NCBI RefSeq assembly: GCF_028416635.1
Contig: NZ_CP114013.1
Location: forward strand, 5,642,001 to 5,706,000
DNA from: Baekduia alba
Lineage (GTDB): Bacteria; Actinomycetota; Thermoleophilia; Solirubrobacterales; Solirubrobacteraceae
Length of the DNA: 64,000 nucleotides
Reading direction: 5' to 3'
This document shows positions 1-64,000 of this stretch, piece after piece. Every line of letters starts with the position of its first letter. Within the stretch, counting starts at the first letter, position 1. A program made the position numbers and the translations under genes. The notes under the pieces were generated by a model. The model had not been told where the DNA came from and did no database searches. It saw only the letters and a program-made list of their open reading frames with translations.

Positions 1-965
1 AGCGGCCACGGCATGTCGAGCCGGATCAGGCGGATGCCGAGGCCGTCGAGCGCCGCCTCGCCGAGCCCGAGGTCGTCGAGCGCGCGCAGCAGCGTCGCGA
101 AGGTCAGCCCGGCCGCCATCACGCCGAGGCGCGGGCGCGCGGGCTCGAACATGACGCGGTTGAGCTTGGCCGCGCGGGCGTAGGCGCGGGCGCGGCCCAG
201 CCGCGCGGTGAAGAGGTCGTGCTCGGCCTCGACGGAGCCGGGCGCGAGCAGCACCGGGGCGCTCCCGCGGCTCGCGCCCGGCGGCATCGGGATCTCGGCG
301 AACGCGCCGGCCAGATCGATCGTCGCCGCGCCGTCGGCGATGTCGGAGACGATCTTCATGCCGGTCCACATGCCGGTCGCGCGCGACAGCGCGACGGCGT
401 GCAGGCCGAGGCGCCCGATCTCGGCGATGCTGCTCGGCGCGAGCAGCGGCAGCACGAGGCTGCGCGCCATCGCCTCGCAGGAGCCCGGAAGCGTCGACGA
501 CTTGCACCACGGGTCGTCGCCGATCAGCGCGACCGCGCCGCCGAGGTGCGTGGTCCCGGCGACGTTGCCGTGGCGGATCGCATCGGCTGCGCGGTCGAGC
601 CCCGGCGTCTTGCCGTACCACACGCCGACGACGCCGTCGAGGCGGCGGCCCGGCAGCTCGGGCACGAGCTGGGTCCCGTTGACGGCGGTCGCGGCCAGCT
701 CCTCGTTGAGGCCCGGCTGGAAGACGATCTCGGCCTCGTCGAGATGCGTGCGCGCACGGCCCAGCTCGAGGTCGAGCCCGCCCAGCGGGGAGCCGGGGTA
801 GCCGCTGACGTAGAGGCCGGTGGTGAGCCCGCGCGCGCGGTCGAGCCGGCGCTGGTCGAGCAGCAGCCGCACGAGCGCCTGAGTGCCGGTCAGCATCGCG
901 CGCCCCTCCTCCAGCAGGTACTTGTCCTGGAGCGTGACGGGTGGTCGGTCGGCGATCGCGCTCAT
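1..965 (-). CDS. Indolepyruvate ferredoxin oxidoreductase family protein, N-terminal part (runs off left edge)
   Basis: Oxidises arylpyruvates, made by transamination or deamination of aromatic amino acids, to acyl-CoA with ferredoxin as acceptor (family knowledge). About 321 residues are visible; the stop lies outside the window. The early GYPGSPLGGLDLEL motif is typical of the alpha-type (POR N) domain of the large fused enzymes. The ATG at 965 overlaps the stop of the upstream dehydrogenase gene as ATGA, so the two are translationally coupled. An amino acid dehydrogenase followed by this enzyme suggests amino acid to 2-oxoacid to acyl-CoA. Whether the gene is the full fused form cannot be seen. 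Confidence 0.85.
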   Translation of the reverse strand, partial: MSAIADRPPVTLQDKYLLEEGRAMLTGTQALVRLLLDQRRLDRARGLTTGLYVSGYPGSPLGGLDLELGRARTHLDEAEIVFQPGLNEELAATAVNGTQLVPELPGRRLDGVVGVWYGKTPGLDRAADAIRHGNVAGTTHLGGAVALIGDDPWCKSSTLPGSCEAMARSLVLPLLAPSSIAEIGRLGLHAVALSRATGMWTGMKIVSDIADGAATIDLAGAFAEIPMPPGASRGSAPVLLAPGSVEAEHDLFTARLGRARAYARAAKLNRVMFEPARPRLGVMAAGLTFATLLRALDDLGLGEAALDGLGIRLIRLDMPWP

Positions 966-1972
966 GCGGCGGCCGCCAGCCGGTCGTCGACCATCGCCTC
1001 GGCGACGGCGACCGTCGTGCGGCCGCTCGCGGCGGCCTCGACCAGCACGCGCTCGGCGCGCTCGCCGATGCGCACGAGCGCCGCCTCCAGCCGCGCCGGC
1101 GACCAGCCGTCGCGCAGCGCGCGCACGTGGATCACGCCGCCTGCGCTGGCGACGAAGTCGGGCACGTAGGCGATCTCGCGCGCGCGCAGCGCCTCCGCCA
1201 ACGCGGGCTCGGCGAGCACGTCGTTGGCTGCGCCGGCGATCACGCGGCAGGCGAGGCGGTCGATCGTGTGGGCGTCCACCACCCGCGCGGTCGCGCACGG
1301 AACGAGCACGTCGCACGCGGTCGCGACGGCGTCGTCGGCCGCGATGGCCGTCCCGCCGATCTCCGCGGCGAGCAGCTCGGCACGGCCGCCGTCGAGGTCG
1401 GCGACGAGCACCTCCGCCCCCGCGTCCGCGAGCCGGCGCGCGAGGTCCGCGCCGACGTGTCCGACGCCCTGAACGACCACGCGCACGGCGTCCAGCGGAC
1501 CGCCTAGCGCGTGCTCGACGGCGCGCTCGATCGCGGCGAAGACGCCGCGGGCGGTCGCCGGCGACGGATCGGCGTCGTCGCAGGAGACGTCGGGTGCGAC
1601 CTCCGCGACGACCTGCAGGTCGGCGACCGAGGTGCCCATGTCGACCGCCGGCACGTAGGCGCCGTCGAGCGCCGCGACGAAGCGGCCGAACGCGCGCAGC
1701 AACGCTCCACGGTCGGCGATCGGGCCGTCGGCGACGATCACCGACTTGCCGCCGCCGAAGCCGATCTCGGCGAGCGCGTTCTTGCGCGTCATGCCGCGCG
1801 CGAGCCGGCGGCACTCCTCCTCGGCGGCGTCGAGGGTCGGGTAGGGGCGCAGGCGGATGCCGCCGAGCGCGGGGCCGAGCGTCGTGTCGTCGACGACGAT
1901 CACGCCGCGCAGGCCGCTCGTCGCGTCCTCGCAGCGAACGACGCGCTCGGGCCGATCGGCGAGCGCGCTCAT
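962..1972 (-). CDS. Glu/Leu/Phe/Val dehydrogenase family protein
   Basis: NAD(P)-dependent oxidative deamination of an amino acid to its 2-oxoacid. The 336 residues match leucine/valine dehydrogenase length. GFGGGKSVI (Lys about 76) is the substrate-binding glycine-rich segment with the conserved lysine, and VVVQGVGHVGADLA (about 165-178) is the Rossmann dinucleotide loop. The gene sits in a tight operon: its 3' end overlaps the next gene as ATGA, and its start nearly abuts the VOC gene. The first 22 bases closely resemble the first 22 bases of the following oxidoreductase gene. Substrate specificity is not resolved. Confidence 0.9.
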   Translation of the reverse strand: MSALADRPERVVRCEDATSGLRGVIVVDDTTLGPALGGIRLRPYPTLDAAEEECRRLARGMTRKNALAEIGFGGGKSVIVADGPIADRGALLRAFGRFVAALDGAYVPAVDMGTSVADLQVVAEVAPDVSCDDADPSPATARGVFAAIERAVEHALGGPLDAVRVVVQGVGHVGADLARRLADAGAEVLVADLDGGRAELLAAEIGGTAIAADDAVATACDVLVPCATARVVDAHTIDRLACRVIAGAANDVLAEPALAEALRAREIAYVPDFVASAGGVIHVRALRDGWSPARLEAALVRIGERAERVLVEAAASGRTTVAVAEAMVDDRLAAAA

Positions 1973-2433
1973 CCTGCGGCCTCCGGCTCCAGCGACAGCA
2001 GCTCGATCACGTTGCCCTCCGGGTCGCGCGCGTACACGGTGGTCAGGTGGCCACGGCCGGCCATGTCGACCTCGGCGACCTCGCCGAGCTTGCCGCCGCC
2101 GGCGGCGAGCAGCCGCTCCAGCGTCGCTCGCACGTCGTCGACCTGGAAGGCGAGGTGCATCAGGCCCTGGTGGTTGGCCGCCGGCCGCGGCTGCTCGACG
2201 ACGCCCTCCATCGCGAAGAGCTCCAGCGTCGGGCCGTCCTCGCCGTGGCCGGGGAGCCGCAGGTGCGTGCCGCGGATCTGCGCGCCGGGGAGGCCCGTGC
2301 CGCGCTCGAGCCAGTCGCCCGCGATCTCGCGCGCGGGCGCCGCGACCTCGCAGTCGAGCGCCTCGACGTAGAACGCGACGAGCCGCTCGGCGTCGCGCGC
2401 GACGATGTTGGTGTGGATGTAGCGGACGCTCAT
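1969..2433 (-). CDS. VOC family protein (glyoxalase/dioxygenase fold)
   Basis: A 154-residue single-module vicinal-oxygen-chelate protein. Near the N-terminus it reads YIHTNIVARDAERLVAFY, later HLAFQVDDVRATLERLL, and ends DPEGNVIELL, giving His, His and Glu at the usual metal-ligand positions. The start at 2433 is chosen because its ATG overlaps the stop of the upstream isomerase gene (ATGA) and the VOC fold begins straight after it; an upstream in-frame ATG at 2478 would add an Arg-rich tail overlapping that gene. Epimerase, lyase and dioxygenase functions are all possible; the exact reaction is unknown. Confidence 0.82.
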   Translation of the reverse strand: MSVRYIHTNIVARDAERLVAFYVEALDCEVAAPAREIAGDWLERGTGLPGAQIRGTHLRLPGHGEDGPTLELFAMEGVVEQPRPAANHQGLMHLAFQVDDVRATLERLLAAGGGKLGEVAEVDMAGRGHLTTVYARDPEGNVIELLSLEPEAAG

Positions 2434-3317
2434 CCCGCGGCCCGTGCGGCGGCGCGCTCGCGCACGAACGCGCTCCACTTCCGCAGCTCCTGGATGTTGT
2501 CGCAGTTCGAGCAGCCCGGCCGCTGGTCGTAGATCTGCTCGACCTCGACCCAGCCGTCGTAGCCGATCGCCGCGAGGCGGTCGAGCGCGCGACCGTAGTC
2601 GATCACGTTGTCCTCCAGGCGCGTCTGCACGAGCCCCTTCGCCGCGCCGCGGACGTGGAAGTGGCGCGCGTGCTCGAGCAGCGGCTCGATCTCGCGGTCG
2701 GGGATGCCCTGCACGACGTAGTGCCCGTAGTCGAGCGTGAGCTCGAGGCCGGGCGCCCGCTCGATCAGCGCGAGCGCCTTCGCCGGCGTGTCGACGATCG
2801 AGCCCGCGTAGGGGTTCAGCGAGACGATGTGCGGCTCGACCGAGCAGCGCAGCCCGCGCTCACCCGCGATCTCGATCCGGCGGCGCAGGTGCTCGGCGGC
2901 GCGGTCGGCCGCCGCGGCCCACGACTCACCGCCGAACACGAGCCCGGGCGGGAGCGTGATGCCGCTCGAGCCGACGGCCGCGGCGAAGTCGGCGTAGATC
3001 GTGAACAGCCGCTCGGACTCCTCGCGCTGCGCTGCGTCGGGATGGTTGACGGTCAGCTCGGTGAGCTTGCGCGCCGGGATGTGGAAGACGTCGGAGAGCC
3101 CGAGCCCGCGCTCGGAGAGCTCTCGCGCGATCCGCTCGGCCCACGCCTGCGGGGCGGCGCCGATCGCGTCCATCGGCCAGTTGCTGCGACCGGGGAAGAG
3201 CCCGATCGAGACGCCGTCGAGCCCCAGCTCGACCAGCAGGTCGAGCAGGAACTCGGGACTCAGGCCCGGGTAGCCGAAGTCCGAGGAGGCGACGCGCACG
3301 TCCCCCGGCGCCGTCAC
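2430..3317 (-). CDS. Sugar phosphate isomerase/epimerase-like TIM-barrel protein
   Basis: A 295-residue xylose-isomerase-like TIM barrel. Acidic and His residues at strand ends are visible, including CSVEPHIVSLNP, LTLDYGHYV, HARHFHVRG and WVEVEQIYD, matching the Glu/Asp/His metal-binding set of this superfamily. Start is the GTG at 3317, overlapping the upstream NTF2-like stop as GTGA; longer in-frame extensions cover the upstream gene and are rejected. An unusual C-terminal Cys-Ser-Asn-Cys (GCSNCD) follows the barrel. Substrate is unknown. Operon company points to catabolism of a small organic acid or a modified sugar. Confidence 0.8.
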   Translation of the reverse strand: MTAPGDVRVASSDFGYPGLSPEFLLDLLVELGLDGVSIGLFPGRSNWPMDAIGAAPQAWAERIARELSERGLGLSDVFHIPARKLTELTVNHPDAAQREESERLFTIYADFAAAVGSSGITLPPGLVFGGESWAAAADRAAEHLRRRIEIAGERGLRCSVEPHIVSLNPYAGSIVDTPAKALALIERAPGLELTLDYGHYVVQGIPDREIEPLLEHARHFHVRGAAKGLVQTRLEDNVIDYGRALDRLAAIGYDGWVEVEQIYDQRPGCSNCDNIQELRKWSAFVRERAAARAAG

Positions 3318-3772
3318 GAGGCCGCCGGCTCGTTGGGGTCGGGGAACAGCTCCGCCAGCTTCTGCGCGTCGCCGCCGGTGTGGGCGTCGACGAGCACGAG
3401 CGGGTTGAGGTACTCGCGCCAGAGCGCGATCTCCCCGTCGCGGAAGAAGAACAGCATGATGAAGGTGTTGGCGTAGTGGCCGCCGGTCGACAGCTTCATG
3501 TCGCCGGTCGTCTCGACCACCACGACGTCCGGGTCGGTCGTCTCGTAGATGACCGGCCCCGTGAACTCGACGGTCTCCCAGACCGCGAACGCCTCGCGCA
3601 TGGTGCGCTCGATCGCGGCGCGCCCATGGCGCTCGGCGTGGAAGCCGGGCGGATGGAACGGCAGCTCCATGTCGGCGTCCTCCGCGAACAAGCCCACCCA
3701 ACCCGGAAGGTCCTTGGCCATCAGCGTCTCGAAGAACCGCCGCGCCTGCTTGACGTTGCTGCCCTGCTGCAT
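3314..3772 (-). CDS. SnoaL/NTF2-like protein
   Basis: A 152-residue cone-shaped alpha+beta barrel protein of the nuclear-transport-factor-2 superfamily: an N-terminal helix (NVKQARRFFETLMAKDLPGW) is followed by a curved sheet ending HYANTFIMLFFFRDGEIALWREY. Members are ketosteroid-isomerase-like enzymes or small-molecule binders. It is the first gene of the minus-strand operon running to the left edge, with a good promoter just upstream (TTGACA, 17-nt spacer, AACAAT). Function within the pathway is not known. Confidence 0.75.
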   Translation of the reverse strand: MQQGSNVKQARRFFETLMAKDLPGWVGLFAEDADMELPFHPPGFHAERHGRAAIERTMREAFAVWETVEFTGPVIYETTDPDVVVVETTGDMKLSTGGHYANTFIMLFFFRDGEIALWREYLNPLVLVDAHTGGDAQKLAELFPDPNEPAAS

Positions 3773-3831
3773 CGCGTCTCCTCCCGATCGTGCGTGGCAC
3801 GCGCCGCGACCGCGGCTCGGCGTGTCCGCGG

Positions 3832-3860
3832 ATTGTTTCCCACGGGGAGACTATTGTCAA
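3832..3860 (-). promoter_or_regulatory. Sigma70-type promoter of the NTF2/isomerase/VOC/dehydrogenase operon
   Basis: On the minus strand, -35 TTGACA (3855-3860), a 17-nt spacer and -10 AACAAT (3832-3837). The -35 lies inside an inverted repeat AGACT-N7-AGTCT (3848-3864), a plausible repressor site. The sequence around the -35 (GACTTGACAATAG) resembles that of the promoter at 4682, on the other side of the XRE-cupin gene. Confidence 0.6.
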
Positions 3861-3864
3861 GTCT

Positions 3865-3884
3865 GGCTGTACGCGTGTACAGCC
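3865..3884. promoter_or_regulatory. Inverted repeat, probable operator
   Basis: GGCTGTAC-GCGT-GTACAGCC: perfect 8-bp arms with a 4-nt spacer, directly upstream of the -35 at 3855-3860 and 11 bp from the 3' end of the XRE-cupin regulator gene. Size and position suit a dimeric HTH regulator; the neighbouring XRE-cupin protein is the obvious candidate (inference). Confidence 0.55.
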
Positions 3885-3894
3885 GGGCGAGGCG

Positions 3895-4575
3895 CTAGGC
3901 CTCGGTGGCGACCGCGTCCGCGGTGGAGGTCTCGCGTGAGTCGCCCTGGCGCCCGAGGACGCACCAGACCGCGCGCACCTCCTCGTCGCCGATGCAGAAC
4001 AGCCGGTGCGGCATGGTCGACTCGAACGCGATCGCGTCGCCGGGGCCGAGCTCGTGGGTCTCGAAGCCGACGGTCACGCCCAGCCGGCCGCTCAGCACGT
4101 TCCCGTACTCCTTGCCCGGGTGGCGCATGAGCGAGTCCGGCGGGCAGGAGGCGCCGCCGACGTCGTAGATGACGTAGAGGAAGTCGACGCCGTGCTCGGT
4201 CTCGGGCGTGAGCCGCTCCCACGTCACGCCGGACGCGAGCCGGACGATCGTGCGCTCGTCGGCGCGCACGACCGGTGAGACCGACCCACCCGCGGGAGCC
4301 GCCGGCATGCCGTGGCCGTCGGCGGGGCGTGGGCCGGCGCCCGCGCCGGAGACGAGCCCGTCGAGCGACAGGTCGAGCTCGTTGGCGATCGCGTAGAGCG
4401 TACCGACCGAGGGCATCGTCATCCCGAGCTCGATCTGGGAGATCAGGCTCGCCGAGACGTCGAGGCGACGTGCCAGCTCGCGGACGCCGATCCCGCGCGC
4501 CTCACGGGCGGCGCGGATCGGACGGCCGATGTCACCGTTGCTCTCTACGTCGCTCGTCGTGCGCTTTCGTGCCAT
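3895..4575 (-). CDS. XRE family transcriptional regulator with C-terminal cupin domain
   Basis: A 226-residue regulator. The helix-turn-helix spans about residues 18-72 (IRAAREARGIGVRELARRL, then SASLISQIELGMTMPSVGTL), and a cupin_2 sensor domain with Gly- and His-containing strands (HPGKEYGNVLSGRLG, HELGPGDAIAFES) fills the C-terminal half. Family members repress catabolic operons and sense a small ligand through the cupin. It is flanked on both sides by promoters sharing a GACTTGACA-TAG segment, so it may control both the minus operon at 3772 and the plus gene at 4719 (inference). Confidence 0.88.
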   Translation of the reverse strand: MARKRTTSDVESNGDIGRPIRAAREARGIGVRELARRLDVSASLISQIELGMTMPSVGTLYAIANELDLSLDGLVSGAGAGPRPADGHGMPAAPAGGSVSPVVRADERTIVRLASGVTWERLTPETEHGVDFLYVIYDVGGASCPPDSLMRHPGKEYGNVLSGRLGVTVGFETHELGPGDAIAFESTMPHRLFCIGDEEVRAVWCVLGRQGDSRETSTADAVATEA

Positions 4576-4681
4576 CCGCCTGTGCTCCAGCTGGTCGAGG
4601 GACGCGTTGTCCGCAGCTTACCGCGTATAGTCGCACGGATCGCAAATGGCCGAGATGGCCCGGCCTTTCGTAAAGTTGGAC

Positions 4682-4711
4682 TTGACATAGGCGCCGCGCG
4701 CCGTCCAGACT
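4682..4711 (+). promoter_or_regulatory. Promoter giving a probable leaderless transcript
   Basis: -35 TTGACA (4682-4687), 18-nt spacer, -10 CAGACT (4706-4711), then only 7 nt before the ATG at 4719. The predicted start site coincides with the start codon and no Shine-Dalgarno sequence is present. Confidence 0.5.
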
Positions 4712-4718
4712 CGGGCCC

Positions 4719-5645
4719 ATGTCCTCTTCCTCCTCCCCCGTAAGCGTCGCCGTGATCGGCCTCGGCCAGATGGGCCGCGCGATCGCCGCGAACCTCGCCG
4801 CGGCGCCCGAGCTCCGGCTCGCCGTCTGGAACCGCACCGCGGCGAAGGCCGACGGGCTCGCGGCCACCGTGGCCGCGACGCCGGGCGGGGCCGCGGCCGG
4901 CGCGAGCGTCGTCGTGACGATGCTCGCCGACGACGCCGCGCTGGAGGCGGCGACCTTCGGCGCCGGCGGCCTCGTCGGGGCGCTGGCGCCGGATGCGGTC
5001 CACGTCGGCATGAGCACGATCTCCCCCGGCCTGGCCGCGCGACTGGCAGCCGCCCACGCCGAGGCCGGCGAGCGCTACGTCTCGGCGCCGGTCTTCGGCC
5101 GGCCCAAGGCCGCCGCGGCGCGCAAGCTGACGATCGTCCCCGCAGGCGCCGCCGACGCGATCGAGGCCGCGCGTCCGGTGCTCGAGCAGCTCGGCGAGAT
5201 CCGCTTCACGCTCGAGCACGCCCAGCAGGCCAACGTCTTCAAGCTGCTCGCGAACTTCATGGGCGTCGCGACGATCGAGATCCTCGGCGAGTTCCTCACC
5301 GCCGCCGAGAAGGCCGGGCTGCCGCGCGAGCGGGTGCTGTCGTTCTTGACCGGTCCACAGCTCGGCTCGGGCGTCGTGAAGGCCTACGCGCCGATGATCG
5401 CCGCCGGGGAGTTCGAGCCGGCCGGCTTCGCGCTGGCGCTCGGGCGCAAGGACGTCACGCTCGCGCTCGACGCCGTGCGCGAGCTGGGGACCCGCCTCGA
5501 GGTCGGCGAGCTGGCGCTCGAGCACATCGACACGGCGCTGGAGCGCGGGCGCGACGCGCTGGACTGGTCGGCGTTGACGACCGTCGTGCGCGAGCAGGCC
5601 GGGCTCGAGCCGCTGCCCGGCGGCGCGAGCGCGGCCGCCGTCTGA
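4719..5645 (+). CDS. NAD(P)-dependent oxidoreductase, 3-hydroxyisobutyrate dehydrogenase family
   Basis: Reversible oxidation of a beta-hydroxyacid; 308 residues. The N-terminal Rossmann loop VIGLGQMGRAIAANL (about 8-22) is followed by the WNRT segment, and the family catalytic lysine lies in NVFKLLANFMG (about 173). The C-terminal helical domain contains the GRKDVTLAL signature. It is monocistronic and convergent with the aldolase gene (9 bp between ends). Its TTGACA promoter places the mRNA 5' end at the ATG. Substrate cannot be assigned; the neighbouring catabolic genes suggest a beta-hydroxyacid intermediate. Confidence 0.88.
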   Translation: MSSSSSPVSVAVIGLGQMGRAIAANLAAAPELRLAVWNRTAAKADGLAATVAATPGGAAAGASVVVTMLADDAALEAATFGAGGLVGALAPDAVHVGMSTISPGLAARLAAAHAEAGERYVSAPVFGRPKAAAARKLTIVPAGAADAIEAARPVLEQLGEIRFTLEHAQQANVFKLLANFMGVATIEILGEFLTAAEKAGLPRERVLSFLTGPQLGSGVVKAYAPMIAAGEFEPAGFALALGRKDVTLALDAVRELGTRLEVGELALEHIDTALERGRDALDWSALTTVVREQAGLEPLPGGASAAAV

Positions 5646-5654
5646 CGCGGCGCG

Positions 5655-6692
5655 TCAGGCGGCCGGGCTCCCACGCGCCGCCAGCTCGGCGGCGACGTCG
5701 AGGATCATGTCCTCCTGACCCCCGACCGCCCCGCGCCGGCCGAGCTCCACGAGGATGTCGGCCGCCTGCAGGCCGAAGCGGCTCGCGGCGTGCTCGGCGT
5801 GCAGGAGGAACGACGAGTAGACGCCCGCGAAGCCGAGCACGAGGCTCGGCTCGTCGCGGCGCGGCTCGACGCCCAGCAGCGCCCGCGTCATGGTCGCCGA
5901 GCGCGCCAGCGCGAGCGCGTCGAGCCCCGTCTCGATCTCCGACCGCCGGGCGGCGGCGGCGAACAGCTCGGTCGCCATGTTCCCGGCGCCGGCGCCGAGG
6001 CCGGCGATCGAGCCGTCGACCAGCGCTGCGCCGGCGGCGACCGCCGCGAGCGTGTTGCCGACGGCGCAGCCGAGGTTGTCGTGGGCGTGGAAGCCGACCA
6101 GCGTCTCGGCCCGCAGCGCCTCGCGCAGCGCCCGCACCCGCGCCGCGGCGGACTCCGGCACGAGCGCTCCGGCGGAGTCGACCGCGTAGACGGCGTGCGC
6201 GCCGTAGGACTCCATCAGCAGCGCCTGCTCGGCCAGCTGCCCCGGCTCGACCATGTGGCTCATCATCAGGAAGCCGGTCGCCTCGAAGCCGAGCTCGCGC
6301 GCGAGCGCGAGATGCTGGGCGGCGATGTCGGCCTCGGTGCAGTGCGTCGCGACGCGGACGATCCGCACGCCGAGCTTCCACGCCTCGCGCAGGTCTGCGG
6401 CCACGCCGATGCCGGGCAGCAGGAGCGTGGCGATCTGGGTGTGCGGCGCGACGGCGGCGGCCGCCGCCGCGATCAGCGTCCGCTCGTCGGTCTGCGAGAA
6501 GCCGTAGTTGAATGAGGAGCCTCCGAGCCCGTCGCCGTGCGCCACCTCGATCACGCGCACGCCACCGTCGCTCAGGGCGCGCGCCACGCGCTGCACCTGG
6601 TCGACGGTGAAGCGGTGCCCGACCGAGTGCGAGCCGTCGCGCAGCGTGCCGTCGGTGAGGCGAACGGCGCGCGGCGCTCCGTCCACGCTCAT
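5655..6692 (-). CDS. dmpG: 4-hydroxy-2-oxovalerate aldolase
   Basis: Cleaves 4-hydroxy-2-oxoacids to pyruvate plus an aldehyde, which is channelled to the acylating dehydrogenase encoded just upstream. The 345 residues show the DmpG signature [13 protein letters not shown] (Arg, Asp and His of the active site, about 14-26) and the metal-binding FHAHDN (about 200), plus the C-terminal communication domain [11 protein letters not shown]. The ATG at 6692 overlaps the dehydrogenase stop (ATGA), consistent with the obligate DmpFG complex. This is the last gene of the 12.9-5.65 kb operon. Confidence 0.93.
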
Positions 6693-7594
6693 CGCGCCAC
6701 TACTTCCTGCCGCTCAGCGATCCGCTCGCCCACGCGCACCGCCGCCGCGGTCATGATGTCCAGGTTGCCGGCGTAGACGGGCAGGTGGTCGCCGGCGCCG
6801 GCGACCTCCAACAGCACGGTTGCGTGCGTGTCGGCGGGGCCGGCCGGCGTCTCCCAGCGACCGTGCTCGAAGAGCACGCGCTGCTTGAGCCGGTAGCCCG
6901 GCACGTAGCGCGCGACGGCGGCGACGCGTGCCTGCACCGCGGCCGCGACGGCCGCCTCGTCGACCTCGCCGACGAGCGCCGCGTGGACCGTGTCGCGCAT
7001 CAGGATCGGCGGCTCGGCGGGGTTGAGCACGATGATCGCCTTCGCCGCCGCCGCGCCGCCGACCGCGACGAGCGCGCGGGCGGTCGTCTCGGTGAACTCG
7101 TCGACGTTGGCGCGCGTGCCCGGCCCGGCCGAACGCGAAGCGATCGTCGCCACGATCTCCGCGTAGCCGAGCCGCGCCGTCGCCGCGATCGCCGCGACGA
7201 TCGGCACGGTCGCCTGCCCGCCGCAGGTGACCATGTTCACGTTGGGGGCGTCGAGATGCGCGTCGAGGTTCACCGACGGCACGACGTAGGGGCCGACGGC
7301 CGCCGGCGTGAGGTCGATGGCGCGGATGCCGGCGGCCTCCAGGCGCGGCGCGGCCGCAGCGTGGACGCTCGCCGCCGTCGCCTCGAAGACGAGCCGGGGC
7401 GGATCGGGATGGCGCAGCAGCCAGTCGATGCCCTCGGCGGTCGTCTCCAGGCCCGCGGCGCGCGCCTGCGCCAGGCCGGCCGAGCGCGGGTCGATCCCGA
7501 TCATCGCCTGCAGCTCGAGCGTCTCCGAGCGCAGCAGCTTGTGCATCAGGTCGGTGCCGATGTTGCCGGTCCCGACGATCGCGCAGCGGACCAT
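6689..7594 (-). CDS. dmpF: Acetaldehyde dehydrogenase (acetylating)
   Basis: Converts the aldehyde released by the aldolase to acyl-CoA with NAD+ and CoA. The 301 residues are the standard length. The N-terminal dinucleotide motif is [12 protein letters not shown] (5-16), and the catalytic cysteine lies in [10 protein letters not shown] (about 128). It starts 4 nt after the hydratase stop and overlaps the aldolase start, so all three lower meta-cleavage enzymes are translated together. Confidence 0.93.
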
Positions 7595-7598
7595 CGCC

Positions 7599-8413
7599 CT
7601 AAGCCTGCGCGCCGCGGCCGTCGCCGACGCGGACCGCCACGCGGCCGAGCGGTCCGGCGACGGCCTCGACGGTCGTCCCCGGTCGCAACGACTGTGCGGC
7701 GTGCAGCGCGCCGGCGAGCACGATCTCGCCCGGCTCCAACCGCTCGCCGAAGACCGTGAGCGTGCGCGCCAGCCACGCGACGGCGCGGGCCGGCTGGCCG
7801 AGCACCGCCTCGCCGCGACCGCGGTCGAGCGTCTCGCCGTCCTCGCGCAGCTCCAGCTCGACCGCCGCGAGGTCGACCGCCCGCGGGTCGGCGCCGGGGC
7901 CGCCGAGCACGTAGCGCGCGGAGCTGGCGTGGTCGGCGATCGTGTCGGCGAGGCCGATCCGCCAGTCGGCGATCCGCGAGTCGATGATCTCGAGCGCGGG
8001 CAACGCGAGGTCGCACGCGTCGAGCGCCTCGTCCTCGGTCACGCCGCCGCCCGCGAGCCCGCGCGCGAGGCGGAAGGCGATCTCGCCCTCGACGCGCGGC
8101 GCGATCAGCGCGTCGGTGGCGAGCAGCTCGCCGTCGCCGATCTCCATCTCGTCCAGGAGCGGGCCGAAGTCGGGCTGCTCGACGCCGAGCTGGCGCTGCA
8201 TCGCCGCGGAGGTCAGCCCGACCTTCCAGCCGACGCGGCGCGCGCCGGCCGCCCGCCGCGCGGCGACGTTGATCGCCTGCACCTCGTAGGCCTGCCCGAG
8301 GCTGAGCTCCGGCCAGCGCTCGGTCAGCGGGGCGATCGGGACGCGCGTGGACTGCGCGTCGGCCAGCGCCCGCGCCATCGCGGCGATCGCCGCCGGGCCT
8401 GGCCCCGTCGAGC

Positions 8414-8417
<4 letters not shown>
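7599..8417 (-). CDS. 2-keto-4-pentenoate hydratase / 2-oxohepta-3-ene-dioate hydratase family
   Basis: Adds water to a 2-hydroxy-dienoate to give the 4-hydroxy-2-oxoacid used by the aldolase. A 272-residue FAH-like protein with [25 protein letters not shown] (metal-ligand Glu residues) and [15 protein letters not shown] start at 8417 overlapping the E1-beta stop as GTGA. No ring-cleavage dioxygenase or semialdehyde hydrolase is encoded nearby, so the upstream substrate must come from elsewhere. Confidence 0.9.
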
Positions 8418-9406
<989 letters not shown>

Positions 9407-9427
9407 CGGGTTCTTCTCCTGGGTACG

Positions 9428-10639
9428 TCAGAGCACGAGCCGCAGTGGCTGCTCGAGCTCGGCTCGGATGTCGGCGACGAACGCGGCGGCGTCGGCGCCA
9501 TAGAGGATGCGGTGGTCGGCGGTGAGCGTCACCGTCATGTGCCAGCCGACGGCGAGCGCGCCGTCGCGGACGACCGCCCGCTGCTGCAGCGCGCCGACGG
9601 CGAGGATCGCCGCCTGGGGCGGGTTGAGCACGGCGGTGAACTGGGTGACGCCGAACATGCCGAGGTTCGACACGGTGAACGTGCCGCCCGCCAATGCCGC
9701 CGCCGACAGCGTGCCGTCGCGGCCGCCCTGCACGAGCGCGCGCGTCGTGCGGGCGATCGCGCCGAGGCTCGCGCGGTCGGCGTCGTGCACGACCGGGACG
9801 AGCAGCGCATCGGCGGAGGCCACGGCAACGCCGACGTTCACGCGCTCATAGCGTTCGAACGCGTCATCTCGGTAGGCGCCGTTCGCACGCGGATGGCGGC
9901 GCAGCGCGAGGGCACACGCCTTCACCACCATGTCGTTGACCGACGGCGTGACGTCGGCGTCTAGTGCCTTGAGCCGCGCGCGCAGCTCGACGACGGCGTC
10001 CATGTCGACGTCCGCCGTCACGGTGAACTCGGGCATCGTCGACTTCGCCTCTGCCATGCGGCGGGCGATCGTGACCTGGGTGCGCGTCAACGGCTCGCGT
10101 GCGACGACGCCCATCGGCCCGCCGGTCGCTTCGTCGCCGCCGGTCACGGGGACGTCCGGACGGGCCGGGGAGGCCTCTGCCCGCGCTCCCGCCACCTCGA
10201 CGTCGCGCCTGACCACGCGGCCCTGTGGGCCGCTCCCGACGAGCGTGGCGAGGTCGATCCCGAGGTCTTGCGCGATGCGGCGCGCGAGCGGCGAGGCCTT
10301 GGGCCGGTCCGCCGTGGGTCGTGGAGGCGCCGCCAGGGCCGCCGGTGCCTGCGCGGTCGCGAGGCCGGCGGCCGCGGCCGCCGGCTCGTGCGCCGGGGGC
10401 GCCTCCCCGGCCGCCAGCAGGTGCGCGATGACGGCGCCGACCGGCACGGTGTCGCCCTCGGGCACGACGACGTGCAGCGTCCCGTCCCACTCGGCCTCGT
10501 ACGACATCGTTGCCTTGTCGGTCTCGACCTCGAGCAGCTCGTCGCCGCGACGTACGTCGGCGCCGTCGGCGATCACCCAGCGGACGATCGTGCCCTCCTC
10601 CATCGAGTCCGAGAGCTTGGGCATGCGGATCTCGGCCAT
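9428..10639 (-). CDS. Dihydrolipoamide acyltransferase (E2) of a 2-oxoacid/acetoin dehydrogenase complex
   Basis: 403 residues with the classical order: a lipoyl domain (1-80, lipoylated Lys in VETDKATMSYE), an Ala/Pro linker, a peripheral-subunit-binding domain (ASPLARRIAQDLGIDL) and a catalytic domain. The active-site block reads TADHRILYGADAA, with His present but Tyr where the usual DHRxxDG Asp stands. There is a single lipoyl domain. No E3 gene lies in the operon, so a shared lipoamide dehydrogenase is presumably used. Confidence 0.92.
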   Translation of the reverse strand: MAEIRMPKLSDSMEEGTIVRWVIADGADVRRGDELLEVETDKATMSYEAEWDGTLHVVVPEGDTVPVGAVIAHLLAAGEAPPAHEPAAAAAGLATAQAPAALAAPPRPTADRPKASPLARRIAQDLGIDLATLVGSGPQGRVVRRDVEVAGARAEASPARPDVPVTGGDEATGGPMGVVAREPLTRTQVTIARRMAEAKSTMPEFTVTADVDMDAVVELRARLKALDADVTPSVNDMVVKACALALRRHPRANGAYRDDAFERYERVNVGVAVASADALLVPVVHDADRASLGAIARTTRALVQGGRDGTLSAAALAGGTFTVSNLGMFGVTQFTAVLNPPQAAILAVGALQQRAVVRDGALAVGWHMTVTLTADHRILYGADAAAFVADIRAELEQPLRLVL

Positions 10640-10642
10640 CCG

Positions 10643-11629
10643 TCAGCCCTTGAACTCGCGGACGATGCCCGGCGTCGGGTAGGGCGCGGCGAGGCCGCGC
10701 TCCACCATCTGCCCGAGCTGCTCATCGACCGCGGTGTCGACGGCTGCGACCGCGTCCGCCTCCACGCCGAAGCGCTCCGCAAGGCTCGCGCGCGCGAGGA
10801 TCAGGGGGTCGCGCTCGCGCCACGCGTCGAGCTCCCCGGGCTTGCGATAGGCACCGGGGTCGCTGCGCGAATGACCGACGAAACGGTACGTGAGCGTCTC
10901 CACGAAGGACGGCCCGTCGCCGCGCCGCGCACCTTCGACCGCCTCGCGCGTCGCCTCGCGCACCGCCCACACGTCGTTGCCGTCGATCGTGACCGAGGGG
11001 ATCTCCATCGCCTCCGGCCGCGCGCGGATCTGCCCCGCCGTCACGTCCTCCCAAGGGGTGAACTCGCCGTAGAGGTTGTTCTCGCAGACGTAGACGACCG
11101 GCAGCTTGCGCACCTGCGCGAAGTTGAGGCACTCGTGGAAGTAGCCGTGGTTCGTCGTGCCGTCGCCGAAGAAGGCGACCGCGACGCCGCCGACGCGCTG
11201 CAGCGCGAGCGCCGCGCCGGTCGCGGCGGCGATGCTGCCGCCGATGATCCCGAAGCAGCCGATCAGTCGGTGCTCGAGGTCGATCACGTTCATCGACCCG
11301 GCGCGGCCGCCGCAGACGCCGGTCGCGCGGCCGAGCAACTCGTCGAGCAGGCCCTGCGGATCGACGCCGAGCGCGAGCGCGTGCCCATGCCCGCGGTAGG
11401 TCCCGGCCACACGGTCCTGGGCCTCCAGCACGGAGCAGACCCCGACGGCGCTGGCCTCCTCGCCTGAGTAGAGGTGCGTCGTGCCGTGCACCTCGCCCTT
11501 CTGGAAGAGCGATTGGATCGTTTCCTCGAAGCGGCGGATGAGCAGCATGCGGCGGTACAGGTCGAGCGCCACCGCGGCCGTCTCGCCCACCTCGGGCTGA
11601 GGCGCCGCCTCGGCGGCGTGGGCGTTCAC
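10643..11629 (-). CDS. 2-oxoacid/acetoin dehydrogenase E1 component, alpha subunit
   Basis: 328 residues. TPP-binding motif GDGTTNHGYFHECLNFA (GDG..N) is intact, preceded by GRAGSMNVIDLEHRLIGC, close to the GKGGSMH of AcoA/PdhA proteins, and followed by the phosphorylation-loop-like YRFVGHSRSDPGAYR. GTG start at 11629 overlapping the M24 peptidase stop (GTGA). It forms a complex with E1-beta (8414) and E2 (9428); the order E1-alpha, E2, E1-beta is unusual compared with acoABC. Confidence 0.9.
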   Translation of the reverse strand: MNAHAAEAAPQPEVGETAAVALDLYRRMLLIRRFEETIQSLFQKGEVHGTTHLYSGEEASAVGVCSVLEAQDRVAGTYRGHGHALALGVDPQGLLDELLGRATGVCGGRAGSMNVIDLEHRLIGCFGIIGGSIAAATGAALALQRVGGVAVAFFGDGTTNHGYFHECLNFAQVRKLPVVYVCENNLYGEFTPWEDVTAGQIRARPEAMEIPSVTIDGNDVWAVREATREAVEGARRGDGPSFVETLTYRFVGHSRSDPGAYRKPGELDAWRERDPLILARASLAERFGVEADAVAAVDTAVDEQLGQMVERGLAAPYPTPGIVREFKG

Positions 11630-12936
11630 GAGAGGGCCTCGACCGGCTGACCGGCCGCGACGAGGTCGGCACCGCGCACGTACTGGCGTCCGGCGACGAG
11701 CAGCTCGTCGGCGGGGAAGCGCGTGATGACCTCCGGCCCGTCGGCGCGCACGACGATCTCCTCCTCGATGCGCGCGGCCGAATGGCCGTCGGAGGCGGCG
11801 CAGTAGGTCTCCAGCGCGAAGACCATGCCCTCCTCGATCTCGACCGGGTCGTCGAACGAGTGCAGGCGCGAGATCATCGGCGCCTCGTAGAGGCCGACGC
11901 CGAGCCCGTGCCCGAACTGCAGGCCGAAGCACGCTTCCTCGTTCGGGAACCCGAGCTCCTGCGCGCTCGGCCAGACCGCGGCGATCTGGTCGGTGGTGAC
12001 TCCGGGTCGCACGAGCTCGATCGCGCGGTCGAGCCATTCGCGGCACTGCCGATAGGCGTCGAGCTGAGCGCTCGTCACGCCGCCGACGCAGAACGTGCGG
12101 TAGTAGCACGTCCGGTAGCCCATGAACGAGTGGATGATGTCGAAGAAGGCCTGATCGCCGGGGCGCAGGACACGATCGGAGAAGACGTGCGGATGCGGGT
12201 TGCAGCGGTCGCCCGAGACGGCGTTGATCGCCTCGACCTGCTCCGAGCCCATCTCGAAGAGGAGCCGCTGCGCGTCGGCAACGATCGTGCTCTCCTTCAC
12301 GCCGGGTCGCAGCGAGCGGTAGATCTGCTCGTAGACCGCGTCCACGATGCCCGCCGCCTGGTCGAGCAGGGCGATCTCGTCGGCGGTCTTGGTCTTGCGC
12401 GCCTCGAGCATCACGGGCTGGGCGTTCGCGACGTGGATGCCCTGGCGCTGCAGCGAGGCGAACGTCTCCATGTCGGTCAGGTCCAGCCCGAGCGCCTCGC
12501 CCTCGAGCCCCTGCTCCCGCAACGCCTCGAAGACGTGACCGGCCAGCGTGTCCGATACGCCGGTCTGCTCGGGGAGCGCGCCGCGCATGCTCGTCACGCC
12601 GGCTCGCCAGCTGGAGTCCGGCAGCCACGGCGCGTGCAGCTGATGGTGGCGGGCCGCCGAACCGAAGTCCCACAAGATCGGATCGCCCGTGCGCGGGAGC
12701 AACGCGCAGCGCGCGCTCTTGTCGCGCGCCCATTCGCCGATGTGGGTGCTCGTGACGTAGCGGATGTTGTTCTGGTCGAACAGCAGCACCGCGCCCAAGT
12801 CCGATCGCTCGAGCGCCGCGCGGGCCCGAGCGAGCCGGTCGGCACGCAGACGGCCGAAGTCGATGCGCTGCTCCCAGTCGACAGCCATGGTGGCGCCACG
12901 CGACGCGATGTTGGTGCTGCGGCTCGGGTCGGTCAT
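11626..12936 (-). CDS. M24 family metallopeptidase (Xaa-Pro dipeptidase/creatinase type)
   Basis: 436 residues: a creatinase N-terminal domain (about 25-160) and a pita-bread catalytic domain. Metal or catalytic residues visible include PHPHVFSDRVLRPGDQAFFD, FGHGLGVGLYEAP and the Glu of EEGMVFALETY and RIEEEIVV. Start at the ATG at 12936, which lies 10 nt past a strong -10; an internal ATG at 12888 is an alternative. First gene of the acetoin-DH/meta-cleavage operon. It could hydrolyse a C-N bond to release the carbon skeleton used downstream (inference); peptidase and amidinohydrolase are both open. Confidence 0.85.
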   Translation of the reverse strand: MTDPSRSTNIASRGATMAVDWEQRIDFGRLRADRLARARAALERSDLGAVLLFDQNNIRYVTSTHIGEWARDKSARCALLPRTGDPILWDFGSAARHHQLHAPWLPDSSWRAGVTSMRGALPEQTGVSDTLAGHVFEALREQGLEGEALGLDLTDMETFASLQRQGIHVANAQPVMLEARKTKTADEIALLDQAAGIVDAVYEQIYRSLRPGVKESTIVADAQRLLFEMGSEQVEAINAVSGDRCNPHPHVFSDRVLRPGDQAFFDIIHSFMGYRTCYYRTFCVGGVTSAQLDAYRQCREWLDRAIELVRPGVTTDQIAAVWPSAQELGFPNEEACFGLQFGHGLGVGLYEAPMISRLHSFDDPVEIEEGMVFALETYCAASDGHSAARIEEEIVVRADGPEVITRFPADELLVAGRQYVRGADLVAAGQPVEALS

Positions 12937-12946
12937 GTCGAGTGAC

Positions 12947-12975
12947 AGTAAACACCTGGGGCCGGGTGGCGTCAA
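12947..12975 (-). promoter_or_regulatory. Promoter of the M24/E1/E2/meta-cleavage operon
   Basis: Minus strand: -35 TTGACG (12970-12975), 17-nt spacer, -10 TTTACT (12947-12952), then 10 nt to the ATG at 12936. Near-leaderless geometry and no Shine-Dalgarno sequence. Confidence 0.6.
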
Positions 12976-12992
12976 GAACTGGCGGCCACTAG

Positions 12993-13007
12993 GCCGGTAG
13001 AACCGGC
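12993..13007. promoter_or_regulatory. Inverted repeat in divergent intergenic region
   Basis: GCCGGT-AGA-ACCGGC (6-3-6), 17 bp upstream of the -35 at 12970-12975 and between the divergent M24 and XdhC genes. Plausible operator; no regulator gene is adjacent, so the binder is unknown. Confidence 0.35.
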
Positions 13008-13072
13008 AAATCTCGGTCTCAAGGCCACCGTGTTGTGTAGCATAGGAATACAGTCTGGTACCGTGGCGGCCC

Positions 13073-14149
<1,077 letters not shown>

Positions 14150-14205
14150 CCGGCCGGATCGTTTGCCGGGTGACCAGGACGTTGGCCCCGGGATCCCCAG
14201 GTCGC

Positions 14206-14227
14206 TTGGCCCTGGACGCCGGGCCAA
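14206..14227. other. Short hairpin between XdhC and acetyltransferase genes
   Basis: TTGGCCC-8 nt-GGGCCAA, 7-bp stem, beginning 57 nt after the XdhC stop. The flank also carries a near-repeat (CCAGGACGTTGGCCCC and CCAGGTCGCTTGGCCC, 24 bp apart). No T-run follows, so an intrinsic terminator is doubtful. Confidence 0.3.
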
Positions 14228-14251
14228 ACCGCCTGCCAGGATCGCCCGAGC

Positions 14252-14953
14252 ATGAGCGACGACAACGTCCTGACCTGGAGCGGACCGGCCGGCGTGCCCG
14301 ACGCGACGACCGTCCTGCGCGGCGACCGCGTCCGCCTCGAGCCGCTCAACGCGCGCGCCCACGGCGACGACCTCTACGCGGCCGCCCGCGACGACCGCGA
14401 CCCCCTGCTCTGGAAGTACCTCGTCTACGGCCCGTGGGAGGACGACCGCGCCGGCTTCGACGCGCACCTCGCCGGGCAGGAGGCCTCCAGCGACCCGCGC
14501 TTCTACGCCGTGGTGCTCGACGACGGCCGCGCGGTCGGCGTCGTCAGCTACCTGCGCATCGAGCCCGCGCACGGCGTCATCGAGATCGGCCACATCTGGT
14601 TCGGCCCGGCGCTGCAGCGCACGCCCGCCGCGACCGAGCTCGTGTACCTGCTGGCGCGCCACGCCTTCGACGAGCTCGGGCACCGCCGCCTGGAGTGGAA
14701 GTGCGACGCGGCCAACGCGCGCTCGCAGGCCGCCGCGCGGCGCTTCGGCTTCACGTTCGAGGGCATCTTCCGCCAGCACCAGATCGTCAAGGGCCGCAAC
14801 CGCGACACCGCGTGGTTCTCGATCCTCGACGGCGAGTGGCCGGCCGTCCGGGCCGGCTTCGAGGCGTGGCTGGCGCCGGAGAACTTCGACGCCGACGGCC
14901 GGCAGCACGCCGGCCTGGCCGAGCTCCGGAGCGCCGTGGTTACACGGATGTAA
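14252..14953 (+). CDS. GNAT family N-acetyltransferase (RimJ/RimL type)
   Basis: 233 residues. VRLEPLNARAHGDDLYAA at the start and the C-terminal FDELGHRRLEWKCDAANARS, then RRFGFTFEGIFRQH, are the typical acetyl-CoA-binding and motif-B segments of RimJ/RimL-like enzymes, as in proteins acetylating ribosomal N-termini or small amines. Single gene. Substrate unknown. Confidence 0.88.
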   Translation: MSDDNVLTWSGPAGVPDATTVLRGDRVRLEPLNARAHGDDLYAAARDDRDPLLWKYLVYGPWEDDRAGFDAHLAGQEASSDPRFYAVVLDDGRAVGVVSYLRIEPAHGVIEIGHIWFGPALQRTPAATELVYLLARHAFDELGHRRLEWKCDAANARSQAAARRFGFTFEGIFRQHQIVKGRNRDTAWFSILDGEWPAVRAGFEAWLAPENFDADGRQHAGLAELRSAVVTRM

Positions 14954-14961
14954 GTTCCGGG

Positions 14962-14991
14962 TTGACACCGTGGGTCGCGACCGGCGAGGCT
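14962..14991 (+). promoter_or_regulatory. TTGACA promoter immediately before a start codon
   Basis: TTGACA (14962-14967), 18-nt spacer, GAGGCT (14986-14991), 8 nt, then ATG at 15000: the same geometry as the promoters at 4682 and 12947. It supports the ATG at 15000 over the GTG at 14970, which would lie inside the promoter. Confidence 0.5.
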
Positions 14992-14999
14992 CGCGCCCC

Positions 15000-15419
15000 A
15001 TGTCCCGGTCGCCGCTGCCTCCGCTCCTGTCCGAGCGCCCGCCCGCCCTGCGCGTCCTGTTCCTGGTGGTCTTGCCGCTGCTCGGCGGGTTCGTCACGGG
15101 CGCGATGCTCGGCGTGGGCGCGGGCGCGTGGGCCGTCGCCAACGTCATCGCGTGCATCGGCGGCTTCCTGGCCGGCTTCGACCACGACACCTCGGCGAGC
15201 GCCGCGCGCCGCGGCGCGTTCGGCGGGCTCCTGTTCGGCCTGGCGCTGGTGCTGGCCGACGCGCTGGTCGTCGACGACCGCGCCGCGAAGATCGCCGACC
15301 CGGCCATCCTGCAGGTGCTCGTGACGACGCTCGCCGGCACGATCCTCGCGGTCGTCGGCGTGTCCGTGCGCGGGAAGGTCGCGCGCCGCCACGCGGCGGC
15401 CGCGGCCGCCCAGCGCTAG
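15000..15419 (+). CDS. Small multipass membrane protein, function unknown
   Basis: 139 residues with four hydrophobic segments (around FLVVLPLLGGFVTGAMLGVG, WAVANVIACIGGFLAG, GGLLFGLALVLADALVV and VLVTTLAGTILAVVGVSV) and a basic, Ala-rich tail. No family is recognised. The start is chosen from promoter position. Its last 4 bases overlap the convergent methyltransferase gene. Confidence 0.7.
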   Translation: MSRSPLPPLLSERPPALRVLFLVVLPLLGGFVTGAMLGVGAGAWAVANVIACIGGFLAGFDHDTSASAARRGAFGGLLFGLALVLADALVVDDRAAKIADPAILQVLVTTLAGTILAVVGVSVRGKVARRHAAAAAAQR

Positions 15420-16168
15420 GGCGCGAGCGTCGCCTCGACGCCGCGGACGTCGCCGTCCTCGTCGCGCAGCACCGCGACGTCGGCGAACCCCGACGACGCC
15501 AGGTCCGGGCGCAGGAGCTCGGCCTCGTCGCCGCCCAGCTCCAGCATCAGCGTCCCGCCCGGCGCCAGGAACTCCGCCGCGCCCGCGATCGCGCGGCGCA
15601 GGATCGCGCAGCCGTCCGGGCCGCCGTCGTAGGCCAGCTCGGTCTCGAAGGTGAAGGTGTCGCGCTGCAACAACGACAACTCGCTCGTGGGCACGTAGGG
15701 CACGACGCCGGCGACGAGGTCGACGGACCCGGCCAGCGACCGCGGGAGCGGCGCGAAGAGGTCGCCCACGACCGCGTCCACGCCGTTGGCGCGCGCGCAC
15801 GCGACCGACGCCTCGTGCACGTCGGTCGCGACCACACGGGCGCCCGACGACGCGAGGATCACCGCGAGCGCGCCGCAGCCGGTGCACAGGTCGACCGCGA
15901 CCCGACCGGGGCCCAGCCGCGCCAGCGCGCGCTCCGCGAGCAGCTCGGACTGCCAGCGCGGCACGTACACGCCCGGGTCGACCCGGATCCACGTCCCGCA
16001 GAACTCGACGGTGCCGGTGATCCACGCCAGCGGCTCGCCCGTCAGCCGGCGCTCGACCATCGACGACAACAACTCCGCGTCGCCCGCGGCCCGCGCGCGC
16101 AGCTCGCCCGCCTCCTCCTCCGCCGCCACGAACCCGTGGCGCTCGAGGAACTCGACCAGGTCCTCCAA
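15416..16168 (-). CDS. PrmC/HemK-like class I methyltransferase with altered NPPY motif
   Basis: 250 residues: an N-terminal helical part and a SAM-binding domain (VAVDLCTGCGALAVILA, then VVATDVHEASVACARANG). TGEPLAWITGTVEFCG is the family signature that precedes the methyltransferase domain in release-factor glutamine methyltransferases. The glutamine-binding NPPY is replaced by VVPY (GVVPYVPTSEL), so activity on release factors is doubtful. Its stop is convergent with the membrane protein; its start directly follows the PAC2 stop. Confidence 0.82.
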   Translation of the reverse strand: MEDLVEFLERHGFVAAEEEAGELRARAAGDAELLSSMVERRLTGEPLAWITGTVEFCGTWIRVDPGVYVPRWQSELLAERALARLGPGRVAVDLCTGCGALAVILASSGARVVATDVHEASVACARANGVDAVVGDLFAPLPRSLAGSVDLVAGVVPYVPTSELSLLQRDTFTFETELAYDGGPDGCAILRRAIAGAAEFLAPGGTLMLELGGDEAELLRPDLASSGFADVAVLRDEDGDVRGVEATLAP

Positions 16169-17059
16169 CTACATCCCCGCGATGTCGGGGCCCTCGGGCC
16201 CGCGCTGGCGCAGGAAGCGCTGGAACTCGCGGGCGATCACGTCGCCCGACGGCAGCTCGGTCGGATCGGCCTCCTCCTCCTCCTCGGCGGCCGTCTTCTC
16301 CAGCCGCTCGACGAAGGCCTGGACGTCGGGGTCGCTCTGCACGGCCAGCGACACCTGCCGCTCGTAGTCGGCCGACGCGAGCTCGAGCTCCTCGGCGTCG
16401 ACGGTCACGCCGACCAAGGACTCCAGCTTGCGCACGAGCGCGAGCGCGGCCTTCGGGTTCGGCGCCGCGGCGACGTAGTGCGGGACCGACGCCCACAGCG
16501 ACGCGGAGGGCATGCCCGCCTCCTGGCAGGCGGCCTGAAGGACGCCGACGATGCCGGTCGGCCCCTCGTAGGACGTGGGCGCGAGCTCGAGCCCCTCGAT
16601 CAACGTGGGGTCGCTCGACAGCCCGGTGATGCCGACCGGCCGCGAGTGCGGGACGTCGGCCAGCAGGGCGCCCAGCGAGACGACCATCTGCGTGCCCAGC
16701 GCCTCGGCGAGGTCCACGATCAGCTGCGTGAACGAACGCCAGCGGAACGACGGCTCCGGGCCGCTGAGCAAGACCAGGTCGCGCGGCGCGCGCGGCACGC
16801 GCGCCTCGTAGATCTCGACCGACGGCCACTCCAGCGCGCGGGTGTCCCCGTCGACGAGCGTCACGCGCGGACGCGTCGCCTGGAAGTCGAAGAACTCCTC
16901 GGGGTCGATCTGCGCGAAGCGCGTCGCGCCCAGCGAGGCGCCGAAGAAGCGCAGCGCGGCGGACGCGGCGTCGCCGGCGTCGTTCCAGCCGGTGAACGCG
17001 CAGACCAGGGCCGGGGCGCGAAGGCCATCCGGCCGGCTCTCCCAGATGAGCGGCTGCAT
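16169..17059 (-). CDS. PAC2 family protein
   Basis: 296 residues of the proteasome-assembly-chaperone-2 superfamily, common in Actinobacteria. Features: ALVCAFTGWNDAGDAA, DLVLLSGPEPSFRWRSF, and SLWASVPHYVAAAPNPKAALAL with the conserved HY. An acidic run of Glu residues precedes the C-terminus. The ATG at 17059 is 7 nt after a TACCGT -10, so leaderless. Biochemical role in bacteria is not settled. Confidence 0.85.
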   Translation of the reverse strand: MQPLIWESRPDGLRAPALVCAFTGWNDAGDAASAALRFFGASLGATRFAQIDPEEFFDFQATRPRVTLVDGDTRALEWPSVEIYEARVPRAPRDLVLLSGPEPSFRWRSFTQLIVDLAEALGTQMVVSLGALLADVPHSRPVGITGLSSDPTLIEGLELAPTSYEGPTGIVGVLQAACQEAGMPSASLWASVPHYVAAAPNPKAALALVRKLESLVGVTVDAEELELASADYERQVSLAVQSDPDVQAFVERLEKTAAEEEEEADPTELPSGDVIAREFQRFLRQRGPEGPDIAGM

Positions 17060-17066
17060 CGACAGG

Positions 17067-17076
17067 ACGGTAGCGT
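17067..17076. promoter_or_regulatory. Symmetric bidirectional -10 element (PAC2 / OB-HD genes)
   Basis: A-CGG-TA-GCG-T. Minus strand: TACCGT (17067-17072), 7 nt from the PAC2 ATG. Plus strand: TAGCGT (17071-17076), 17 nt from the ATG at 17094. The two hexamers share the central TA. Confidence 0.5.
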
Positions 17077-17093
17077 CATCCGAACCGCTCTCC

Positions 17094-18017
17094 ATGATGG
17101 ATCCCGTCGCCGCCCCTCCGCACACCGCCGCGCCCGACGCCCCGACGATCGCCACGCTCCGCGCCGGCGACGAGGTCGAGGCGGTCTTCGCCTGCACGCG
17201 CAAGGAGCGCCTGATGTCCCGCGCCGGGACGCCGTACCTGGCGCTGGAGCTGCGCGACCGCACGGGCGCGATCCCGGCCCGCGTGTTCCGCGACGCCGAC
17301 GTCGCCGCGGCGCGCTTCGACCGCGGAGACCTCGTCACCGTCGCCGGCCGGGTGGAGCGCTTCCGCGACCAGCTCCAGCTCGACGTCCGGGCCATCGCCA
17401 AGGACGCCGGCGCCGACCCGGCCGCCTTCCTGCCCGTCGCCTACTGCGACCTCGACGAGCTCGACGGCTTCCTCGAGCACCTCGCCAACGAGGTCCACGA
17501 CGCCGGCTACGCGCAGCTGCTGGCCGCGCTGCTCGCCGACGCCTCCCTGCGGGCCGAGTGGCGCCGCGCGCCGTGCAGCCGCGGCGGCCACCACTCCTAC
17601 CTCGGCGGCCTGCTCGAGCACACCGTCGCGGTCGGGACGCTCGCGCTCGAGGCCTGCCAGCTGCACCCGCGCCTGAACTCCGACCTCCTGATCACGGCCG
17701 CGCTCGTCCACGACCTCGGCAAGACCGAGGAGTTCACCTACGGCGCCGAGATCGCGCAGTCCGAGGCCGGCCGCCTGCTCGGCCACGTCGAGCTCGGCCT
17801 GCGGATCGTCGAGGCGGCGGCCACGCGCGCGCCGGCGATGGACGCCGACCGCCGCCTCGCGCTCGCGCATTGCGTCCTGACCCACCACGGCGCCGACGCT
17901 GCGCCCAACCGCCGCTTCGGCTCGGCCGAGGCGCTCGCCCTGTACCGCCTCAACGCGCTCGACGCCTCCGTCAAGGGCGCACTGGAGCACGGCGTGGGCC
18001 TCGACGGCCAAGCCTGA
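17094..18017 (+). CDS. YhaM-like OB-fold plus HD-domain 3'-5' exoribonuclease
   Basis: 307 residues: an OB-fold (about 18-100, RTGAIPARVFRDADVAAA) followed by an HD domain (HHSYLGGLLEHTVAVGTLAL, then TAALVHDLGKTEEF, and HHGADAAPN). This order is that of YhaM/CBF1-type RNases and related HD phosphohydrolases. Tandem ATGs at 17094 and 17097 make the exact start uncertain by one codon. Divergent from PAC2, with which it shares the bidirectional -10. Confidence 0.85.
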   Translation: MMDPVAAPPHTAAPDAPTIATLRAGDEVEAVFACTRKERLMSRAGTPYLALELRDRTGAIPARVFRDADVAAARFDRGDLVTVAGRVERFRDQLQLDVRAIAKDAGADPAAFLPVAYCDLDELDGFLEHLANEVHDAGYAQLLAALLADASLRAEWRRAPCSRGGHHSYLGGLLEHTVAVGTLALEACQLHPRLNSDLLITAALVHDLGKTEEFTYGAEIAQSEAGRLLGHVELGLRIVEAAATRAPAMDADRRLALAHCVLTHHGADAAPNRRFGSAEALALYRLNALDASVKGALEHGVGLDGQA

Positions 18018-18023
18018 GGCATC

Positions 18024-18818
18024 TCAGTCGACGGCGCGACGCTCGAAGCCCCGCACGCCGATGTAGCCGAAGACCAGCGTCCAGCCGACCAGGCCGAGCG
18101 CGATCCAGCCGGACCCGAGGTGCGGCGCCGTCGTCAGCGCGGCGCGCAGCCCCTCCGACACGTAGGTCAACGGGTTGATCAGCGTGACGACCTGGAACCA
18201 GCGCAGCGAGTCCAGCGCCGCCCACGGGTAGAACGTCGCGCCGGTGAACAGCAGCGGCGTCAGGACGACCGCGAAGACGACGTTGATCTGGCGCGCCTCG
18301 ACCGCGGTCCCGAGCACGAGCCCGACCGCCGCGCCGGCCAGCGGCCCGATCAGCATCACCGCGACGAAGCCCGGCCACGAGATGTCGGAGAAGTCGACGC
18401 CGCCCGGCAGGATCACCGTGGCCAGCGGCAGGATGATGATCGCGCCGACGATCCCGCGCACCGCCGCGACGACGACCTTCTGGACGCCGACCAGCGCCGC
18501 CGGCAGCGGCGCGAGCAGCCGGTCCTCGATCTCCTTGGTGAACGAGAACTCGATGACGAGCGGCAGCGACGTGTTCTGCAGCGCGGTCAGGAACAGCGTG
18601 AGCGCGATGACGCCGGGCAGCAGCTGCGAGCCGTAGTCCTGACCGGCCGCGCCGATCTCCGGCAGCACGCGGCCGAAGATGAACAGGTAGAAGACCGGCT
18701 GCAGGAGCGTCTGGGCGAGGAAGCCGCCGACCTGGCGCCGGAAGGCCACCCAGAAGTCGCGCTCGCAGAGCGCGAGGAACGCCCGGACCTGGGCGGCGCG
18801 CGTCGTGGTGCCGTTCAT
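18024..18818 (-). CDS. ABC-2 type transport permease (DrrB-like)
   Basis: 264 residues with six hydrophobic segments and the ABC-2 signature region near LNPLTYVSEGLRAAL (here LINPLTYVSEGLRAAL). N-terminal amphipathic FLALCERDFWVAFRRQVGGF precedes the first membrane segment. The ATG at 18818 overlaps the ATPase stop (ATGA). With the ATPase it forms a daunorubicin-resistance-type exporter; the substrate is unknown. Confidence 0.92.
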   Translation of the reverse strand: MNGTTTRAAQVRAFLALCERDFWVAFRRQVGGFLAQTLLQPVFYLFIFGRVLPEIGAAGQDYGSQLLPGVIALTLFLTALQNTSLPLVIEFSFTKEIEDRLLAPLPAALVGVQKVVVAAVRGIVGAIIILPLATVILPGGVDFSDISWPGFVAVMLIGPLAGAAVGLVLGTAVEARQINVVFAVVLTPLLFTGATFYPWAALDSLRWFQVVTLINPLTYVSEGLRAALTTAPHLGSGWIALGLVGWTLVFGYIGVRGFERRAVD

Positions 18819-19753
18819 CGCAGGTCCCGTCCGGTCAGGTGCACGAACACGTCCTCCAGCGTCCCTTCGATGCGGCGCAGGTCCAAGACGCGCGCGCCAC
18901 CGGCCTCGGCCGCGGCGATCGCCGCGCCCGGCGCGACGTCGGCCCCGTAGATCCGCGCCTTGAACTGCCCGTCGCCGTCGGGCTCGGTCTCGACCTCGCC
19001 CAAGGACCCCAACGCGGCGGCCGGGTCGTCGGCGACCTCGAGCCGCACCTCCAGGCCCTCGGCGCCCGGCAGGACGCGGCGCAGGCCGCGCGGCGTGTCC
19101 GAGGCGATGACCTTGCCATGGTCGACGATCGCGATCCGGTCGCAGAGCCGGTCGGCCTCGGCCATGTCGTGCGTGGTCAGCAGCAGCGTGACGCCGCGCG
19201 CCTTCAGCGCCTCCATCTGGTCCCAGAGGAACAGGCGCGACTGCGGGTCCAGGCCGGTCGTCGGCTCGTCGAGGAACAGCACGCGCGGGTCGTGCATGAG
19301 GGCGCGGGCGATGATCAGCCGCTGCGCCATGCCGCCCGAGTAGTTGTCGACGCGGTCGTCGCCGCGGCCCTGCAGCCCGAAGCGCTCGAGCATCTCCCGC
19401 GCGCGCACGTTGCGCTCGCGGCGCCCGTAGCCGAAGTAGGCGGCGTGGAAGGTCAGGTTCTCCAGCGCGCTGAGCGAGCGGTCCAGGTTCGCCCGCTGCG
19501 GCACGACCGCGATGCGCAGCTTCGCCGCGACGGGATCGGCGACGACGTCGACGCCGTCGACCACGACCGAGCCCGACGTCGGCCGCACCCGCGTCGTCAT
19601 CGTCCCGATCGTCGTGGTCTTGCCCGCCCCGTTGGGGCCGAGCAGGCCGAAGACCTCGCCCTCCTCGACCCGGAACGACACGCCGGCCACCGCCTCGCTC
19701 TTCGCCCCCGCGTAGCGCTTGCGCAGGTCGGCGACGTCGATGATCGGAGGCAC
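18815..19753 (-). CDS. ABC transporter ATP-binding protein (DrrA-like)
   Basis: 312 residues: Walker A GPNGAGKTTT (about 39-48), signature YSGGMAQRLIIARAL, Walker B VLFLDEPTTGLD, switch His LLTTHDM, and the extra C-terminal domain of DrrA/CcmA proteins. GTG start at 19753 placed 6 nt after CATAGT. A 10-bp palindrome TGACATGTCA overlaps the promoter, but the neighbouring two-component genes are a separate unit. Confidence 0.93.
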   Translation of the reverse strand: MPPIIDVADLRKRYAGAKSEAVAGVSFRVEEGEVFGLLGPNGAGKTTTIGTMTTRVRPTSGSVVVDGVDVVADPVAAKLRIAVVPQRANLDRSLSALENLTFHAAYFGYGRRERNVRAREMLERFGLQGRGDDRVDNYSGGMAQRLIIARALMHDPRVLFLDEPTTGLDPQSRLFLWDQMEALKARGVTLLLTTHDMAEADRLCDRIAIVDHGKVIASDTPRGLRRVLPGAEGLEVRLEVADDPAAALGSLGEVETEPDGDGQFKARIYGADVAPGAAIAAAEAGGARVLDLRRIEGTLEDVFVHLTGRDLR

Positions 19754-19759
19754 CGATCA

Positions 19760-19773
19760 ACTATGACATGTCA
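19760..19773 (-). promoter_or_regulatory. -10 element and overlapping palindrome before the ABC exporter operon
   Basis: Minus-strand CATAGT (19760-19765) lies 6 nt from the GTG start. The perfect palindrome TGACATGTCA (19764-19773) covers its upstream edge, a position suited to repression by a dimeric (e.g. TetR-like) regulator. Confidence 0.5.
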
Positions 19774-19858
19774 GAAATGACCCGCGGCCGGCACGCACTG
19801 CGCGGAGAGCCCGTCGATCCGCTGCGGCAGCGGCTCGCGCCGCTACAGACGCTTCGCG

Positions 19859-20536
19859 CTAGGCCGCGAAGCGGTAGCCGACGCCCGAATCGGTCCGGAT
19901 GTAGCGATGGCCGTCGGCCGGCTCGATCTTGCGGCGCAGGTTGGCGAGGTGGCCGCGCAGGACGCTCACGTCGTCGGCGTACTCGGGGCCCCAGACCTCG
20001 ACCAGCAGCGCGCGGTGGGTCATCAGCCGGCCGCGGTTGCGCGCCAGCGCCTCCAGCAGCCGGAACTCGATCGGCGTGAGGTGGACCTCGGCCCCGTCGC
20101 GCGTGACCGTGTGCGCGGCGAGGTCGATCTCCAGGCCCTCGGCGACGATGCGCGGCTCGGTCGCGGTCGCCGGACCGACGCGGCGCAGCGCCGCCTCCAG
20201 GCGCGCGATCAGCTCACGCGCGCCGAACGGCTTGGTCACGTAGTCGTCGGCGCCGGCCTCCAGCGCGCGGACCTTCGCGTCCTCCTCGCCGACCGCGGAG
20301 AGCACGATGATCGGCATCGGCGACCAGCTCCGGATCTCGCGGCAGACTTCCACGCCGTCGCCGTCGGGCAGGACGAGGTCGAGGATCGCGGCGTCGGGCG
20401 GATGGACGGCCGCCCGATCCAACGCCTCCTCGGCGGTCTGGGCGGGCACGGCCTCGAAGCCGGCCTCGCGCAGGATCACCTTCAGCGCCCGCAGGATCTG
20501 GGGCTCGTCGTCGCAGACCAGGATGCGACGGCTCAT
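19859..20536 (-). CDS. OmpR-type response regulator, KdpE-like
   Basis: 225 residues: a receiver domain (acidic DDE near residue 10, phospho-acceptor Asp in AAILDLVLPDGDG, conserved Lys in YVTKPFGARELIAR) and a winged helix (HLTPIEFRLLEALARN to YIRTDSGVGYRF). Closest in character to KdpE. The ATG at 20536 overlaps the kinase stop (ATGA). No kdpFABC genes are near, so the regulon may be something else, perhaps the co-transcribed TauE/SafE pair (inference). Confidence 0.92.
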   Translation of the reverse strand: MSRRILVCDDEPQILRALKVILREAGFEAVPAQTAEEALDRAAVHPPDAAILDLVLPDGDGVEVCREIRSWSPMPIIVLSAVGEEDAKVRALEAGADDYVTKPFGARELIARLEAALRRVGPATATEPRIVAEGLEIDLAAHTVTRDGAEVHLTPIEFRLLEALARNRGRLMTHRALLVEVWGPEYADDVSVLRGHLANLRRKIEPADGHRYIRTDSGVGYRFAA

Positions 20537-21888
20537 GGCAACGGGAACTCCACCACGAACGACGCGCCCTGGCCCGGCAGCGACTCGACGCGCACGGTCC
20601 CGCCGTTGGCCTCCACGAACCCGCGGACGATCGCGAGGCCCAGGCCGGAGCCGGTCGCGGTCGGGCTCGCGTCGTCGCCGCGGTAGAACGGCGTGAAGAT
20701 CCGCGCCTGCTCGCCCTGCGGGATGCCGGGCCCGCGATCGACCACCCGCACGACCATGCGCGGCCCGACGGCGCGGGCGCGCACGCTGACCGGCTGGCCG
20801 CCGCCGTGGGCGAGCGCGTTCTCCATCAGGTTGGCGAACGCGCGCTCGAGCTGGACGGCGTCGGCGCGCAGCGGCGGGAGGTCGCGGTCGAGCTGGAGCG
20901 TGATCAGGTGCGCGGGCGCCGCGGGCGCCAGCTCGTCGCGCGCCGCGGTCAGGACCTCGGCGACGTCGATGCTGTCGACGCGCGGCTCCGCCTCCCCCGC
21001 CTCCAGGCGGCTCAAGTCCAACAACTTGCCGATCAGGCGCTCCAGGCGGGCGCCTTCGGCGACGATCGCGCCGCTCAGCGCGGCGCGGTCCTCGTCGTCG
21101 AGCGCCGGCGAGCCGAGCGCCTCGCCGCTGGTGACCATGGCGGTCAGCGGGGAGCGCAGGTCGTGGGAGACCGCGCGCAGGATGGCGGTCTTGAGGTCGT
21201 CGCTGCGCCGCAGCGCGGTGGTCTCGACAACCTCGTCGAGCAGCCGGTCCCGCTCGATCGCGCTGGTCAGGATCGTCTCCAGCGCGGGGACGATCCGCTC
21301 GCGGACGCGGGCGTCGACGGCGGGCGCAAGCGGCGCGGGCAGGACGAGCGTGCAGGCGCCGTCGCCCACCGGGTAGCTGCTGGCGCGGTCTGGCGCCGTG
21401 GGCGGCGCGCCCAGGACCAGCTGAGCCGACGGCAGCGCCAGCGCGAGCGCGATCTGGTGCGCGGTCTGGGCGAGGCCGTCCTGGAGGCGCGCGCCGCCGA
21501 GCAGGGCGCGCGCGGCCGTGGCGGACAGGTCGGCCTCCTCGCGCCGGTGCGTGGCCTCGATCGCCCGCGCCCGCGCCAGCTCGGCGACCATGCTCACCGC
21601 CGTCGCGACAGCCAGGAACGCCAGCAGGCCGACGAGGTTCTCGCTCGAGGAGATCGTAAAGCGCCCCGTCGGCGGGATGTGGAAGAAGTTGTAGGCCACC
21701 GCGCTGACCACGGCGGCCGCGACGCCGGCCCGGAACCCCCAGAGCGTCGCGACGACGAGGACGACGAGCAGGTAGACGACGCCGAGCGAGAGGACCGGCG
21801 CGATCTCGCGCAGGCCGAAGACGACTCCGGTGGCCAGCGCGATCCCGGCGACCGCGACGATCAGCGGCGCCAGTGGCGAGCGCCTCAT
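20533..21888 (-). CDS. KdpD-like sensor histidine kinase (DUF4118) without the KdpD/USP N-terminus
   Basis: 451 residues: four N-terminal membrane helices (DUF4118, about 6-110), a linker/GAF-like part, HisKA (RAVSHDLRSPLTAMVTSGE) and HATPase (N-box FANLMENALAHGG, G1 VVDRGPGIP, G2 GSGLGLAIV). Full KdpD has about 370 additional N-terminal residues, including the USP domain; those are absent, so K+ or c-di-AMP sensing cannot be assumed. Start at 21888 overlaps the TauE/SafE stop (ATGA). Confidence 0.9.
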   Translation of the reverse strand: MRRSPLAPLIVAVAGIALATGVVFGLREIAPVLSLGVVYLLVVLVVATLWGFRAGVAAAVVSAVAYNFFHIPPTGRFTISSSENLVGLLAFLAVATAVSMVAELARARAIEATHRREEADLSATAARALLGGARLQDGLAQTAHQIALALALPSAQLVLGAPPTAPDRASSYPVGDGACTLVLPAPLAPAVDARVRERIVPALETILTSAIERDRLLDEVVETTALRRSDDLKTAILRAVSHDLRSPLTAMVTSGEALGSPALDDEDRAALSGAIVAEGARLERLIGKLLDLSRLEAGEAEPRVDSIDVAEVLTAARDELAPAAPAHLITLQLDRDLPPLRADAVQLERAFANLMENALAHGGGQPVSVRARAVGPRMVVRVVDRGPGIPQGEQARIFTPFYRGDDASPTATGSGLGLAIVRGFVEANGGTVRVESLPGQGASFVVEFPLP

Positions 21889-22268
21889 GCCGCCTCCTCG
21901 GGCGCCGGCTCGGCGAGCGCCCGGCGCGTCATCTGCCACGCGACGTACAACATCAACAACGCGAACAGCACCTCGGTCAGGCGCTCGGGGATCGCGTTGA
22001 CGATGGCCACGCCGCCGATCGCGCCGGGGATCGCGAGCACGCCGAGGACGATCGCCTCGCGCAGCCGCAGGTTCCCGTAGCGCTTCTGGTTGGCCGCCCC
22101 GACCAGCGCCACCGGGATGATCGCCAGCAGCGACGTCGCCTCGGCATCGACCTGGGCGAGGTCGAGGAACAGCACCAGCGCCGGGACGAACAGGATCCCG
22201 CCGCCGACGCCGAGCATCCCGGCGACGACGCCCGCGGCGAAGCCCACGGCGATGGCCCCTCCGCTCAT
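21885..22268 (-). CDS. Half-size TauE/SafE family permease (second of pair)
   Basis: 127 residues, one TauE/SafE repeat: GFAAGVVAGMLGVGGGILFV is the characteristic glycine-rich segment. The ordinary protein is about 250 residues with two such repeats, so this and the gene at 22442 look like a split pair forming a heterodimer (inference). It is reached by translation through three mini-ORFs; its ATG at 22268 overlaps the stop of the last mini-ORF, and its stop overlaps the kinase start. Substrate (sulfite, sulfoacetate or another organic anion) unknown. Confidence 0.85.
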   Translation of the reverse strand: MSGGAIAVGFAAGVVAGMLGVGGGILFVPALVLFLDLAQVDAEATSLLAIIPVALVGAANQKRYGNLRLREAIVLGVLAIPGAIGGVAIVNAIPERLTEVLFALLMLYVAWQMTRRALAEPAPEEAA

Positions 22269-22327
22269 GCCAGAGACCAGGTGTCGAGGGTGCGCCACGG
22301 CGCTGGGCGGCTGTGCGGCGAGCTCAT
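22265..22327 (-). CDS. Mini-ORF C, 20 aa, stop-start coupled
   Basis: Same 20-residue peptide as mini-ORF B. Its TGA overlaps the ATG of the second TauE/SafE gene, which keeps ribosome re-initiation continuous across the array. Confidence 0.5.
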   Translation of the reverse strand: MSSPHSRPAPWRTLDTWSLA

Positions 22328-22386
22328 GCCAGAGACCAGGTGTCGAGGGTGCGCCACGGCGCTGGGCGGCTGTGCGGCGAGCTCAT
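22324..22386 (-). CDS. Mini-ORF B, 20 aa, stop-start coupled
   Basis: Encodes MSSPHSRPAPWRTLDTWSLA, overlapping mini-ORF A and mini-ORF C by ATGA on either side. Identical peptide to mini-ORF C; differs from A at two residues (Ser3 for Ala, Pro8 for Arg). Confidence 0.5.
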   Translation of the reverse strand: MSSPHSRPAPWRTLDTWSLA

Positions 22387-22445
22387 GCCAGAGACCAGGT
22401 GTCGAGGGTGCGCCACGGCGCTCGGCGGCTGTGCGGCGCGCTCAT
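22383..22445 (-). CDS. Mini-ORF A, 20 aa, stop-start coupled
   Basis: Encodes MSAPHSRRAPWRTLDTWSLA. Its ATG (22443-22445) overlaps the stop of the first TauE/SafE gene, and its stop overlaps the ATG of mini-ORF B. Two Trp and three Arg in 20 residues; no membrane segment. Whether the peptide itself functions, or only its translation, is unknown. Confidence 0.5.
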   Translation of the reverse strand: MSAPHSRRAPWRTLDTWSLA

Positions 22446-22831
22446 GGGATCAGGAGCGTGATCGCCACGACCACCATCAGCGCCGCGAACAGCAGCGACA
22501 CCGCGCGCGGGTCCACGCGCTGCTGCAGCGCGGTCCCGGCCAGGACGCCGGCGACCGCCGGCACGCCGACCTGGAGCCCGTCGCCGACGTGCACGTTGCC
22601 GTAGGCGCCCTGGGTCAGCATCGCGGCGGCGGCGATCACGACGATCGCGGCCAGCGAGGTCCCGGTCGCCTCGCGCGTCCCGTAGCCGAGCCACAGCACG
22701 AGCAGCGGCACGATCACCGTTCCGCCGCCGACGCCGAAGAGGCCGCTGAACAGTCCGGCACCGGTACCGATGACGGCGAGGCGCAAGGTGCGTTGCGCGC
22801 CGCCGGCCAGCTGCGGGTCAGGGCGCGGCAT
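22442..22831 (-). CDS. Half-size TauE/SafE family permease (first of pair)
   Basis: 129 residues with the repeat signature GTGAGLFSGLFGVGGGTVIV and four hydrophobic stretches. Complements the 127-residue protein at 21885. First gene of a minus-strand unit that includes the mini-ORFs, the second TauE half, the KdpD-like kinase and the KdpE-like regulator, every junction being an ATGA overlap. The ATG at 22831 lies 6 nt after TATCAT, so leaderless. Confidence 0.85.
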   Translation of the reverse strand: MPRPDPQLAGGAQRTLRLAVIGTGAGLFSGLFGVGGGTVIVPLLVLWLGYGTREATGTSLAAIVVIAAAAMLTQGAYGNVHVGDGLQVGVPAVAGVLAGTALQQRVDPRAVSLLFAALMVVVAITLLIP

Positions 22832-22836
22832 GCTGC

Positions 22837-22843
22837 GATGATA
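22837..22843. promoter_or_regulatory. Shared bidirectional -10 between TauE/SafE and otsB
   Basis: GATGATA: minus-strand TATCAT (22838-22843) is 6 nt from the ATG at 22831; plus-strand GATGAT (22837-22842) is 6 nt from the GTG at 22849. Only 17 bp separate the two start codons. Confidence 0.55.
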
Positions 22844-22848
22844 GGTGC

Positions 22849-23655
22849 GTGCCCCCTGCCGCGACCCTCGACGACGTCCTCGCGCCGTTGCTGGCCGATC
22901 CCGCGCGCGCCGCGGTCCTGCTGGACATCGACGGAACGCTCGCCCCGATCGTCCGCCATGCCGACGACGCCCACGTGCCCGAGCCGACGCGCCTGCCGCT
23001 GATCGCCATCGCCAAGCGCTACGGGTTGGTCGCGTGCGTGTCCGGCCGCCAGGCGACGACCGCCCGCCGGATCGTGTCGCTCGGCTCGATCACCTACGTC
23101 GGGAACCACGGGGCCGAGATCCTGCGCGGCGGCCAGACGACGCCCGAGATCGCGCCGGAGATCGCCGAGTGGGCGCGCAAGGTCCGCGCCTTCGGCGTGG
23201 GCGAGCTGCGGGGCGAGGAGCTGCACCGGCTGCGCGTGCGCGGCGAGGACAAGGACGTCATCTTCGGCTTCCACTGGCGCGGCGCGCCCGACGAGGAGTC
23301 CGCGGAGGCGGCCGCCCGCGCGGTGGCGGAGCGCGCCGAGGCCGCCGGCTTCGTGACCCACTGGGGGCGCAAGATCCTCGAGGTTCGGCCGCCCGTCGCG
23401 TTGAACAAGGGGTTGGGCGTGGGCGCGCTGCTTGAGGCGACGCCGGTCGACGTGGCGCTGTACGCGGGCGACGACCGGACCGACATCGACGCCTTCGACG
23501 CGCTCCGGGCGGCGGTCGCCGCCGGGACGCTGCGCGAGGCGATCTGCATCGGCGTTGCCTCGGACGAGACGCCGCGCGAGCTCGAGGAGGCCGCGGACAT
23601 CCTGGTGGATGGGCCTCTGGGCGTGCGCGGCGTGCTCGAGACGCTCGCCGGATGA
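22849..23655 (+). CDS. otsB: Trehalose-6-phosphate phosphatase
   Basis: Dephosphorylates trehalose-6-phosphate. 268 residues, HAD fold: motif I LLDIDGTLAPI (nucleophile Asp about 26), CVSGRQATT with conserved Ser, YVGNHGAEIL, and motif IV ALYAGDDRTDIDAF. GTG start at 22849 placed 6 nt after the -10. No otsA synthase gene is adjacent. The ATGA at its end couples it to the following membrane protein gene. Confidence 0.93.
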   Translation: MPPAATLDDVLAPLLADPARAAVLLDIDGTLAPIVRHADDAHVPEPTRLPLIAIAKRYGLVACVSGRQATTARRIVSLGSITYVGNHGAEILRGGQTTPEIAPEIAEWARKVRAFGVGELRGEELHRLRVRGEDKDVIFGFHWRGAPDEESAEAAARAVAERAEAAGFVTHWGRKILEVRPPVALNKGLGVGALLEATPVDVALYAGDDRTDIDAFDALRAAVAAGTLREAICIGVASDETPRELEEAADILVDGPLGVRGVLETLAG

Positions 23656-24182
23656 GGTTCGTCGACTTCCTGCGCGCGACGGTCCTCCTGAGCGGCGGCG
23701 CGGCGACCACGCTGGCCGTGCTGACGCTCGTCGCCGCGACGCGCGACCAGGACGACACGCTGGCGCTGGTCGCGACCGGCTGGTGGGTCGCCGCGACGCT
23801 GGTCGGGTCGTTCGTCGGCCGGCGCAACGAGATCAACCCGCCGATCGCGAGGCTGCTGGCCGACGCGAAGGCCGGCACGATGATGCCCGAGGTCCGGCCG
23901 GGCGCGACGGTCGTCAACCGCCTGTGGCCGCTGTTCGTGGTGGTCATCGCCGCGGTCGCCCTGTCGTTCCTGGGTCCGCAGATCCCGGGCATCGCGGCCG
24001 GCTTCACGATCATCTGGGCGCTGGCGTGGCGGCGGCAGGAGTCGGCGGTCTCGGCGATCGAGGAGCGCGACGGCGTCACGTTCTTCGTCGAGCGGACCTC
24101 GCCGTTCCGCGCCGTGCAGCTGATCCGGCTGCCCGGGTTCCGGCGCGAGCGGCCGACGATCAACGGCGTCGGCCCCTCCTAG
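23652..24182 (+). CDS. Membrane protein, function unknown
   Basis: 176 residues; hydrophobic segments about 9-28, 39-56, 92-107 and 110-124, then a soluble C-terminus (FFVERTSPFRAVQLIRLPG). No recognised family. Translationally coupled to otsB by ATGA; its 3' end overlaps the convergent DUF554 gene by 4 bp. Confidence 0.75.
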   Translation: MRFVDFLRATVLLSGGAATTLAVLTLVAATRDQDDTLALVATGWWVAATLVGSFVGRRNEINPPIARLLADAKAGTMMPEVRPGATVVNRLWPLFVVVIAAVALSFLGPQIPGIAAGFTIIWALAWRRQESAVSAIEERDGVTFFVERTSPFRAVQLIRLPGFRRERPTINGVGPS

Positions 24183-24880
24183 AAGATCGACGCGATGCCC
24201 GCGATCGCGGGCGCGAACAGCAGGGCCGGGAGGAAGTTGCCGACCTTGACGTCCTGGATGTCCAGGAGCTTGAGCGCGAGGCCGATGATCAGGATCCCGC
24301 CGGCGCTGGTCATCGAGAGCAGCGCGTCGCTGCCGTCGGTGAGGATGTTGTCGAACAGCCCGGCGCCCAGCGTCAGCGCGCCCTGGTAGACGAAGACGCT
24401 GATGGCGCTCAGCGCGACGCCCCAGCCGAGCGAGGCGGCGAGCGCGACCGAGGCGAAGCCGTCGAGCAGGGCCTTGGTGTAGAGCGTGTCGTGGTTTCCG
24501 GTCAGGCCGTCCTGGATCGAGCCGACGACCGCGAGCGCGCCGACGCAGAAGACGAGGCTGGCGGTGAAGAACCCCTCCGAGACGGTGGACTCCGCGTCGC
24601 CGCGGCTCAGCGCCTTCTGCGCGCGGTCGCCGACGGCCGCGAGGCGGTCCTCGATCCGCAGCGCCTCGCCGGCCAGGCCGCCGAGCAGGACGCCGCCGAG
24701 GACGAAGAGCGGGTTGGTGTCGCGCCACGCGAGCGCGTTGTCGATGCCGATGACGAGCACGACGAGGCCCAGCCCGTGGAGGATCCGCGTCTGCAGCTGC
24801 TGCGAGAGGCGGCCACCGACGAGCTCCCCGATCAGGGTGCCCAGGAGGATCGCGCCGACGTTGACGAGCGTGCCTTGCAT
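24179..24880 (-). CDS. DUF554 domain-containing membrane protein
   Basis: 233 residues, multipass. GTLVNVGAILLGTLIGELVG at the N-terminus, VLVIGIDNALAW, GGVLLGGLAGEALRIEDRL and SAGGILIIGLALKLLDI are the recurring DUF554 (YdfK-like) motifs. Function unknown. The start at 24880 is the ATG that begins the recognised domain. Divergent from the glycosyltransferase with 24 bp between start codons. Confidence 0.9.
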   Translation of the reverse strand: MQGTLVNVGAILLGTLIGELVGGRLSQQLQTRILHGLGLVVLVIGIDNALAWRDTNPLFVLGGVLLGGLAGEALRIEDRLAAVGDRAQKALSRGDAESTVSEGFFTASLVFCVGALAVVGSIQDGLTGNHDTLYTKALLDGFASVALAASLGWGVALSAISVFVYQGALTLGAGLFDNILTDGSDALLSMTSAGGILIIGLALKLLDIQDVKVGNFLPALLFAPAIAGIASIF

Positions 24881-24904
24881 GCGGGCGCGAGAGAATGGCA
24901 GGAG

Positions 24905-25915
24905 ATGGCTTCGTTGGACGTCCTGATCGTCGGCCTCGGGTCCACGCACGGGCTGCGTGCGGCCGAGGACGAGCTCGCCGGATCGCTGCTGCGCGCGGGC
25001 GCGGACGCGATGCTGGTCCGCGCCGAGCGGCCGCGCGAGGTCCGGACGCTGGCGCTGACCGATCTGATGTGGGCGCGCGCCGCGCGGCGGGCCGCGGTGG
25101 AGTCGCTGGCGGAGGCGGCGCCACGGGCCGTCGTGTACTCGACCACGACCGCGGCGCTGCTGTGGCCGCAGCCGGGCGCGGTGCGCTTCGACGCGCCGGC
25201 GGCAGGCAACCGGCCGGGGCGCCACGGCGTGTGGCAGCGGCCGGTGGAGCGGCGGCGCCTGCGCGAGGCGCCGCTCCTGGTGCCCCAGGACGCGGGCGCG
25301 CTGGTCGAGGCCGGGTCGCCGACGACCGAGAGCGTGATCGTGCCGATCCCCGTGGAGCCGTCGGACGGCGGCGCCGGCGGCGTGCGCGACATCGCGGCGC
25401 TGACCTACGCGACCAACCCCTACAAGAAGGGTCTGGACCGGGTTCTGGCGGCGTGGGAGGCGGTGCGGCGCGAGGACGAGGAGCTCGTCGTCGCCGGGCT
25501 GCGCGGGCCGGACCGCCCGGGCGTGCGATACGCCGGGACGCTGGACCACGACGACTACCGCGCGCTGCTGCGCCGCGCGCGGGTCTACGTGACCGCCCCG
25601 CGCCGCGAGGACTACGGGATCGCGCAGCTCGAGGCGCTGGCCGACGGGACGCGGGTCGTGACGACCCCGGCGCCCGGCCCGTACGCGGCGCTGCCGCTGC
25701 TGGCCGGCGTGGGCGCCGAGGACGGCGCGCCGGTCGGCTGGGTCGCGGACCCGTCGCCGGCGGCGCTGGGCGCGGCGGTGCGCGCGGCGCTGGACGACGC
25801 GACCGACGACGCCGTCTACGCCGACCGCGCGCTGGCCGCGATCGCCCCGTTCCGGCGGGCGGCCGTCGACCGGACGGTCGCCGAGGAGCTGCTGCCGCGG
25901 CTGCTGCGGCCCTGA
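24905..25915 (+). CDS. Glycosyltransferase family 1/4 protein
   Basis: 336 residues, GT-B type. The C-terminal half has the nucleotide-sugar region: ALTYATNPYKKGLDRVLAAW, VYVTAPRREDYGIAQLEALA (the E-x7-E type segment) and RVVTTPAPGPYAALPLL. The N-terminal acceptor domain begins LDVLIVGLGSTHGLRAAEDE. The start at 24905 follows a GGAG motif (24901-24904) that directly abuts it and a weak GAGAAT. Acceptor and donor unknown. Confidence 0.85.
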   Translation: MASLDVLIVGLGSTHGLRAAEDELAGSLLRAGADAMLVRAERPREVRTLALTDLMWARAARRAAVESLAEAAPRAVVYSTTTAALLWPQPGAVRFDAPAAGNRPGRHGVWQRPVERRRLREAPLLVPQDAGALVEAGSPTTESVIVPIPVEPSDGGAGGVRDIAALTYATNPYKKGLDRVLAAWEAVRREDEELVVAGLRGPDRPGVRYAGTLDHDDYRALLRRARVYVTAPRREDYGIAQLEALADGTRVVTTPAPGPYAALPLLAGVGAEDGAPVGWVADPSPAALGAAVRAALDDATDDAVYADRALAAIAPFRRAAVDRTVAEELLPRLLRP

Positions 25916-25931
25916 CGCGCCGGACGCCGGT

Positions 25932-25937
25932 TAGGCT
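25932..25937 (+). promoter_or_regulatory. -10 TAGGCT for a leaderless SDR transcript
   Basis: TAGGCT followed by 6 nt and the ATG at 25944; no Shine-Dalgarno sequence. Confidence 0.5.
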
Positions 25938-25943
25938 CGGGCG

Positions 25944-26777
25944 ATGAGCGGTCCTGTGGTCCTGATCACCGGTGCGACGCGGGGCATCGGCGCCGCGGCC
26001 GCGGTCGAGCTGGCACGGCGCGGCGCCGAGGTCGCGATCGTCGGGCGCGAGCCCGAGCGGGTGGCCGCGACCGCGCAGCAGGCGCGGGCCGCCGGCGGCG
26101 GCGCGGCCGTGCACGAGCACGTCGCCGACCTTGCGCGGGTCGACGAGGTGCGGCGGCTCGCGGCGGAGGTGCTGGACCGCCATCCCCGCCTCGACGTCCT
26201 CGCCAACAACGCGGGGGCGATGTTCACGGCGCGCCACGTCACGCCCGACGGCTTCGAGCAGACCTTCGCGCTCAACCACCTCGCGCCGTTCCTGCTGACG
26301 TCGCTGCTGCGCGAGCGGCTGGCGGGCGGGCGCGTCGTCACGACGGCCAGCGACGCGCACGGCGCGGGCGAGCTCGACTTCGACGACCTGCCGTTCGAGC
26401 GCCGGCCGTTTCGCGCGATGCGCGTCTACGGCACCACCAAGTTGATGAACATCCTCTTCACGCGCGAGCTCGCCAAGCGGGCGCCGGAGCTCTGCGCGAC
26501 GTGCTTCCACCCGGGCGTCGTGCGCACCGGGTTCGGCAAGAACGACGGGCTGCTCTACCGCGCCGGGCTGACCGCGCTGGGCCCGTTCCTGCGCTCGCCG
26601 GCCAAGGGCGCGCGGTCGCTGGTCTGGCTCGCGCTCGACCCGGCGGCGGCGTCGATCAGCGGCGCCTACGTGGTCGACGAGAAGGTGCGCGAGCCGTCGG
26701 CCGCCGCCCGCGACGACGCGCTGGCCGAGGGCCTCTGGGACCGCACCGAGGCGCTGCTGCTCACCGCAGCTGCCTGA
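25944..26777 (+). CDS. SDR family NAD(P)-dependent oxidoreductase
   Basis: 277 residues of the retinol-dehydrogenase-like classical SDR group: cofactor loop TGATRGIGAAAAVEL (8-22), NNAGAMF (about 90), catalytic Ser near TTASDAHG, and YGTTKLMNILF (Tyr-x3-Lys, about 160). Substrate unknown. Its end overlaps the convergent LysE gene by 17 bp. Confidence 0.92.
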   Translation: MSGPVVLITGATRGIGAAAAVELARRGAEVAIVGREPERVAATAQQARAAGGGAAVHEHVADLARVDEVRRLAAEVLDRHPRLDVLANNAGAMFTARHVTPDGFEQTFALNHLAPFLLTSLLRERLAGGRVVTTASDAHGAGELDFDDLPFERRPFRAMRVYGTTKLMNILFTRELAKRAPELCATCFHPGVVRTGFGKNDGLLYRAGLTALGPFLRSPAKGARSLVWLALDPAAASISGAYVVDEKVREPSAAARDDALAEGLWDRTEALLLTAAA

Positions 26778-27375
26778 TCCCCTCGACCGCGAGCACGGCG
26801 CCGGCGGCGAGCAGCAGGACGCCCGAGGTCCGCAGCGCGCGCACGTAGCCCTTGCCGCGCAGCAGCCGCTCGCGCCCGGCGCCGAGCGCCGCCGCAACCA
26901 CGAGCTTGGAGCCGATCAACATGATGTAGAACGGGACGATGAACGCGATCCCCTGCGCGACGCTGCCGTCGCCGAGGATCGGGACGCCGACCGCGATCCA
27001 GAACACCCACGGGTGCGGGTTGAGGAGGTTGACGACGGCACCGCGCCGCAAGGAGCCGACGCCGCCCTCAGCGGCCGCGCCGCCCGCCGGCGCCTCGACC
27101 GGCGCCGGCCGCTCGCGCAGCGCCTCGACACCCAACCACCCCAAGAAGATCCCGCCCGCGACGCCCAGCGCCGCCAGCCCCTCCTCCGGCAGCGCCGTCG
27201 CGAGCACCGCCGCCACCGCGATGATCGGCAGGTCGGTCAGCAACGGCCCCAGCGCGACCCGCGCGCCCGCGGCGAACCCGCCCTCCAGCGTCGTCCGGAT
27301 GACGACGGCCAGCAGCGGGCCCGGGGCGACCCCGGCGCTGATCCCCAGCGAGAGTCCGAGCAGCAGGCTGTGCAG
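26761..27375 (-). CDS. LysE/RhtB family exporter, apparently with a CTG start
   Basis: Amino acid or metabolite efflux protein of six membrane helices. Reading from 27375 gives 204 residues, the usual LysE length, beginning LHSLLLGLSLGISAGVAPGP, the standard first-helix signature. There is no ATG or GTG in frame between the PolX stop (27379-27381) and 27243. The earliest near-cognate start is CTG at 27375, 7 nt after an AAGGG in the PolX 3' end. A TTG at 27243 would delete the first helix. The frame is also the same as PolX, so a UGA read-through fusion is formally possible. Confidence 0.8.
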   Translation of the reverse strand: MHSLLLGLSLGISAGVAPGPLLAVVIRTTLEGGFAAGARVALGPLLTDLPIIAVAAVLATALPEEGLAALGVAGGIFLGWLGVEALRERPAPVEAPAGGAAAEGGVGSLRRGAVVNLLNPHPWVFWIAVGVPILGDGSVAQGIAFIVPFYIMLIGSKLVVAAALGAGRERLLRGKGYVRALRTSGVLLLAAGAVLAVEGIRQLR

Positions 27376-27378
27376 CGC

Positions 27379-29133
27379 TCAGCCCTTGCCGCCGCGACCC
27401 GCCGCCGCCACCCGCTTGCGCAGCGGCGCGAACTCGGCCCACGGCAGCGTGCTGGCGACGTCGTCCTTCGCGAGGCCAGCGCGGCGCGCCGTGGCGATGC
27501 CCCAGATCGAGTTGCCCTGCGTCGAGACGCCGTGCGCGTCGGTGTTGATGACGATCGTCACGCCCGCGGCCTTCGCGGCGCGCGCGTGGACGTCGTTGAT
27601 GTCGCGGCGGTCGGGCGCGGAGTTGATCTCGATCATCGTGCCGGCCTTCGCGGCGGCGGCGAAGACCGCGTCGGTGTCGAGCTCGTAGGGCTTGCGCCGC
27701 TCGATCTTGCGCCCGGTGAGGTGGCCGATGCAGTCGATGTACGGATGCTCGATCGCGGTGACGATCCGCTTGGTCATGTCGGCCTCGGAGATCCCGAAGC
27801 TCGTGTGCACCGAGCCGACGACCCAGTCCAGCTCGGCGAGCAGGTCGTCGTCGTAGTCCGGCGCGCCGTCGGGCAGGATGTTGGTCTCGGTCCCGACCAG
27901 CACCTCGATGCCGTCCACCTTGTCGTTGATGGACCGCACGAGCTCGATCTGGCGCTTGAGCGCGTCCGGGCTGACGTCGTTGCCGAAGCCGTGCGTCGCC
28001 GAGTGGTCGGTGATCGCGACGTACTCGAGCCCGCGCTCCAGCGCGCCGCGCGCCATCTCCTCGGCGGTGTTGCGGCCGTCGGAGGCGATCGTGTGGCAGT
28101 GCAGGTCGCCCTTGAGGTCGGCCTGGACGATCAGCTCGGGGATGACGAAGCCGGCCTCCAGCTCGCCGCGGTCCTCGCGCAGCTCGGGCGGGATCCACGG
28201 CAGGCCGAGCCGCTGGTAGACCTCCTCCTCGCTCGCGCAGCGCAGCGTCTCGCCGGTCGCGTCGTCGAGGATCCCGTACTCGGAGACGTGCAGGCCCTTG
28301 CGGACCGCGCGCTCGCGCAGCTTCATGTTGTGGTTCTTGGATCCCGTGAAGTGCTGCAGCAGGTTGCCGAACTGGTCGGGCTCGACCACGCGCAGGTCGA
28401 GCGACACGCCGTTGTGGGTGCGGGCGCGCGCGGCGTTCTCACCGCTGCTGCTCGCGCTCTCGACCAGGTCGATGCCGGCGAGCGCGGCCGCGAGCGCCGG
28501 CGGGTCGTCGGACGCCGCGACGATGTCGAGGTCCTTGACGCTGTCGGCCAACCGCCGGACGCCGCCCGCGAGCTCCACGCGCACGGCGGCGGGATGGCGG
28601 CGCAGCTCGTCGACGATCGCGTCGCCGAGCTCGGTCGCGCGGTGCAGCAGAACGCGCGGCGCCGCCTTCTCGGCGACGCCGGCCGCGAACGCGGCGAGCA
28701 CCGTCTCCTCGAACTTCGGCCCGAAGCCCTTGACGCCGCGGAGCTTCTGCTGCTCGGCGGCGGTGCGTAGCGCGTCCAGCGAGTCGATGTCCAACTCGTC
28801 GAAGAGCCGGCGCGCGCGCTTGGGGCCCAGGCCCGGCAGGCGCGTGAGGTCGATGAGCCCGGGCGGGAACTTCGCGCGCAGCTTCTCGGCCGCGGGGATC
28901 GTCCCGGTCTCCAGCAGCGCGCGGAGCTTCTCCTCCAGCGTCTTGCCGATCCCGGGCAGCGTCGTGACCCTGCCCTCGCGCGTGAGCGCGGAGACCGACA
29001 TCGGCGCGTCGCGCACCGCCTTGGCCGCGTTGCGGTAGGCGACGACGCGATGGACGACGGCGCCGTCGAGCTCGTACAGGTCGCCGAGCTCGTCGAAGGC
29101 GGCGGCGATGGCGGCGTTACTCGGGTCGGGCAT
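27379..29133 (-). CDS. polX: DNA polymerase/3'-5' exonuclease PolX
   Basis: Gap-filling family X polymerase with a PHP exonuclease. 584 residues: an 8-kDa/HhH part (TTLPGIGKTLEEKLRALL, RLPGLGPKRARRLFDEL), a polymerase palm (DSVKDLDIVAAS-like acidic pair; here VKDLDIVAASDD) and a C-terminal PHP domain (GDLHCHTIASDGRN, ITDHSATHGFG, EINSAPDRRDIND, NTDAHGVS). Start at 29133, 9 nt after TAGGCT. The following LysE gene begins 3 nt after its stop. Confidence 0.94.
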   Translation of the reverse strand: MPDPSNAAIAAAFDELGDLYELDGAVVHRVVAYRNAAKAVRDAPMSVSALTREGRVTTLPGIGKTLEEKLRALLETGTIPAAEKLRAKFPPGLIDLTRLPGLGPKRARRLFDELDIDSLDALRTAAEQQKLRGVKGFGPKFEETVLAAFAAGVAEKAAPRVLLHRATELGDAIVDELRRHPAAVRVELAGGVRRLADSVKDLDIVAASDDPPALAAALAGIDLVESASSSGENAARARTHNGVSLDLRVVEPDQFGNLLQHFTGSKNHNMKLRERAVRKGLHVSEYGILDDATGETLRCASEEEVYQRLGLPWIPPELREDRGELEAGFVIPELIVQADLKGDLHCHTIASDGRNTAEEMARGALERGLEYVAITDHSATHGFGNDVSPDALKRQIELVRSINDKVDGIEVLVGTETNILPDGAPDYDDDLLAELDWVVGSVHTSFGISEADMTKRIVTAIEHPYIDCIGHLTGRKIERRKPYELDTDAVFAAAAKAGTMIEINSAPDRRDINDVHARAAKAAGVTIVINTDAHGVSTQGNSIWGIATARRAGLAKDDVASTLPWAEFAPLRKRVAAAGRGGKG

Positions 29134-29142
29134 CTCCCTTGC

Positions 29143-29160
29143 AGCCTACGTCCCTAGTCT
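29143..29160. promoter_or_regulatory. Divergent -10 boxes for polX and the mannosyltransferase gene
   Basis: Minus TAGGCT (29143-29148), 9 nt from the PolX ATG; plus TAGTCT (29155-29160), 12 nt from the ATG at 29173. The two boxes are 6 bp apart rather than overlapping. Confidence 0.45.
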
Positions 29161-29172
29161 TTCGCCGTCCCC

Positions 29173-29901
29173 ATGCCCGGTCTGCCTTGGCTCATCCTGC
29201 CCACCTTCGACGAGGCCGAGAACATCGAGCTCATCGTCGCGGCCGCGCTCGACGTGCTGCGCGTCGCCGCGCCGGAGGGGTTCAGGATCCTCGTCGTCGA
29301 CGACGACTCGCCCGACGGCACGGGGCGGATCGCGGATCGGCTCGCGTCCGATCACGACGAGGTCGAGGTCCTGCATCGCACCGCGCGCGAGGGCCTCGGG
29401 CCGGCGTACCTCGCGGGCTTCCGGCACGCGCTGTCGCAGGACGCCGCGTTCGTGTTCGAGATGGACAGCGACTTCTCGCACGACCCCAACGACCTCGCGC
29501 GCCTGCTGGAGCCGGTGCGCGACGGGCGCGCGGACGTCGCGCTGGGGTCGCGCTACGTCGCCGGCGGCGCCGTCCTGGACTGGGGGCTCGTGCGCCGGAT
29601 CATCTCGCGCGGCGGCTCGCTGTACGCGGCCGTGATCCTCGGCCTGACCGTGCGCGACCTCACCGGCGGCTTCAAGTGCTTCCGCGCCGAGGTGCTCGAG
29701 TCCATCGACCTGCCGAGCGTCCAGGCGCACGGCTACGCGTTCCAGGTCGAGCTGACCAACCGCGCGATCCGGCGCGGGTTCCGGGTCGTCGAGGTGCCGA
29801 TCACGTTCCGCGATCGCCTGCGCGGGAAGTCGAAGATGAGCGCGAGGATCGCGATCGAGGCGATGTTCCTGGTGCCGCGCCTGCGGCGCTCCGGGCGCTG
29901 A
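29173..29901 (+). CDS. Polyprenol monophosphomannose synthase (GT2)
   Basis: Transfers mannose from GDP-mannose to polyprenol phosphate at the membrane. 242 residues: LILPTFDEAENIELI (N-terminal GT2 motif), VVDDDSPDGTGRIAD, FEMDSDFSHDPND (DxD-type) and DLTGGFKCFRAEVLES. No C-terminal membrane segment, as in soluble actinobacterial Ppm1 catalytic domains. Confidence 0.9.
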   Translation: MPGLPWLILPTFDEAENIELIVAAALDVLRVAAPEGFRILVVDDDSPDGTGRIADRLASDHDEVEVLHRTAREGLGPAYLAGFRHALSQDAAFVFEMDSDFSHDPNDLARLLEPVRDGRADVALGSRYVAGGAVLDWGLVRRIISRGGSLYAAVILGLTVRDLTGGFKCFRAEVLESIDLPSVQAHGYAFQVELTNRAIRRGFRVVEVPITFRDRLRGKSKMSARIAIEAMFLVPRLRRSGR

Positions 29902-29956
29902 GCCCGGCGGGCCCGGCGCTCAAGGCCGCGCCGGCGGCGGTCGATCGACCGGGGAG

Positions 29957-30652
29957 ATGGCCCCCGAGCTCGTCCTCGTCCAAGGCCTGCGCGACACGCG
30001 CGGCACGCTGGAGCGCTGGAACGCGCGCCCGTTCGCGACGATCGGCCCGTGGTTGGGGCTGTCCGCCGCGATCTGCGCGCTGCTGCTCGCCAGCGTCGTG
30101 GTGATCGCCCACCTGTCGACGCCGGACGCGACGCCGATCCTCCTGCCCGGGCTGACCGCGACGGCGACGCTGGGCGACGTCGCGCACATCCTGTACCGCA
30201 ACTCGCTCGTGCTCGCGCTGCACGCGATGGCGTGCGTGGCCGGCTTCATCGCCGGCAGCTCGCTGCCGCTGGAGGCCGAGCGGTACTCCGGGGTGTGGCG
30301 CTGGGTCCACGACAAGGCGGGCCCGCTGGCCATCGCGTTCGTCGTGTGCGCCACGACGTTCTCGCTGTTCACGCAGGCCTACGTGCTCGGCGGCGCGGCG
30401 TGCACGCTGGCGGCGCAGGGCGGGATGGCGCCGGAGCTGCTCGTCGTCGGGATCCTGCCGCACGCGGTCCCGGAGCTGATCGGGCTGTTCCTGCCGCTGG
30501 CGGCGTGGACGACGGCCAGCCGCCGTGGCGCGTGGTCCGAGCTGCTGGCCGCGACGTTCACGACGGTCGCGATCGCGATCCCGCTCGTGGTCGCGGCGGC
30601 GTTCATCGAGGTGTACGTGTCGCCGCACGTGATCCTCGCGCTGCGCGGCTGA
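29957..30652 (+). CDS. Stage II sporulation protein M (SpoIIM) family membrane protein
   Basis: 231 residues, about five membrane helices. GILPHAVPELIGLFLPLAAW is the conserved SpoIIM/DUF95 HGxxE-type motif (here HAVPE). In non-sporulating Actinobacteria the function is unknown. The start at 29957 follows a GGGGAG motif close to the ATG. Confidence 0.82.
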   Translation: MAPELVLVQGLRDTRGTLERWNARPFATIGPWLGLSAAICALLLASVVVIAHLSTPDATPILLPGLTATATLGDVAHILYRNSLVLALHAMACVAGFIAGSSLPLEAERYSGVWRWVHDKAGPLAIAFVVCATTFSLFTQAYVLGGAACTLAAQGGMAPELLVVGILPHAVPELIGLFLPLAAWTTASRRGAWSELLAATFTTVAIAIPLVVAAAFIEVYVSPHVILALRG

Positions 30653-30657
30653 GCGTC

Positions 30658-31410
30658 CTAGAGGCGCGCTCTGAGGACCGAGCGGTCCGAGTGCGCCGGG
30701 TTGCCGTCGTCGGGCTCGAGCGAGACGTCGACGAGCTGGTAGTCGGAGAGGTCGACCGCGACCGGCATGTGCACGTCGACGCGGCCGTCGGCCGGGACCC
30801 GGAACGTGCCCATCGAGACCATGCGGCCGTTGGCGTCCGCCAACCAGGCCTCGTAGTAGTCGTGCGCGCCGCTGGGCATCAGGCCCGCGGCGCGGAGCTC
30901 GGCCTCGGTGCCGGAGGGATCGACGACGAGCTGGGCGCGGACGGCGACGCCGTCGAGCGGCCGCAGGGCGAGCGTGGTGGGCGGCGGAGCGGGGATGGCG
31001 TCGTCGTCGTGGCTCCTGGTGAGCACGAGGACGACGGCCGCGGCGATCGCGGCCGCGGTGGCGAGGGCGGCGACGACGCGGCGCGGACGGCGCAGACGGC
31101 GCGGCCGGCGGGACGTGGGCGCGGGGGCGCCGGGGGCGGGATCGCTCGATGCGCCCGCCGCGCGCTCCGGCGGCGGTGCTCCGGCCGCCCCGTCGAGCAC
31201 GCGGGCGCGGTCCAGCGGCGGCGGCGTCTGCGGGGACCAAGCGTCCTCGTCGAGCGCGACCAGCGCGGCGCTCGCGGCGCGGTGGCGGTCGACCGCGGCG
31301 CGGAAGGCGGGCTCGTCGGCCAGGAGGCGGGTCGCCAGCGGCCGCTCGTCGGGCTCGACGAGGTCGAGCGCGACGGCGGCGGGCGACAGCGGCCAGCGGT
31401 GCGCGCTCAC
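30658..31410 (-). CDS. Anti-sigma-K factor RskA-like protein
   Basis: 250 residues: a cytoplasmic N-terminal part, a Pro/Arg-rich stretch, one membrane helix (VVAALATAAAIAAAVVLVL) and an extracytoplasmic RskA C-terminal domain (GAHDYYEAWLADANGRMVSMGTF). GTG start overlapping the sigma stop (GTGA). Known RskA proteins sequester SigK and are cleaved by regulated intramembrane proteolysis. Confidence 0.87.
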   Translation of the reverse strand: MSAHRWPLSPAAVALDLVEPDERPLATRLLADEPAFRAAVDRHRAASAALVALDEDAWSPQTPPPLDRARVLDGAAGAPPPERAAGASSDPAPGAPAPTSRRPRRLRRPRRVVAALATAAAIAAAVVLVLTRSHDDDAIPAPPPTTLALRPLDGVAVRAQLVVDPSGTEAELRAAGLMPSGAHDYYEAWLADANGRMVSMGTFRVPADGRVDVHMPVAVDLSDYQLVDVSLEPDDGNPAHSDRSVLRARL

Positions 31411-32021
31411 GCCAGGCCCTCCTCGTCCAGGAGCCCGCGCAGACGCTCGAGGCCGCGAACCATGCGGCTCTTGATCGTGCCGAGCGGCAGGCCGGTGCGC
31501 TGCGCGATCTCGGTCTGGGTCAGCTCGCCGTAGAAGCGGAGGCGCAGCAGGGCGCGCTCGTCGGTCGGCAGGCGCGCGAGCAGGTGGGCCATGCGCCAGC
31601 GATCGAGCACGGCGTCCTCGGGCGCCGGCCCGGTCGCCGCGGGCTCGGGCAGCTCCGCGGGATCGTGGGGCTCGGGCCGGCGGCGGCGCAGCTCGTCGAC
31701 CGCGCGCGAGCGGGCGATGGTGAGCGCCCAGGTCGCGAGCGAGCCGCGGGCCGCGTCGTACTGGCTGCCGCGGCGCCAGATCTCAGTGAAGACCTGCTGG
31801 CAGACGTCCTCGGCGGTGGCGCGGTCGCGCAGGACGTGGCGCAGGTAGCCGAAGACGGCCGCGCCGCACTGCTCGTGCACGGCCTCCAGCGCGCGGGGGT
31901 CGCCGGCGCGGAGCCCGTCGACCGTTCGCCGGTCGGCCCGGCGCGCGAGCGAGCTCGTCGGCCGCGGCGCGTCATGCGCCGCGCCGGCGGGCGTCACCTC
32001 GAGCTCCAGCGCGGCGGACAT
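31407..32021 (-). CDS. ECF sigma factor, SigK-like
   Basis: 204 residues: region 2 (FGYLRHVLRDRATAEDVCQQ, then VFTEIWRRGSQYD and ARGSLATWALTIARSRAVDE) and region 4 (LPTDERALLRLRFYGELTQ, TEIAQRTGLPLGTIKSRM). Paired with the RskA-like anti-sigma. Divergent from a fasciclin gene 164 bp away, the same partner set as mycobacterial SigK/RskA/MPT70. A CAACC-N15-CCGTAT element lies upstream (32034-32059), consistent with self-regulation. Confidence 0.9.
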   Translation of the reverse strand: MSAALELEVTPAGAAHDAPRPTSSLARRADRRTVDGLRAGDPRALEAVHEQCGAAVFGYLRHVLRDRATAEDVCQQVFTEIWRRGSQYDAARGSLATWALTIARSRAVDELRRRRPEPHDPAELPEPAATGPAPEDAVLDRWRMAHLLARLPTDERALLRLRFYGELTQTEIAQRTGLPLGTIKSRMVRGLERLRGLLDEEGLA

Positions 32022-32033
32022 CTCACACGCTCG

Positions 32034-32059
32034 ATACGGACGCGGAGGCCGATCGGTTG
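32034..32059 (-). promoter_or_regulatory. Candidate ECF promoter of the sigma/anti-sigma operon
   Basis: Minus strand CAACC (32055-32059), 15 nt, CCGTAT (32034-32039). The AAC core suits an ECF -35, and the element resembles the one before the fasciclin gene. Confidence 0.4.
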
Positions 32060-32118
32060 TCCGGCGGCGCCGTGCGGCGCGCCGGCGCTCTCCGCGGCCA
32101 ACGCGGCGCGGATCCGCT

Positions 32119-32145
32119 CAACCGGCGCAGGCCCGGGACGCGTAC
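32119..32145 (+). promoter_or_regulatory. Candidate ECF promoter of the fasciclin gene
   Basis: CAACC (32119-32123), 16 nt, GCGTAC (32140-32145). Matches the sigma-operon element (CAACC, about 15-16 nt, SCGTAY). Confidence 0.4.
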
Positions 32146-32184
32146 CACGCCACGTTCGTCCATCTCCGACCCTGGAGGGTCTTC

Positions 32185-32709
32185 ATGAAGTCCCGTCTCA
32201 TCGCGACGCTTGGCGTCGCGACCGCCGCCGCCTGCCCGATCATCGCCACCGCCGGAACCGCGGCGACCGCCGCTCCGGCGCCGCCCGCCCGGGCCGCCGC
32301 GAGCGAGACCATCGTCGGCGTCGCCGCCGGCGACAAGCGCTTCACGACGCTCGTCAAGCTGGTCAAGAGCGCCGGGCTGGCCGGGACGCTGTCGAAGGGC
32401 AGCTACACCGTCTTCGCGCCGACCGACGCCGCGTTCGCCAAGGTCCCGAAGGCGACGCTCACCGCGCTGGGCAAGGACAAGGCCAAGCTGAAGGCCGTCC
32501 TGCTCTACCACGTGGTCAAGGGCAAGGTCCCGGCGTCGAAGGTCGTCACGCTGAAGAGCGCCAAGACGCTCAACGGCGCGTCGGTGAAGATCTCCGTCAA
32601 GGGCGGCAAGGTGTACTTGAACGGCTCGACGCGGGTCACGAAGACCGACGTGATGGCCTCCAACGGGATCATCCACGTGATCAACAAGGTGCTGCTGCCG
32701 CCGGCGTAG
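32185..32709 (+). CDS. Secreted fasciclin-domain protein (MPT70-like)
   Basis: 174 residues: an Ala-rich signal peptide (about 1-37), then one FAS1 domain with H1 SYTVFAPTDAAFAKVPKATL, the YH motif LLYHVVKGKVPAS and H2 MASNGIIHVINKVLLPP. Exported adhesion or surface protein. A GGAGG ribosome site precedes the ATG. Probably a target of the divergent SigK-like factor. Confidence 0.92.
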   Translation: MKSRLIATLGVATAAACPIIATAGTAATAAPAPPARAAASETIVGVAAGDKRFTTLVKLVKSAGLAGTLSKGSYTVFAPTDAAFAKVPKATLTALGKDKAKLKAVLLYHVVKGKVPASKVVTLKSAKTLNGASVKISVKGGKVYLNGSTRVTKTDVMASNGIIHVINKVLLPPA

Positions 32710-32755
32710 CGAAACTGGCCGGTGGGACGGCGTGTCCCGGCCGCTCGGGCGGGTA

Positions 32756-32776
32756 GCGTTGCCGTAACGGCAACGC
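32756..32776. promoter_or_regulatory. Inverted repeat upstream of trxA
   Basis: GCGTTGCCG-TAA-CGGCAACGC, perfect 9-bp arms with a 3-nt centre, 47 nt after the fasciclin stop and 27 bp upstream of the trxA -10. Either a terminator stem without a T-run or an operator. Confidence 0.4.
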
Positions 32777-32803
32777 GCCCGCACGAGACTGCACTTCACT
32801 TTG

Positions 32804-32809
32804 TATAGT
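32804..32809 (+). promoter_or_regulatory. trxA -10 element
   Basis: TATAGT (5 of 6 to consensus), 30 nt before the ATG, leaving room for a leader with AAGGAG (about 32828-32833). No clear -35 at 17 nt. Confidence 0.5.
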
Positions 32810-32839
32810 GGAGGTCCTACCCCTTCCAAGGAGCCCGAC

Positions 32840-33166
32840 ATGGCCGGAACCCTCTCTGAAGTCACCGACAGCAACTTCCAGGCCCAGGTCCTCGAGGCCG
32901 ACGGCCCGGTCCTCGTCGACTTCTGGGCGCCCTGGTGCGGCCCGTGCCGTGTCGTCGCGCCCGTCCTCGAGGAGATCGCCGCCGAGCGCTCCGATCTCAC
33001 GATCGTGAAGCTGAACGTCGACGAGAACCAGCAGACCGCCGCGAACTTCGAGGTGCTCAGCATCCCGACGTTGATCCTGTTCAAGAACGGCCAGGTCGCC
33101 AAGAAGGTCATCGGCGCCTACCCGAAGCGCAAGCTCGAGGCCGAGCTGGAGCCGGCGCTGGCGTAA
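32840..33166 (+). CDS. trxA: Thioredoxin
   Basis: Cytoplasmic disulfide reductase, 108 residues. Active site FWAPWCGPCRVVAP (WCGPC), conserved cis-Pro in VLSIPTLILFKNG. A strong Shine-Dalgarno (AAGGAG) with 6-7 nt spacing selects the ATG at 32840 over in-frame codons further upstream. Confidence 0.96.
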   Translation: MAGTLSEVTDSNFQAQVLEADGPVLVDFWAPWCGPCRVVAPVLEEIAAERSDLTIVKLNVDENQQTAANFEVLSIPTLILFKNGQVAKKVIGAYPKRKLEAELEPALA

Positions 33167-33243
33167 GCCGCCCGGCGGCACCCGCCGCCCTCGCAGCACC
33201 ACCGCACCCGCTCGGACCTCCGCCGAGCGCGGTGCGGCGTTCG

Positions 33244-33438
33244 ATGCTCGGGCTGCGCGTCGTCCGCGCCGACGACGGCGGCAAGCCGACCGCCCGCGCG
33301 ATCCTCGTTCGCAACACGCTGCGGCTCGTCGACGGGCTCCCGATCCTGTACCTGGTCGGCTTCATCACGATGCTCGCCACCCCGACGCGCCAGCGCGTAG
33401 GCGACTTGGCCGCGAGCACGGTGGTCGGCAAGGCCTAG
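33244..33438 (+). pseudogene. C-terminal remnant of an RDD-family membrane protein
   Basis: 64 codons from the ATG at 33244 reproduce only the last half of an RDD protein: LGLRVVRADDGGKPTARAIL, LRNTLRLVDGLPILYLVGFI-type second and third helices, and TPTRQRVGDLAASTVV. The N-terminal RDD motif and first helix are missing, and the sequence in frame upstream does not supply them. Either a decayed gene or a mini-protein; no ribosome site is evident. Confidence 0.55.
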
Positions 33439-33785
33439 GCCGCCTCGACCTTGATGCGCGCCTGGGCGTCGGCGCGTCCACCGACGAACGGGACGCCCTC
33501 CTCCTCCAGCAGCCGCCGCACGCGCTCGGGGTCGCCGAGCGCCGTGCCGGCGATCGTGCCGTCGGCCTTCAGCACGCGATGCGCGCCGGCGCACTGCAGC
33601 CGCGTCAGCCGGGCGTTGAGCCCGATCGCCTGCCGCGGGACGCCACCCGCCGCGGTCGTGACGTCGCCGTAGCTCATCCAGCGTCCGTCAGGAATCGCCT
33701 CGACGATCGCGCAGAGGCTCTCGTCGTCCATCGTTGATCCGGGCGCGGCCTCGGGCGCGGCCTCGGTCGTGGTGATATCGCTCAT
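33435..33785 (-). CDS. Alkyltransferase-like (ATL) protein, MGMT family without the reactive cysteine
   Basis: 116 residues. [20 protein letters not shown] and [11 protein letters not shown] are MGMT-fold signatures, but the acceptor PCHRV is replaced by GAHRV, so alkyl transfer is not possible. ATL proteins bind O6-alkylguanine and hand it to nucleotide excision repair (family knowledge). Variable Ala/Glu N-terminus. A GAGGGG motif lies just before the ATG. Confidence 0.88.
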
Positions 33786-33949
33786 GCCCCTCTTAGGGCT
33801 GAACGGACGAGAACTCGCCCCCCTTTTTGCCGCGAGCGGAGAGCCGAGGCGAGCGGGCACGTGAACGGAGCGATCGGCGGCGGAGCATGGCCGCCGACGG
33901 CGCGGAGGCGCCGGCGACGACCGCGGCCGACCGCAGGCGCGCCGCCGCC

Positions 33950-36900
33950 TCAGCTGCGCGACACGCCCACCGTCAGCGCGCGGCCGTCGACGGTCGCCGA
34001 GAAGGCGCCGTCGCCGCCGAAGGCGACGGAGGTCGCGAGGACCTCGTCGGCGAGCAGGCGCTCGAACTCCTCCGCGACCGCGACCAGCTCGGCGTCGCCG
34101 CCGAGCGTCAGGGCGATGCGGTCGGAGACTTCGAGGCCCGCGTCCTTGCGGGCGTTCTGGACGGCGCGGACGACCTCGCGGGCCCAGCCCTCGCGGCGCA
34201 GCGCGTCGTCCATCGCCAGGTCCAGGGCGACCGCGTGGCCGCCTTCGCGCTCGACCTGGAAGCCGTCCAAGGGCTGCAACCCGACCAGCAGGTCGTCGGC
34301 GGTCAGCTCGTGGTCGTGGCCGTCGACGGCGATGCCGACCGTGCGGCCCTCGCGCAGCGCGACCGCGACGCGGTCGGCGTCCAGCGCCTCGATCGCGTCC
34401 GCCAGCAGCGGCATCCGCTTGCCGAACCGCGGCCCGAGCGAGCGGTAGTTCGGCTTCAGGTCGTAGGACCCCAACTCGTCGGCCTCGTCGACGAACCGCA
34501 GCGCCTTGACGTTCAGCTCCTCGCGCACGATGTCGGCCAGCGCCTCCAACGAGCCGCGTTCCCGACCCGAGGCCACCACCACCGCCTCGCGCAGCGGACG
34601 CCGGAGACCCACCTTCGCGCCGGCCCGCGCGCGCAGCCCCAGCGCGACCGCCTCGCGCGCGGTCGCCATGGCGGCCTCGAGCTCCTCGTCGCGCGGACCC
34701 GCCGCCGGCCAGTCGGTCAGGTGCACCGACCCCAGCGCGCCGTCGAGGTTGTCGTAGATCTCGTCCGCCACGAACGGCGTGTACGGCGCGAGCAGCTGCG
34801 ACACCGTCACCAGACACTCGCGCAGCGTCGCGAACGCGCGCGCGTCGCCGTCCCAGAACCGGCGCCGGTTGCGGCGCACGTACCAGTTGGACAGGTCGTC
34901 GACGAACGTCGCGATCTCGCGCGCGCCGCCCGTCGCGTCGAAGTCGTCCAGCCGCTCGGTCACGGCGCTCACCGTCGCGCTCAGGCGCGACAGGACCCAG
35001 CGGTCCAGGTCGGTCGGCGCGCCGGCCGGCACGTCCGCGGCGCTCGTCCCCTCCGCGGCGTTCTCGTACAACACCAAGAACCCGTAGGTGTTCCACAAGG
35101 TGTTCAGGAACAGCCGGACGCCCTCGGCGATCGTGTCCTCCGAGAACCGGTACCCGTCCCACGGCTGCTTGGACGAGAAGAAGTACCAGCGCAGCGCGTC
35201 GGCGCCGAACCTGTCCAGCACCGCGAACGGGTCGACGACGTTGCCCTTGGACTTGGACATCTTCTGCCCGTCCTCGTCCAGGATCAGGCCGAGGCAGACG
35301 ACGTCGCGATACGGCGACTCGTCGAACAGCAGCACGCTGACGGCCAGCAGCGAGTAGAACCAGCCGCGCGTCTGGTCCAGCGCCTCGCAGACGAAGTCCG
35401 CCGGCCACGACGCCTCAAACCGCTCAGCGTTCTCGAACGGCGCGTGCCACTGCGCGAACTGCATCGCGCCCGAGTCGAACCACACGTCGATGACCTCGGG
35501 CACGCGGCGCATGACCGCGCCCGTCTTGGGCGAGATGAACGTGACGTCGTCGACGTAGGGCCGGTGCGGATCCTCGAGCTTGACGCCGGACAGATGCTCC
35601 AGCTCCTCGAACGACCCGATCACGTGGATCTCGCCGGAGCCGTCCTCCGCCCGCCACACCGGCAGCGGCGTGCCCCAGTAGCGCTCGCGCGACAGCGCCC
35701 AGTCGACGTTGTTCTCCAGCCAGCGGCCGAAGCGCCCGTGCTTGACGTGCTCCGGATGCCAGCCGACCGTCTCGTTGGCGGCCAGCAGCCGGTCGCGCAA
35801 TTGCGACGTCGCGATGTACCACGACGGCTTCGCGTAGTAGAGCAGCGGCGTGCCGCAGCGCCAGCAGTGCGGGTAGGAGTGCTCGTACTCGACGGCGCGC
35901 AGGAGGCGGCCCCGCGCGCGCAGGTCCTCGACCAGGTCGGCGTCGGCGTCCTTGACGAACCGGCCCTCGTAGCCTTTGATGCGCTCGTCGTAGGTGCCCT
36001 CGAGCGTCACCGGGTTGACGACCTTCAGCCCGTACTGGGCGCCCAGCCGGAAGTCGTCCTCGCCGAAGGCGATCGCCGTGTGCACCAGGCCGGTGCCGTC
36101 GTCGGCCGTGACGAAGTCCCCCAACAACACCGTGTGGCCGCGCTCGCCGTACTCCGACCCCTTGATGTAGGAGAACGGCGGGTCGTAGCGCACGCCGTCC
36201 AGCGCGGCGCCCGGGAACCGTGACAGGATCTGGACGGGCTGCTCGGGATCCGTGCCCAGCACGCGCTCGACCAGCGCCTCCGCCAGCACGACCGGACGCT
36301 CCAAAGCCCCCGTCTTGGCCCGCACGTAGGTCAGCTCCGGGTCGACCGCGACCGCCGCGTTGGACACCAGCGTCCACGGCGTCGTCGTCCACACCAGCAG
36401 CTCGTCGCCCGCCTGGACCGGCCCGCCGTCCTCGGCGACCGGGAAGCGCACGTAGACCGACGGGTCGACGACGTCCTTGTAGCCCAGCGCCAGCTCGTGC
36501 GACGACAGCGCGGTCCCGCAGCGCGGGCAGTAGGGCACCACCTTGTGGCCCTCGTACAGCAGGCCCTTGTCGGCGATCTGCCGCAGCGCCCACCACACCG
36601 ACTCGACGTAGCTGGCGTCGAGCGTCCGGTAGGCGTTGTCCAAGTCCACCCAGAACCCGATCCGCTCCGTCAGCCGGTTCCAGTCCTCCAGGTACTCGAA
36701 CACGGACTCGCGGCACTTCTTGTTGAACTCCGCGATCCCGTAGGCCTCGATCTCGTGCTTGTTGTGGAGCCCGAGCTGCTGCTCGACGTTGATCTCCACC
36801 GGCAGGCCGTGCGTGTCCCAGCCGCCCTTGCGCTCGACGAGATGCCCGCGCATGGTCTTGAACCGCGGGTAGATGTCCTTGAACGCGCGCGCCAGGACGT

Positions 36901-37075
36901 GGTGCACGCCCGGACGCCCGTTGGCCGTCGGCGGACCCTCCCAGAACACCCAGCGGTCGGCGCCCTCGCGGTTGCGCAGCGACTCGGCGAAGACGTCGCG
37001 CTCACGCCAGCGCGCGAGCACCTGCTCTTCGAGCTTCGGGAAGGACTGGTTCGAATCGACGGGACGGCGGGCCAT
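33950..37075 (-). CDS. ileS: Isoleucyl-tRNA synthetase
   Basis: 1041 residues, class I. The HIGH equivalent is [13 protein letters not shown], and [13 protein letters not shown] is intact. CP1 editing domain contains [13 protein letters not shown]; zinc-type pairs CPRCG and CWRCG are present. The length and the NGRPGVHH signature fit the eukaryote-like IleRS2 group, often mupirocin-tolerant (inference). Only 34 bp separate it from the MarR gene, so there is no room for a T-box leader. TATCCT lies 11 nt upstream of the ATG. Confidence 0.97.
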
Positions 37076-37086
37076 GAAGACGGCCC

Positions 37087-37092
37087 AGGATA
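37087..37092 (-). promoter_or_regulatory. Candidate ileS -10
   Basis: Minus-strand TATCCT, 11 nt from the ileS ATG and just past the MarR stop. No convincing -35. Confidence 0.35.
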
Positions 37093-37109
37093 TGCGACCG
37101 ACGGTATCC

Positions 37110-37580
37110 CTAGGCCGTGACGGGAACCGCGTCCGCCGCCAGCTTGCGGCAGATGTCCGCCAGCATCCGCTTCTCGGCCGCGTCCAGCATCGCGAACGCG
37201 TCCGTCACCCGCTGCGTGTGCTCAGGCGCCAGCCGGTCCACGAGCTCGCGGCCCTGGACGGTCAGCCGCACCGACGCCGCGCGGCGGTCGTGCGGCAGCC
37301 GGAAGCGCTGCACCATCCCGCGGGTCTCGAGCGTCGTGACGACCTCGGTCGCGTTGGCCTTCGACGTCCGCAGCCGGGCGCGGAGCCCGCGCAGCTCCAG
37401 CTCCCCGCCCGAGGACGAGAGCACCATCAGCACCGAGAAGCCGGAGGACGACAGGCCCTCGCGCTCCAGGTCGGTGGCCAGCCGGCGCCGCACGCTCGCC
37501 TCAGCGAGCAGCAGCGACTCGAGCGCGTCGTGGGCCAGGGGATCGCCGGACTGGGTGAGCGTCATCGCGCGGAGGATCAT
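37110..37580 (-). CDS. MarR family transcriptional regulator
   Basis: About 156 residues. Winged helix: GFSVLMVLSSSGGELELRGL, RARLRTSKANATEVVTTLE and RGMVQRFRLPHDRRAASVRL (wing with DxR-type basic residues). C-terminal dimer helix EHTQRVTDAFAMLDAAE. ATGs at 37580 and 37565 are both possible; neither has a clear ribosome site. Follows the MerR-like gene by 37 bp and may be read with it. Ligand and targets unknown. Confidence 0.85.
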   Translation of the reverse strand: MILRAMTLTQSGDPLAHDALESLLLAEASVRRRLATDLEREGLSSSGFSVLMVLSSSGGELELRGLRARLRTSKANATEVVTTLETRGMVQRFRLPHDRRAASVRLTVQGRELVDRLAPEHTQRVTDAFAMLDAAEKRMLADICRKLAADAVPVTA

Positions 37581-37617
37581 GCCGCCCGGGTCGGACGGCT
37601 CCGAACCTTCGCGGCGG

Positions 37618-38505
37618 CTACAGGCCGATGACGGTCGACGGCCCGCGCGCGAAGCGGCCCGATGCCGAGCGGCCGTCCAGCCGCGCCAGGACCGCCTCAC
37701 GGGCCGCCAGCGGCGTGTCGGGCAGCGCCTCGACCGTCGACGACCCCGTGTGGGCGATCGCGCCCCGGTAGTCCAGGATCGCGACGTCCTCGCCGGCCAC
37801 CCGGCGCGCGGTGAAGACCAGGCGGCCGAGCGCGTCCAGCGACGCGCCGCGCCCGGTCAGCACGACCGCGCGCGGATCCAGGGCCGAGATCGCGTTCGCC
37901 AGCCGCGACGGATCGGAGTCCGCCGTCAACGTCAGCGTCCGCATGCCCGCGCGGCGCAGGACGAGCTCCAGCGCCTGGGCCTGCAGCGCCTCGGGCTCGG
38001 GCGGGCGCGAGGCGTCGAAGACCAGCACGCCCTCGGGTCGCGACGCGGGCGGCGAGATCCGCTGCGTCGCCGCCAGCCAGCCGGTCGCGTAGCGCCACGC
38101 GAACCCGTACTCCGGCGTCGGCAGCGCGTTGAGGACCGGCGCCAGCGCCTCGACCGACGGCAGCAGCACCTCCTCGATCGTGCGCTCTACCGAGCGCACC
38201 GTCAAGGACTCCTCCATCAGGCGGTTGGCGCCGTCCTCGTCGAAGCGCCCGAAGGACGACTGCAGACGCGCCGGCGACGCGGGGCCCGCGCCGCGCTCAC
38301 GCGCGACCGAGACGGCCGAGGAGATGTTCTGCGTCTCTTCGAAGGCCGAGCGCAGCGCCTCGATCTCGGCGAGGTCGAACTGCCGGTGCCCGCCGGCGGT
38401 GCGCTTCGGCTCCGGAAAGCCGAACCGGCGCTCCCAGGAGCGCAGCGTGTTGGGGCTGACGCCGAGCATCGCCGCCGCCGCATTGGTTCGGATGGAGCCA
38501 CCCAT
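37618..38505 (-). CDS. MerR-family regulator with degenerate B12-binding-like C-terminal region (paralogue 1)
   Basis: 295 residues. N-terminal MerR helix-turn-helix (AAAMLGVSPNTLRSWERRFG, FPEPKRTAGGHRQFDLAEIE). The middle helical part (RSVERTIEEVLLPSVEAL) recalls the cap domain of CarH-type B12 regulators, and the C-terminal part (VLVFDASRPPEPEALQA, AVVLTGRG) a Rossmann-like domain, but the His of the DxHxxG cobalamin motif is absent. Clearly paralogous to the gene at 39134. Upstream it carries a TTTGGTGAGGTTCGGGCA element and a TTGCGCAA palindrome. Confidence 0.8.
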   Translation of the reverse strand: MGGSIRTNAAAAMLGVSPNTLRSWERRFGFPEPKRTAGGHRQFDLAEIEALRSAFEETQNISSAVSVARERGAGPASPARLQSSFGRFDEDGANRLMEESLTVRSVERTIEEVLLPSVEALAPVLNALPTPEYGFAWRYATGWLAATQRISPPASRPEGVLVFDASRPPEPEALQAQALELVLRRAGMRTLTLTADSDPSRLANAISALDPRAVVLTGRGASLDALGRLVFTARRVAGEDVAILDYRGAIAHTGSSTVEALPDTPLAAREAVLARLDGRSASGRFARGPSTVIGL

Positions 38506-38524
38506 GTCCCGTAAGTCTTCGCCC

Positions 38525-38552
38525 TTTGGTGAGGTTCGGGCAACTTGCGCAA
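38525..38552 (-). promoter_or_regulatory. Upstream element of MerR paralogue 1
   Basis: Plus-strand TTTGGTGAGGTTCGGGCA (38525-38542) followed at once by the perfect palindrome TTGCGCAA (38545-38552), 20-47 bp before the start codon at 38505. Related sequences occur at 40111, 42200 and 53613. Confidence 0.4.
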
Positions 38553-38622
38553 CGTCCGATGCAAGGCGGGACGGGCCTTGCACGGGAAGGAGGCGGCGCT
38601 CAGCTGCCGACGCTGGGGGCGG

Positions 38623-39114
38623 TCAGACCGTCCCCAGCACGATCAGCGCGCCCTCCGGCGGCCCGCACGCGCCGACGCGCGCCGCGTAGCGCACGCCGTA
38701 CTCGCCGGAGGGCCGGACGACGATCGACTGCGCGGGCGCGAAGCCCATCGCGGCCGAGGAGACGATCCCCTGCAGGAGCTCGTCGCCCTGGCCGGCCTCG
38801 GCGTCGGCCGGCTCGAGGAAGTCGGAGACGAGGCGGTGGACCGCCTCGGGCTCGTCGACGCCGAGCAGCCGCTCGGCCCCGCGCGACAGCGCGCAGAGCT
38901 TCAGCTGACGGTCGACGATGACGAACGACTCGCCCTCGCGCGGGGCGAGGTCGGCCGCGGCGGTGATCACGACGCCCAGGCCGCAACGCGCGCAGACGCG
39001 CGACCGCGCAGCCATCGGGCTCTGCGGCGCCTGGCCGCAGTGCCCGCAGAAGCTGACGAGCGGTGTCGGTTCAACGGGTTCGGGTACCAGGCGGAGCGAC
39101 GGACGGGGGCTCAA
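38623..39114 (-). CDS. Zinc-ribbon plus PAS-like protein
   Basis: 163 residues. N-terminal paired CxxC knuckles (FCGHCGQ and VCARCGL, about 22-45) form a zinc ribbon; the rest (SFVIVDRQLKLCALSRGAER, LLGVDEPEAVHRLVSDFL) resembles a PAS sensor domain. No output domain. It sits between the two MerR paralogues on the same strand, only 19 bp after paralogue 2, so the three are likely co-expressed. Function unknown; a sensor or adaptor for the MerR proteins is an inference. Confidence 0.7.
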   Translation of the reverse strand: MSPRPSLRLVPEPVEPTPLVSFCGHCGQAPQSPMAARSRVCARCGLGVVITAAADLAPREGESFVIVDRQLKLCALSRGAERLLGVDEPEAVHRLVSDFLEPADAEAGQGDELLQGIVSSAAMGFAPAQSIVVRPSGEYGVRYAARVGACGPPEGALIVLGTV

Positions 39115-39133
39115 GCGGGATCCTCCTCAGCCA

Positions 39134-40048
39134 TTAGGCGGACAGCCGACGTCGGGGTGGTGTCGTCGGCGCCGCGAGATCGTCGAACTCCATCGAGTCG
39201 TCCGCGTCGTCCTCGGCCACGCCGCCCTCTGCGAGGTCGAGCAACTGGCCGGACGCGATCGTCGGGGCGCTCGCGAGGTGGCGGGCGCCCGCGTGACGCG
39301 TGCGGTCGCCACGACCGCCGCGACGGAACAGCAGGACCGGCAGGGCGCCGGCGGACGCGCGGACGCGATACGCCCACCGCGCGACGTCGTCGTCGACCTC
39401 CTCGCCACCAGCGATGACGACGACCTTCGGCGCATAGGCCGTCAGCACGTCGCCGAGCCCGGCGAGACCGGTCACGGGCAGCGTCACGGTGCGCAGCCCG
39501 ATTCTCGAGGAGCACAGCTCCAGCGCCCGGAGCGCGAGCGCATCCGGGTCGAGCTGGTCGCGCGTCGCGTCGCCGAGGAGCACCGCGGGTCCGGTGGCCG
39601 TCGGCGGCGAGAGGCGCTGAGCGCGCAGGAGCCACTCGCCGGCCCAGCGGGCCGCGAGCGCCCATGGCGCCGAGTCGGTGCCGTGGCGGTCGCCGATCTC
39701 CGCCAGGGACGGAAGCAGGACCTCCTCGACGGAGCGCTCCACGGAGCGCAGCGCGAGCGCGCCCTCCATGGCCTGGTCGGCACGCTCGAGCTCGTAGGCC
39801 GCGAGGGCCCCGACGAGCACGTGGGTGTCGGCCGCAACAGACTCCCGCGCGCGGGAGATCGCCGACGAGATCGACAGCCCCTCCTGCAACGCATCGCGCA
39901 GGGCGGCGATCTCCCCGTGCGTGTAGAGCCGGTGCTTTCCGGGCGACCGCTGCGGCTTGGGATAGCCGAATCGACGCTCCCAGGCACGGAGCGTATTTGG
40001 GCTGACGTTGAGAACGGCAGCCGCTTCTGAGGTCTTCAGCGTGCGCAC
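39134..40048 (-). CDS. MerR-family regulator with degenerate B12-binding-like C-terminal region (paralogue 2)
   Basis: 304 residues. HTH: AAVLNVSPNTLRAWERRFGY, PKPQRSPGKHRLYTHGEI. Then SISSAISRARESV and LRSVERSVEEVLLPSLAEIG, nearly the same blocks as paralogue 1 (SVERTIEEVLLPS), and a Rossmann-like VVVIAGGEEVDDDVA segment lacking the cobalamin-ligand His. A disordered acidic tail (EDDADDSMEFDD) is unique to this copy. Start at 40048; TTGCGCAA lies 64 bp upstream. Confidence 0.82.
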   Translation of the reverse strand: MRTLKTSEAAAVLNVSPNTLRAWERRFGYPKPQRSPGKHRLYTHGEIAALRDALQEGLSISSAISRARESVAADTHVLVGALAAYELERADQAMEGALALRSVERSVEEVLLPSLAEIGDRHGTDSAPWALAARWAGEWLLRAQRLSPPTATGPAVLLGDATRDQLDPDALALRALELCSSRIGLRTVTLPVTGLAGLGDVLTAYAPKVVVIAGGEEVDDDVARWAYRVRASAGALPVLLFRRGGRGDRTRHAGARHLASAPTIASGQLLDLAEGGVAEDDADDSMEFDDLAAPTTPPRRRLSA

Positions 40049-40110
40049 GCGCGTTCAACGGGATCACGGAGTACAGCTTTAGTCCCGCCTACTGCCCAAA
40101 ATGCATCGAT

Positions 40111-40130
40111 TTTGCGCAACTTCCCGTGCA
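40111..40130. promoter_or_regulatory. TTTGCGCAA element between MerR paralogue 2 and the microprotein gene
   Basis: TTTGCGCAACTTCCCGTGCA; its TTGCGCAA (40112-40119) is identical to that upstream of paralogue 1, and TTTGCGCA recurs upstream of the BldC-like gene. It lies in the divergent interval and could act on either gene. Confidence 0.35.
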
Positions 40131-40196
40131 GAGCCACACGCTCAGCTTACGCTCGCCGCCCGCTATCCGTCCAACTTGCTCTTTCGGGAGGCAGCA

Positions 40197-40283
40197 GTGT
40201 CCAACTTGAAGCTCCGTGCCCTGCCCTACGCCGGCGTCCTCGTCTTCGTGGCATCCATGGCCGGTTACGTCGGCGCCCGCTAG
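40197..40283 (+). CDS. 28-residue single-pass membrane microprotein
   Basis: GTG start preceded by a strong ribosome site CGGGAGG (40186-40192) at 4-5 nt spacing. The product has a short basic N-terminus (SNLKLRALPYAG), one hydrophobic helix (VLVFVASMAGYVGA) and a terminal Arg. It lies between MerR paralogue 2 (divergent) and the HD-GYP gene (same strand, 54 bp downstream). No family is recognised. Confidence 0.65.
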   Translation: MSNLKLRALPYAGVLVFVASMAGYVGAR

Positions 40284-40324
40284 GTCGTACCCGCCCACCG
40301 CTAGACCCGTGCGGGGACGCCCGG

Positions 40325-40330
40325 TAGCGT
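40325..40330 (+). promoter_or_regulatory. -10 TAGCGT for leaderless HD-GYP transcript
   Basis: TAGCGT, 7 nt, then GTG at 40338. Confidence 0.5.
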
Positions 40331-40337
40331 CCCCGCA

Positions 40338-41669
40338 GTGAGCGGGCCCTCCGTGGTGCAGCGCCCCCGCCTCGCGGTTGGCCTTGCCGTCGCGGGCTTG
40401 GTGGCAGCCGCCGGACTGGCCATTGGCCTGCCCGGCACCGTCGGCGATCCGCTCACGCTGGTCCTGCTGGCCTGCGCGGTCGTCTCGCGACTGCTCGCGG
40501 TCGACGTCAACGACCAGCGGGTCTTCGTCTCGGGCGCGTTCCTCTGCGGGATCCTCGCCGCCGGGTTCCTCGGGCCCGCGGCGGCCTTCATGGTGCCCGT
40601 GGTCGCCGAGCTCGTCGGCTGGTCCGTCGAGCGCTACCGGCCGGTCCCGCTGCTGGTGAACCTGGTGGGCGCGACGCTGCCGACCGTCGGCGCCGCCGTC
40701 GTCCTCCAGCAGCTCGACCTCGACACCGGCACCGCCGGCTTCGCGGCCGTGCTCGCCGGCTCCAGCGCCGTCGTGTTGATCATCAACTCGGAGCTGGTCG
40801 CAACGCTGATGGCCGTGTACGAGGGACCGGCGCTGAGCCAGCGCTTCCGCGCGCTGGCCGACCTCACGCCGACGATCGCCATCAACATCGCGCTGGTCAC
40901 CGCGATCGGCGCCGTGTACGCCGAGACCGGCTTCGCCGTCATCACGCTCGTGCTGGTGGCGCTGCTCGCGTTCTCCTACATGACGCGCCTGGTGACCGTC
41001 GCACGCCACCGGACCAAGGAGTACGCCAACCTCTCGTGGGGCGTGTTGTCCGGGTTGATCCGGACGCTCGACGCGCGCGACCACCGCGCCGCGCGCCACT
41101 GCGCCGCGGTCGCGCGGTTCTCACGCGACATCGCCAACCACGTCGGGATGTCCACGCGCGACCAGGAGCTCGCGCACACCGCGGGCCTGCTGCACGACAT
41201 CGGCCGGTTCGCGCTGAGCGACCGCGTGATGGAGCGCGGCGTCGTCCTGACCGAGGACGACTGGACGGCGATCCGCCGCCATCCGGAGCTCGGCGCGGAG
41301 ATGCTCCGCGACATCGGCGTCTACGGGCCGCTGAGCGAGATCATCGTCGCCCACCACGAGCGGCCGGACGGCAAGGGCTACCCCGCGCGGCTGACCGCGG
41401 ACGACATCCCGGAGATCGCGAAGATCATCGCGGTCGCCGAGGTCTACGACACGCTGACCGCGCCGGACACGTACCGGACGCGCCTGTCGTCCTTCGAGGC
41501 GCTGACCGAGCTGCGTCGCGTCGCGGGCAAGCAGCTGGACGCGGGCTACGTCGAGGCGCTCGCCGAGCTGCTGGCCGGGCAGGGCACCGACTACCGCCAC
41601 GCGGACGCGGCCGACTACGACGAAGAGCTCGCCATCGAGCGCCGCATGAACCAGGCTGCGGGCGGCTGA
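40338..41669 (+). CDS. HD-GYP domain phosphodiesterase with membrane N-terminus
   Basis: 443 residues. N-terminal half: about six hydrophobic segments (MASE-like sensor region). C-terminal HD-GYP domain: DARDHRAARHCAAVARFSRD, HTAGLLHDIGRFALSD (HD), RHPELGAEML and HHERPDGKGYPARL (GYP signature read as KGYP), ending VAEVYDTLTAPDTYR. These proteins hydrolyse cyclic di-GMP or related dinucleotides. GTG start, leaderless. Its stop codon lies inside the first 57-bp tandem repeat. Confidence 0.9.
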   Translation: MSGPSVVQRPRLAVGLAVAGLVAAAGLAIGLPGTVGDPLTLVLLACAVVSRLLAVDVNDQRVFVSGAFLCGILAAGFLGPAAAFMVPVVAELVGWSVERYRPVPLLVNLVGATLPTVGAAVVLQQLDLDTGTAGFAAVLAGSSAVVLIINSELVATLMAVYEGPALSQRFRALADLTPTIAINIALVTAIGAVYAETGFAVITLVLVALLAFSYMTRLVTVARHRTKEYANLSWGVLSGLIRTLDARDHRAARHCAAVARFSRDIANHVGMSTRDQELAHTAGLLHDIGRFALSDRVMERGVVLTEDDWTAIRRHPELGAEMLRDIGVYGPLSEIIVAHHERPDGKGYPARLTADDIPEIAKIIAVAEVYDTLTAPDTYRTRLSSFEALTELRRVAGKQLDAGYVEALAELLAGQGTDYRHADAADYDEELAIERRMNQAAGG

Positions 41670-41840
41670 ACTCCCGCGGAGACCCCGGGCGCCGAGCGCC
41701 CGCTGCCTCGGCTGCAGGGCGGCTGAACTCCCGCGGAGACCCCGGGCGCCGAGCGCCCGCTGCCTCGGCTGCACGGCGGCTGAACTCCCGCGGAGACCCC
41801 GGGCGCTGAGCGCCCGCTGCCTCGGCTGCAGGGCGGCTGA
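41661..41840. repeat. Three tandem 57-bp repeats, each with a hairpin, between convergent genes
   Basis: Units at 41661-41717, 41718-41774 and 41775-41831, plus a 9-bp partial fourth (41832-41840). Units differ by single bases. Each holds CGGGCGC-loop-GCGCCCG (7-bp stem, 3-nt loop; hairpin cores 41687-41701, 41744-41758 and 41801-41815). The only change inside a hairpin is in the loop (CGA to TGA), so the stem is kept. The first unit contains the HD-GYP stop. A serial bidirectional terminator or RNA element is a possible role. Confidence 0.92.
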
Positions 41841-41880
41841 GCCGCGCCGCCCGCACCCGCTTCCCCCTTGTGAAGTTGTC

Positions 41881-42150
41881 CTACTGGTTGGCGTCGAGCG
41901 GCGGGAGCTCAGCCGCCGCCTCGTCGGACTCGCGCACGAAGCGGCCGCTGCCGGTCGTGCGCTCCTCCAGCGAGGTGACGAACTCGTCGAGCTCCTGGAC
42001 CGGGAAGCGGCGCTGCCCGCCCGGTGTCCGGTAGCCGCGGAGGTACCCCATGTCGGACCACCGGCGAACGGTGGACAGGGAGACCCCGAGGTGACGTGCC
42101 GCCTCTGACGTCGTCAGGCCGAGGCGACTGGTATGCGTGGACCGCGTCAT
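41881..42150 (-). CDS. BldC-like MerR-type DNA-binding protein
   Basis: 89 residues, essentially a lone winged HTH: GLTTSEAARHLGVSLSTVRR, WSDMGYLRGYRTPGGQRRFP, VQELDEFVTSLEE. This is the BldC/excisionase type; BldC controls the onset of development in Streptomyces (family knowledge). A short acidic tail follows. Start at 42150. Converges on HD-GYP across the 57-bp repeats and carries a TTTGCGCAGGTTTCGGCA element upstream. Confidence 0.85.
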   Translation of the reverse strand: MTRSTHTSRLGLTTSEAARHLGVSLSTVRRWSDMGYLRGYRTPGGQRRFPVQELDEFVTSLEERTTGSGRFVRESDEAAAELPPLDANQ

Positions 42151-42199
42151 GAAAGGCAGTGTTAGGCCACGAAGGGCCTTTCGGAGCGCGTCGCGCGCC

Positions 42200-42217
42200 T
42201 TTGCGCAGGTTTCGGCA
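42200..42217 (-). promoter_or_regulatory. Upstream element of the BldC-like gene
   Basis: Plus-strand TTTGCGCAGGTTTCGGCA matches the MerR-1 element TTTGGTGAGGTTCGGGCA at 13 of 18 positions; 50 bp before the start codon at 42150 and also 46 bp before PPK2. Confidence 0.35.
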
Positions 42218-42262
42218 CGCTGAGCGGCCGATCCTGCGGCGTCTGAGAGGATTTGTGTCGAT

Positions 42263-43045
42263 ATGGCCCGGCTCGACGACCTCGATCTCTCGCGCAAGCT
42301 CAAACGGCGCGAGCAGGACGAGCGCCTCCTCGTCGGCGGCCGCCGGCTCTCCCAGCTGCGGCTCGCGCTGGGCGGAAAGCTCCATCCGGACGACCCGCTC
42401 GGGCCGCCCGTCGCGGTCGTGGCGGAGGGCTGGGACGCCGGCGGCAAGGGCGGCGCGATCAAGCGCCTGGTCGCGCCGCTGGACGCGCGCCACGTGCGCG
42501 TCGCGTCCTACGCGGCGCCGACGTTCGACGAGAAGCGCCATCACTACCTCCAGCGCTTCTGGGGCGCGCTGCCCGGCTGGGGCGGCATGACGATCTTCGA
42601 CCGCTCCTGGTATGGCCGCGTGCTGGTCGAGCGCGTCGAGGGCTTCGCGACCGAGGAGCAGTGGCGGCGCGCCTACGACGAGATCGTGGAGTTCGAGCGC
42701 ACGCTGGCCGCCGAGGGCACGATCTTCGTGAAGTTCTGGCTGCACATCTCCCCCGAGGAGCAGCTCGCGCGCTTCGAGCGCCGCCAGCGCGATCCGCTCA
42801 AGACCTACAAGATCACCGACGAGGACTGGCGCAACCGCGAGAAGCGCCCGCAATACGCCGAGGCGGTCGAGGAGATGCTCGCCCGCACCGACACGCTCGA
42901 AGCGCCGTGGACGCTCGTCGAAGGCGACTCGAAGCGCTTCGCGCGCGTCAAGGTGATGGAGTCTGTGATCGAGCAGGTCGAGCGTGGGTGCGCCGCGCGC
43001 GGGTTCGAGCTGCCCCAACCCCTCGAACCGGAGACCAACGTATGA
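42263..43045 (+). CDS. Polyphosphate kinase 2 family protein
   Basis: 260 residues, single PPK2 domain. Walker A VAEGWDAGGKGGAIKRL (about 52-68), lid-module RDPLKTYKITDEDWRNR, Walker B MTIFDRSWYGRVLVERV. Phosphorylates nucleotides with polyphosphate or the reverse. A GAGAGGA motif lies 11-12 nt upstream of the ATG. Last 4 bases overlap the thioesterase gene (ATGA). Confidence 0.93.
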   Translation: MARLDDLDLSRKLKRREQDERLLVGGRRLSQLRLALGGKLHPDDPLGPPVAVVAEGWDAGGKGGAIKRLVAPLDARHVRVASYAAPTFDEKRHHYLQRFWGALPGWGGMTIFDRSWYGRVLVERVEGFATEEQWRRAYDEIVEFERTLAAEGTIFVKFWLHISPEEQLARFERRQRDPLKTYKITDEDWRNREKRPQYAEAVEEMLARTDTLEAPWTLVEGDSKRFARVKVMESVIEQVERGCAARGFELPQPLEPETNV

Positions 43046-43464
43046 GCTTCGTCCACACCGAACGGGTCCGCTTCGGCGACCTCGACGCGATGCGCCACCT
43101 CAACAACGTGGTGTTCCTGCGCTACTTCGAGACCGCGCGCATCGCCTACCTGCGCGAGCTCGTCCCGTCGCACGACCCGGCCCATCCCGAGAACGACGCG
43201 TTCGGCCTGATCTTCGCCGAGTGCCACATCAACTACCGCTCGCCGGTGCACTTCGACGAGGAGGTCGCGGTGACGTGCTCGATCGGCAACGTCCGGCGCT
43301 CGTCGTTCCGCGTGGAGTTCGACATGCGCGTCGCGTCCCGGCTGGTCGCCGAGGGCTACGGCGTCCTGGTCGGCTTCGACTACGCCGAGCAGGCCGCGGC
43401 GCAGCTGCCGGACGAGCTGCGCGAGCGCCTCGAGGCCGAGGCGGCGGCGCCGTCGATTCCCTAG
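43042..43464 (+). CDS. Hot-dog fold acyl-CoA thioesterase (4HBT family)
   Basis: 140 residues. VRFGDLDAMRHLNNVVFLRY contains the catalytic Asp in the DxDxxxHLNN motif; then INYRSPVHFDEEVAVTCSIG. Hydrolyses acyl-CoA thioesters; substrate unknown. Translationally coupled to PPK2. Confidence 0.92.
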   Translation: MSFVHTERVRFGDLDAMRHLNNVVFLRYFETARIAYLRELVPSHDPAHPENDAFGLIFAECHINYRSPVHFDEEVAVTCSIGNVRRSSFRVEFDMRVASRLVAEGYGVLVGFDYAEQAAAQLPDELRERLEAEAAAPSIP

Positions 43465-43478
43465 GTCGTGATGCGACC

Positions 43479-44801
43479 CTAGATCGCCTCGACGGCGGTG
43501 CTCGCGCCGGTCACCAGCCAGCGGCGCCCGAGGAAGCGGGCGCCGATCGTCGCCAGGCGCGCGACCATCAGCGCGTTCAACCCCCACCAGACGCCGGTCA
43601 CGCCCCAGCCGAAGTGTAGGCTCAGCAGCGCGATCGGCACGAAGACGCCGAACGCGCTGAACGCCATCGCGTAGGCCAGATAGCGGGTGTCGCCGGCGCC
43701 GAGGAGGATCCCGTCGAGGGCGAAGACGAGCGCGCCGGGGATCTGCAGGAGCGCGAACAGCGGCCACAGCTCGTGGGCCTGGGCGACGACGGCGTCGTCG
43801 CTGCTGAACGCGTGCGGGAGGACGTCGGTCGTCGCGAGCAGGCCGGCGGCCATCACCGCGCCGCCGACCAGCGACCAGACGCACATGCGACGCGCGGCGG
43901 CCAGCGCGCCGTCCGCGTCGTCGGCGCCGAGCATCCGGCCGACGAGGACCTGGCCGGCGATCGCGATCGCGTCCAGGACCAGGGCCAGGAAGATGAAGAC
44001 CTGGAACGCGATCTGGTGCGCGCCGAGGCTGGCCGCGCTCTCCCGCGCCAGGACCGCGCCGGCGATGACGAACGCGAGCAGCAGCGACCCGGTCCGGACG
44101 ACGATGTGGCCGCCCATGCGCAGCAGGCTCTTGAGCTGCTCGGCGTGCGGGCGCCGGCTGGTCGCGGGCGCCTTGAGCAGGAGGTAGGCGAACGTCGCGC
44201 CCATCCCGGCCTGTGCGGCGACCGTGCCGAGCGCGCTGCCGTCCAGGCCCCAGCCGAAGGCGTACACGAACACCAGCTCGAGGACAATGTTGATGGCGTT
44301 GGCCGCGAGGACGACGACCAGCGGCGAGCGGAGGTCGCCGACGCCGCGCAGGTAGCCCTGAGCGGCGAGGGCGATCAGCGCGAACGGGATGCCGAAGGCG
44401 CTCAGGCGCAGGTAGCGCGCGGCGAGGTCGGCGACGTGGCCGTGGCCGCCGACGAGCGTCATCAACGGGGCGGCGAGCGCGGTGGTCAGCGCGAGCATGA
44501 CGGCGCCGATGCCGATCGCCAGCCACAGCGACTGCGCGGCGATCTCGCCCGCGCGGGCGTCCTGGCCGGCGCCATGCAGGCGCGCGACCTGCGCGGTCGT
44601 CCCGTAGGTCAGGAAGTTGCAGAGCGTGACGATCGCGCCGAGGACGCTGGCGGCGAGCGCGAGCGCGGCCAGTTGCTGGGTCCCGATGTGCCCGACGATC
44701 GCCGTGTCGGCCAGCAGGTACAGGGGCTCGGCGGCGAGCGCGCCGAGCGCGGGGACGGCCAGCCGGAGGATCTCGCGGTCGTACTCCCTGCTGGCCGGCA
44801 T
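43479..44801 (-). CDS. MATE family efflux transporter
   Basis: 440 residues, 12 predicted helices in two halves. Begins REILRLAVPALGALAAEPLYLLADTAIV, a typical DinF/NorM N-terminus (shown here in part), with RLHGAGQDARAGEIA and LGAGDTRYLAYAM. Drug or metabolite antiport with H+ or Na+. The ATG at 44801 is 7 nt after TAGAGT. Divergent from the lipoprotein gene through an overlapping -10 pair. Confidence 0.92.
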   Translation of the reverse strand: MPASREYDREILRLAVPALGALAAEPLYLLADTAIVGHIGTQQLAALALAASVLGAIVTLCNFLTYGTTAQVARLHGAGQDARAGEIAAQSLWLAIGIGAVMLALTTALAAPLMTLVGGHGHVADLAARYLRLSAFGIPFALIALAAQGYLRGVGDLRSPLVVVLAANAINIVLELVFVYAFGWGLDGSALGTVAAQAGMGATFAYLLLKAPATSRRPHAEQLKSLLRMGGHIVVRTGSLLLAFVIAGAVLARESAASLGAHQIAFQVFIFLALVLDAIAIAGQVLVGRMLGADDADGALAAARRMCVWSLVGGAVMAAGLLATTDVLPHAFSSDDAVVAQAHELWPLFALLQIPGALVFALDGILLGAGDTRYLAYAMAFSAFGVFVPIALLSLHFGWGVTGVWWGLNALMVARLATIGARFLGRRWLVTGASTAVEAI

Positions 44802-44808
44802 GACCGGG

Positions 44809-44818
44809 ACTCTACGAT
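44809..44818. promoter_or_regulatory. Symmetric bidirectional -10 element (MATE / lipoprotein genes)
   Basis: A-CTC-TA-CGA-T. Minus TAGAGT (44809-44814), 7 nt to the MATE ATG; plus TACGAT (44813-44818), 7 nt to the lipoprotein ATG at 44826. Both fit TANNNT and share the central TA. Confidence 0.6.
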
Positions 44819-44825
44819 GCAGCCG

Positions 44826-45284
44826 ATGAGGTGCTGCGCCGCCCTCGCCGGGTCGTTGTCGATGGTCTTCGTGGCGGCGTGCGCGCAGGAGGCCCCGCCG
44901 ATGCCCCCGGCCTGCACCGCCACCGGCGTCGCCGGGTACGAGCGGGCGCTGGTCCGCGCGCCCGCGGAGGTGCGGCTGCCGGGCGGCGTCGCGATCTCCG
45001 AGTGCCTGCAGAAGGTCCGGACCGACGCGGAGCTGCAGAACCTGGGGTCGGTCGTGCACGCGGTGGCAGAGGACCTGGCGGGGCGCGCGCAGGGCGGGTC
45101 GCGGGTCGCCGCGGGGCGCCTCGGCTACCTGAGCGGCGCGGTCACGGCGGGCGCGGGCAGGTCCAACGGGATCGGCGCGGAGCTGGCGCGACGCGTCGAG
45201 ACGGCGAGCGTGAGCGTGGCCGACGACGTGGAGGCGGGCCGCGCGCTGCGCGCCGGCGCGGCCGCGGGGGCAGCGCGCGGGTGA
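44826..45284 (+). CDS. Putative lipoprotein
   Basis: 152 residues. Signal peptide ending in a lipobox, FVAAC (Cys 19 as the modified residue). The mature part has three more Cys-bearing segments (PACTATG, ISECLQKV) and an Ala/Gly-rich helical C-terminus. No family recognised. Leaderless start at 44826, GTGA overlap with the hydrolase-like gene, so the pair is one unit. Confidence 0.75.
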   Translation: MRCCAALAGSLSMVFVAACAQEAPPMPPACTATGVAGYERALVRAPAEVRLPGGVAISECLQKVRTDAELQNLGSVVHAVAEDLAGRAQGGSRVAAGRLGYLSGAVTAGAGRSNGIGAELARRVETASVSVADDVEAGRALRAGAAAGAARG

Positions 45285-46120
45285 GGCTGCGGCTCTGGCA
45301 CGCCGGCGACGGCGCGCGCATCGCCTACCGCGAGGTCGGGACCGGGCCGCCGCTCGTGCTCGTGCACTCGGCCGGGCTCAGCCACCGCGAGTTCGAGCCG
45401 GCGGTCGAGGGGCTCGAGCATCGCTTCCGGCTGATCCTGCCCGACCTGCCCGCGCACGGGGACTCCGAGGACCGGCCGCGCCACCCGTACACGTTCGACT
45501 GGCTGGCGAGCGTGCTCGCGGCGTTCTGCGTCGACGTCGGTGGGCGGCGGCCGCTGGTCGGCGGGCACGGGCTGGGCGGCGACCTCCTGGTCCGCGCGAT
45601 CGAGTTGGGGTCCTTGGTCCCGGACCGCCTCGTCCTGCTGCCGTGCCGGCTGCACCGGCCGCCCGAGCGGGCGCGCGCGCACGGCGCGTGGCTGGGCGCG
45701 GCGCGCGCGGCGGGGCTCCCGGTGCTCGACCGCGTCGCGGGCCACGCGGTGCGGCTGGCCTACCGGCCGGAGCGCGGAACCGCGCTGACCGCGCGCGGCG
45801 TCCCGGAGGCGGCCGACCTGGTGCGCCACGCGATGGCCGACGTCGGCGGCAACGCGAACCTGGCGCGGTCGTGGGCGCGGCTGGCGCGCGCGCTGCCGAG
45901 GTCGGCGCGACGCGAGGTGCTCGACCTGCTGCCGCGGCTCGACTTCCCGGTGCTGCTGCTGTGGGCCGACGAGGATCGCCACCATCCGCTGCGCGGCGCC
46001 GAGGAGGCGCTCGACCTCCTGCCCGACGCGATGCTGCGGGTCCTGCCCGGGACCGGGTACCTGATTGCCTACGACGACCCCGTCGGCGTCGCGCGCGAGC
46101 TGATCGCCTTCTGCGGCTAG
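45281..46120 (+). CDS. Alpha/beta-hydrolase-fold protein lacking catalytic Ser and His
   Basis: 279 residues. The fold is clear: PPLVLVHSAGLSHREFEPAV, FRLILPDLPAHGDSED and LPVLLLWADEDRHHP-like strands (here FPVLLLWADEDRHHP). The nucleophile elbow reads GGHGLGGDL, with Gly where Ser should be, and the usual C-terminal His is replaced in LPGTGYLIAYDD. It is therefore probably a non-hydrolytic binding protein. GTG start overlaps the lipoprotein stop. Confidence 0.82.
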   Translation: MRLRLWHAGDGARIAYREVGTGPPLVLVHSAGLSHREFEPAVEGLEHRFRLILPDLPAHGDSEDRPRHPYTFDWLASVLAAFCVDVGGRRPLVGGHGLGGDLLVRAIELGSLVPDRLVLLPCRLHRPPERARAHGAWLGAARAAGLPVLDRVAGHAVRLAYRPERGTALTARGVPEAADLVRHAMADVGGNANLARSWARLARALPRSARREVLDLLPRLDFPVLLLWADEDRHHPLRGAEEALDLLPDAMLRVLPGTGYLIAYDDPVGVARELIAFCG

Positions 46121-46162
46121 GACACCGGGTCCGCCGCAACGCGTCCGCGGGGCGCGCAGTCG

Positions 46163-46168
46163 TAGGCT
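46163..46168 (+). promoter_or_regulatory. -10 TAGGCT for fumC
   Basis: TAGGCT, 8 nt, then the ATG at 46177. Confidence 0.45.
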
Positions 46169-46176
46169 GCAAGGCC

Positions 46177-47508
46177 ATGCCCCCTGTGAAGAAGAAGACG
46201 CTGTACGGCGGCGAGACCAAGAAGGCCGTCGAGAACTTCCCGATCTCCGGCGAGACGGTCCCGATCTCCGTCATCCGCTGGCTCGGCCGGATCAAGGGCA
46301 CCGCGGCCACGGTCAACGCGGAGCTCGGCAACCTCGACAAGAAGCTGGCGGCCGAGATCGCCGCGGCCGGCGCGGCGATCGCCGCGGGCGAGCACGACAA
46401 CCAGTTCCCGATCGATGTCTTCCAGACGGGGTCCGGGACGTCGTCGAACATGAACACCAACGAGGTCATCAGCGCGCTGACCGAAGGGCGCGCGCATCCC
46501 AATGACCATGTGAACTTCGGCCAGTCGTCCAACGACGTGTTCCCGAGCGCCGTGCACCTCGCCGCGCTGGACGAGGCCACCAACCAGCTGCTGCCGGCGC
46601 TCAAGCAGCTCGAGCGCTCGTTCGACCGCAAGGCGCGCAAGTTCAAGGACGTGGTCAAGTCCGGGCGCACGCACCTGATGGATGCGGTCCCGGTCACGCT
46701 GGGCGCCGAGTTCGCCGGCTACGCCGCGCAGATCCGGCTGGGCCAGGAGCGCATCGCGAGCGCGCTGGTGCACGTGGGCCAGATCCCGCTCGGCGGCACC
46801 GCGACCGGCACCGGGCTCAACACGCACCCGAAGTTCGCCGCCGAGGTCCGCAAGCGGCTGGCGCGCGAGAGCAAGTTGAAGCTCATCGCCCCGCCGGCGG
46901 ATCCGTTCGAGGCGCAGGCCAACCGCGACGCCCTGGTCGAGCTCAGCGGCGCGCTGAAGGTCGTCGCCGTGTCGCTGACCAAGATCGCGCAGGACATCGC
47001 GCTCATGGGCTCCGGCCCGCGCGCGGGCATCGGAGAGATCTTCCTGCCCGAGCTGCAGAAGGGCTCGTCGATCATGCCGGGCAAGGTCAACCCGGTCCTG
47101 CCCGAGGTCGTGCTGCAGGTCAGCGCGCAGGTGATCGGCAACGACACGGCGATCACCATCGGCGGCATGCAGGGCCAGTTCGAGCTCAACGTCCGCATCC
47201 CGCTGATCGCCCGCAACCTCCTGCAGTCGATCCACCTGCTCTCGACGACGACCGTCGCCTTCGCCGAGAAGTGCGTCGACGGCATCGAGGTCAACAAGGC
47301 CGGCACCAAGGCCTCGGCCGAGGGCACGCTCGCCGCCGCGACCGCGCTCAACGGCGCCATCGGCTACGACGCGGCCGCCGCGATCGTCAAGGAAGCATCC
47401 GCTTCCGGTCGCCCCCTGCGCGAGGTCGCGCTGGAGGCCGGCGTCGACGCGAAGCTCTACGACGAGACCATCAACCTCCGCAAGATCGCGGCGGGCAACC
47501 AGGCGTAG
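46177..47508 (+). CDS. fumC: Class II fumarate hydratase
   Basis: TCA cycle fumarate to malate. 443 residues of the fumarase/aspartase superfamily: FQTGSGTSSNMNTNEV, SGRTHLMDAVPVTLG (catalytic His), and the signature GSSIMPGKVNPVLPE with the catalytic Ser loop. Length and motifs fit FumC; aspartase is less likely. The ATG at 46177 follows TAGGCT by 8 nt. A long perfect hairpin starts 20 nt after the stop. Confidence 0.95.
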   Translation: MPPVKKKTLYGGETKKAVENFPISGETVPISVIRWLGRIKGTAATVNAELGNLDKKLAAEIAAAGAAIAAGEHDNQFPIDVFQTGSGTSSNMNTNEVISALTEGRAHPNDHVNFGQSSNDVFPSAVHLAALDEATNQLLPALKQLERSFDRKARKFKDVVKSGRTHLMDAVPVTLGAEFAGYAAQIRLGQERIASALVHVGQIPLGGTATGTGLNTHPKFAAEVRKRLARESKLKLIAPPADPFEAQANRDALVELSGALKVVAVSLTKIAQDIALMGSGPRAGIGEIFLPELQKGSSIMPGKVNPVLPEVVLQVSAQVIGNDTAITIGGMQGQFELNVRIPLIARNLLQSIHLLSTTTVAFAEKCVDGIEVNKAGTKASAEGTLAAATALNGAIGYDAAAAIVKEASASGRPLREVALEAGVDAKLYDETINLRKIAAGNQA

Positions 47509-47527
47509 TTGTAGGACTTGCGTTCCG

Positions 47528-47564
47528 TGTCGTCTGGTGTCCCGCATAGGGACACCAGACGACA
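47528..47564. repeat. Perfect 16-bp palindrome at the 3' end of the DUF559 gene
   Basis: Left arm begins TGTCGTCTGGTGTCCC (47528-47543), loop GCATA (47544-47548), exact reverse complement at 47549-47564. Not followed by T-residues on either strand. It lies between the fumC stop and the DUF559 stop, and closely resembles the palindrome at 48456-48498. Confidence 0.9.
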
Positions 47565-47568
47565 TGCG

Positions 47569-48477
47569 TCATCGGAGGAGGCGCAGGATGCGGTCGGCGA
47601 CCTCCCGCCTCTGGCGCGTCACCTGCTTGTAGGTGAACCGGACGACGGTGTGGCCGGCGAGCGTCAGCTGCTGATCGCGCTCGCGGTCACGCTCGAACGC
47701 CGAGGGCATCGAGTGATAGGTGTAGGAGTCGGCCTCGACGGCCAGGCGCTGGCGCGGCCAGTAGAAGTCGACGAGGACACCCTCGACGCGGGCGTTGACC
47801 GCAGGACGAGGGAGCCCGTGGTCGTCGCAGACTTGGAACAGCAGGATCTCGAGGACGCTACGGAGATCGGCTGCGTCGGTCCCCGCCAGCTCGTCCAGCA
47901 GCCGCCGCAGCGCTGGCGCACCATGTTGTCGCGGATGCTCGGCGAGGCACCGACGGACGGCGACGAGATCGAACAGGTCGAGGCGCAGAGACTGGGCGAT
48001 GACGTCCTCCATCGCCCGAGATCGCAGACGCGGCGAAAGGTCCAGGAGCGTCCGAGCCAGAGTGGTCGTCGGTATGCCGTCGATGAGCGTGCCTTCCCAG
48101 GCGCGGAAGGTCCCGACACGGTGGAGCCGAATCCGCGCCGGGTCGGGATCGCGTCCGGACGTTGACGGCCGGGTGACGTGGATCAACTGGCCGCGCGTCG
48201 CGGCGATGCCCCAGTGGGCGGCCGCGTCGCCATGGCTCAGCACCGCGCCCTCGCCCGACGCCCACACCGCGGCGAGCCACGCGCCCTCACGCCGCAGCAC
48301 GGCGTGCCCGACCGCGTAGACGCCGGGGTGACAGCGCAGCAGCCGACGGGCGCGCACCCGGCCGGCGATCTCCTTGGACGTGAGGCGTGCGTCGAGGAGC
48401 TGACGACGCGTGACGACCCCGAACTGATCCGCCGCGAGCGCGGCGATCACATGATCCGTGTCGGTTGGTGTCCCCAT
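47569..48477 (-). CDS. AbiEi-type N-terminal domain plus DUF559 (Vsr-like) nuclease protein
   Basis: 302 residues. N-terminal winged helix of the AbiEi antitoxin type (FGVVTRRQLLDARLTSKEIA, LLRCHPGVYAVGHAV). C-terminal DUF559 nuclease-like domain with GVLVDFYWPRQRLAVEADSY (D...E-x-D acidic set of a Vsr/PD-(D/E)xK fold) and GHTVVRFTYKQV. Start at 48477 lies in the loop of the upstream palindrome. Such genes are numerous and scattered in Actinobacteria. Flanking related palindromes suggest a mobile or homing unit (inference). No partner toxin gene is adjacent. Confidence 0.85.
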   Translation of the reverse strand: MGTPTDTDHVIAALAADQFGVVTRRQLLDARLTSKEIAGRVRARRLLRCHPGVYAVGHAVLRREGAWLAAVWASGEGAVLSHGDAAAHWGIAATRGQLIHVTRPSTSGRDPDPARIRLHRVGTFRAWEGTLIDGIPTTTLARTLLDLSPRLRSRAMEDVIAQSLRLDLFDLVAVRRCLAEHPRQHGAPALRRLLDELAGTDAADLRSVLEILLFQVCDDHGLPRPAVNARVEGVLVDFYWPRQRLAVEADSYTYHSMPSAFERDRERDQQLTLAGHTVVRFTYKQVTRQRREVADRILRLLR

Positions 48478-48498
48478 ATGGGACACGAGGCGACACGG
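48456..48498. repeat. Imperfect palindrome at the 5' end of the DUF559 gene
   Basis: Outer arms CCGTGTCG and CGACACGG (8 bp), inner arms GTGTCCC and GGGACAC (7 bp) around CATAT. The loop position equals that of the palindrome at 47528-47564, and the two copies align over about 42 bp with roughly 34 matches. The DUF559 ATG (48475-48477) is in the loop. Confidence 0.85.
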
Positions 48499-48536
48499 AC
48501 CGGAAACTCGCCCCCCGAAGCCTGGGCGCTGGTCCG

Positions 48537-50432
48537 TCAGCCGACGCCGGTGCCGAGCTTCAGGAAGGCGGTGCGGACCGCGGCGGCCGCCGGCTTCGGC
48601 CGGCCCGCGTAGTCGAAGAGGCCCTTGGTGTTGAGGCCGCGTTCGATGTGGATCGAGGGGATGACGGAGGCGATGGAGCCGCCGGCGAAGGTCGGGGCGA
48701 CGCCGAAGTCCTTCAGGTTCCAGACCAACATCCCCGACAACTGCGGGAGGGCGCGGTAGGTCGCGATGTGGCGGCGCAGCAGCCACGACTGGTACGCGTA
48801 ACCGCCGGGGGTGTCGGTCGGGTTGGAGGCGTTGGCCTCGGCGCCGAACTCGCTGACCAGCAAGACCTTGCCCTTGAAGGTCCGGGCGAAGCCGAGGGTC
48901 GTGTCGTGAAGTCGCGACGCGATCGCGGAGCGCGACTCGTCGGCGCCCTCGTACCAGCCGATGTAGTTGGTCAGCGCCACGGCGTCGACGTCGCGGTAGA
49001 TCGCGCCCGGCACGGTCGGCGGGTGCGGGCCCCAGAGGTCGACGGCGACGATCCGGCCCGGGTCCTCGCGATGGAGCTCGCGGGCCATGTCGCTGACGTA
49101 GGCGACCTGCGACGCGTCATGGCCGTTGCCGGCGATCTCGTTGACCAGGTTCCAGGCGATCACCGACGGATGCAGCTGCTCCTGGCGGACGCTGACCCGG
49201 ACGCGCTCGCGCGCCGCGTGCGCCAGCGCCGGCGTGCTCGAGGTCCAGGCGCCGGGCGCGTCGACCGGGCCGACGCCCTGCCAGACCATGATCCCGGCGC
49301 GGTCCAACCGCTCCAGCAACGGCGGCGAGAGCGCGTGCTGGGCGCGCGTCGCGTTGGCGCCGATGGCCTTCAGCTCGCGGACGACCGCATCCATGTCGGC
49401 AGCGCTCAGCCCGTCGCCGTCGCCGTCGGCGTCCTCGTGGATCGACGCGCCGTGCAGCCGCAGGCGCGCCCCGTTGAGCATCAACTTGCCGCCGTCGCGC
49501 GAGACCTCGCGCAGCCCGACGCTGTCCTTCCACGCCCCGCCGCCGGGGACCGCCAAGCGCAAGGCGTACAACGACGGCGAGCCCGGCGCCCACAGGGCCG
49601 GGTGCTCCACGACCGCCCGCGTCGTCACCCGCTGCTCGTCGCCGGGCCCGACGCGCGCCGGCGGGAAGCGCAGCGGGACCGTGACGCGCCCCCGGCGCAG
49701 CGCGCCGCGCACGCGCAGCGTCCGCGTGGTCTTCGCGCGGTTGTGCACGACGACGTCGACGTCGACGACCGCCGCGCCGTGGTACAGCCGCGTCCGCACG
49801 GCCGGCGCCTCCAGCTCGCTGCGCGCCAGCGGCCGCAGCGTCACCTCGCGGTTGATCCCGCCGTAGTTGAACCACGTGCGGTGCCAGCCGTCGCGCTTCT
49901 GGCGCGTCGGGTAGCGGAAGTCGGCCCGGACGACCAGCGTGTGCGGCACGCCCTCGCGCAGGCGCAGTCGGAGCTCGAACGGCAGGTACGCGCCGGTGTG
50001 CGTCCCGATCTCGCGCCCGTCGAGCCAGACGGTCGCGACGTGGTGCACCGACTCGAACCGCAGCGCGTAGGACGCGGTCCGCGGCGCGGTGAGCGTCGTC
50101 CGGTACCAGGCGATCCCGCCGCGGTAGGCCGCCACGCCGGCCGCGCCCGTGATCCGCTCCGCGTTGGCGACGTGCGGGACGCTCACGAGCGACCCGGCGA
50201 ACGTGCCGGAGGGCCACCCGTCGCGGACCCCGAGGTCGTCCGGGTCCGACGCCTCGACCCAGGGCCCCGCGACCGCCAGCCGCCCGACCGGACCGCCCTT
50301 GGCCATCGGCGCCACGAGCCCCTCGCCGACCGGCCCCGACGCTCCCGCGCCGAGCACCACGGCCGTCCCGCAGATCAGCGTCACCACGATCAACGCGGCC
50401 GCCACCGCGAGCTTGAAGCCCGTCTTCTTCAT
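48537..50432 (-). CDS. Glycoside hydrolase family 2 protein, secreted
   Basis: 631 residues. Signal/anchor (KLAVAAALIVVTLICGTAVV), a sugar-binding jelly-roll (YRTTLTAPRTASYALRFESV), an Ig-like domain and a TIM barrel. Acid/base Glu in SVIAWNLVNEIAG; nucleophile Glu in LLVSEFGAEA. Beta-galactosidase, glucuronidase and mannosidase are all possible. Start ATG at 50432, 4 nt after the cyclase stop; an in-frame ATG at 50456 would overlap. Related to the partial GH2 gene at 62508. Confidence 0.87.
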   Translation of the reverse strand: MKKTGFKLAVAAALIVVTLICGTAVVLGAGASGPVGEGLVAPMAKGGPVGRLAVAGPWVEASDPDDLGVRDGWPSGTFAGSLVSVPHVANAERITGAAGVAAYRGGIAWYRTTLTAPRTASYALRFESVHHVATVWLDGREIGTHTGAYLPFELRLRLREGVPHTLVVRADFRYPTRQKRDGWHRTWFNYGGINREVTLRPLARSELEAPAVRTRLYHGAAVVDVDVVVHNRAKTTRTLRVRGALRRGRVTVPLRFPPARVGPGDEQRVTTRAVVEHPALWAPGSPSLYALRLAVPGGGAWKDSVGLREVSRDGGKLMLNGARLRLHGASIHEDADGDGDGLSAADMDAVVRELKAIGANATRAQHALSPPLLERLDRAGIMVWQGVGPVDAPGAWTSSTPALAHAARERVRVSVRQEQLHPSVIAWNLVNEIAGNGHDASQVAYVSDMARELHREDPGRIVAVDLWGPHPPTVPGAIYRDVDAVALTNYIGWYEGADESRSAIASRLHDTTLGFARTFKGKVLLVSEFGAEANASNPTDTPGGYAYQSWLLRRHIATYRALPQLSGMLVWNLKDFGVAPTFAGGSIASVIPSIHIERGLNTKGLFDYAGRPKPAAAAVRTAFLKLGTGVG

Positions 50433-50436
50433 CAAG

Positions 50437-51201
50437 TCACGACGGGATGATGGCAACCGCGCGCGTGGGGGCTGCCGATCCGCCGACGAGGCGCAGCGGG
50501 AAGACCGACACGGTGAAGCCGGTCAGGGGCAGATCGCGCAGGTTGCAGAGGCGTTCGACCTGGCAGTACTCGAGGTCGGCCTGGTGGGCGGCCCAGAAGA
50601 TCCCGGCCTCGCCGCGCTCCTTGGCCGCTGCCGCCTGGAGGTGGAGCGGCGCGTCCCAGCCCCAGGCGTCGATGCCCATCACCCGGACGCCGGCGGCGTG
50701 CAGCCAGCGCGTCGCCTCGACGGTCACGCCCGGCCCGCGCCCCATGTAGTCCAAGGCCTCCAGGAACTGATCGCGGTCGGTGCGCACCAGGACGATGTCG
50801 CCGGCCGCCAGCGCATGGCCCGCGGCGGCCAGCGCGCCCTGAGCGTCCTCCACCGTCATCGCCTCGCCGTCGGCCTTGTGCGACATGTCGAGCACGACGC
50901 CCGGCCCGAAGAACCAGTCCAGTGGCAGCTCGTCGATGCGCTTGGCCGGCTGCCCACCGATCATCGAGTTGTAGTGGTAGGGCGCGTCCACGTGCGTCGC
51001 GTTGTGGGTCCCGAGGCGCGTGAACGTCTCGACCGCCCAGCCCTCCCCGTCGCGCAGCAGCTCCGGACCCACGCCGAGCAGCGCCTCGATCGTCTTCGCA
51101 CCCTCCGCGTGGTCGCTGAACTCGACGTCGGTGCGCAGCAGATCGGGCAGCTCCGGCGGCGAGGGCGTGATCGGCGCGCTCAGGTCCACGAAACGGGGCA
51201 T
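50437..51201 (-). CDS. Cyclase family protein (kynurenine formamidase-like)
   Basis: 254 residues. Metal motif GTHNATHVDAPYHY (HxxxHxDxxxH) and DIVLVRTDRDQF, VRVMGIDAWGWDAP. Members hydrolyse formamides or lactone-like esters. An AAGGGCG motif lies upstream of the ATG at 51201. The gene is followed at 4 nt by the GH2 gene. Confidence 0.9.
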   Translation of the reverse strand: MPRFVDLSAPITPSPPELPDLLRTDVEFSDHAEGAKTIEALLGVGPELLRDGEGWAVETFTRLGTHNATHVDAPYHYNSMIGGQPAKRIDELPLDWFFGPGVVLDMSHKADGEAMTVEDAQGALAAAGHALAAGDIVLVRTDRDQFLEALDYMGRGPGVTVEATRWLHAAGVRVMGIDAWGWDAPLHLQAAAAKERGEAGIFWAAHQADLEYCQVERLCNLRDLPLTGFTVSVFPLRLVGGSAAPTRAVAIIPS

Positions 51202-51251
51202 CGGCGCAACGCCCTTCGGCGCCGACGCCCCATGTCCTGCGGCAGACCGCG

Positions 51252-52739
51252 CTACAACGCCGTGGGCGGCAGGCCCACGTTCATCGCGACGTACTTGGTC
51301 TCGAGGTACTCGTCCATGCCCTCGGGCCCGCCCTCACGGCCGAAGCCGGACTGCTTGACGCCGCCGAACGGCGCGCCGGCGTTGGACACCATGCCCTGGT
51401 TGAAGCCGATCATCCCGGTCTCGAGCGCCTCGATGACCTCGAACGCCCGGTTGACGTCCTGGGTGAAGACGTAGGACACCAGGCCGTACTCGGTGTCGTT
51501 GGCCTGGGCGATCGCCTCCGCGTCGGTGGCGAACGTCGTGATCGGCGCGACCGGCCCGAAGATCTCCTCCTTGAGCAGGTCGGCGTCGTCGGGCACGTCG
51601 GCCAGGACGGTCGGCGCATAGAAGTAGCCCGCGCCGTCGACCCGCGACCCGCCCGTCAGCACCCGCGCGCCCTTGCCGACCGCGTCGTCGACGAGCTCGG
51701 CGACCTTGGACCGCTGCGCCTCGTCGATCAGCGGCCCGACCTGGATGCCGTCCTCGGTCCCGCGCCCGACCTTCAGCGCGCCGATCTTCGCGGCCAGCTT
51801 CTCGGCGAACGCCTCGGCGACGCTCTCGTGCACGTGGAAGCGGTTGGCGCTGGTGCACGCCTCGCCACCGTTGCGCATCTTGGCCAGCAGCGCGCCCTCG
51901 ACCGCGGCGTCCAGGTCGGCGTCCTCGAAGACCAGGAACGGCGCGTTGCCGCCCAGCTCCATCGAGACCTTGAGGACCTGCTCGGAGGACTGCTTGATGA
52001 GCGTCTTGCCGACCGGCGTCGAACCGGTGAACGACATCTTCCGCGTCCGCTCGTCCTCGATCAGCGGCTGCATCAGCGACCCGCTCGACGACGCGGTGAG
52101 GACGTTGAGCACGCCGCCCGGGAGCCCGGCCTCCTCGAGGATCTGCGCGAGCGCGAGCATCGACAGCGGCGTCTGCTTGGCCGGCTTGACCACGCACGTG
52201 CAGCCGGCGGCCAGCGCCGGCCCGATCTTGCGCGTGCCCATCGCCAGCGGGAAGTTCCACGGCGTGATGAACAGGCACGGGCCGATCGGCTGCTTGAGCG
52301 TGAGCACGCGGCCCTTGCCGGTCTCGTTGATCGTGAAGCGGCCGTTGATCCGGACCGCCTCCTCCGAGTACCAGCGGAAGAAGTTGTTGGCGTACGTGAT
52401 CTCGGCCTTGGACTCGCTGACCGGCTTGCCCATCTCCAACGTCATCAACAACGCCAGCTCGTCGGTGCGCTCGTTGATGAGGTCGTAGGCCCGGCGCAGG
52501 ATGTCAGCGCGATCGCGCGGCGCCACGTTGCGCCACGTCGCGAACGCGTCGGTCGCGGCCTGCAGCGCCGCGTCGGCGTCCGCGTTGGTGGCGTCGGCGA
52601 CGGTCGCGATCGTCTCGCCCGTCGCAGGATCCTCGACGTCCAGCGTCTCGCCGCTGGACGCGTCGCGCCACTCTCCCGCGATGAAGAGCTGGGTCTTGAC
52701 GCCTTCGACCACGCGGGTCTCGTCGGCCGTCGCTGCCAT
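51252..52739 (-). CDS. gabD: NAD(P)-dependent succinate-semialdehyde dehydrogenase-type aldehyde dehydrogenase
   Basis: 495 residues. FITPWNFPLAMGTRKIGPAL, KVSMELGGNAPFLVFEDADL (catalytic Glu), NGGEACTSANRFHVH (catalytic Cys) and EEIFGPVAPI. The ELGGNAPF and C-T-S-A-N context is GabD-like. The start at 52739 has AGGAGG 8 nt upstream, one of the few classical ribosome sites here. Promoter TATGCT (52781-52786) overlapped by a CTCGAA-N10-TTCGAG inverted repeat. Confidence 0.9.
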   Translation of the reverse strand: MAATADETRVVEGVKTQLFIAGEWRDASSGETLDVEDPATGETIATVADATNADADAALQAATDAFATWRNVAPRDRADILRRAYDLINERTDELALLMTLEMGKPVSESKAEITYANNFFRWYSEEAVRINGRFTINETGKGRVLTLKQPIGPCLFITPWNFPLAMGTRKIGPALAAGCTCVVKPAKQTPLSMLALAQILEEAGLPGGVLNVLTASSSGSLMQPLIEDERTRKMSFTGSTPVGKTLIKQSSEQVLKVSMELGGNAPFLVFEDADLDAAVEGALLAKMRNGGEACTSANRFHVHESVAEAFAEKLAAKIGALKVGRGTEDGIQVGPLIDEAQRSKVAELVDDAVGKGARVLTGGSRVDGAGYFYAPTVLADVPDDADLLKEEIFGPVAPITTFATDAEAIAQANDTEYGLVSYVFTQDVNRAFEVIEALETGMIGFNQGMVSNAGAPFGGVKQSGFGREGGPEGMDEYLETKYVAMNVGLPPTAL

Positions 52740-52760
52740 GTGTCGGTCCTCCTGCATCGT

Positions 52761-52786
52761 CTCGAAAGAAGCTGCCTTCGAGCATA
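52761..52786 (-). promoter_or_regulatory. gabD-like promoter with operator
   Basis: Minus-strand -10 TATGCT (52781-52786) and inverted repeat CTCGAA-N10-TTCGAG (52761-52782), which covers the predicted transcription start. Confidence 0.5.
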
Positions 52787-52828
52787 CGACTGACCGCCGT
52801 GCCGGAGCGGCGAAAGGACGACGGGGCG

Positions 52829-53515
52829 TTACTCCGCGCCGCGCAGGACCGCGCCGGCCGTCCGGCCGAGGATCCTGATGTCCAACCCGAGCGACCAGCC
52901 GTCGATGTAGGCGTTGTCCATCTCGGCGCGCGTCGCGATGCAGCTGGCGCCGCGCGAGCCGTTGACCTGCGCCAGCCCGGTGAGGCCGACGCGGACACGG
53001 TGGCGGTTCCCGTAGCCCGGGACGTCGACGCTGAACCGCTCGACGTGCTCGGGCCGCTCGGGCCGCGGGCCGACGAGGCACATGTCGCCGCGGACGACGT
53101 TCCACAGCTGCGGCAGCTCGTCCAGCGACGTGCGGCGGATGAAGCGGCCGATCGGCGTGCGGCGGTCGACGCCCTCGACGCCGCCCGGCGCGGCACCCGC
53201 GACCGGGACGAAGCCGGCGGCGTCGGCGACGCGCATCGAGCGGAACTTCAGCATCTCGAAGAGCTCGCCGTCCTGGCCGACGCGGCGCTGCCTGAAGAGC
53301 ACGGGCCCGCGGGAGGTGAGCCGGACGGCCAGGGTCAGCCCGATCAGGATGGGGGCGATGGCGAGCAGCGCGACGAACGCGATGCAGCGGCCGACGAGGT
53401 ACTTGGCCTCGAGGGCGACGGAGTGCGCGGAGAGGGCCGGCGCGGCCGCCGCGAGCAGCACGGCGGACATGGGGACGGCCAGGGCCAGGAGGAGGAGGGA
53501 GAGCATCGGGGACAT
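52829..53515 (-). CDS. Bacterial sugar transferase (undecaprenyl-phosphate sugar phosphotransferase)
   Basis: 228 residues. N-terminal hydrophobic segment, a second membrane helix (RCIAFVALLAIAPILIGLTL), then the WcaJ/PglC-type core: GPVLFRQRRVGQDGELFEML, KFRSMRV, RRTSLDELPQLWNVVRGDMC, LVGPRPERPEHVERF. Starts exopolysaccharide or glycan synthesis. ATGs at 53515 and 53506 compete; the GGGAGG site favours the second by spacing. No other polysaccharide genes adjoin it. Confidence 0.92.
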   Translation of the reverse strand: MSPMLSLLLLALAVPMSAVLLAAAAPALSAHSVALEAKYLVGRCIAFVALLAIAPILIGLTLAVRLTSRGPVLFRQRRVGQDGELFEMLKFRSMRVADAAGFVPVAGAAPGGVEGVDRRTPIGRFIRRTSLDELPQLWNVVRGDMCLVGPRPERPEHVERFSVDVPGYGNRHRVRVGLTGLAQVNGSRGASCIATRAEMDNAYIDGWSLGLDIRILGRTAGAVLRGAE

Positions 53516-53612
53516 GCCTCCCTTCCATCGGAGATCCGTCGAGCCCCACCCATCCCCACTTCCCGGTAGTTGTCAGCCGTATGACCGTCCACCGGGCGCG
53601 CAAACGCTCAAG

Positions 53613-53630
53613 CCTGGTGAGGTTCGCGCA
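53613..53630 (-). promoter_or_regulatory. CCTGGTGAGGTTCGCGCA element upstream of the sugar transferase gene
   Basis: Shares TGGTGAGGTTCG-S-GCA (15 of 16) with the element before MerR paralogue 1 (38527-38542). It is 5 bp past the MpaB stop and about 100 bp before the transferase start. Confidence 0.35.
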
Positions 53631-53634
53631 GTCT

Positions 53635-54486
53635 TTAGGCCGCCTTTTGTTCTTCGACGGACACGCGACGGACCGCCTTCCACGCCCGCGGATGCCAGCG
53701 CAGCGGCTCGGGCACGAGCGGCCAGCTGAGGCGCAGGCTGGCGAGCATCGACCGCAGCGCGACCTCGTCGGCCGACGACCACGACAGCCCCAGCAGCTCG
53801 CGCGCCTGCGGCGGCAGCGACCCGCGCGCGATCCACGTCGGCCCGCGCGCCACCAGCGGCTTCAACACCCACCACGCCGGACCCTGGAGCCACGGGAACG
53901 GCGCGGGCAGGTGCGACAGGTCGCCGTTGAACGACCCCACCGCGACCGCCGTCGGCTCGAGCACCTCGTCGAGCATGTGCTGCCAGTACCGCTCGAACGC
54001 CGCGTAGTCGGCGGGCACCGGGCGCATCGTGAGGCCGTAGCGCTCATACCAGCCGATCGACTCGTCGTAGAGCCGCTCGCGGTCGGCGCGCGACAGCTCG
54101 TTGCCGAGGTAGGACTGGACCGCGATCATCGACTCGAAGAACGTCGCGTGGGCCCAGTAGAAGGCGTCCGGGCTGAGCGCGTGGTAGCTCGCCCCGTTGG
54201 CGTCGACGCCCTTGATCGCCGTGTGCTGGTCGCGGATCCACGTCCCGGTCTCACCCGCGCGCGGGCCGTCGTAGACCACGCCGAGGATCGGCGGCGCGCT
54301 GCGCAGCAGCCGGTTCCACGGGTTGTCGAAGAAGTCGGAGTGCTGGCGCAGCGCCGCGTCGATCGCGGGGTGCATCGCCTGCAGGACGCCGGCGCGGATC
54401 GCGAACAGGAGCCCGCGGGCGTCGCCGAAGTAACGCCAGGTCAGGGAGTCGGGGCCGAGCGGTCGAGCGGGCACGCGCCACACCAT
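53635..54486 (-). CDS. MpaB/latex-clearing-like oxygenase (DUF2236)
   Basis: About 283 residues. LTWRYFGDARGLLFAIRAG, HPAIDAALRQHSDFFDNPWN (haem-ligand-type His), WIRDQHTAIKGVDANG and DAFYWAHATFFESMI are DUF2236 blocks. Haem-containing oxygenases of unknown substrate. Start choice is open: TTG 54498, ATG 54486 or GTG 54474. It lies just downstream of its likely TetR regulator, with an operator-like palindrome at the promoter. Confidence 0.86.
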   Translation of the reverse strand: MVWRVPARPLGPDSLTWRYFGDARGLLFAIRAGVLQAMHPAIDAALRQHSDFFDNPWNRLLRSAPPILGVVYDGPRAGETGTWIRDQHTAIKGVDANGASYHALSPDAFYWAHATFFESMIAVQSYLGNELSRADRERLYDESIGWYERYGLTMRPVPADYAAFERYWQHMLDEVLEPTAVAVGSFNGDLSHLPAPFPWLQGPAWWVLKPLVARGPTWIARGSLPPQARELLGLSWSSADEVALRSMLASLRLSWPLVPEPLRWHPRAWKAVRRVSVEEQKAA

Positions 54487-54492
54487 CGCATC

Positions 54493-54511
54493 TGACAACG
54501 CCCGTTGTCAA
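54493..54511. promoter_or_regulatory. TetR-type operator overlapping a TTGACA
   Basis: TGACAACG-CC-CGTTGTCA (54493-54510), perfect 8-bp arms. The minus-strand TTGACA (54506-54511) is embedded in it, and the TetR gene stops at 54512. Confidence 0.6.
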
Positions 54512-55147
54512 TTATGAGACGTCGCGCGAGGAGACGCGGGCCGCCGCGATGACCAGCCGCGCCGCGTGGGCGTTGAGGCGCGCGGTCGAGATCGCGCGCT
54601 CGTCGGCCAGCCACGCGAGGTAGAGGTTGCGCAGTGCGCCGAGCAGCGCGACGGCCGTCAGCTCGGCGTCGAGCTGGTCGGGCGCGTCGGGCAGCGCCGT
54701 GATCTGGGCGACCAGCAGCGCCGCGAACGCCGGGACGAGCTCCGCGTCGTGGCGGGCCAGCACCGTGTCGGAGAACGACTCGCTCAGCAGCACCCGGCCG
54801 CGGCGCGGGTCCTCCTCCAGGAACGCCGTGAACGCGCCCACGGCCGCGTAGGCCAGGGCCTCGTCCTCCGCGCCGCCGCCCGCCGCGGCGTGCGCGCCGA
54901 CCGCCGCGACGATCGCCGCGCGCGCCTGCGCGGCCACCGCGTCGTGCACGGCGAGCAGCAACGCGTCGCGCCCGTCCGGGAACGACTCGTAGAAGTAGCG
55001 CTCGGTCAGCCCGGCCGCGCGGCATGCGGCGCGCACGGTCACGCCCGCGGCGCCCTGGGTGCCGAGGAGCTCGATCCCCGCCTCGATCAGCGCGGCGCGC
55101 CGCGCCGCCGCGCGATCCTCGAGCGTCGATCCGGCCCAGCGGCTCAC
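54512..55147 (-). CDS. TetR family regulator
   Basis: 211 residues. N-terminal HTH ALIEAGIELLGTQGAAGVTV, RAACRAAGLTERYFYESFPD. The ligand domain is Ala-rich. GTG start at 55147, 6 nt after TAGGGT, whose first three bases are the stop codon of the upstream ALS-like gene. Likely represses the downstream MpaB-like gene through the palindrome at 54493-54510 (inference). Confidence 0.9.
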   Translation of the reverse strand: MSRWAGSTLEDRAAARRAALIEAGIELLGTQGAAGVTVRAACRAAGLTERYFYESFPDGRDALLLAVHDAVAAQARAAIVAAVGAHAAAGGGAEDEALAYAAVGAFTAFLEEDPRRGRVLLSESFSDTVLARHDAELVPAFAALLVAQITALPDAPDQLDAELTAVALLGALRNLYLAWLADERAISTARLNAHAARLVIAAARVSSRDVS

Positions 55148-55153
55148 GCCCCG

Positions 55154-55159
55154 ACCCTA
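55154..55159 (-). promoter_or_regulatory. -10 TAGGGT formed from an upstream stop codon
   Basis: The TAG stop of the ALS-like gene (55157-55159) is the first half of TAGGGT; 6 nt later is the TetR GTG. Confidence 0.5.
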
Positions 55160-56803
55160 CGTGTTCGCGACGGTCTCGTCGCCCAGCGCCTGGGCGAACG
55201 CCACGTCGGCCGAGTAGTCGATCGGCAGCACGATCAGCGTCGGCACGTCGAGCGTCAGCGCGTGCTGGAGGTGGCGGCCGAAGTCGTCGGGCGCCGCGCA
55301 GCGCCACGCCGGCATGCCGAACGACTCGGCGAGCTTGACGAAGTCCGGGTTGGTGAAGTCGACGCCGAAGTGCTCGCCGAACTTCTTGTCCTGCTTCCAG
55401 ACGATCGACCCGAACTGCCGGTTCTCCCAGACCACGTTGACGAACGGCGTCTTCAGCCGCATCGCGGTCTCGAGCTCCTGGAAGTTCATCAGGATGCCGC
55501 CGTCGCCGTTGACCGTCACGACGCGCTTGCCCGGGTGCACGAGCTTCGCGGCGACCGCGCAGGGGACGGCGAAGCCCATCCCGGCGAGGCCGTTGGCGAT
55601 CATCACCGTGTTGGGCTCATGGGCCGGGAACATGCGTCCGATCCACAGCTTGTGGAGCCCCACGTCCGAGATGAGGATGTCGTCGCGCCGCAGCGCCTTG
55701 CGGATCTCGTACAGCGCGCGCGGCGGCTGCATCGGGAAGTGGTCGTCGGTCGCGGCGTCGCGCAGCCGGCCCTCGACGAGGCCGCGCAACCGCGGCGAGC
55801 CGCCGGAGTGCGGGACGTCGCGGCACTCCTCGGCCAGCCGGGTGAGCACGTGGTAGACGTCGCCGACCAGCTCGACCTCGGGCGTGAAGAACTCGTCGAT
55901 CTCCGCCGGCTGGGAGTCGACGACCACGATCTTCTTGTCGCGCCGCGGGTTCCAGTGCTTGGGCGCGTGCTCGACGAGGTCGTAGCCGATGGTGATGACC
56001 ACGTCGGCGTCCTCGAAGCCGGCCAGCGCGTAGTCGCGCGCCTGGAGCCCGACGGTGCCGAGCGCCTTGGGGTCCTCGTAGTCGAGCAGCCCTTTGCCCA
56101 TGAACGTCTCGGCGACCGCGATGCCGGTCGCCCGGCAGAACTCGCGCAGCGCGGCCGCGGCGCCGGCGCGGACCGCGCCGTTGCCGGCCAGGGCCACCGG
56201 GTTGATCGCGTTGCGGATCAGGTCGGCGGCCTTGAGCAGCTCGCGGGCGCTGGGCTCCGGCTTGACCGGGCGCCGGCGCGGCAGCGGGCGCGCGTCGACC
56301 TCGGCGGCCATGACGTCCTCGGGCAGCTCGAGGTGCGTGGAGCCGGGCTTCTCGGACTCGGCGACCTTGAACGCCTTGCGGACGACCTCCGGGACGATCT
56401 CGGGGCTGCTGACCCGCGCGTTCCACTTGGTGATCGGCTTGAAGAGCTCGACCAGGTCGATGTACTGGTGCGATTCCTTGTGCATGCGCTCGACGTCGGC
56501 CTGGCCGGTGAGCGCGACGAGCGGCGCGCGATCCAGGAACGCGTCGCCGACCGCCGTGACGAGGTTCATCGCGCCCGGCCCGAGCGTCCCCAGGCAGACG
56601 CCAGCGCGTCCGGTCAACCGCCCGTACATGTCCGCCATGTAGGCCCCGCCCTGCTCGTGTCGAACGGGGAGGAAGGAGACCGAGGAGTTGGCGAGCGACT
56701 GGTTGAGGTCCAGCGTCTCTTCTCCCGGGATCCCGAAGACGTACTTGACGCCCTCGGCCTCGAGGCATTCGACGAAGAGGTCGGAGGCTCGTCGCTTGGA
56801 CAC
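55157..56803 (-). CDS. Acetolactate synthase-like thiamine-diphosphate enzyme
   Basis: 548 residues. Catalytic Glu region LPVRHEQGGAYMADMYGRLT, GPGAMNLVTAVGDAFLDRAP, TPP motif VTVNGDGGILMNFQELETAM (GDG..N). Closest to catabolic AlsS-type and SpoVE-like ThDP enzymes without a regulatory subunit. No acetolactate decarboxylase or ilvN is nearby. GTG start at 56803, 6 nt after TAGGGA. Confidence 0.85.
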   Translation of the reverse strand: MSKRRASDLFVECLEAEGVKYVFGIPGEETLDLNQSLANSSVSFLPVRHEQGGAYMADMYGRLTGRAGVCLGTLGPGAMNLVTAVGDAFLDRAPLVALTGQADVERMHKESHQYIDLVELFKPITKWNARVSSPEIVPEVVRKAFKVAESEKPGSTHLELPEDVMAAEVDARPLPRRRPVKPEPSARELLKAADLIRNAINPVALAGNGAVRAGAAAALREFCRATGIAVAETFMGKGLLDYEDPKALGTVGLQARDYALAGFEDADVVITIGYDLVEHAPKHWNPRRDKKIVVVDSQPAEIDEFFTPEVELVGDVYHVLTRLAEECRDVPHSGGSPRLRGLVEGRLRDAATDDHFPMQPPRALYEIRKALRRDDILISDVGLHKLWIGRMFPAHEPNTVMIANGLAGMGFAVPCAVAAKLVHPGKRVVTVNGDGGILMNFQELETAMRLKTPFVNVVWENRQFGSIVWKQDKKFGEHFGVDFTNPDFVKLAESFGMPAWRCAAPDDFGRHLQHALTLDVPTLIVLPIDYSADVAFAQALGDETVANT

Positions 56804-56809
56804 GTGTGT

Positions 56810-56819
56810 TCCCTACCCT
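56810..56819. promoter_or_regulatory. Bidirectional -10 pair (ALS-like / SpoIID genes)
   Basis: T-CCC-TA-CCC-T: minus TAGGGA (56810-56815), 6 nt from the GTG; plus TACCCT (56814-56819), 18 nt from the ATG at 56838. Same two-base overlap as at 17067 and 44809, though the minus box lacks the final T. Confidence 0.4.
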
Positions 56820-56894
56820 GACTCGCTTGAACGCCCGATGCTGACCGAAACGAGCACCGCAACTCCCCATGCCTGCCCGCGTTCTCCGTGGAGC

Positions 56895-58412
56895 ATGCGC
56901 CGGATCGCCGCCCTCCTGCCGCTCGCGCTCGCGCTGGCCCTCGGGGCCGCGCCGGGCGCGGCCCACGCCGCGGCCCGCCTGGTCGTCAAGGGCCACGGCT
57001 TCGGGCACGGCATCGGCATGAGCCAGTACGGCGCGCTGGGCTACGCGCAGCACGGCACCGACTACCAGACGATCCTCGGCCACTACTACGAGAGCACGTC
57101 GCTGGCGCCGCTGGGCAGCGCGCCCGACGTGCGCGTGCTGCTGCAGAGCGGCCGCCGCGCCGTCGTGAGCGGCGTGGTCGCGGCGGGTCAGAAGCAGCTG
57201 CGGCCGACCGCGACCTACTCGGTGCGCGCCGCGGGCGGCGGGCGCCTGGCGCTGTACAGCGCGAGCGGCCGGCGCCTGGTGACCGCGACGTCGCCGCTGC
57301 GGCTCGCGGCGCCCAAGGACGGCGCGTTCACGCTGCGCGGCCCCGCCGCCAACGGGGTGCGCGACGGCCGCTACCGCGGCGCGCTGGAGGTCGGGGCGTC
57401 CGGGTCCGGCGTGCAGGCGGTCGACGCGGTCGACGTGGAGGACTACGTGCGCGGCGTCGTGTCGGCGGAGTCGCCGCCGTCGTGGCCGGCCGAGGCGCTG
57501 AAGGCCCAGGCCGTGGCCGCGCGCACCTACGCGGTGACGACCGACGCCGGGTCGTCGACCGACGGCTACACGCAGTACGCCGACACGCGCTCGCAGATGT
57601 ACAAGGGCGTCGCCGCCGAGCTGCCGTCGACCGACGCCGCCGTCGCGGCGACCGCCGGCCAGGTCGTCGTCCAGAACGGCCAGCCGGTCACCACCTACTT
57701 CTTCTCGACCTCCGGCGGCCACACCGAGGACATCGAGAACTCGTTCGTCGGCGCGCTGCCGCGCGCGTGGCTGAAGGGCGTCGACGATCCGTACGACACC
57801 GTCTCGCCGCGCCACAGCTGGGGTCCGTACACCTACTCGCAGGCGCGGGTCCAGGCCAAGCTGAAGGGCTTGGTCCGCGGGTCCTTCCGCGGGATCACGG
57901 TGCTCCAGCGCGGCGTCTCGCCGCGGATCGTGCGCGCCGAGATCGACGGCACGGGCGGCGCGACGCAGGTCACCGGCCCGCAGCTGCGGGCGCGGTTCGG
58001 CCTGTTCGACACGTGGGCGTCGTTCACCTACATCTCCAGCAACGCCAAGAAGAAGTCGTCCGACGACGACCTCGCGCCGGCGGCCGCCGGCGGCCCCGCC
58101 GCCAGCACCACCGCGCCCGCGAGCACGACGTCGCCGGCCAGCGGCGGCGCGACCACGCCGCCCGGCGTCGACGCCAGCGGCGGGCAGGCCGCGATGGTCG
58201 CGCGCCTCGCGCCCGCGCACCTGGTCGGGACGATCCAGCCCGCGCGCCGCGGCCGCACGCTGCGGATCCAGCGCCGCCAGGGCAGCGCGTGGAAGACGGT
58301 CGGGACGACGCGCGTGCGCCGCGGCGGCCGCTACGACGCCGCCGTCCCGGGCTCGGGCACCTACCGCGTCGCGCTGGGCGACGTGGCGGGCCCGTCGCTG
58401 GACATCCGCTGA
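56895..58412 (+). CDS. SpoIID/LytB domain-containing secreted protein
   Basis: 505 residues: a signal peptide (RRIAALLPLALALALGAAPG), then KGHGFGHGIGMSQYGALGYA, and the SpoIID core VEDYVRGVVSAESPPSWPAE, LKAQAVAARTYAV, TYFFSTSGGHTEDIENSF. SpoIID proteins are lytic transglycosylases acting on denuded peptidoglycan. A Ser/Thr/Ala-rich linker and a small beta domain follow. An alternative start at 56838 would put 19 residues before the signal peptide. Confidence 0.88.
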   Translation: MRRIAALLPLALALALGAAPGAAHAAARLVVKGHGFGHGIGMSQYGALGYAQHGTDYQTILGHYYESTSLAPLGSAPDVRVLLQSGRRAVVSGVVAAGQKQLRPTATYSVRAAGGGRLALYSASGRRLVTATSPLRLAAPKDGAFTLRGPAANGVRDGRYRGALEVGASGSGVQAVDAVDVEDYVRGVVSAESPPSWPAEALKAQAVAARTYAVTTDAGSSTDGYTQYADTRSQMYKGVAAELPSTDAAVAATAGQVVVQNGQPVTTYFFSTSGGHTEDIENSFVGALPRAWLKGVDDPYDTVSPRHSWGPYTYSQARVQAKLKGLVRGSFRGITVLQRGVSPRIVRAEIDGTGGATQVTGPQLRARFGLFDTWASFTYISSNAKKKSSDDDLAPAAAGGPAASTTAPASTTSPASGGATTPPGVDASGGQAAMVARLAPAHLVGTIQPARRGRTLRIQRRQGSAWKTVGTTRVRRGGRYDAAVPGSGTYRVALGDVAGPSLDIR

Positions 58413-58457
58413 GAGATCGCTGTCGCGGCTCAGGCCGCGCACCCGGCTGCCGATCGC

Positions 58458-59027
58458 ATGCGTATGACCGGGATGTCCGTGGGGCTCATCGTGCTCGCGC
58501 TGCTCGCGCTGTGGCTGCTGATGGCCTGGCGCGGCCTGGTCGCGGCACGCGACGCGGCCGACGCGACCTGGGCCGCGATCGACGTCCACCTTCAGGAGCG
58601 CCACGCGCTCGTGCCCGCGCTCGTCGCCGCCGTCCAGGCCGAGACGGCCAGCGAGGCCCAGACGCTGGGCCGGCTGAGCGTCGTGCGCGAGCAGGCGATC
58701 GCCGCGACCACGCCGTGGGAGCGCGCCGACGCCGAGCGCCGCCTGGTCGCCGGCGTCACCGCCGTCGCGCTGCTCGCCGAGCGCCACCCGGGCCTCGGCG
58801 CCGCCGCCGCGTTCGTCGACCTGCAGGCCCGCCTGGCCGACATCGAGGACCAGATCCAGGCGGCGCGCCGGATCTACAACGCCGACGTCCGCCTCTACCG
58901 CGGCCGCCGCTCGCGCCTGCCCGGCTCGCTGCTCAAGCGCCTCGGCGACTTCGACGACCGGCCCTACTTCGAGCTCGACCACACCCGCGAGCGCGGGCTG
59001 CCGACGCTCGCGTTCGCGCGCGCCTAG
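58458..59027 (+). CDS. LemA family protein
   Basis: 189 residues: an N-terminal membrane helix (LIVLALLALWLLMAW), then a long four-helix LemA domain (HLQERHALVPALVAAVQAET, LQARLADIEDQIQAARRIYN, DVRLYRGRRSRLPGSLL). Function unknown. Met1, Met3 and Met6 are all possible starts. 46 nt after SpoIID, same strand. Confidence 0.85.
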   Translation: MRMTGMSVGLIVLALLALWLLMAWRGLVAARDAADATWAAIDVHLQERHALVPALVAAVQAETASEAQTLGRLSVVREQAIAATTPWERADAERRLVAGVTAVALLAERHPGLGAAAAFVDLQARLADIEDQIQAARRIYNADVRLYRGRRSRLPGSLLKRLGDFDDRPYFELDHTRERGLPTLAFARA

Positions 59028-59030
59028 CGC

Positions 59031-59711
59031 CTAGGCCGGCGCGGTCGAGCGCGGATCGGCCGTCAGGAAGGCGATCGTCACCGCGACGAGCTCGTCGGCC
59101 ACGGCGGCGATGCCCTCGATGCCCTCGCGCAGGAGCGTGATCGAGACGATCTCGTTGACCGCGGAGATCGCGGCGGTCGCCTGCAGCGGCGTCAGCTCGT
59201 GCAGCTCGGGATGGGTCACGCGGGACTCCGCGCGCCACTGGACGAGCACGCCGGCGAGCGCGTCGACCCACGCGGTCCAGCGCTGCGCGAGCTGCGGACC
59301 GCCCGCGCGCATGTGCGTGAGGAACAGCTTGGTGAACTCGGGGTGGGCGACCAGCGCGGCGAGGTAGGCGCGGGCGCCGACGTCGATGCGGCGGACCGGA
59401 TCCGGCTCGGCCGCGACCGTGTCGACCACGGTCCCGACCATCAGCTCGCTGGCGACCTCGAAGGCCTGCAGGAAGCAGTCGTCCTTGTCGCGGAAGTGCT
59501 CGTAGAACGTGCGCTTCGCCGTCCCGGCCACGCGGACGATGTCGCTGATCGTCACCGCCGCGACGCCGCGCTGCGCCGCGAGCGTCACGAAGGCCGACAG
59601 CAGCCGGCCGCGCTGGGACGCCAGGACGACGTCGCGCGCGAGCCCGTGGGGCCCGCGCGGCAGGACGACCGGCGCGTCGGCCGCCTGGAAGGGGGAGGCG
59701 ACCTCGCTCAA
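59031..59711 (-). CDS. TetR family regulator, TTG start
   Basis: 226 residues. HTH LLSAFVTLAAQRGVAAVTIS, DIVRVAGTAKRTFYEHFRDK. No ATG or GTG lies before the HTH; the only near-start codon is TTG at 59711, which overlaps the MaoC stop as TTGA, consistent with translational coupling. Ligand unknown. Confidence 0.85.
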   Translation of the reverse strand: MSEVASPFQAADAPVVLPRGPHGLARDVVLASQRGRLLSAFVTLAAQRGVAAVTISDIVRVAGTAKRTFYEHFRDKDDCFLQAFEVASELMVGTVVDTVAAEPDPVRRIDVGARAYLAALVAHPEFTKLFLTHMRAGGPQLAQRWTAWVDALAGVLVQWRAESRVTHPELHELTPLQATAAISAVNEIVSITLLREGIEGIAAVADELVAVTIAFLTADPRSTAPA

Positions 59712-60169
59712 CCGCCGTAGATCCGGGACACCGACTCGGCGACGCAGACCGGCTTGTCGCCGCCCTCGCGCTCGAACGTCTGGGTGATCGTCATCTGCAG
59801 CCCGCCCGGGATGTCGTCGGCGGCAGTGAGCGCCGCGCGCATCCGGACCTTGGAGCCGACCGGCAGCGGCGCTGGGTAGCGGACCTTGTTGTAGCCGTAG
59901 TTGAGGCCGAAGGCGACGCCCTGGACCTCGAACAGGCTGTAGGACAACTGGGGGCCGAGCGACAGCGTGTACAACCCGTGGGCGATCGTGCCGCCGAACG
60001 GCGTGTCCTTCGCGCGCTCGGGGTCGACGTGGATCCACTGGTGGTCGCCGGTCGCGTCGGCGAAGGCGTCGATCGCCTCCTGCGTGACGTCGATCCAGCC
60101 GCTCACGCCGAGCTCCTCGCCGACCTTGCCCTTGAGCTCGTCGAGCCCGTTGATCACCGTGGCTGCCAT
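59708..60169 (-). CDS. MaoC family dehydratase
   Basis: 153 residues. Hot-dog hydratase motif FADATGDHQWIHVDPERAKD (Asp/His) and FGGTIAHGLYTLSL. Hydrates 2-enoyl-CoA esters. The ATG at 60169 is 7 nt after TAGACT, so leaderless; its -10 contains the UbiB stop codon. Confidence 0.92.
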   Translation of the reverse strand: MAATVINGLDELKGKVGEELGVSGWIDVTQEAIDAFADATGDHQWIHVDPERAKDTPFGGTIAHGLYTLSLGPQLSYSLFEVQGVAFGLNYGYNKVRYPAPLPVGSKVRMRAALTAADDIPGGLQMTITQTFEREGGDKPVCVAESVSRIYGG

Positions 60170-60176
60170 GGCCCGC

Positions 60177-60182
60177 AGTCTA
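60177..60182 (-). promoter_or_regulatory. -10 TAGACT formed from an upstream stop codon
   Basis: The UbiB TAG stop (60180-60182) is the first half of TAGACT; 7 nt then the MaoC ATG. Confidence 0.5.
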
Positions 60183-61559
60183 TGCGCGCGGCCGCGCGGC
60201 GAGCCACTCGGCCTCGATCCGCCCGAGGTCGGTCGACGGCGGCTCGTCGGCGATGTACTCGAGCGCGAGCGTGCCCCAGTCGGCGCCGGCGCGCAGCTCG
60301 CCCAGCACGCTGAACAGCAAGCCCTCCATGCGGCGCAGCAGCAGTGCCTGCGGCGGGATCGTCTGGCGGCGCATGTCCTCGAAGTACGGCGAGGCCGGCG
60401 AGCCGGAGATCTCCATGGAGGAGCGGACGTACTCGGGATCCAGGCGGCGGAAGCCGGTCGTGAAGTACCACTCGCCGGCGGTCGCGAGCTGGCCCAGGAT
60501 GCGCTCGGCCTCGAACGTGTCCGGCTGGGGCAGGTAGCCGAGCGACGACATGTACTCGAACGCGGTGTCCGCGTCGCCCGCGATGACGGCCCGCGCCAGC
60601 GCGCGCTCGTCGGCGAGGTAGTCGGCGTCCATCCGCCGCACGAGGCCGAAGTCCAGGAAGCACACGCGCCCGTCCTGGGCCAGCAGGTAGTTGCCCGGGT
60701 GCGGGTCGCCGGCGGCGGTGCGCTCGCGCCGCAGCAACCCGTAGAAGAACCGGAAGCAGATCTCCGCGAAGCGGTCGCGGGCGGCCTCGTCGAGCTTCTG
60801 GACCTCGGCGAAGCCGCGGCCGTCCACGAACTCGGTGATCAGCACGCGCCGCGTGGACATCGAGGTGACGACGGCCGGCACCATGATGAACGGGTGGTCG
60901 CGGAAGGCGCGGTGGACGCGCCGGTGGTGCTGGGCCTCGAGCTCGTAGTCGAGCTCCTCGCCGATGCGGTCGCGCAGCTCCTTGAGGATCGCCTTGGCGT
61001 CGAGCCCCGGCGCCAGGCGCTTGACCAGCGGGAGCAGGACCGCGGCGTTGCGCAGGTCGGTCTCGACCGCCTCGGCGACGCCCGGGTACTGGACCTTGAC
61101 CGCGACGTCGCGGCCGTCGTGGAGCGTCGCGCGGTAGACCTGGCCGATCGACGCCGCCGCGACCGGCTCGGCGTCGAACTCCTGGAAGTGCTCGTCAATC
61201 GAGCCGCCGAGGTCGTCGACAAGGACCTGGCGCATCTTGGCGAACGGGACCTGCGGCGCGTCGTCGCGCAGCGCGGCGAGCTTGGCCTTGAACGCCTCGC
61301 GCTCGCCCTCGGGCACCATCTCGAAGTCGACGGTCGACAGGACCTGGCCGAGCTTCATGGCCGCGCCCTTCATCTGGCCGAGCTGGGTGACGAGCTCGTC
61401 GGCCAGCGCGAGCGCGCGCTTGGCGTCGGCCGCCTCGGCGCCCTCGGGCGTCCGGGTGCGGTTGGCGAGCTGGGTTCCGGCCCAGCGCGCGGACTGCCCG
61501 GCGACGAGGCCGCCGAACTTCGCGGTGCGGGCAAGGCGGCTGGTGGGGATCTTGGGCAT
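60180..61559 (-). CDS. AarF/UbiB (ABC1) kinase-like protein
   Basis: 459 residues. Ala-rich nucleotide loop and Lys: AASIGQVYRATLHDGRDVAV (KVQYPGV follows); N-terminal KxGQ motif MKLGQVLSTVDFEMVPEGER; catalytic region GDPHPGNYLLAQDGRVCFLD (FG follows). Supports isoprenoid-lipid metabolism in known cases. Start at 61559. Confidence 0.92.
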   Translation of the reverse strand: MPKIPTSRLARTAKFGGLVAGQSARWAGTQLANRTRTPEGAEAADAKRALALADELVTQLGQMKGAAMKLGQVLSTVDFEMVPEGEREAFKAKLAALRDDAPQVPFAKMRQVLVDDLGGSIDEHFQEFDAEPVAAASIGQVYRATLHDGRDVAVKVQYPGVAEAVETDLRNAAVLLPLVKRLAPGLDAKAILKELRDRIGEELDYELEAQHHRRVHRAFRDHPFIMVPAVVTSMSTRRVLITEFVDGRGFAEVQKLDEAARDRFAEICFRFFYGLLRRERTAAGDPHPGNYLLAQDGRVCFLDFGLVRRMDADYLADERALARAVIAGDADTAFEYMSSLGYLPQPDTFEAERILGQLATAGEWYFTTGFRRLDPEYVRSSMEISGSPASPYFEDMRRQTIPPQALLLRRMEGLLFSVLGELRAGADWGTLALEYIADEPPSTDLGRIEAEWLAARPRA

Positions 61560-61573
61560 CGGGCGGTCCTGCC

Positions 61574-61583
61574 AGAGTAGGCG
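61574..61583. promoter_or_regulatory. Candidate bidirectional -10 pair (UbiB / exonuclease genes)
   Basis: AGAGTAGGCG: minus TACTCT (61574-61579), 14 nt from the UbiB ATG; plus TAGGCG (61578-61583), 4 nt from the ATG at 61588. The plus box lacks the final T and is rather close. Confidence 0.3.
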
Positions 61584-61587
61584 GCCT

Positions 61588-62448
61588 ATGGGTCCGCTCT
61601 TGGTGGTCGACGCACCGTCCCTGCTCTACCGCGCGTTCTACGGTCTGCCGAAGTCGATCACGGGCGCCGACGGCCAACCGGTCAACGCGCTGCTCGGCTT
61701 CGCCAACCAGGTGCTGTGGGCGGTGGAGCGCCACGCGCCCCGCACGGTGATCCTGTGCACCGGCGCCGAGGCCGCGGCCTACCGCGCCGAGTCGCTGGCG
61801 TCCTACCACGCCGACCGCCCGCCGGTGCCCGACGAGCTGGCGCCGCAATGGGCCGACGCGCCCGCGTTCTTCGCCGCGTTCGGCTGGGCGTGGGAGGACG
61901 CGCACGACCTCGAGGCCGACGACCTGCTCGGCGCCTACGCGCGCTGCGAGGTCGACGCCGGCGGGACGTGCCTGATCTTCTCCGGCGACCGCGACATGTT
62001 CCAGTGCGTCAACGAGTCGGTCTCCGTCCTGTATCCGCGGGGCGGCAAGGACGGCCCGGAGCTCGTGGACGTCAAAGGCGTGAAGGCCAAGTACGGCATC
62101 CGCCCCGACCAGGTCCCGGACTTCATCGCGTTGCGCGGCGACCCGTCCGACGGGATCCCGGGCGCCAAGGGCATCGGCGAGAAGACCGCCGGGGAGATCC
62201 TGCGCGTGCACGGCACGCTGGACGACGCGATCGCCAACGCCGACGCGGAGCGCCCGCGCGTGGCCGCAGCGCTCCGGAATCAGGCCGACGAGCTGCGCGA
62301 GTTCCGCAAGATCGCGACGCTCCAGCCGATCTCAGTGGCGTGCCCGCAGGACGCTCCGACGACGTACGGCAAGGCCTCCGAGGCCGCGTCGACGCGCGGG
62401 ATGGGGCGACTTTCGGAGCGTTTGGCGGGGTTGGCGAAGAAGGACTAA
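61588..62448 (+). CDS. 5'-3' exonuclease (FEN/Pol I N-terminal-like)
   Basis: 286 residues. LLVVDAPSLLYRAFYGLPKS, the helical-arch acid set DAHDLEADDLLGAYA, LIFSGDRDMFQCVNESV and the helix-3-turn-helix FIALRGDPSDGIPGAKGIGE. The segment ILCTGAEAAAYRAE stands where an Asp is usual, so one metal ligand may be altered. Free-standing, separate from a polA gene. Start at 61588. Confidence 0.9.
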   Translation: MGPLLVVDAPSLLYRAFYGLPKSITGADGQPVNALLGFANQVLWAVERHAPRTVILCTGAEAAAYRAESLASYHADRPPVPDELAPQWADAPAFFAAFGWAWEDAHDLEADDLLGAYARCEVDAGGTCLIFSGDRDMFQCVNESVSVLYPRGGKDGPELVDVKGVKAKYGIRPDQVPDFIALRGDPSDGIPGAKGIGEKTAGEILRVHGTLDDAIANADAERPRVAAALRNQADELREFRKIATLQPISVACPQDAPTTYGKASEAASTRGMGRLSERLAGLAKKD

Positions 62449-62507
62449 GCGGTGCGCGCGCGAACGTCGCGCTGTTGAACGCCGAACCGTCTGCCGATGC
62501 TTCCGCG

Positions 62508-64000
62508 ATGATCCTCCGCGTGGTGCGACGTGTCGCTGCCTGCTGGTCTGTCGTCGCACTGGTTTGCGCGGCGTTAGCCGGCGCCGCCCACGCCGCCCCG
62601 AGCGCGCCGCCGCGCGCGGTGGACCTGGACGCCGCCGGCTGGGAGTACGCGCCCGATCCGACCGGCGCCGGCCTGCGCGGACTCGGGCCCTCCCACCCGG
62701 GCGGCCCCAGCGGCCTCACGTGGTCGGCCGTCGACCTCCCGCACGTCTTCGACCCCACGCCGGACACGAAGGCCTTCCACGGCCAGACGGGCTGGTACCG
62801 CCTCTCGGTCACGCGCCCGACCGCCTCGCCGGCCGGCTTCGACTGGGGCATCCGCTTCGACCAGGTCCGCCGCGTCGCCGACGTCTTCGTCGACGGCCGG
62901 CGCGTCGCGGTCCACTCCGACCCTTACGCGCCGTTCACCGTCGCGCTGCCCCAGTTGCGCGACGGGCGCCCGCACGCGGTCGTCGTCCGCGCCGACAGCC
63001 ACAAGGCCGAAGAGCCGCGCGAGGGCTGGTGGAACTGGGGCGGGATGACGCGCGCGGCCACGCTGGTCCCGCTCGGCGCGATCGTGGCGCGCGACACCGG
63101 CTTCCTGCCGCAGCGCACCTGCCGCGGCGACGACTGCACGTGGAGCGTCACGGTCGACACCACGCTCTTCAACCGCGGGACGACGACGGTCTCCGCGCGG
63201 CTCGCCGCGCGGCTGACGACGCCCGACGGCAAGCCGGCCGGCCGCGGGACCGCGACGTCGCGGCCGATCGCCCCCGGCGAGACCGCGCGCGTGCGCTTCC
63301 GCGTCCCGGTCGCCGACGACGACGTCCAGCTCTGGGGTCCTGGCCACCCGGCGCTCTACGGCGCCGCGCTGGACACGCTCGGCGCCGGCGGCGCGGTCCA
63401 GCAGCACGACGCCGCCCGCATCGGCCTGCGGACCGTGACCGTGCACGACGGGCTCCTGACGCTCAACGGCCAGCCCGTGGAGCTGCGCGGCGCGTCGATC
63501 CAGGAGGACGTCGACGGCCACGGCCCGGCGCTCACCGACGCCGACGTCAACGGGATCGTCGCCCAGCTCAAGGCCGTCGGGGCGAACGTCACGCGCGCCC
63601 ACTACGCGCTCGACCAGCGCCTGCAGGACAAGCTCGACCAGGCCGGGATCATGGTCTGGACGCAGGCCCCGATCTACCACCGCGACCGCCTGCTGGTCAC
63701 CGCGGACCAGCGCGACACGGCGCTGTCGACGGTCCGCGCCGCGGTGCTGCAGACCCGCAACCACCCGTCGACGATCACGCACTCGGTCGCCAACGAGCTG
63801 TCGGTGATCCCCGACAAGGTCCCCGGCACCGCCGCCTTCCTGCGCGACGCCCGCGCGCTGACGCTGGACCTGGACCCGACGCTGCCGACGTCGGTCGACA
63901 CGCTCAGCTACCCCGGCTACCCGCGGCAGGCGGCCTACGCCGCGTTCGACCTGCTGGGCATCAACTCGTACTTCGGCTGGTACCCGGGCAAGCCGGGGCA
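62508..64000 (+). CDS. Glycoside hydrolase family 2 protein, N-terminal part (runs off right edge)
   Basis: About 497 residues visible. Signal peptide (VAACWSVVALVCAALAGAAHAA), a sugar-binding domain (WYRLSVTRPTASPAGFDWGI), then LTLNGQPVELRGASIQEDVD and the barrel entry AGIMVWTQAPIYHRDR. The acid/base position reads STITHSVANELSV (Asn-Glu). Paralogous to the gene at 48537. ATG at 62508; an ATG at 62497 meets a stop after four codons. Confidence 0.85.
   Translation, partial: MILRVVRRVAACWSVVALVCAALAGAAHAAPSAPPRAVDLDAAGWEYAPDPTGAGLRGLGPSHPGGPSGLTWSAVDLPHVFDPTPDTKAFHGQTGWYRLSVTRPTASPAGFDWGIRFDQVRRVADVFVDGRRVAVHSDPYAPFTVALPQLRDGRPHAVVVRADSHKAEEPREGWWNWGGMTRAATLVPLGAIVARDTGFLPQRTCRGDDCTWSVTVDTTLFNRGTTTVSARLAARLTTPDGKPAGRGTATSRPIAPGETARVRFRVPVADDDVQLWGPGHPALYGAALDTLGAGGAVQQHDAARIGLRTVTVHDGLLTLNGQPVELRGASIQEDVDGHGPALTDADVNGIVAQLKAVGANVTRAHYALDQRLQDKLDQAGIMVWTQAPIYHRDRLLVTADQRDTALSTVRAAVLQTRNHPSTITHSVANELSVIPDKVPGTAAFLRDARALTLDLDPTLPTSVDTLSYPGYPRQAAYAAFDLLGINSYFGWYPGKPG

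What the first reader, a model, noticed from the sequence alone, without database searches (positions are those of the whole stretch)
47528..48498. DUF559/AbiEi-type gene bracketed by two related ~42-bp palindromes
The 3' palindrome (47528-47564, perfect 16-bp stem) and the 5' palindrome (48456-48498) align at about 34 of 42 positions with the same loop position, and the start codon sits in the 5' loop. Vsr-like nucleases of this type are scattered as lone genes in Actinobacteria. Matching terminal palindromes suggest a homing or transposon-like cassette inserted after fumC, or self-recognition sites for the protein.
Basis: partly seen in the sequence, partly recalled or inferred. Interest (0 to 1): 0.66.

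Follow-up and report, generated by a model that had tools for sequence, protein, structure and literature searches.

The report
Nuclease gene with private palindromic repeats
The gene encodes a predicted DNA-cutting enzyme joined to a regulator-type DNA-binding part, and in many Actinobacteria genes of this kind mostly carry their own unique ~45-50-letter palindrome over the start codon and often have copies of that same palindrome scattered through only that genome, which points to an unrecognised kind of selfish or recognition element.

Summary
Two related ~45-bp palindromes bracket an AbiEi-DUF559 gene, with the ATG in the 5' loop. The same palindrome occurs at about 16 other places in this genome. 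Among 112 homologous genes from about 40 Solirubrobacterales genomes, 63 carry a start-codon palindrome stronger than all 40 shuffles of their own window (2.7 expected), each with a different sequence. Of 42 gene-associated palindromes used as queries, all listed hits fell in the palindrome's own genome, most often as several dispersed copies. Dispersed copies lie between convergent genes, not in promoters. Orthologous gene pairs in sister species lack them (empty sites). In three species the dispersed copies have diverged together with the local gene's palindrome (27 of 28 copies). The predicted fold is an AbiEi antitoxin joined to a homing-endonuclease (EDxHD/Vsr) domain with invariant catalytic residues. 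The RAYT transposase of classical REPs is absent from 7 of 12 such genomes. Best reading: a REPtron-like system built on an unrelated nuclease, each paralogue recognising, and probably spreading, its own palindrome. Binding, cutting and mobility are inferred. A recent insertion at fumC is not supported. No earlier report was found in the held literature.

The parts
47569..48477 (-). AbiEi-DUF559 (Vsr/EDxHD-type) nuclease gene, 302 aa, ATG in the loop of the 5' palindrome (a GTG at 48450 is an alternative start)
47884..48462 (-). part coding for residues 5-197 (numbering of P0001): AbiEi-antitoxin-like DNA-binding module
   Evidence: VIA-align Z 13.2 to 6y8q over 186 residues; PADLOC AbiEi E 1.5e-21
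47572..47859 (-). part coding for residues 206-301: EDxHD/Vsr-type nuclease domain
   Evidence: Z 13.5 to I-Bth0305I 3r3p, 11.9 to Vsr 1cw0; invariant E209, D236, E247, D249, H254 and >=90% D263 in 58 homologues
48455..48499 (.). 5' palindrome over the start codon (17/20 pairs, loop CATAT)
   Evidence: member of the dispersed family
47524..47568 (.). 3' palindrome directly after the stop codon, between the convergent fumC and nuclease genes (perfect 16-bp stem 47528-47564)
48508..48515 (-). GGGGGCGA motif just upstream of the 5' palindrome, shared by 39 of 112 homologous genes as GGGGGYGA

Best explanation
This is a REPtron-like unit built on a different enzyme. The AbiEi-like N-terminal part of the protein binds its own ~45-50 bp palindrome, as a dimer on the two half-sites. 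One copy of the palindrome overlaps its start codon, so binding there probably represses the gene. The EDxHD/Vsr-type nuclease domain nicks or cuts at cognate palindromes, and repair of these breaks copies the palindrome to new, mostly intergenic, sites. Each paralogue has its own palindrome specificity, so a genome can hold several private repeat families that change together with their nucleases. Shown here: the private gene-palindrome association, bracketing, dispersed copies, empty sites, co-divergence in three species, and intact catalytic residues. Inferred: binding, autorepression, cleavage, and that the nuclease is what spreads the repeats.
For: (1) Start-codon palindromes: 63 of 112 windows beat all 40 dinucleotide shuffles, p 4e-50, each gene a different sequence. 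(2) 30 gene palindromes searched in 14 genomes: every listed hit is in the palindrome's own genome, with up to ~10 dispersed copies each; repeated with 12 more genes across the phylum. (3) 5' and 3' flanks of the same gene match each other far above mismatched pairs (27 of 106 above the 99th percentile, p 1e-8), mostly inverted. (4) In G000, G003 and G006, 27 of 28 dispersed copies are nearest to the palindrome of the local gene, although the search model was built from G000 copies only. (5) Empty sites: gene pairs around copies L005, L006, L009 and L102 abut, or nearly so, in G001/G004/G006. (6) In the G027 families the repeat unit ends where the palindrome ends. (7) Copies lie between convergent genes, 36 of 51 against 2 of 29 window gaps, p 2e-8, and only 1 of 51 is divergent. 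(8) Fold: AbiEi antitoxin + I-Bth0305I homing endonuclease, active-site residues invariant. (9) No Y1 transposase in 7 of 12 such genomes, including G027 and G025.
Against: No transposition event, binding or cleavage was seen. Empty sites are at ~80% identity, so junctions and target duplications cannot be read and loss in the relatives is not excluded at every site. 11 of 30 gene palindromes showed no dispersed copy among the listed hits. The dispersed GGGCTCC family of G004 matches none of its known nuclease genes; that assembly is 65% complete. Copy numbers are low (1-20; >100 only in G116). The gene's own locus is old, so the gene itself hardly moves. Plasmid cargo is almost not seen (one record).
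Confidence: 0.62

Rival explanations
1. The protein recognises the palindromes but does not spread them: the repeats arise by another route (template switching, unknown transposase) and the nuclease has been recruited to them as a host factor (chromosome organisation, transcription ends, or repeat surveillance).
For: Palindromes sit between convergent genes as terminators would; copy numbers are low; the gene is old and syntenic.
Against: Several private families per genome, each tied to one paralogue and often bracketing it, are hard to explain unless each repeat depends on its own nuclease. Catalytic residues are invariant.
Confidence: 0.22
2. Ordinary regulator: an AbiEi-type autorepressor with an operator over its start codon, the dispersed copies being operators of a regulon.
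For: AbiEi antitoxins repress their own operon through inverted repeats in the promoter (PMC7319586); the N-terminal part has that fold.
Against: Dispersed copies avoid divergent promoter regions (1 of 51) and sit 3' of genes. Whole 45-50 nt units are conserved up to 98%. Sister species have the same gene pairs without the site.
Confidence: 0.07
3. RNA-level control: the palindrome folds in the mRNA and hides the start codon; copies elsewhere are RNA hairpins or terminators.
For: In-frame ATG within 6 nt of the centre in 33 of 74 strong palindromes.
Against: In gene sense, mismatches are more often A-C than G-U (87 against 42), the opposite of what a selected sense RNA hairpin gives. No Rfam family matches. 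It does not explain private dispersed copies.
Confidence: 0.04
4. Classical REP/RAYT system: the IS200-like transposase of the genome spreads the palindromes and the DUF559 genes are bystanders.
For: G000 has one Y1_Tnp gene with its own GGTGTC...GACACC palindrome nearby.
Against: Y1_Tnp is absent in G001, G003, G011, G016, G025, G027 and G036, which hold private families. The repeats bracket DUF559 genes, not the Y1 gene.
Confidence: 0.03
5. Chance or base-composition artefact of GC-rich genomes.
For: GC-rich DNA gives many short hairpins (background mean score 6.8).
Against: Shuffle and background controls and own-genome-only repeat hits.
Confidence: 0.02

Closest known systems
REP elements and RAYT (TnpA-REP) transposases, 'REPtrons' (PMC2817692, PMC3733652, PMC8266576)
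   Same: Short palindromes scattered in intergenic space, mostly between convergent or tandem genes; the gene is bracketed by copies; enzyme and palindrome co-evolve.
   Different: The enzyme is an AbiEi-EDxHD/Vsr nuclease, not a Y1 HUH transposase; no GTAG end tag seen; each paralogue has its own repeat, so several private families per genome; the 5' copy contains the start codon in many genes.
CGTC-tagged REPs (PMC3733652)
   Same: Dispersed palindromes for which the authors found no dedicated transposase.
   Different: Our repeats do not share one end tag; whether DUF559 nucleases serve CGTC REPs was not tested.
EDxHD homing endonuclease I-Bth0305I (3r3p; review PMC3943268)
   Same: Nearest solved nuclease domain; it dimerises on a target of nearly 60 bp, similar in length to these palindromes.
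   Different: Homing genes interrupt their target; here the free-standing gene is bracketed by two whole sites and sites are many per genome.
AbiEi antitoxins (6y8q; Rv2827c 1zel; PMC7319586)
   Same: Fold of residues 5-197 and an inverted repeat at the gene start, as in AbiEi autorepression.
   Different: No partner AbiEii toxin beside it; a nuclease domain is fused on.
Vsr mismatch endonuclease (1cw0) and NGO0050 (3hrl)
   Same: Nuclease fold.
   Different: Vsr is a mismatch-repair enzyme (established knowledge); here a DNA-binding antitoxin-like module and cognate palindromes are added.

Membership tests
REP/RAYT (REPtron) | Y1 HUH tyrosine transposase encoded by the bracketed gene | tested here: not met
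   Protein is AbiEi_4 + DUF559/MTES_1575; Y1_Tnp missing in 7 of 12 genomes with such repeats
REP/RAYT (REPtron) | Gene bracketed by copies of a palindrome that is dispersed in the genome | tested here: met
REP/RAYT (REPtron) | GTAG tetranucleotide at one end of the palindrome | tested here: not met
   No shared GTAG at the ends of the aligned copies
EDxHD homing endonuclease | Fold of the catalytic domain | tested here: met
   Z 13.5, 92 residues, 2.3 A to 3r3p
EDxHD homing endonuclease | Catalytic E-D-x-H-D residues | tested here: inconclusive
   E209, D236, H254 invariant and D263 >=90% in 58 homologues, in the right order; no residue-level superposition on 3r3p was made
EDxHD homing endonuclease | Gene or its intron interrupts its own recognition site | tested here: not met
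   Both flanks carry a whole palindrome
EDxHD homing endonuclease | Cuts its site and is copied into it | not testable with these tools
   needs protein and strains
AbiE type IV toxin-antitoxin | AbiEi antitoxin fold | tested here: met
   6y8q Z 13.2 over 186 residues; PADLOC AbiEi
AbiE type IV toxin-antitoxin | AbiEii (DUF1814) toxin gene in the same operon | tested here: not met
   Neighbours are fumC and a family 2 glycosyl hydrolase gene
AbiE type IV toxin-antitoxin | Inverted repeat in the promoter bound by the antitoxin | tested here: inconclusive
   A palindrome lies over the start; binding not tested

The most novel reading that the evidence does not exclude
A new class of bacterial mobile repeat system: families of free-standing AbiEi-EDxHD nucleases, each of which recognises and multiplies its own ~50-bp palindrome inside one genome, so that repeat and enzyme specificity radiate together across Actinobacteria without any transposase of a known kind.
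Probability: 0.5. Interest if true: 0.92.

Novelty: new variant of a known kind. Interest (0 to 1): 0.85.

Why it matters
REP palindromes are widespread, but their spread has been tied only to HUH transposases, and a 2013 survey left a second REP class (CGTC) without any enzyme (PMC3733652). Here a common 'domain of unknown function' in Actinobacteria gets a concrete partner: its own palindrome. That gives DUF559/AbiEi genes a testable role. It offers many natural pairs of a DNA-binding nuclease with a known long target, useful for learning how specificity evolves, and it suggests a second, independent way in which a genome may come to hold dispersed palindromes.

Tried and rejected
Recent insertion of a cassette after fumC: rejected, because the gene and its bracketing palindromes are at fumC in five species of the genus. 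RAYT as mobiliser: rejected by genomes without Y1_Tnp. Promoter operators of a regulon: unlikely, from gene context. Selected sense-strand RNA hairpin: unlikely, A-C mismatches exceed G-U; pair counts on the G000 copies showed no covariation beyond shuffles. The GTGTCTCATGCGGACAC sites (L018-L020) looked like copies but belong to another small family resembling the one near the RAYT-like gene. Rfam: nothing at E <= 1. Outside the order the start-palindrome excess was not significant over 24 genes (p 0.14), although six exceeded the 99th percentile and some were striking, e.g. L274 with matching 5' and 3' copies; one search then showed own-genome dispersed copies for most of those chosen. Those 12 were picked for having a good palindrome, so they are not a random sample. 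Gene calls for context came from a simple codon model trained on the window, and the baseline for gap types is the window alone (29 gaps). Literature searches for DUF559 with palindromes or transposition found nothing relevant, but the library holds open-licence papers only.

Full report
What is in the window. A 302-codon gene on the minus strand (47569-48477) lies convergent to fumC (46177-47508) and is bracketed by two related palindromes: 47524-47568 directly after its stop codon and 48455-48499 over its start, with the in-frame ATG in the loop. The two copies match at 33 of 45 positions as direct and 35 of 45 as inverted repeats. The window holds no further exact site. The genome (one contig, 5.86 Mb; the one named relative found is a Conexibacter MAG) holds about 18 places of the family, 16 of them away from the gene.

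The key finding. A model of the G000 palindrome also hit the 5' ends of other DUF559 genes, so I examined the family. In 112 AbiEi-DUF559 genes of the same order (loci), the best palindrome in the window around the start scores 11.4 on average against 6.8 in 2294 other windows of the same loci. 45 genes exceed the 99th percentile, and 63 exceed all 40 dinucleotide shuffles of their own window against 2.7 expected (Mann-Whitney p 4e-50). The sequences differ from gene to gene. The windows after the stop codon show the same excess more weakly (24 of 107, p 1e-10), and the two flanks of one gene match each other well above mismatched pairs (27 of 106 above the 99th percentile, p 1e-8).

Private repeats. 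Thirty gene-start palindromes from ten genomes were joined by AT-rich fillers into one query and searched in 14 genomes. All roughly 150 listed hits fall in the genome the palindrome came from; I checked this by query segment. Nineteen of the thirty have copies beyond their own gene: for instance seven for L153 and five for L110 in G027, nine for L176 in G005, ten for L163 in G004, six each for L107 in G016 and L036 in G036. Twelve further genes from other parts of the phylum gave the same own-genome pattern, with more than a hundred hits in G116, many in 37-bp tandem arrays. Those twelve were chosen for having a good palindrome. In the G027 families the repeat is the palindrome itself and the flanks are unrelated. 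The L176 family keeps some similarity beyond it, and in G000 some copies sit in the middle of a longer ~300-bp repeat with outer inverted arms.

Co-divergence. The fumC-linked orthologues in G000, G003 and G006 have different palindromes, and 27 of 28 dispersed copies of these genomes are nearest to their own gene's palindrome, although the search model came from G000 alone. G004 is an exception: its GGGCTCC family matches none of its known genes; the assembly is 65% complete.

Mobility. For four G000 copies (loci L005, L006, L009, L102) the flanking gene pair is found in G001, G004 or G006 with the two gene ends abutting or nearly so (projected spacers -40 to 10 bp against 102-395 bp in G000). 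A copy of G004 (L073) is likewise missing at the corresponding place in G000. Because the relatives are only ~80% identical, exact junctions cannot be read. Dispersed copies lie between convergent genes (36 of 51) and almost never between divergent ones (1 of 51), against 2 and 7 of 29 gaps in the window (p 2e-8 and 0.003). This is how REPs are placed (PMC3733652) and not how operators are.

The protein. AlphaFold2 with 58 sequences gives mean pLDDT 92.6. Residues 5-197 match the AbiEi antitoxin 6y8q (Z 13.2, 186 residues, 4.1 A) and residues 206-301 match the I-Bth0305I homing endonuclease domain 3r3p (Z 13.5, 92 residues, 2.3 A) and Vsr 1cw0 (Z 11.9). E209, D236, E247, D249 and H254 are invariant in the alignment, D263 nearly so, in keeping with an active EDxHD-type site. 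I-Bth0305I is reported to dimerise on a target of nearly 60 bp (PMC3943268), and AbiEi proteins repress their own operons through inverted repeats (PMC7319586). Both fit a protein that sits on a ~45-50 bp palindrome over its own start.

Anatomy of the palindromes. Aligned by their centres, 74 strong gene-start palindromes show two well-paired blocks (1-5 and 12-24 nt from the loop) and a mismatch-tolerant, T-rich joint at 6-11 nt (mismatch 28-43% against 0-18%). The block ends are partly set by how the palindromes were delimited, the middle is not. A motif GGGGGYGA lies about 41 nt upstream of the start in 39 of 112 genes against a background of 0.007 per 100 nt; its role is unknown.

The locus at fumC. 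The gene is in the same place in G001, G003, G004 and G006. In G002 fumC is followed by one unrelated 41-nt palindrome and then the glycosyl hydrolase gene, with no nuclease gene: an empty site, whose direction (gain or loss) is not settled.

Who spreads the repeats. The genome has one IS200-like Y1 gene, but such genes are absent in 7 of 12 genomes with private families. The simplest reading is that each nuclease maintains its own repeat. Steps shown: association, bracketing, privacy, co-divergence, empty sites, conserved active site. Steps inferred: binding, autorepression, cutting, copying by repair.

Novelty. Gene-plus-dispersed-palindrome systems are known (REPtrons), as are EDxHD homing enzymes and AbiEi repressors. 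Their combination into private palindrome families of a fused nuclease was not found in the held literature. I therefore call it a new variant of a known kind, with an even chance that tests would show a class of its own.

Noticed in passing
L282, L289 (genome G116): The repeat of the G116 nuclease gene gives over 100 hits, often as tandem arrays with a 37-bp period, also on both sides of the gene.
   Followed up: partly
L299 (G002), just after fumC, from position 1799: fumC, one 41-nt near-perfect palindrome (AGACCGCGGAAACACGGAACTGTTCCGTGTTTCTGCGGTCT), then the glycosyl hydrolase gene, with no nuclease gene between.
   Followed up: partly
L025:1264-1839 (-), G000:1466926-1467258: RAYT-like Y1 transposase gene with its own small palindrome GGTGTCTTCCGCGGACACC downstream; similar GGTGTCTCATGCGGACACC sites at L018-L020 and L022.
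   Followed up: partly
L006, L007, L008, L012, L013, L015, L102, L103: Some palindrome copies sit in the middle of a ~300-bp repeat with outer inverted arms (TTCGGGGCCGAA...TTCGGCCCCGAA) that extends far beyond the core.
   Followed up: partly
L057, L073, L084, L085, L086 (G004): Dispersed palindromes with core GGGCTCCATATTGGAGCCC that match no nuclease gene found in this incomplete assembly.
   Followed up: partly
window 48508-48515 (-) and upstream of 38 other homologues: GGGGGYGA motif about 41 nt before the start of DUF559 genes, far above background.
   Followed up: partly
L016, right of the palindrome (G000 near 4661050): Strongly conserved CACAGGGGGGCTC...GCTGAGAT...ACCCTTCGAACCTG block in G000, G003 and G006 that looks like a TPP riboswitch; not scanned with Rfam.
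   Followed up: no
G003:C116 and G003:C571: The contig with fumC (C116) ends, and the contig with the nuclease gene (C571) begins, near the fumC palindrome, as repeats often cause in assemblies.
   Followed up: no
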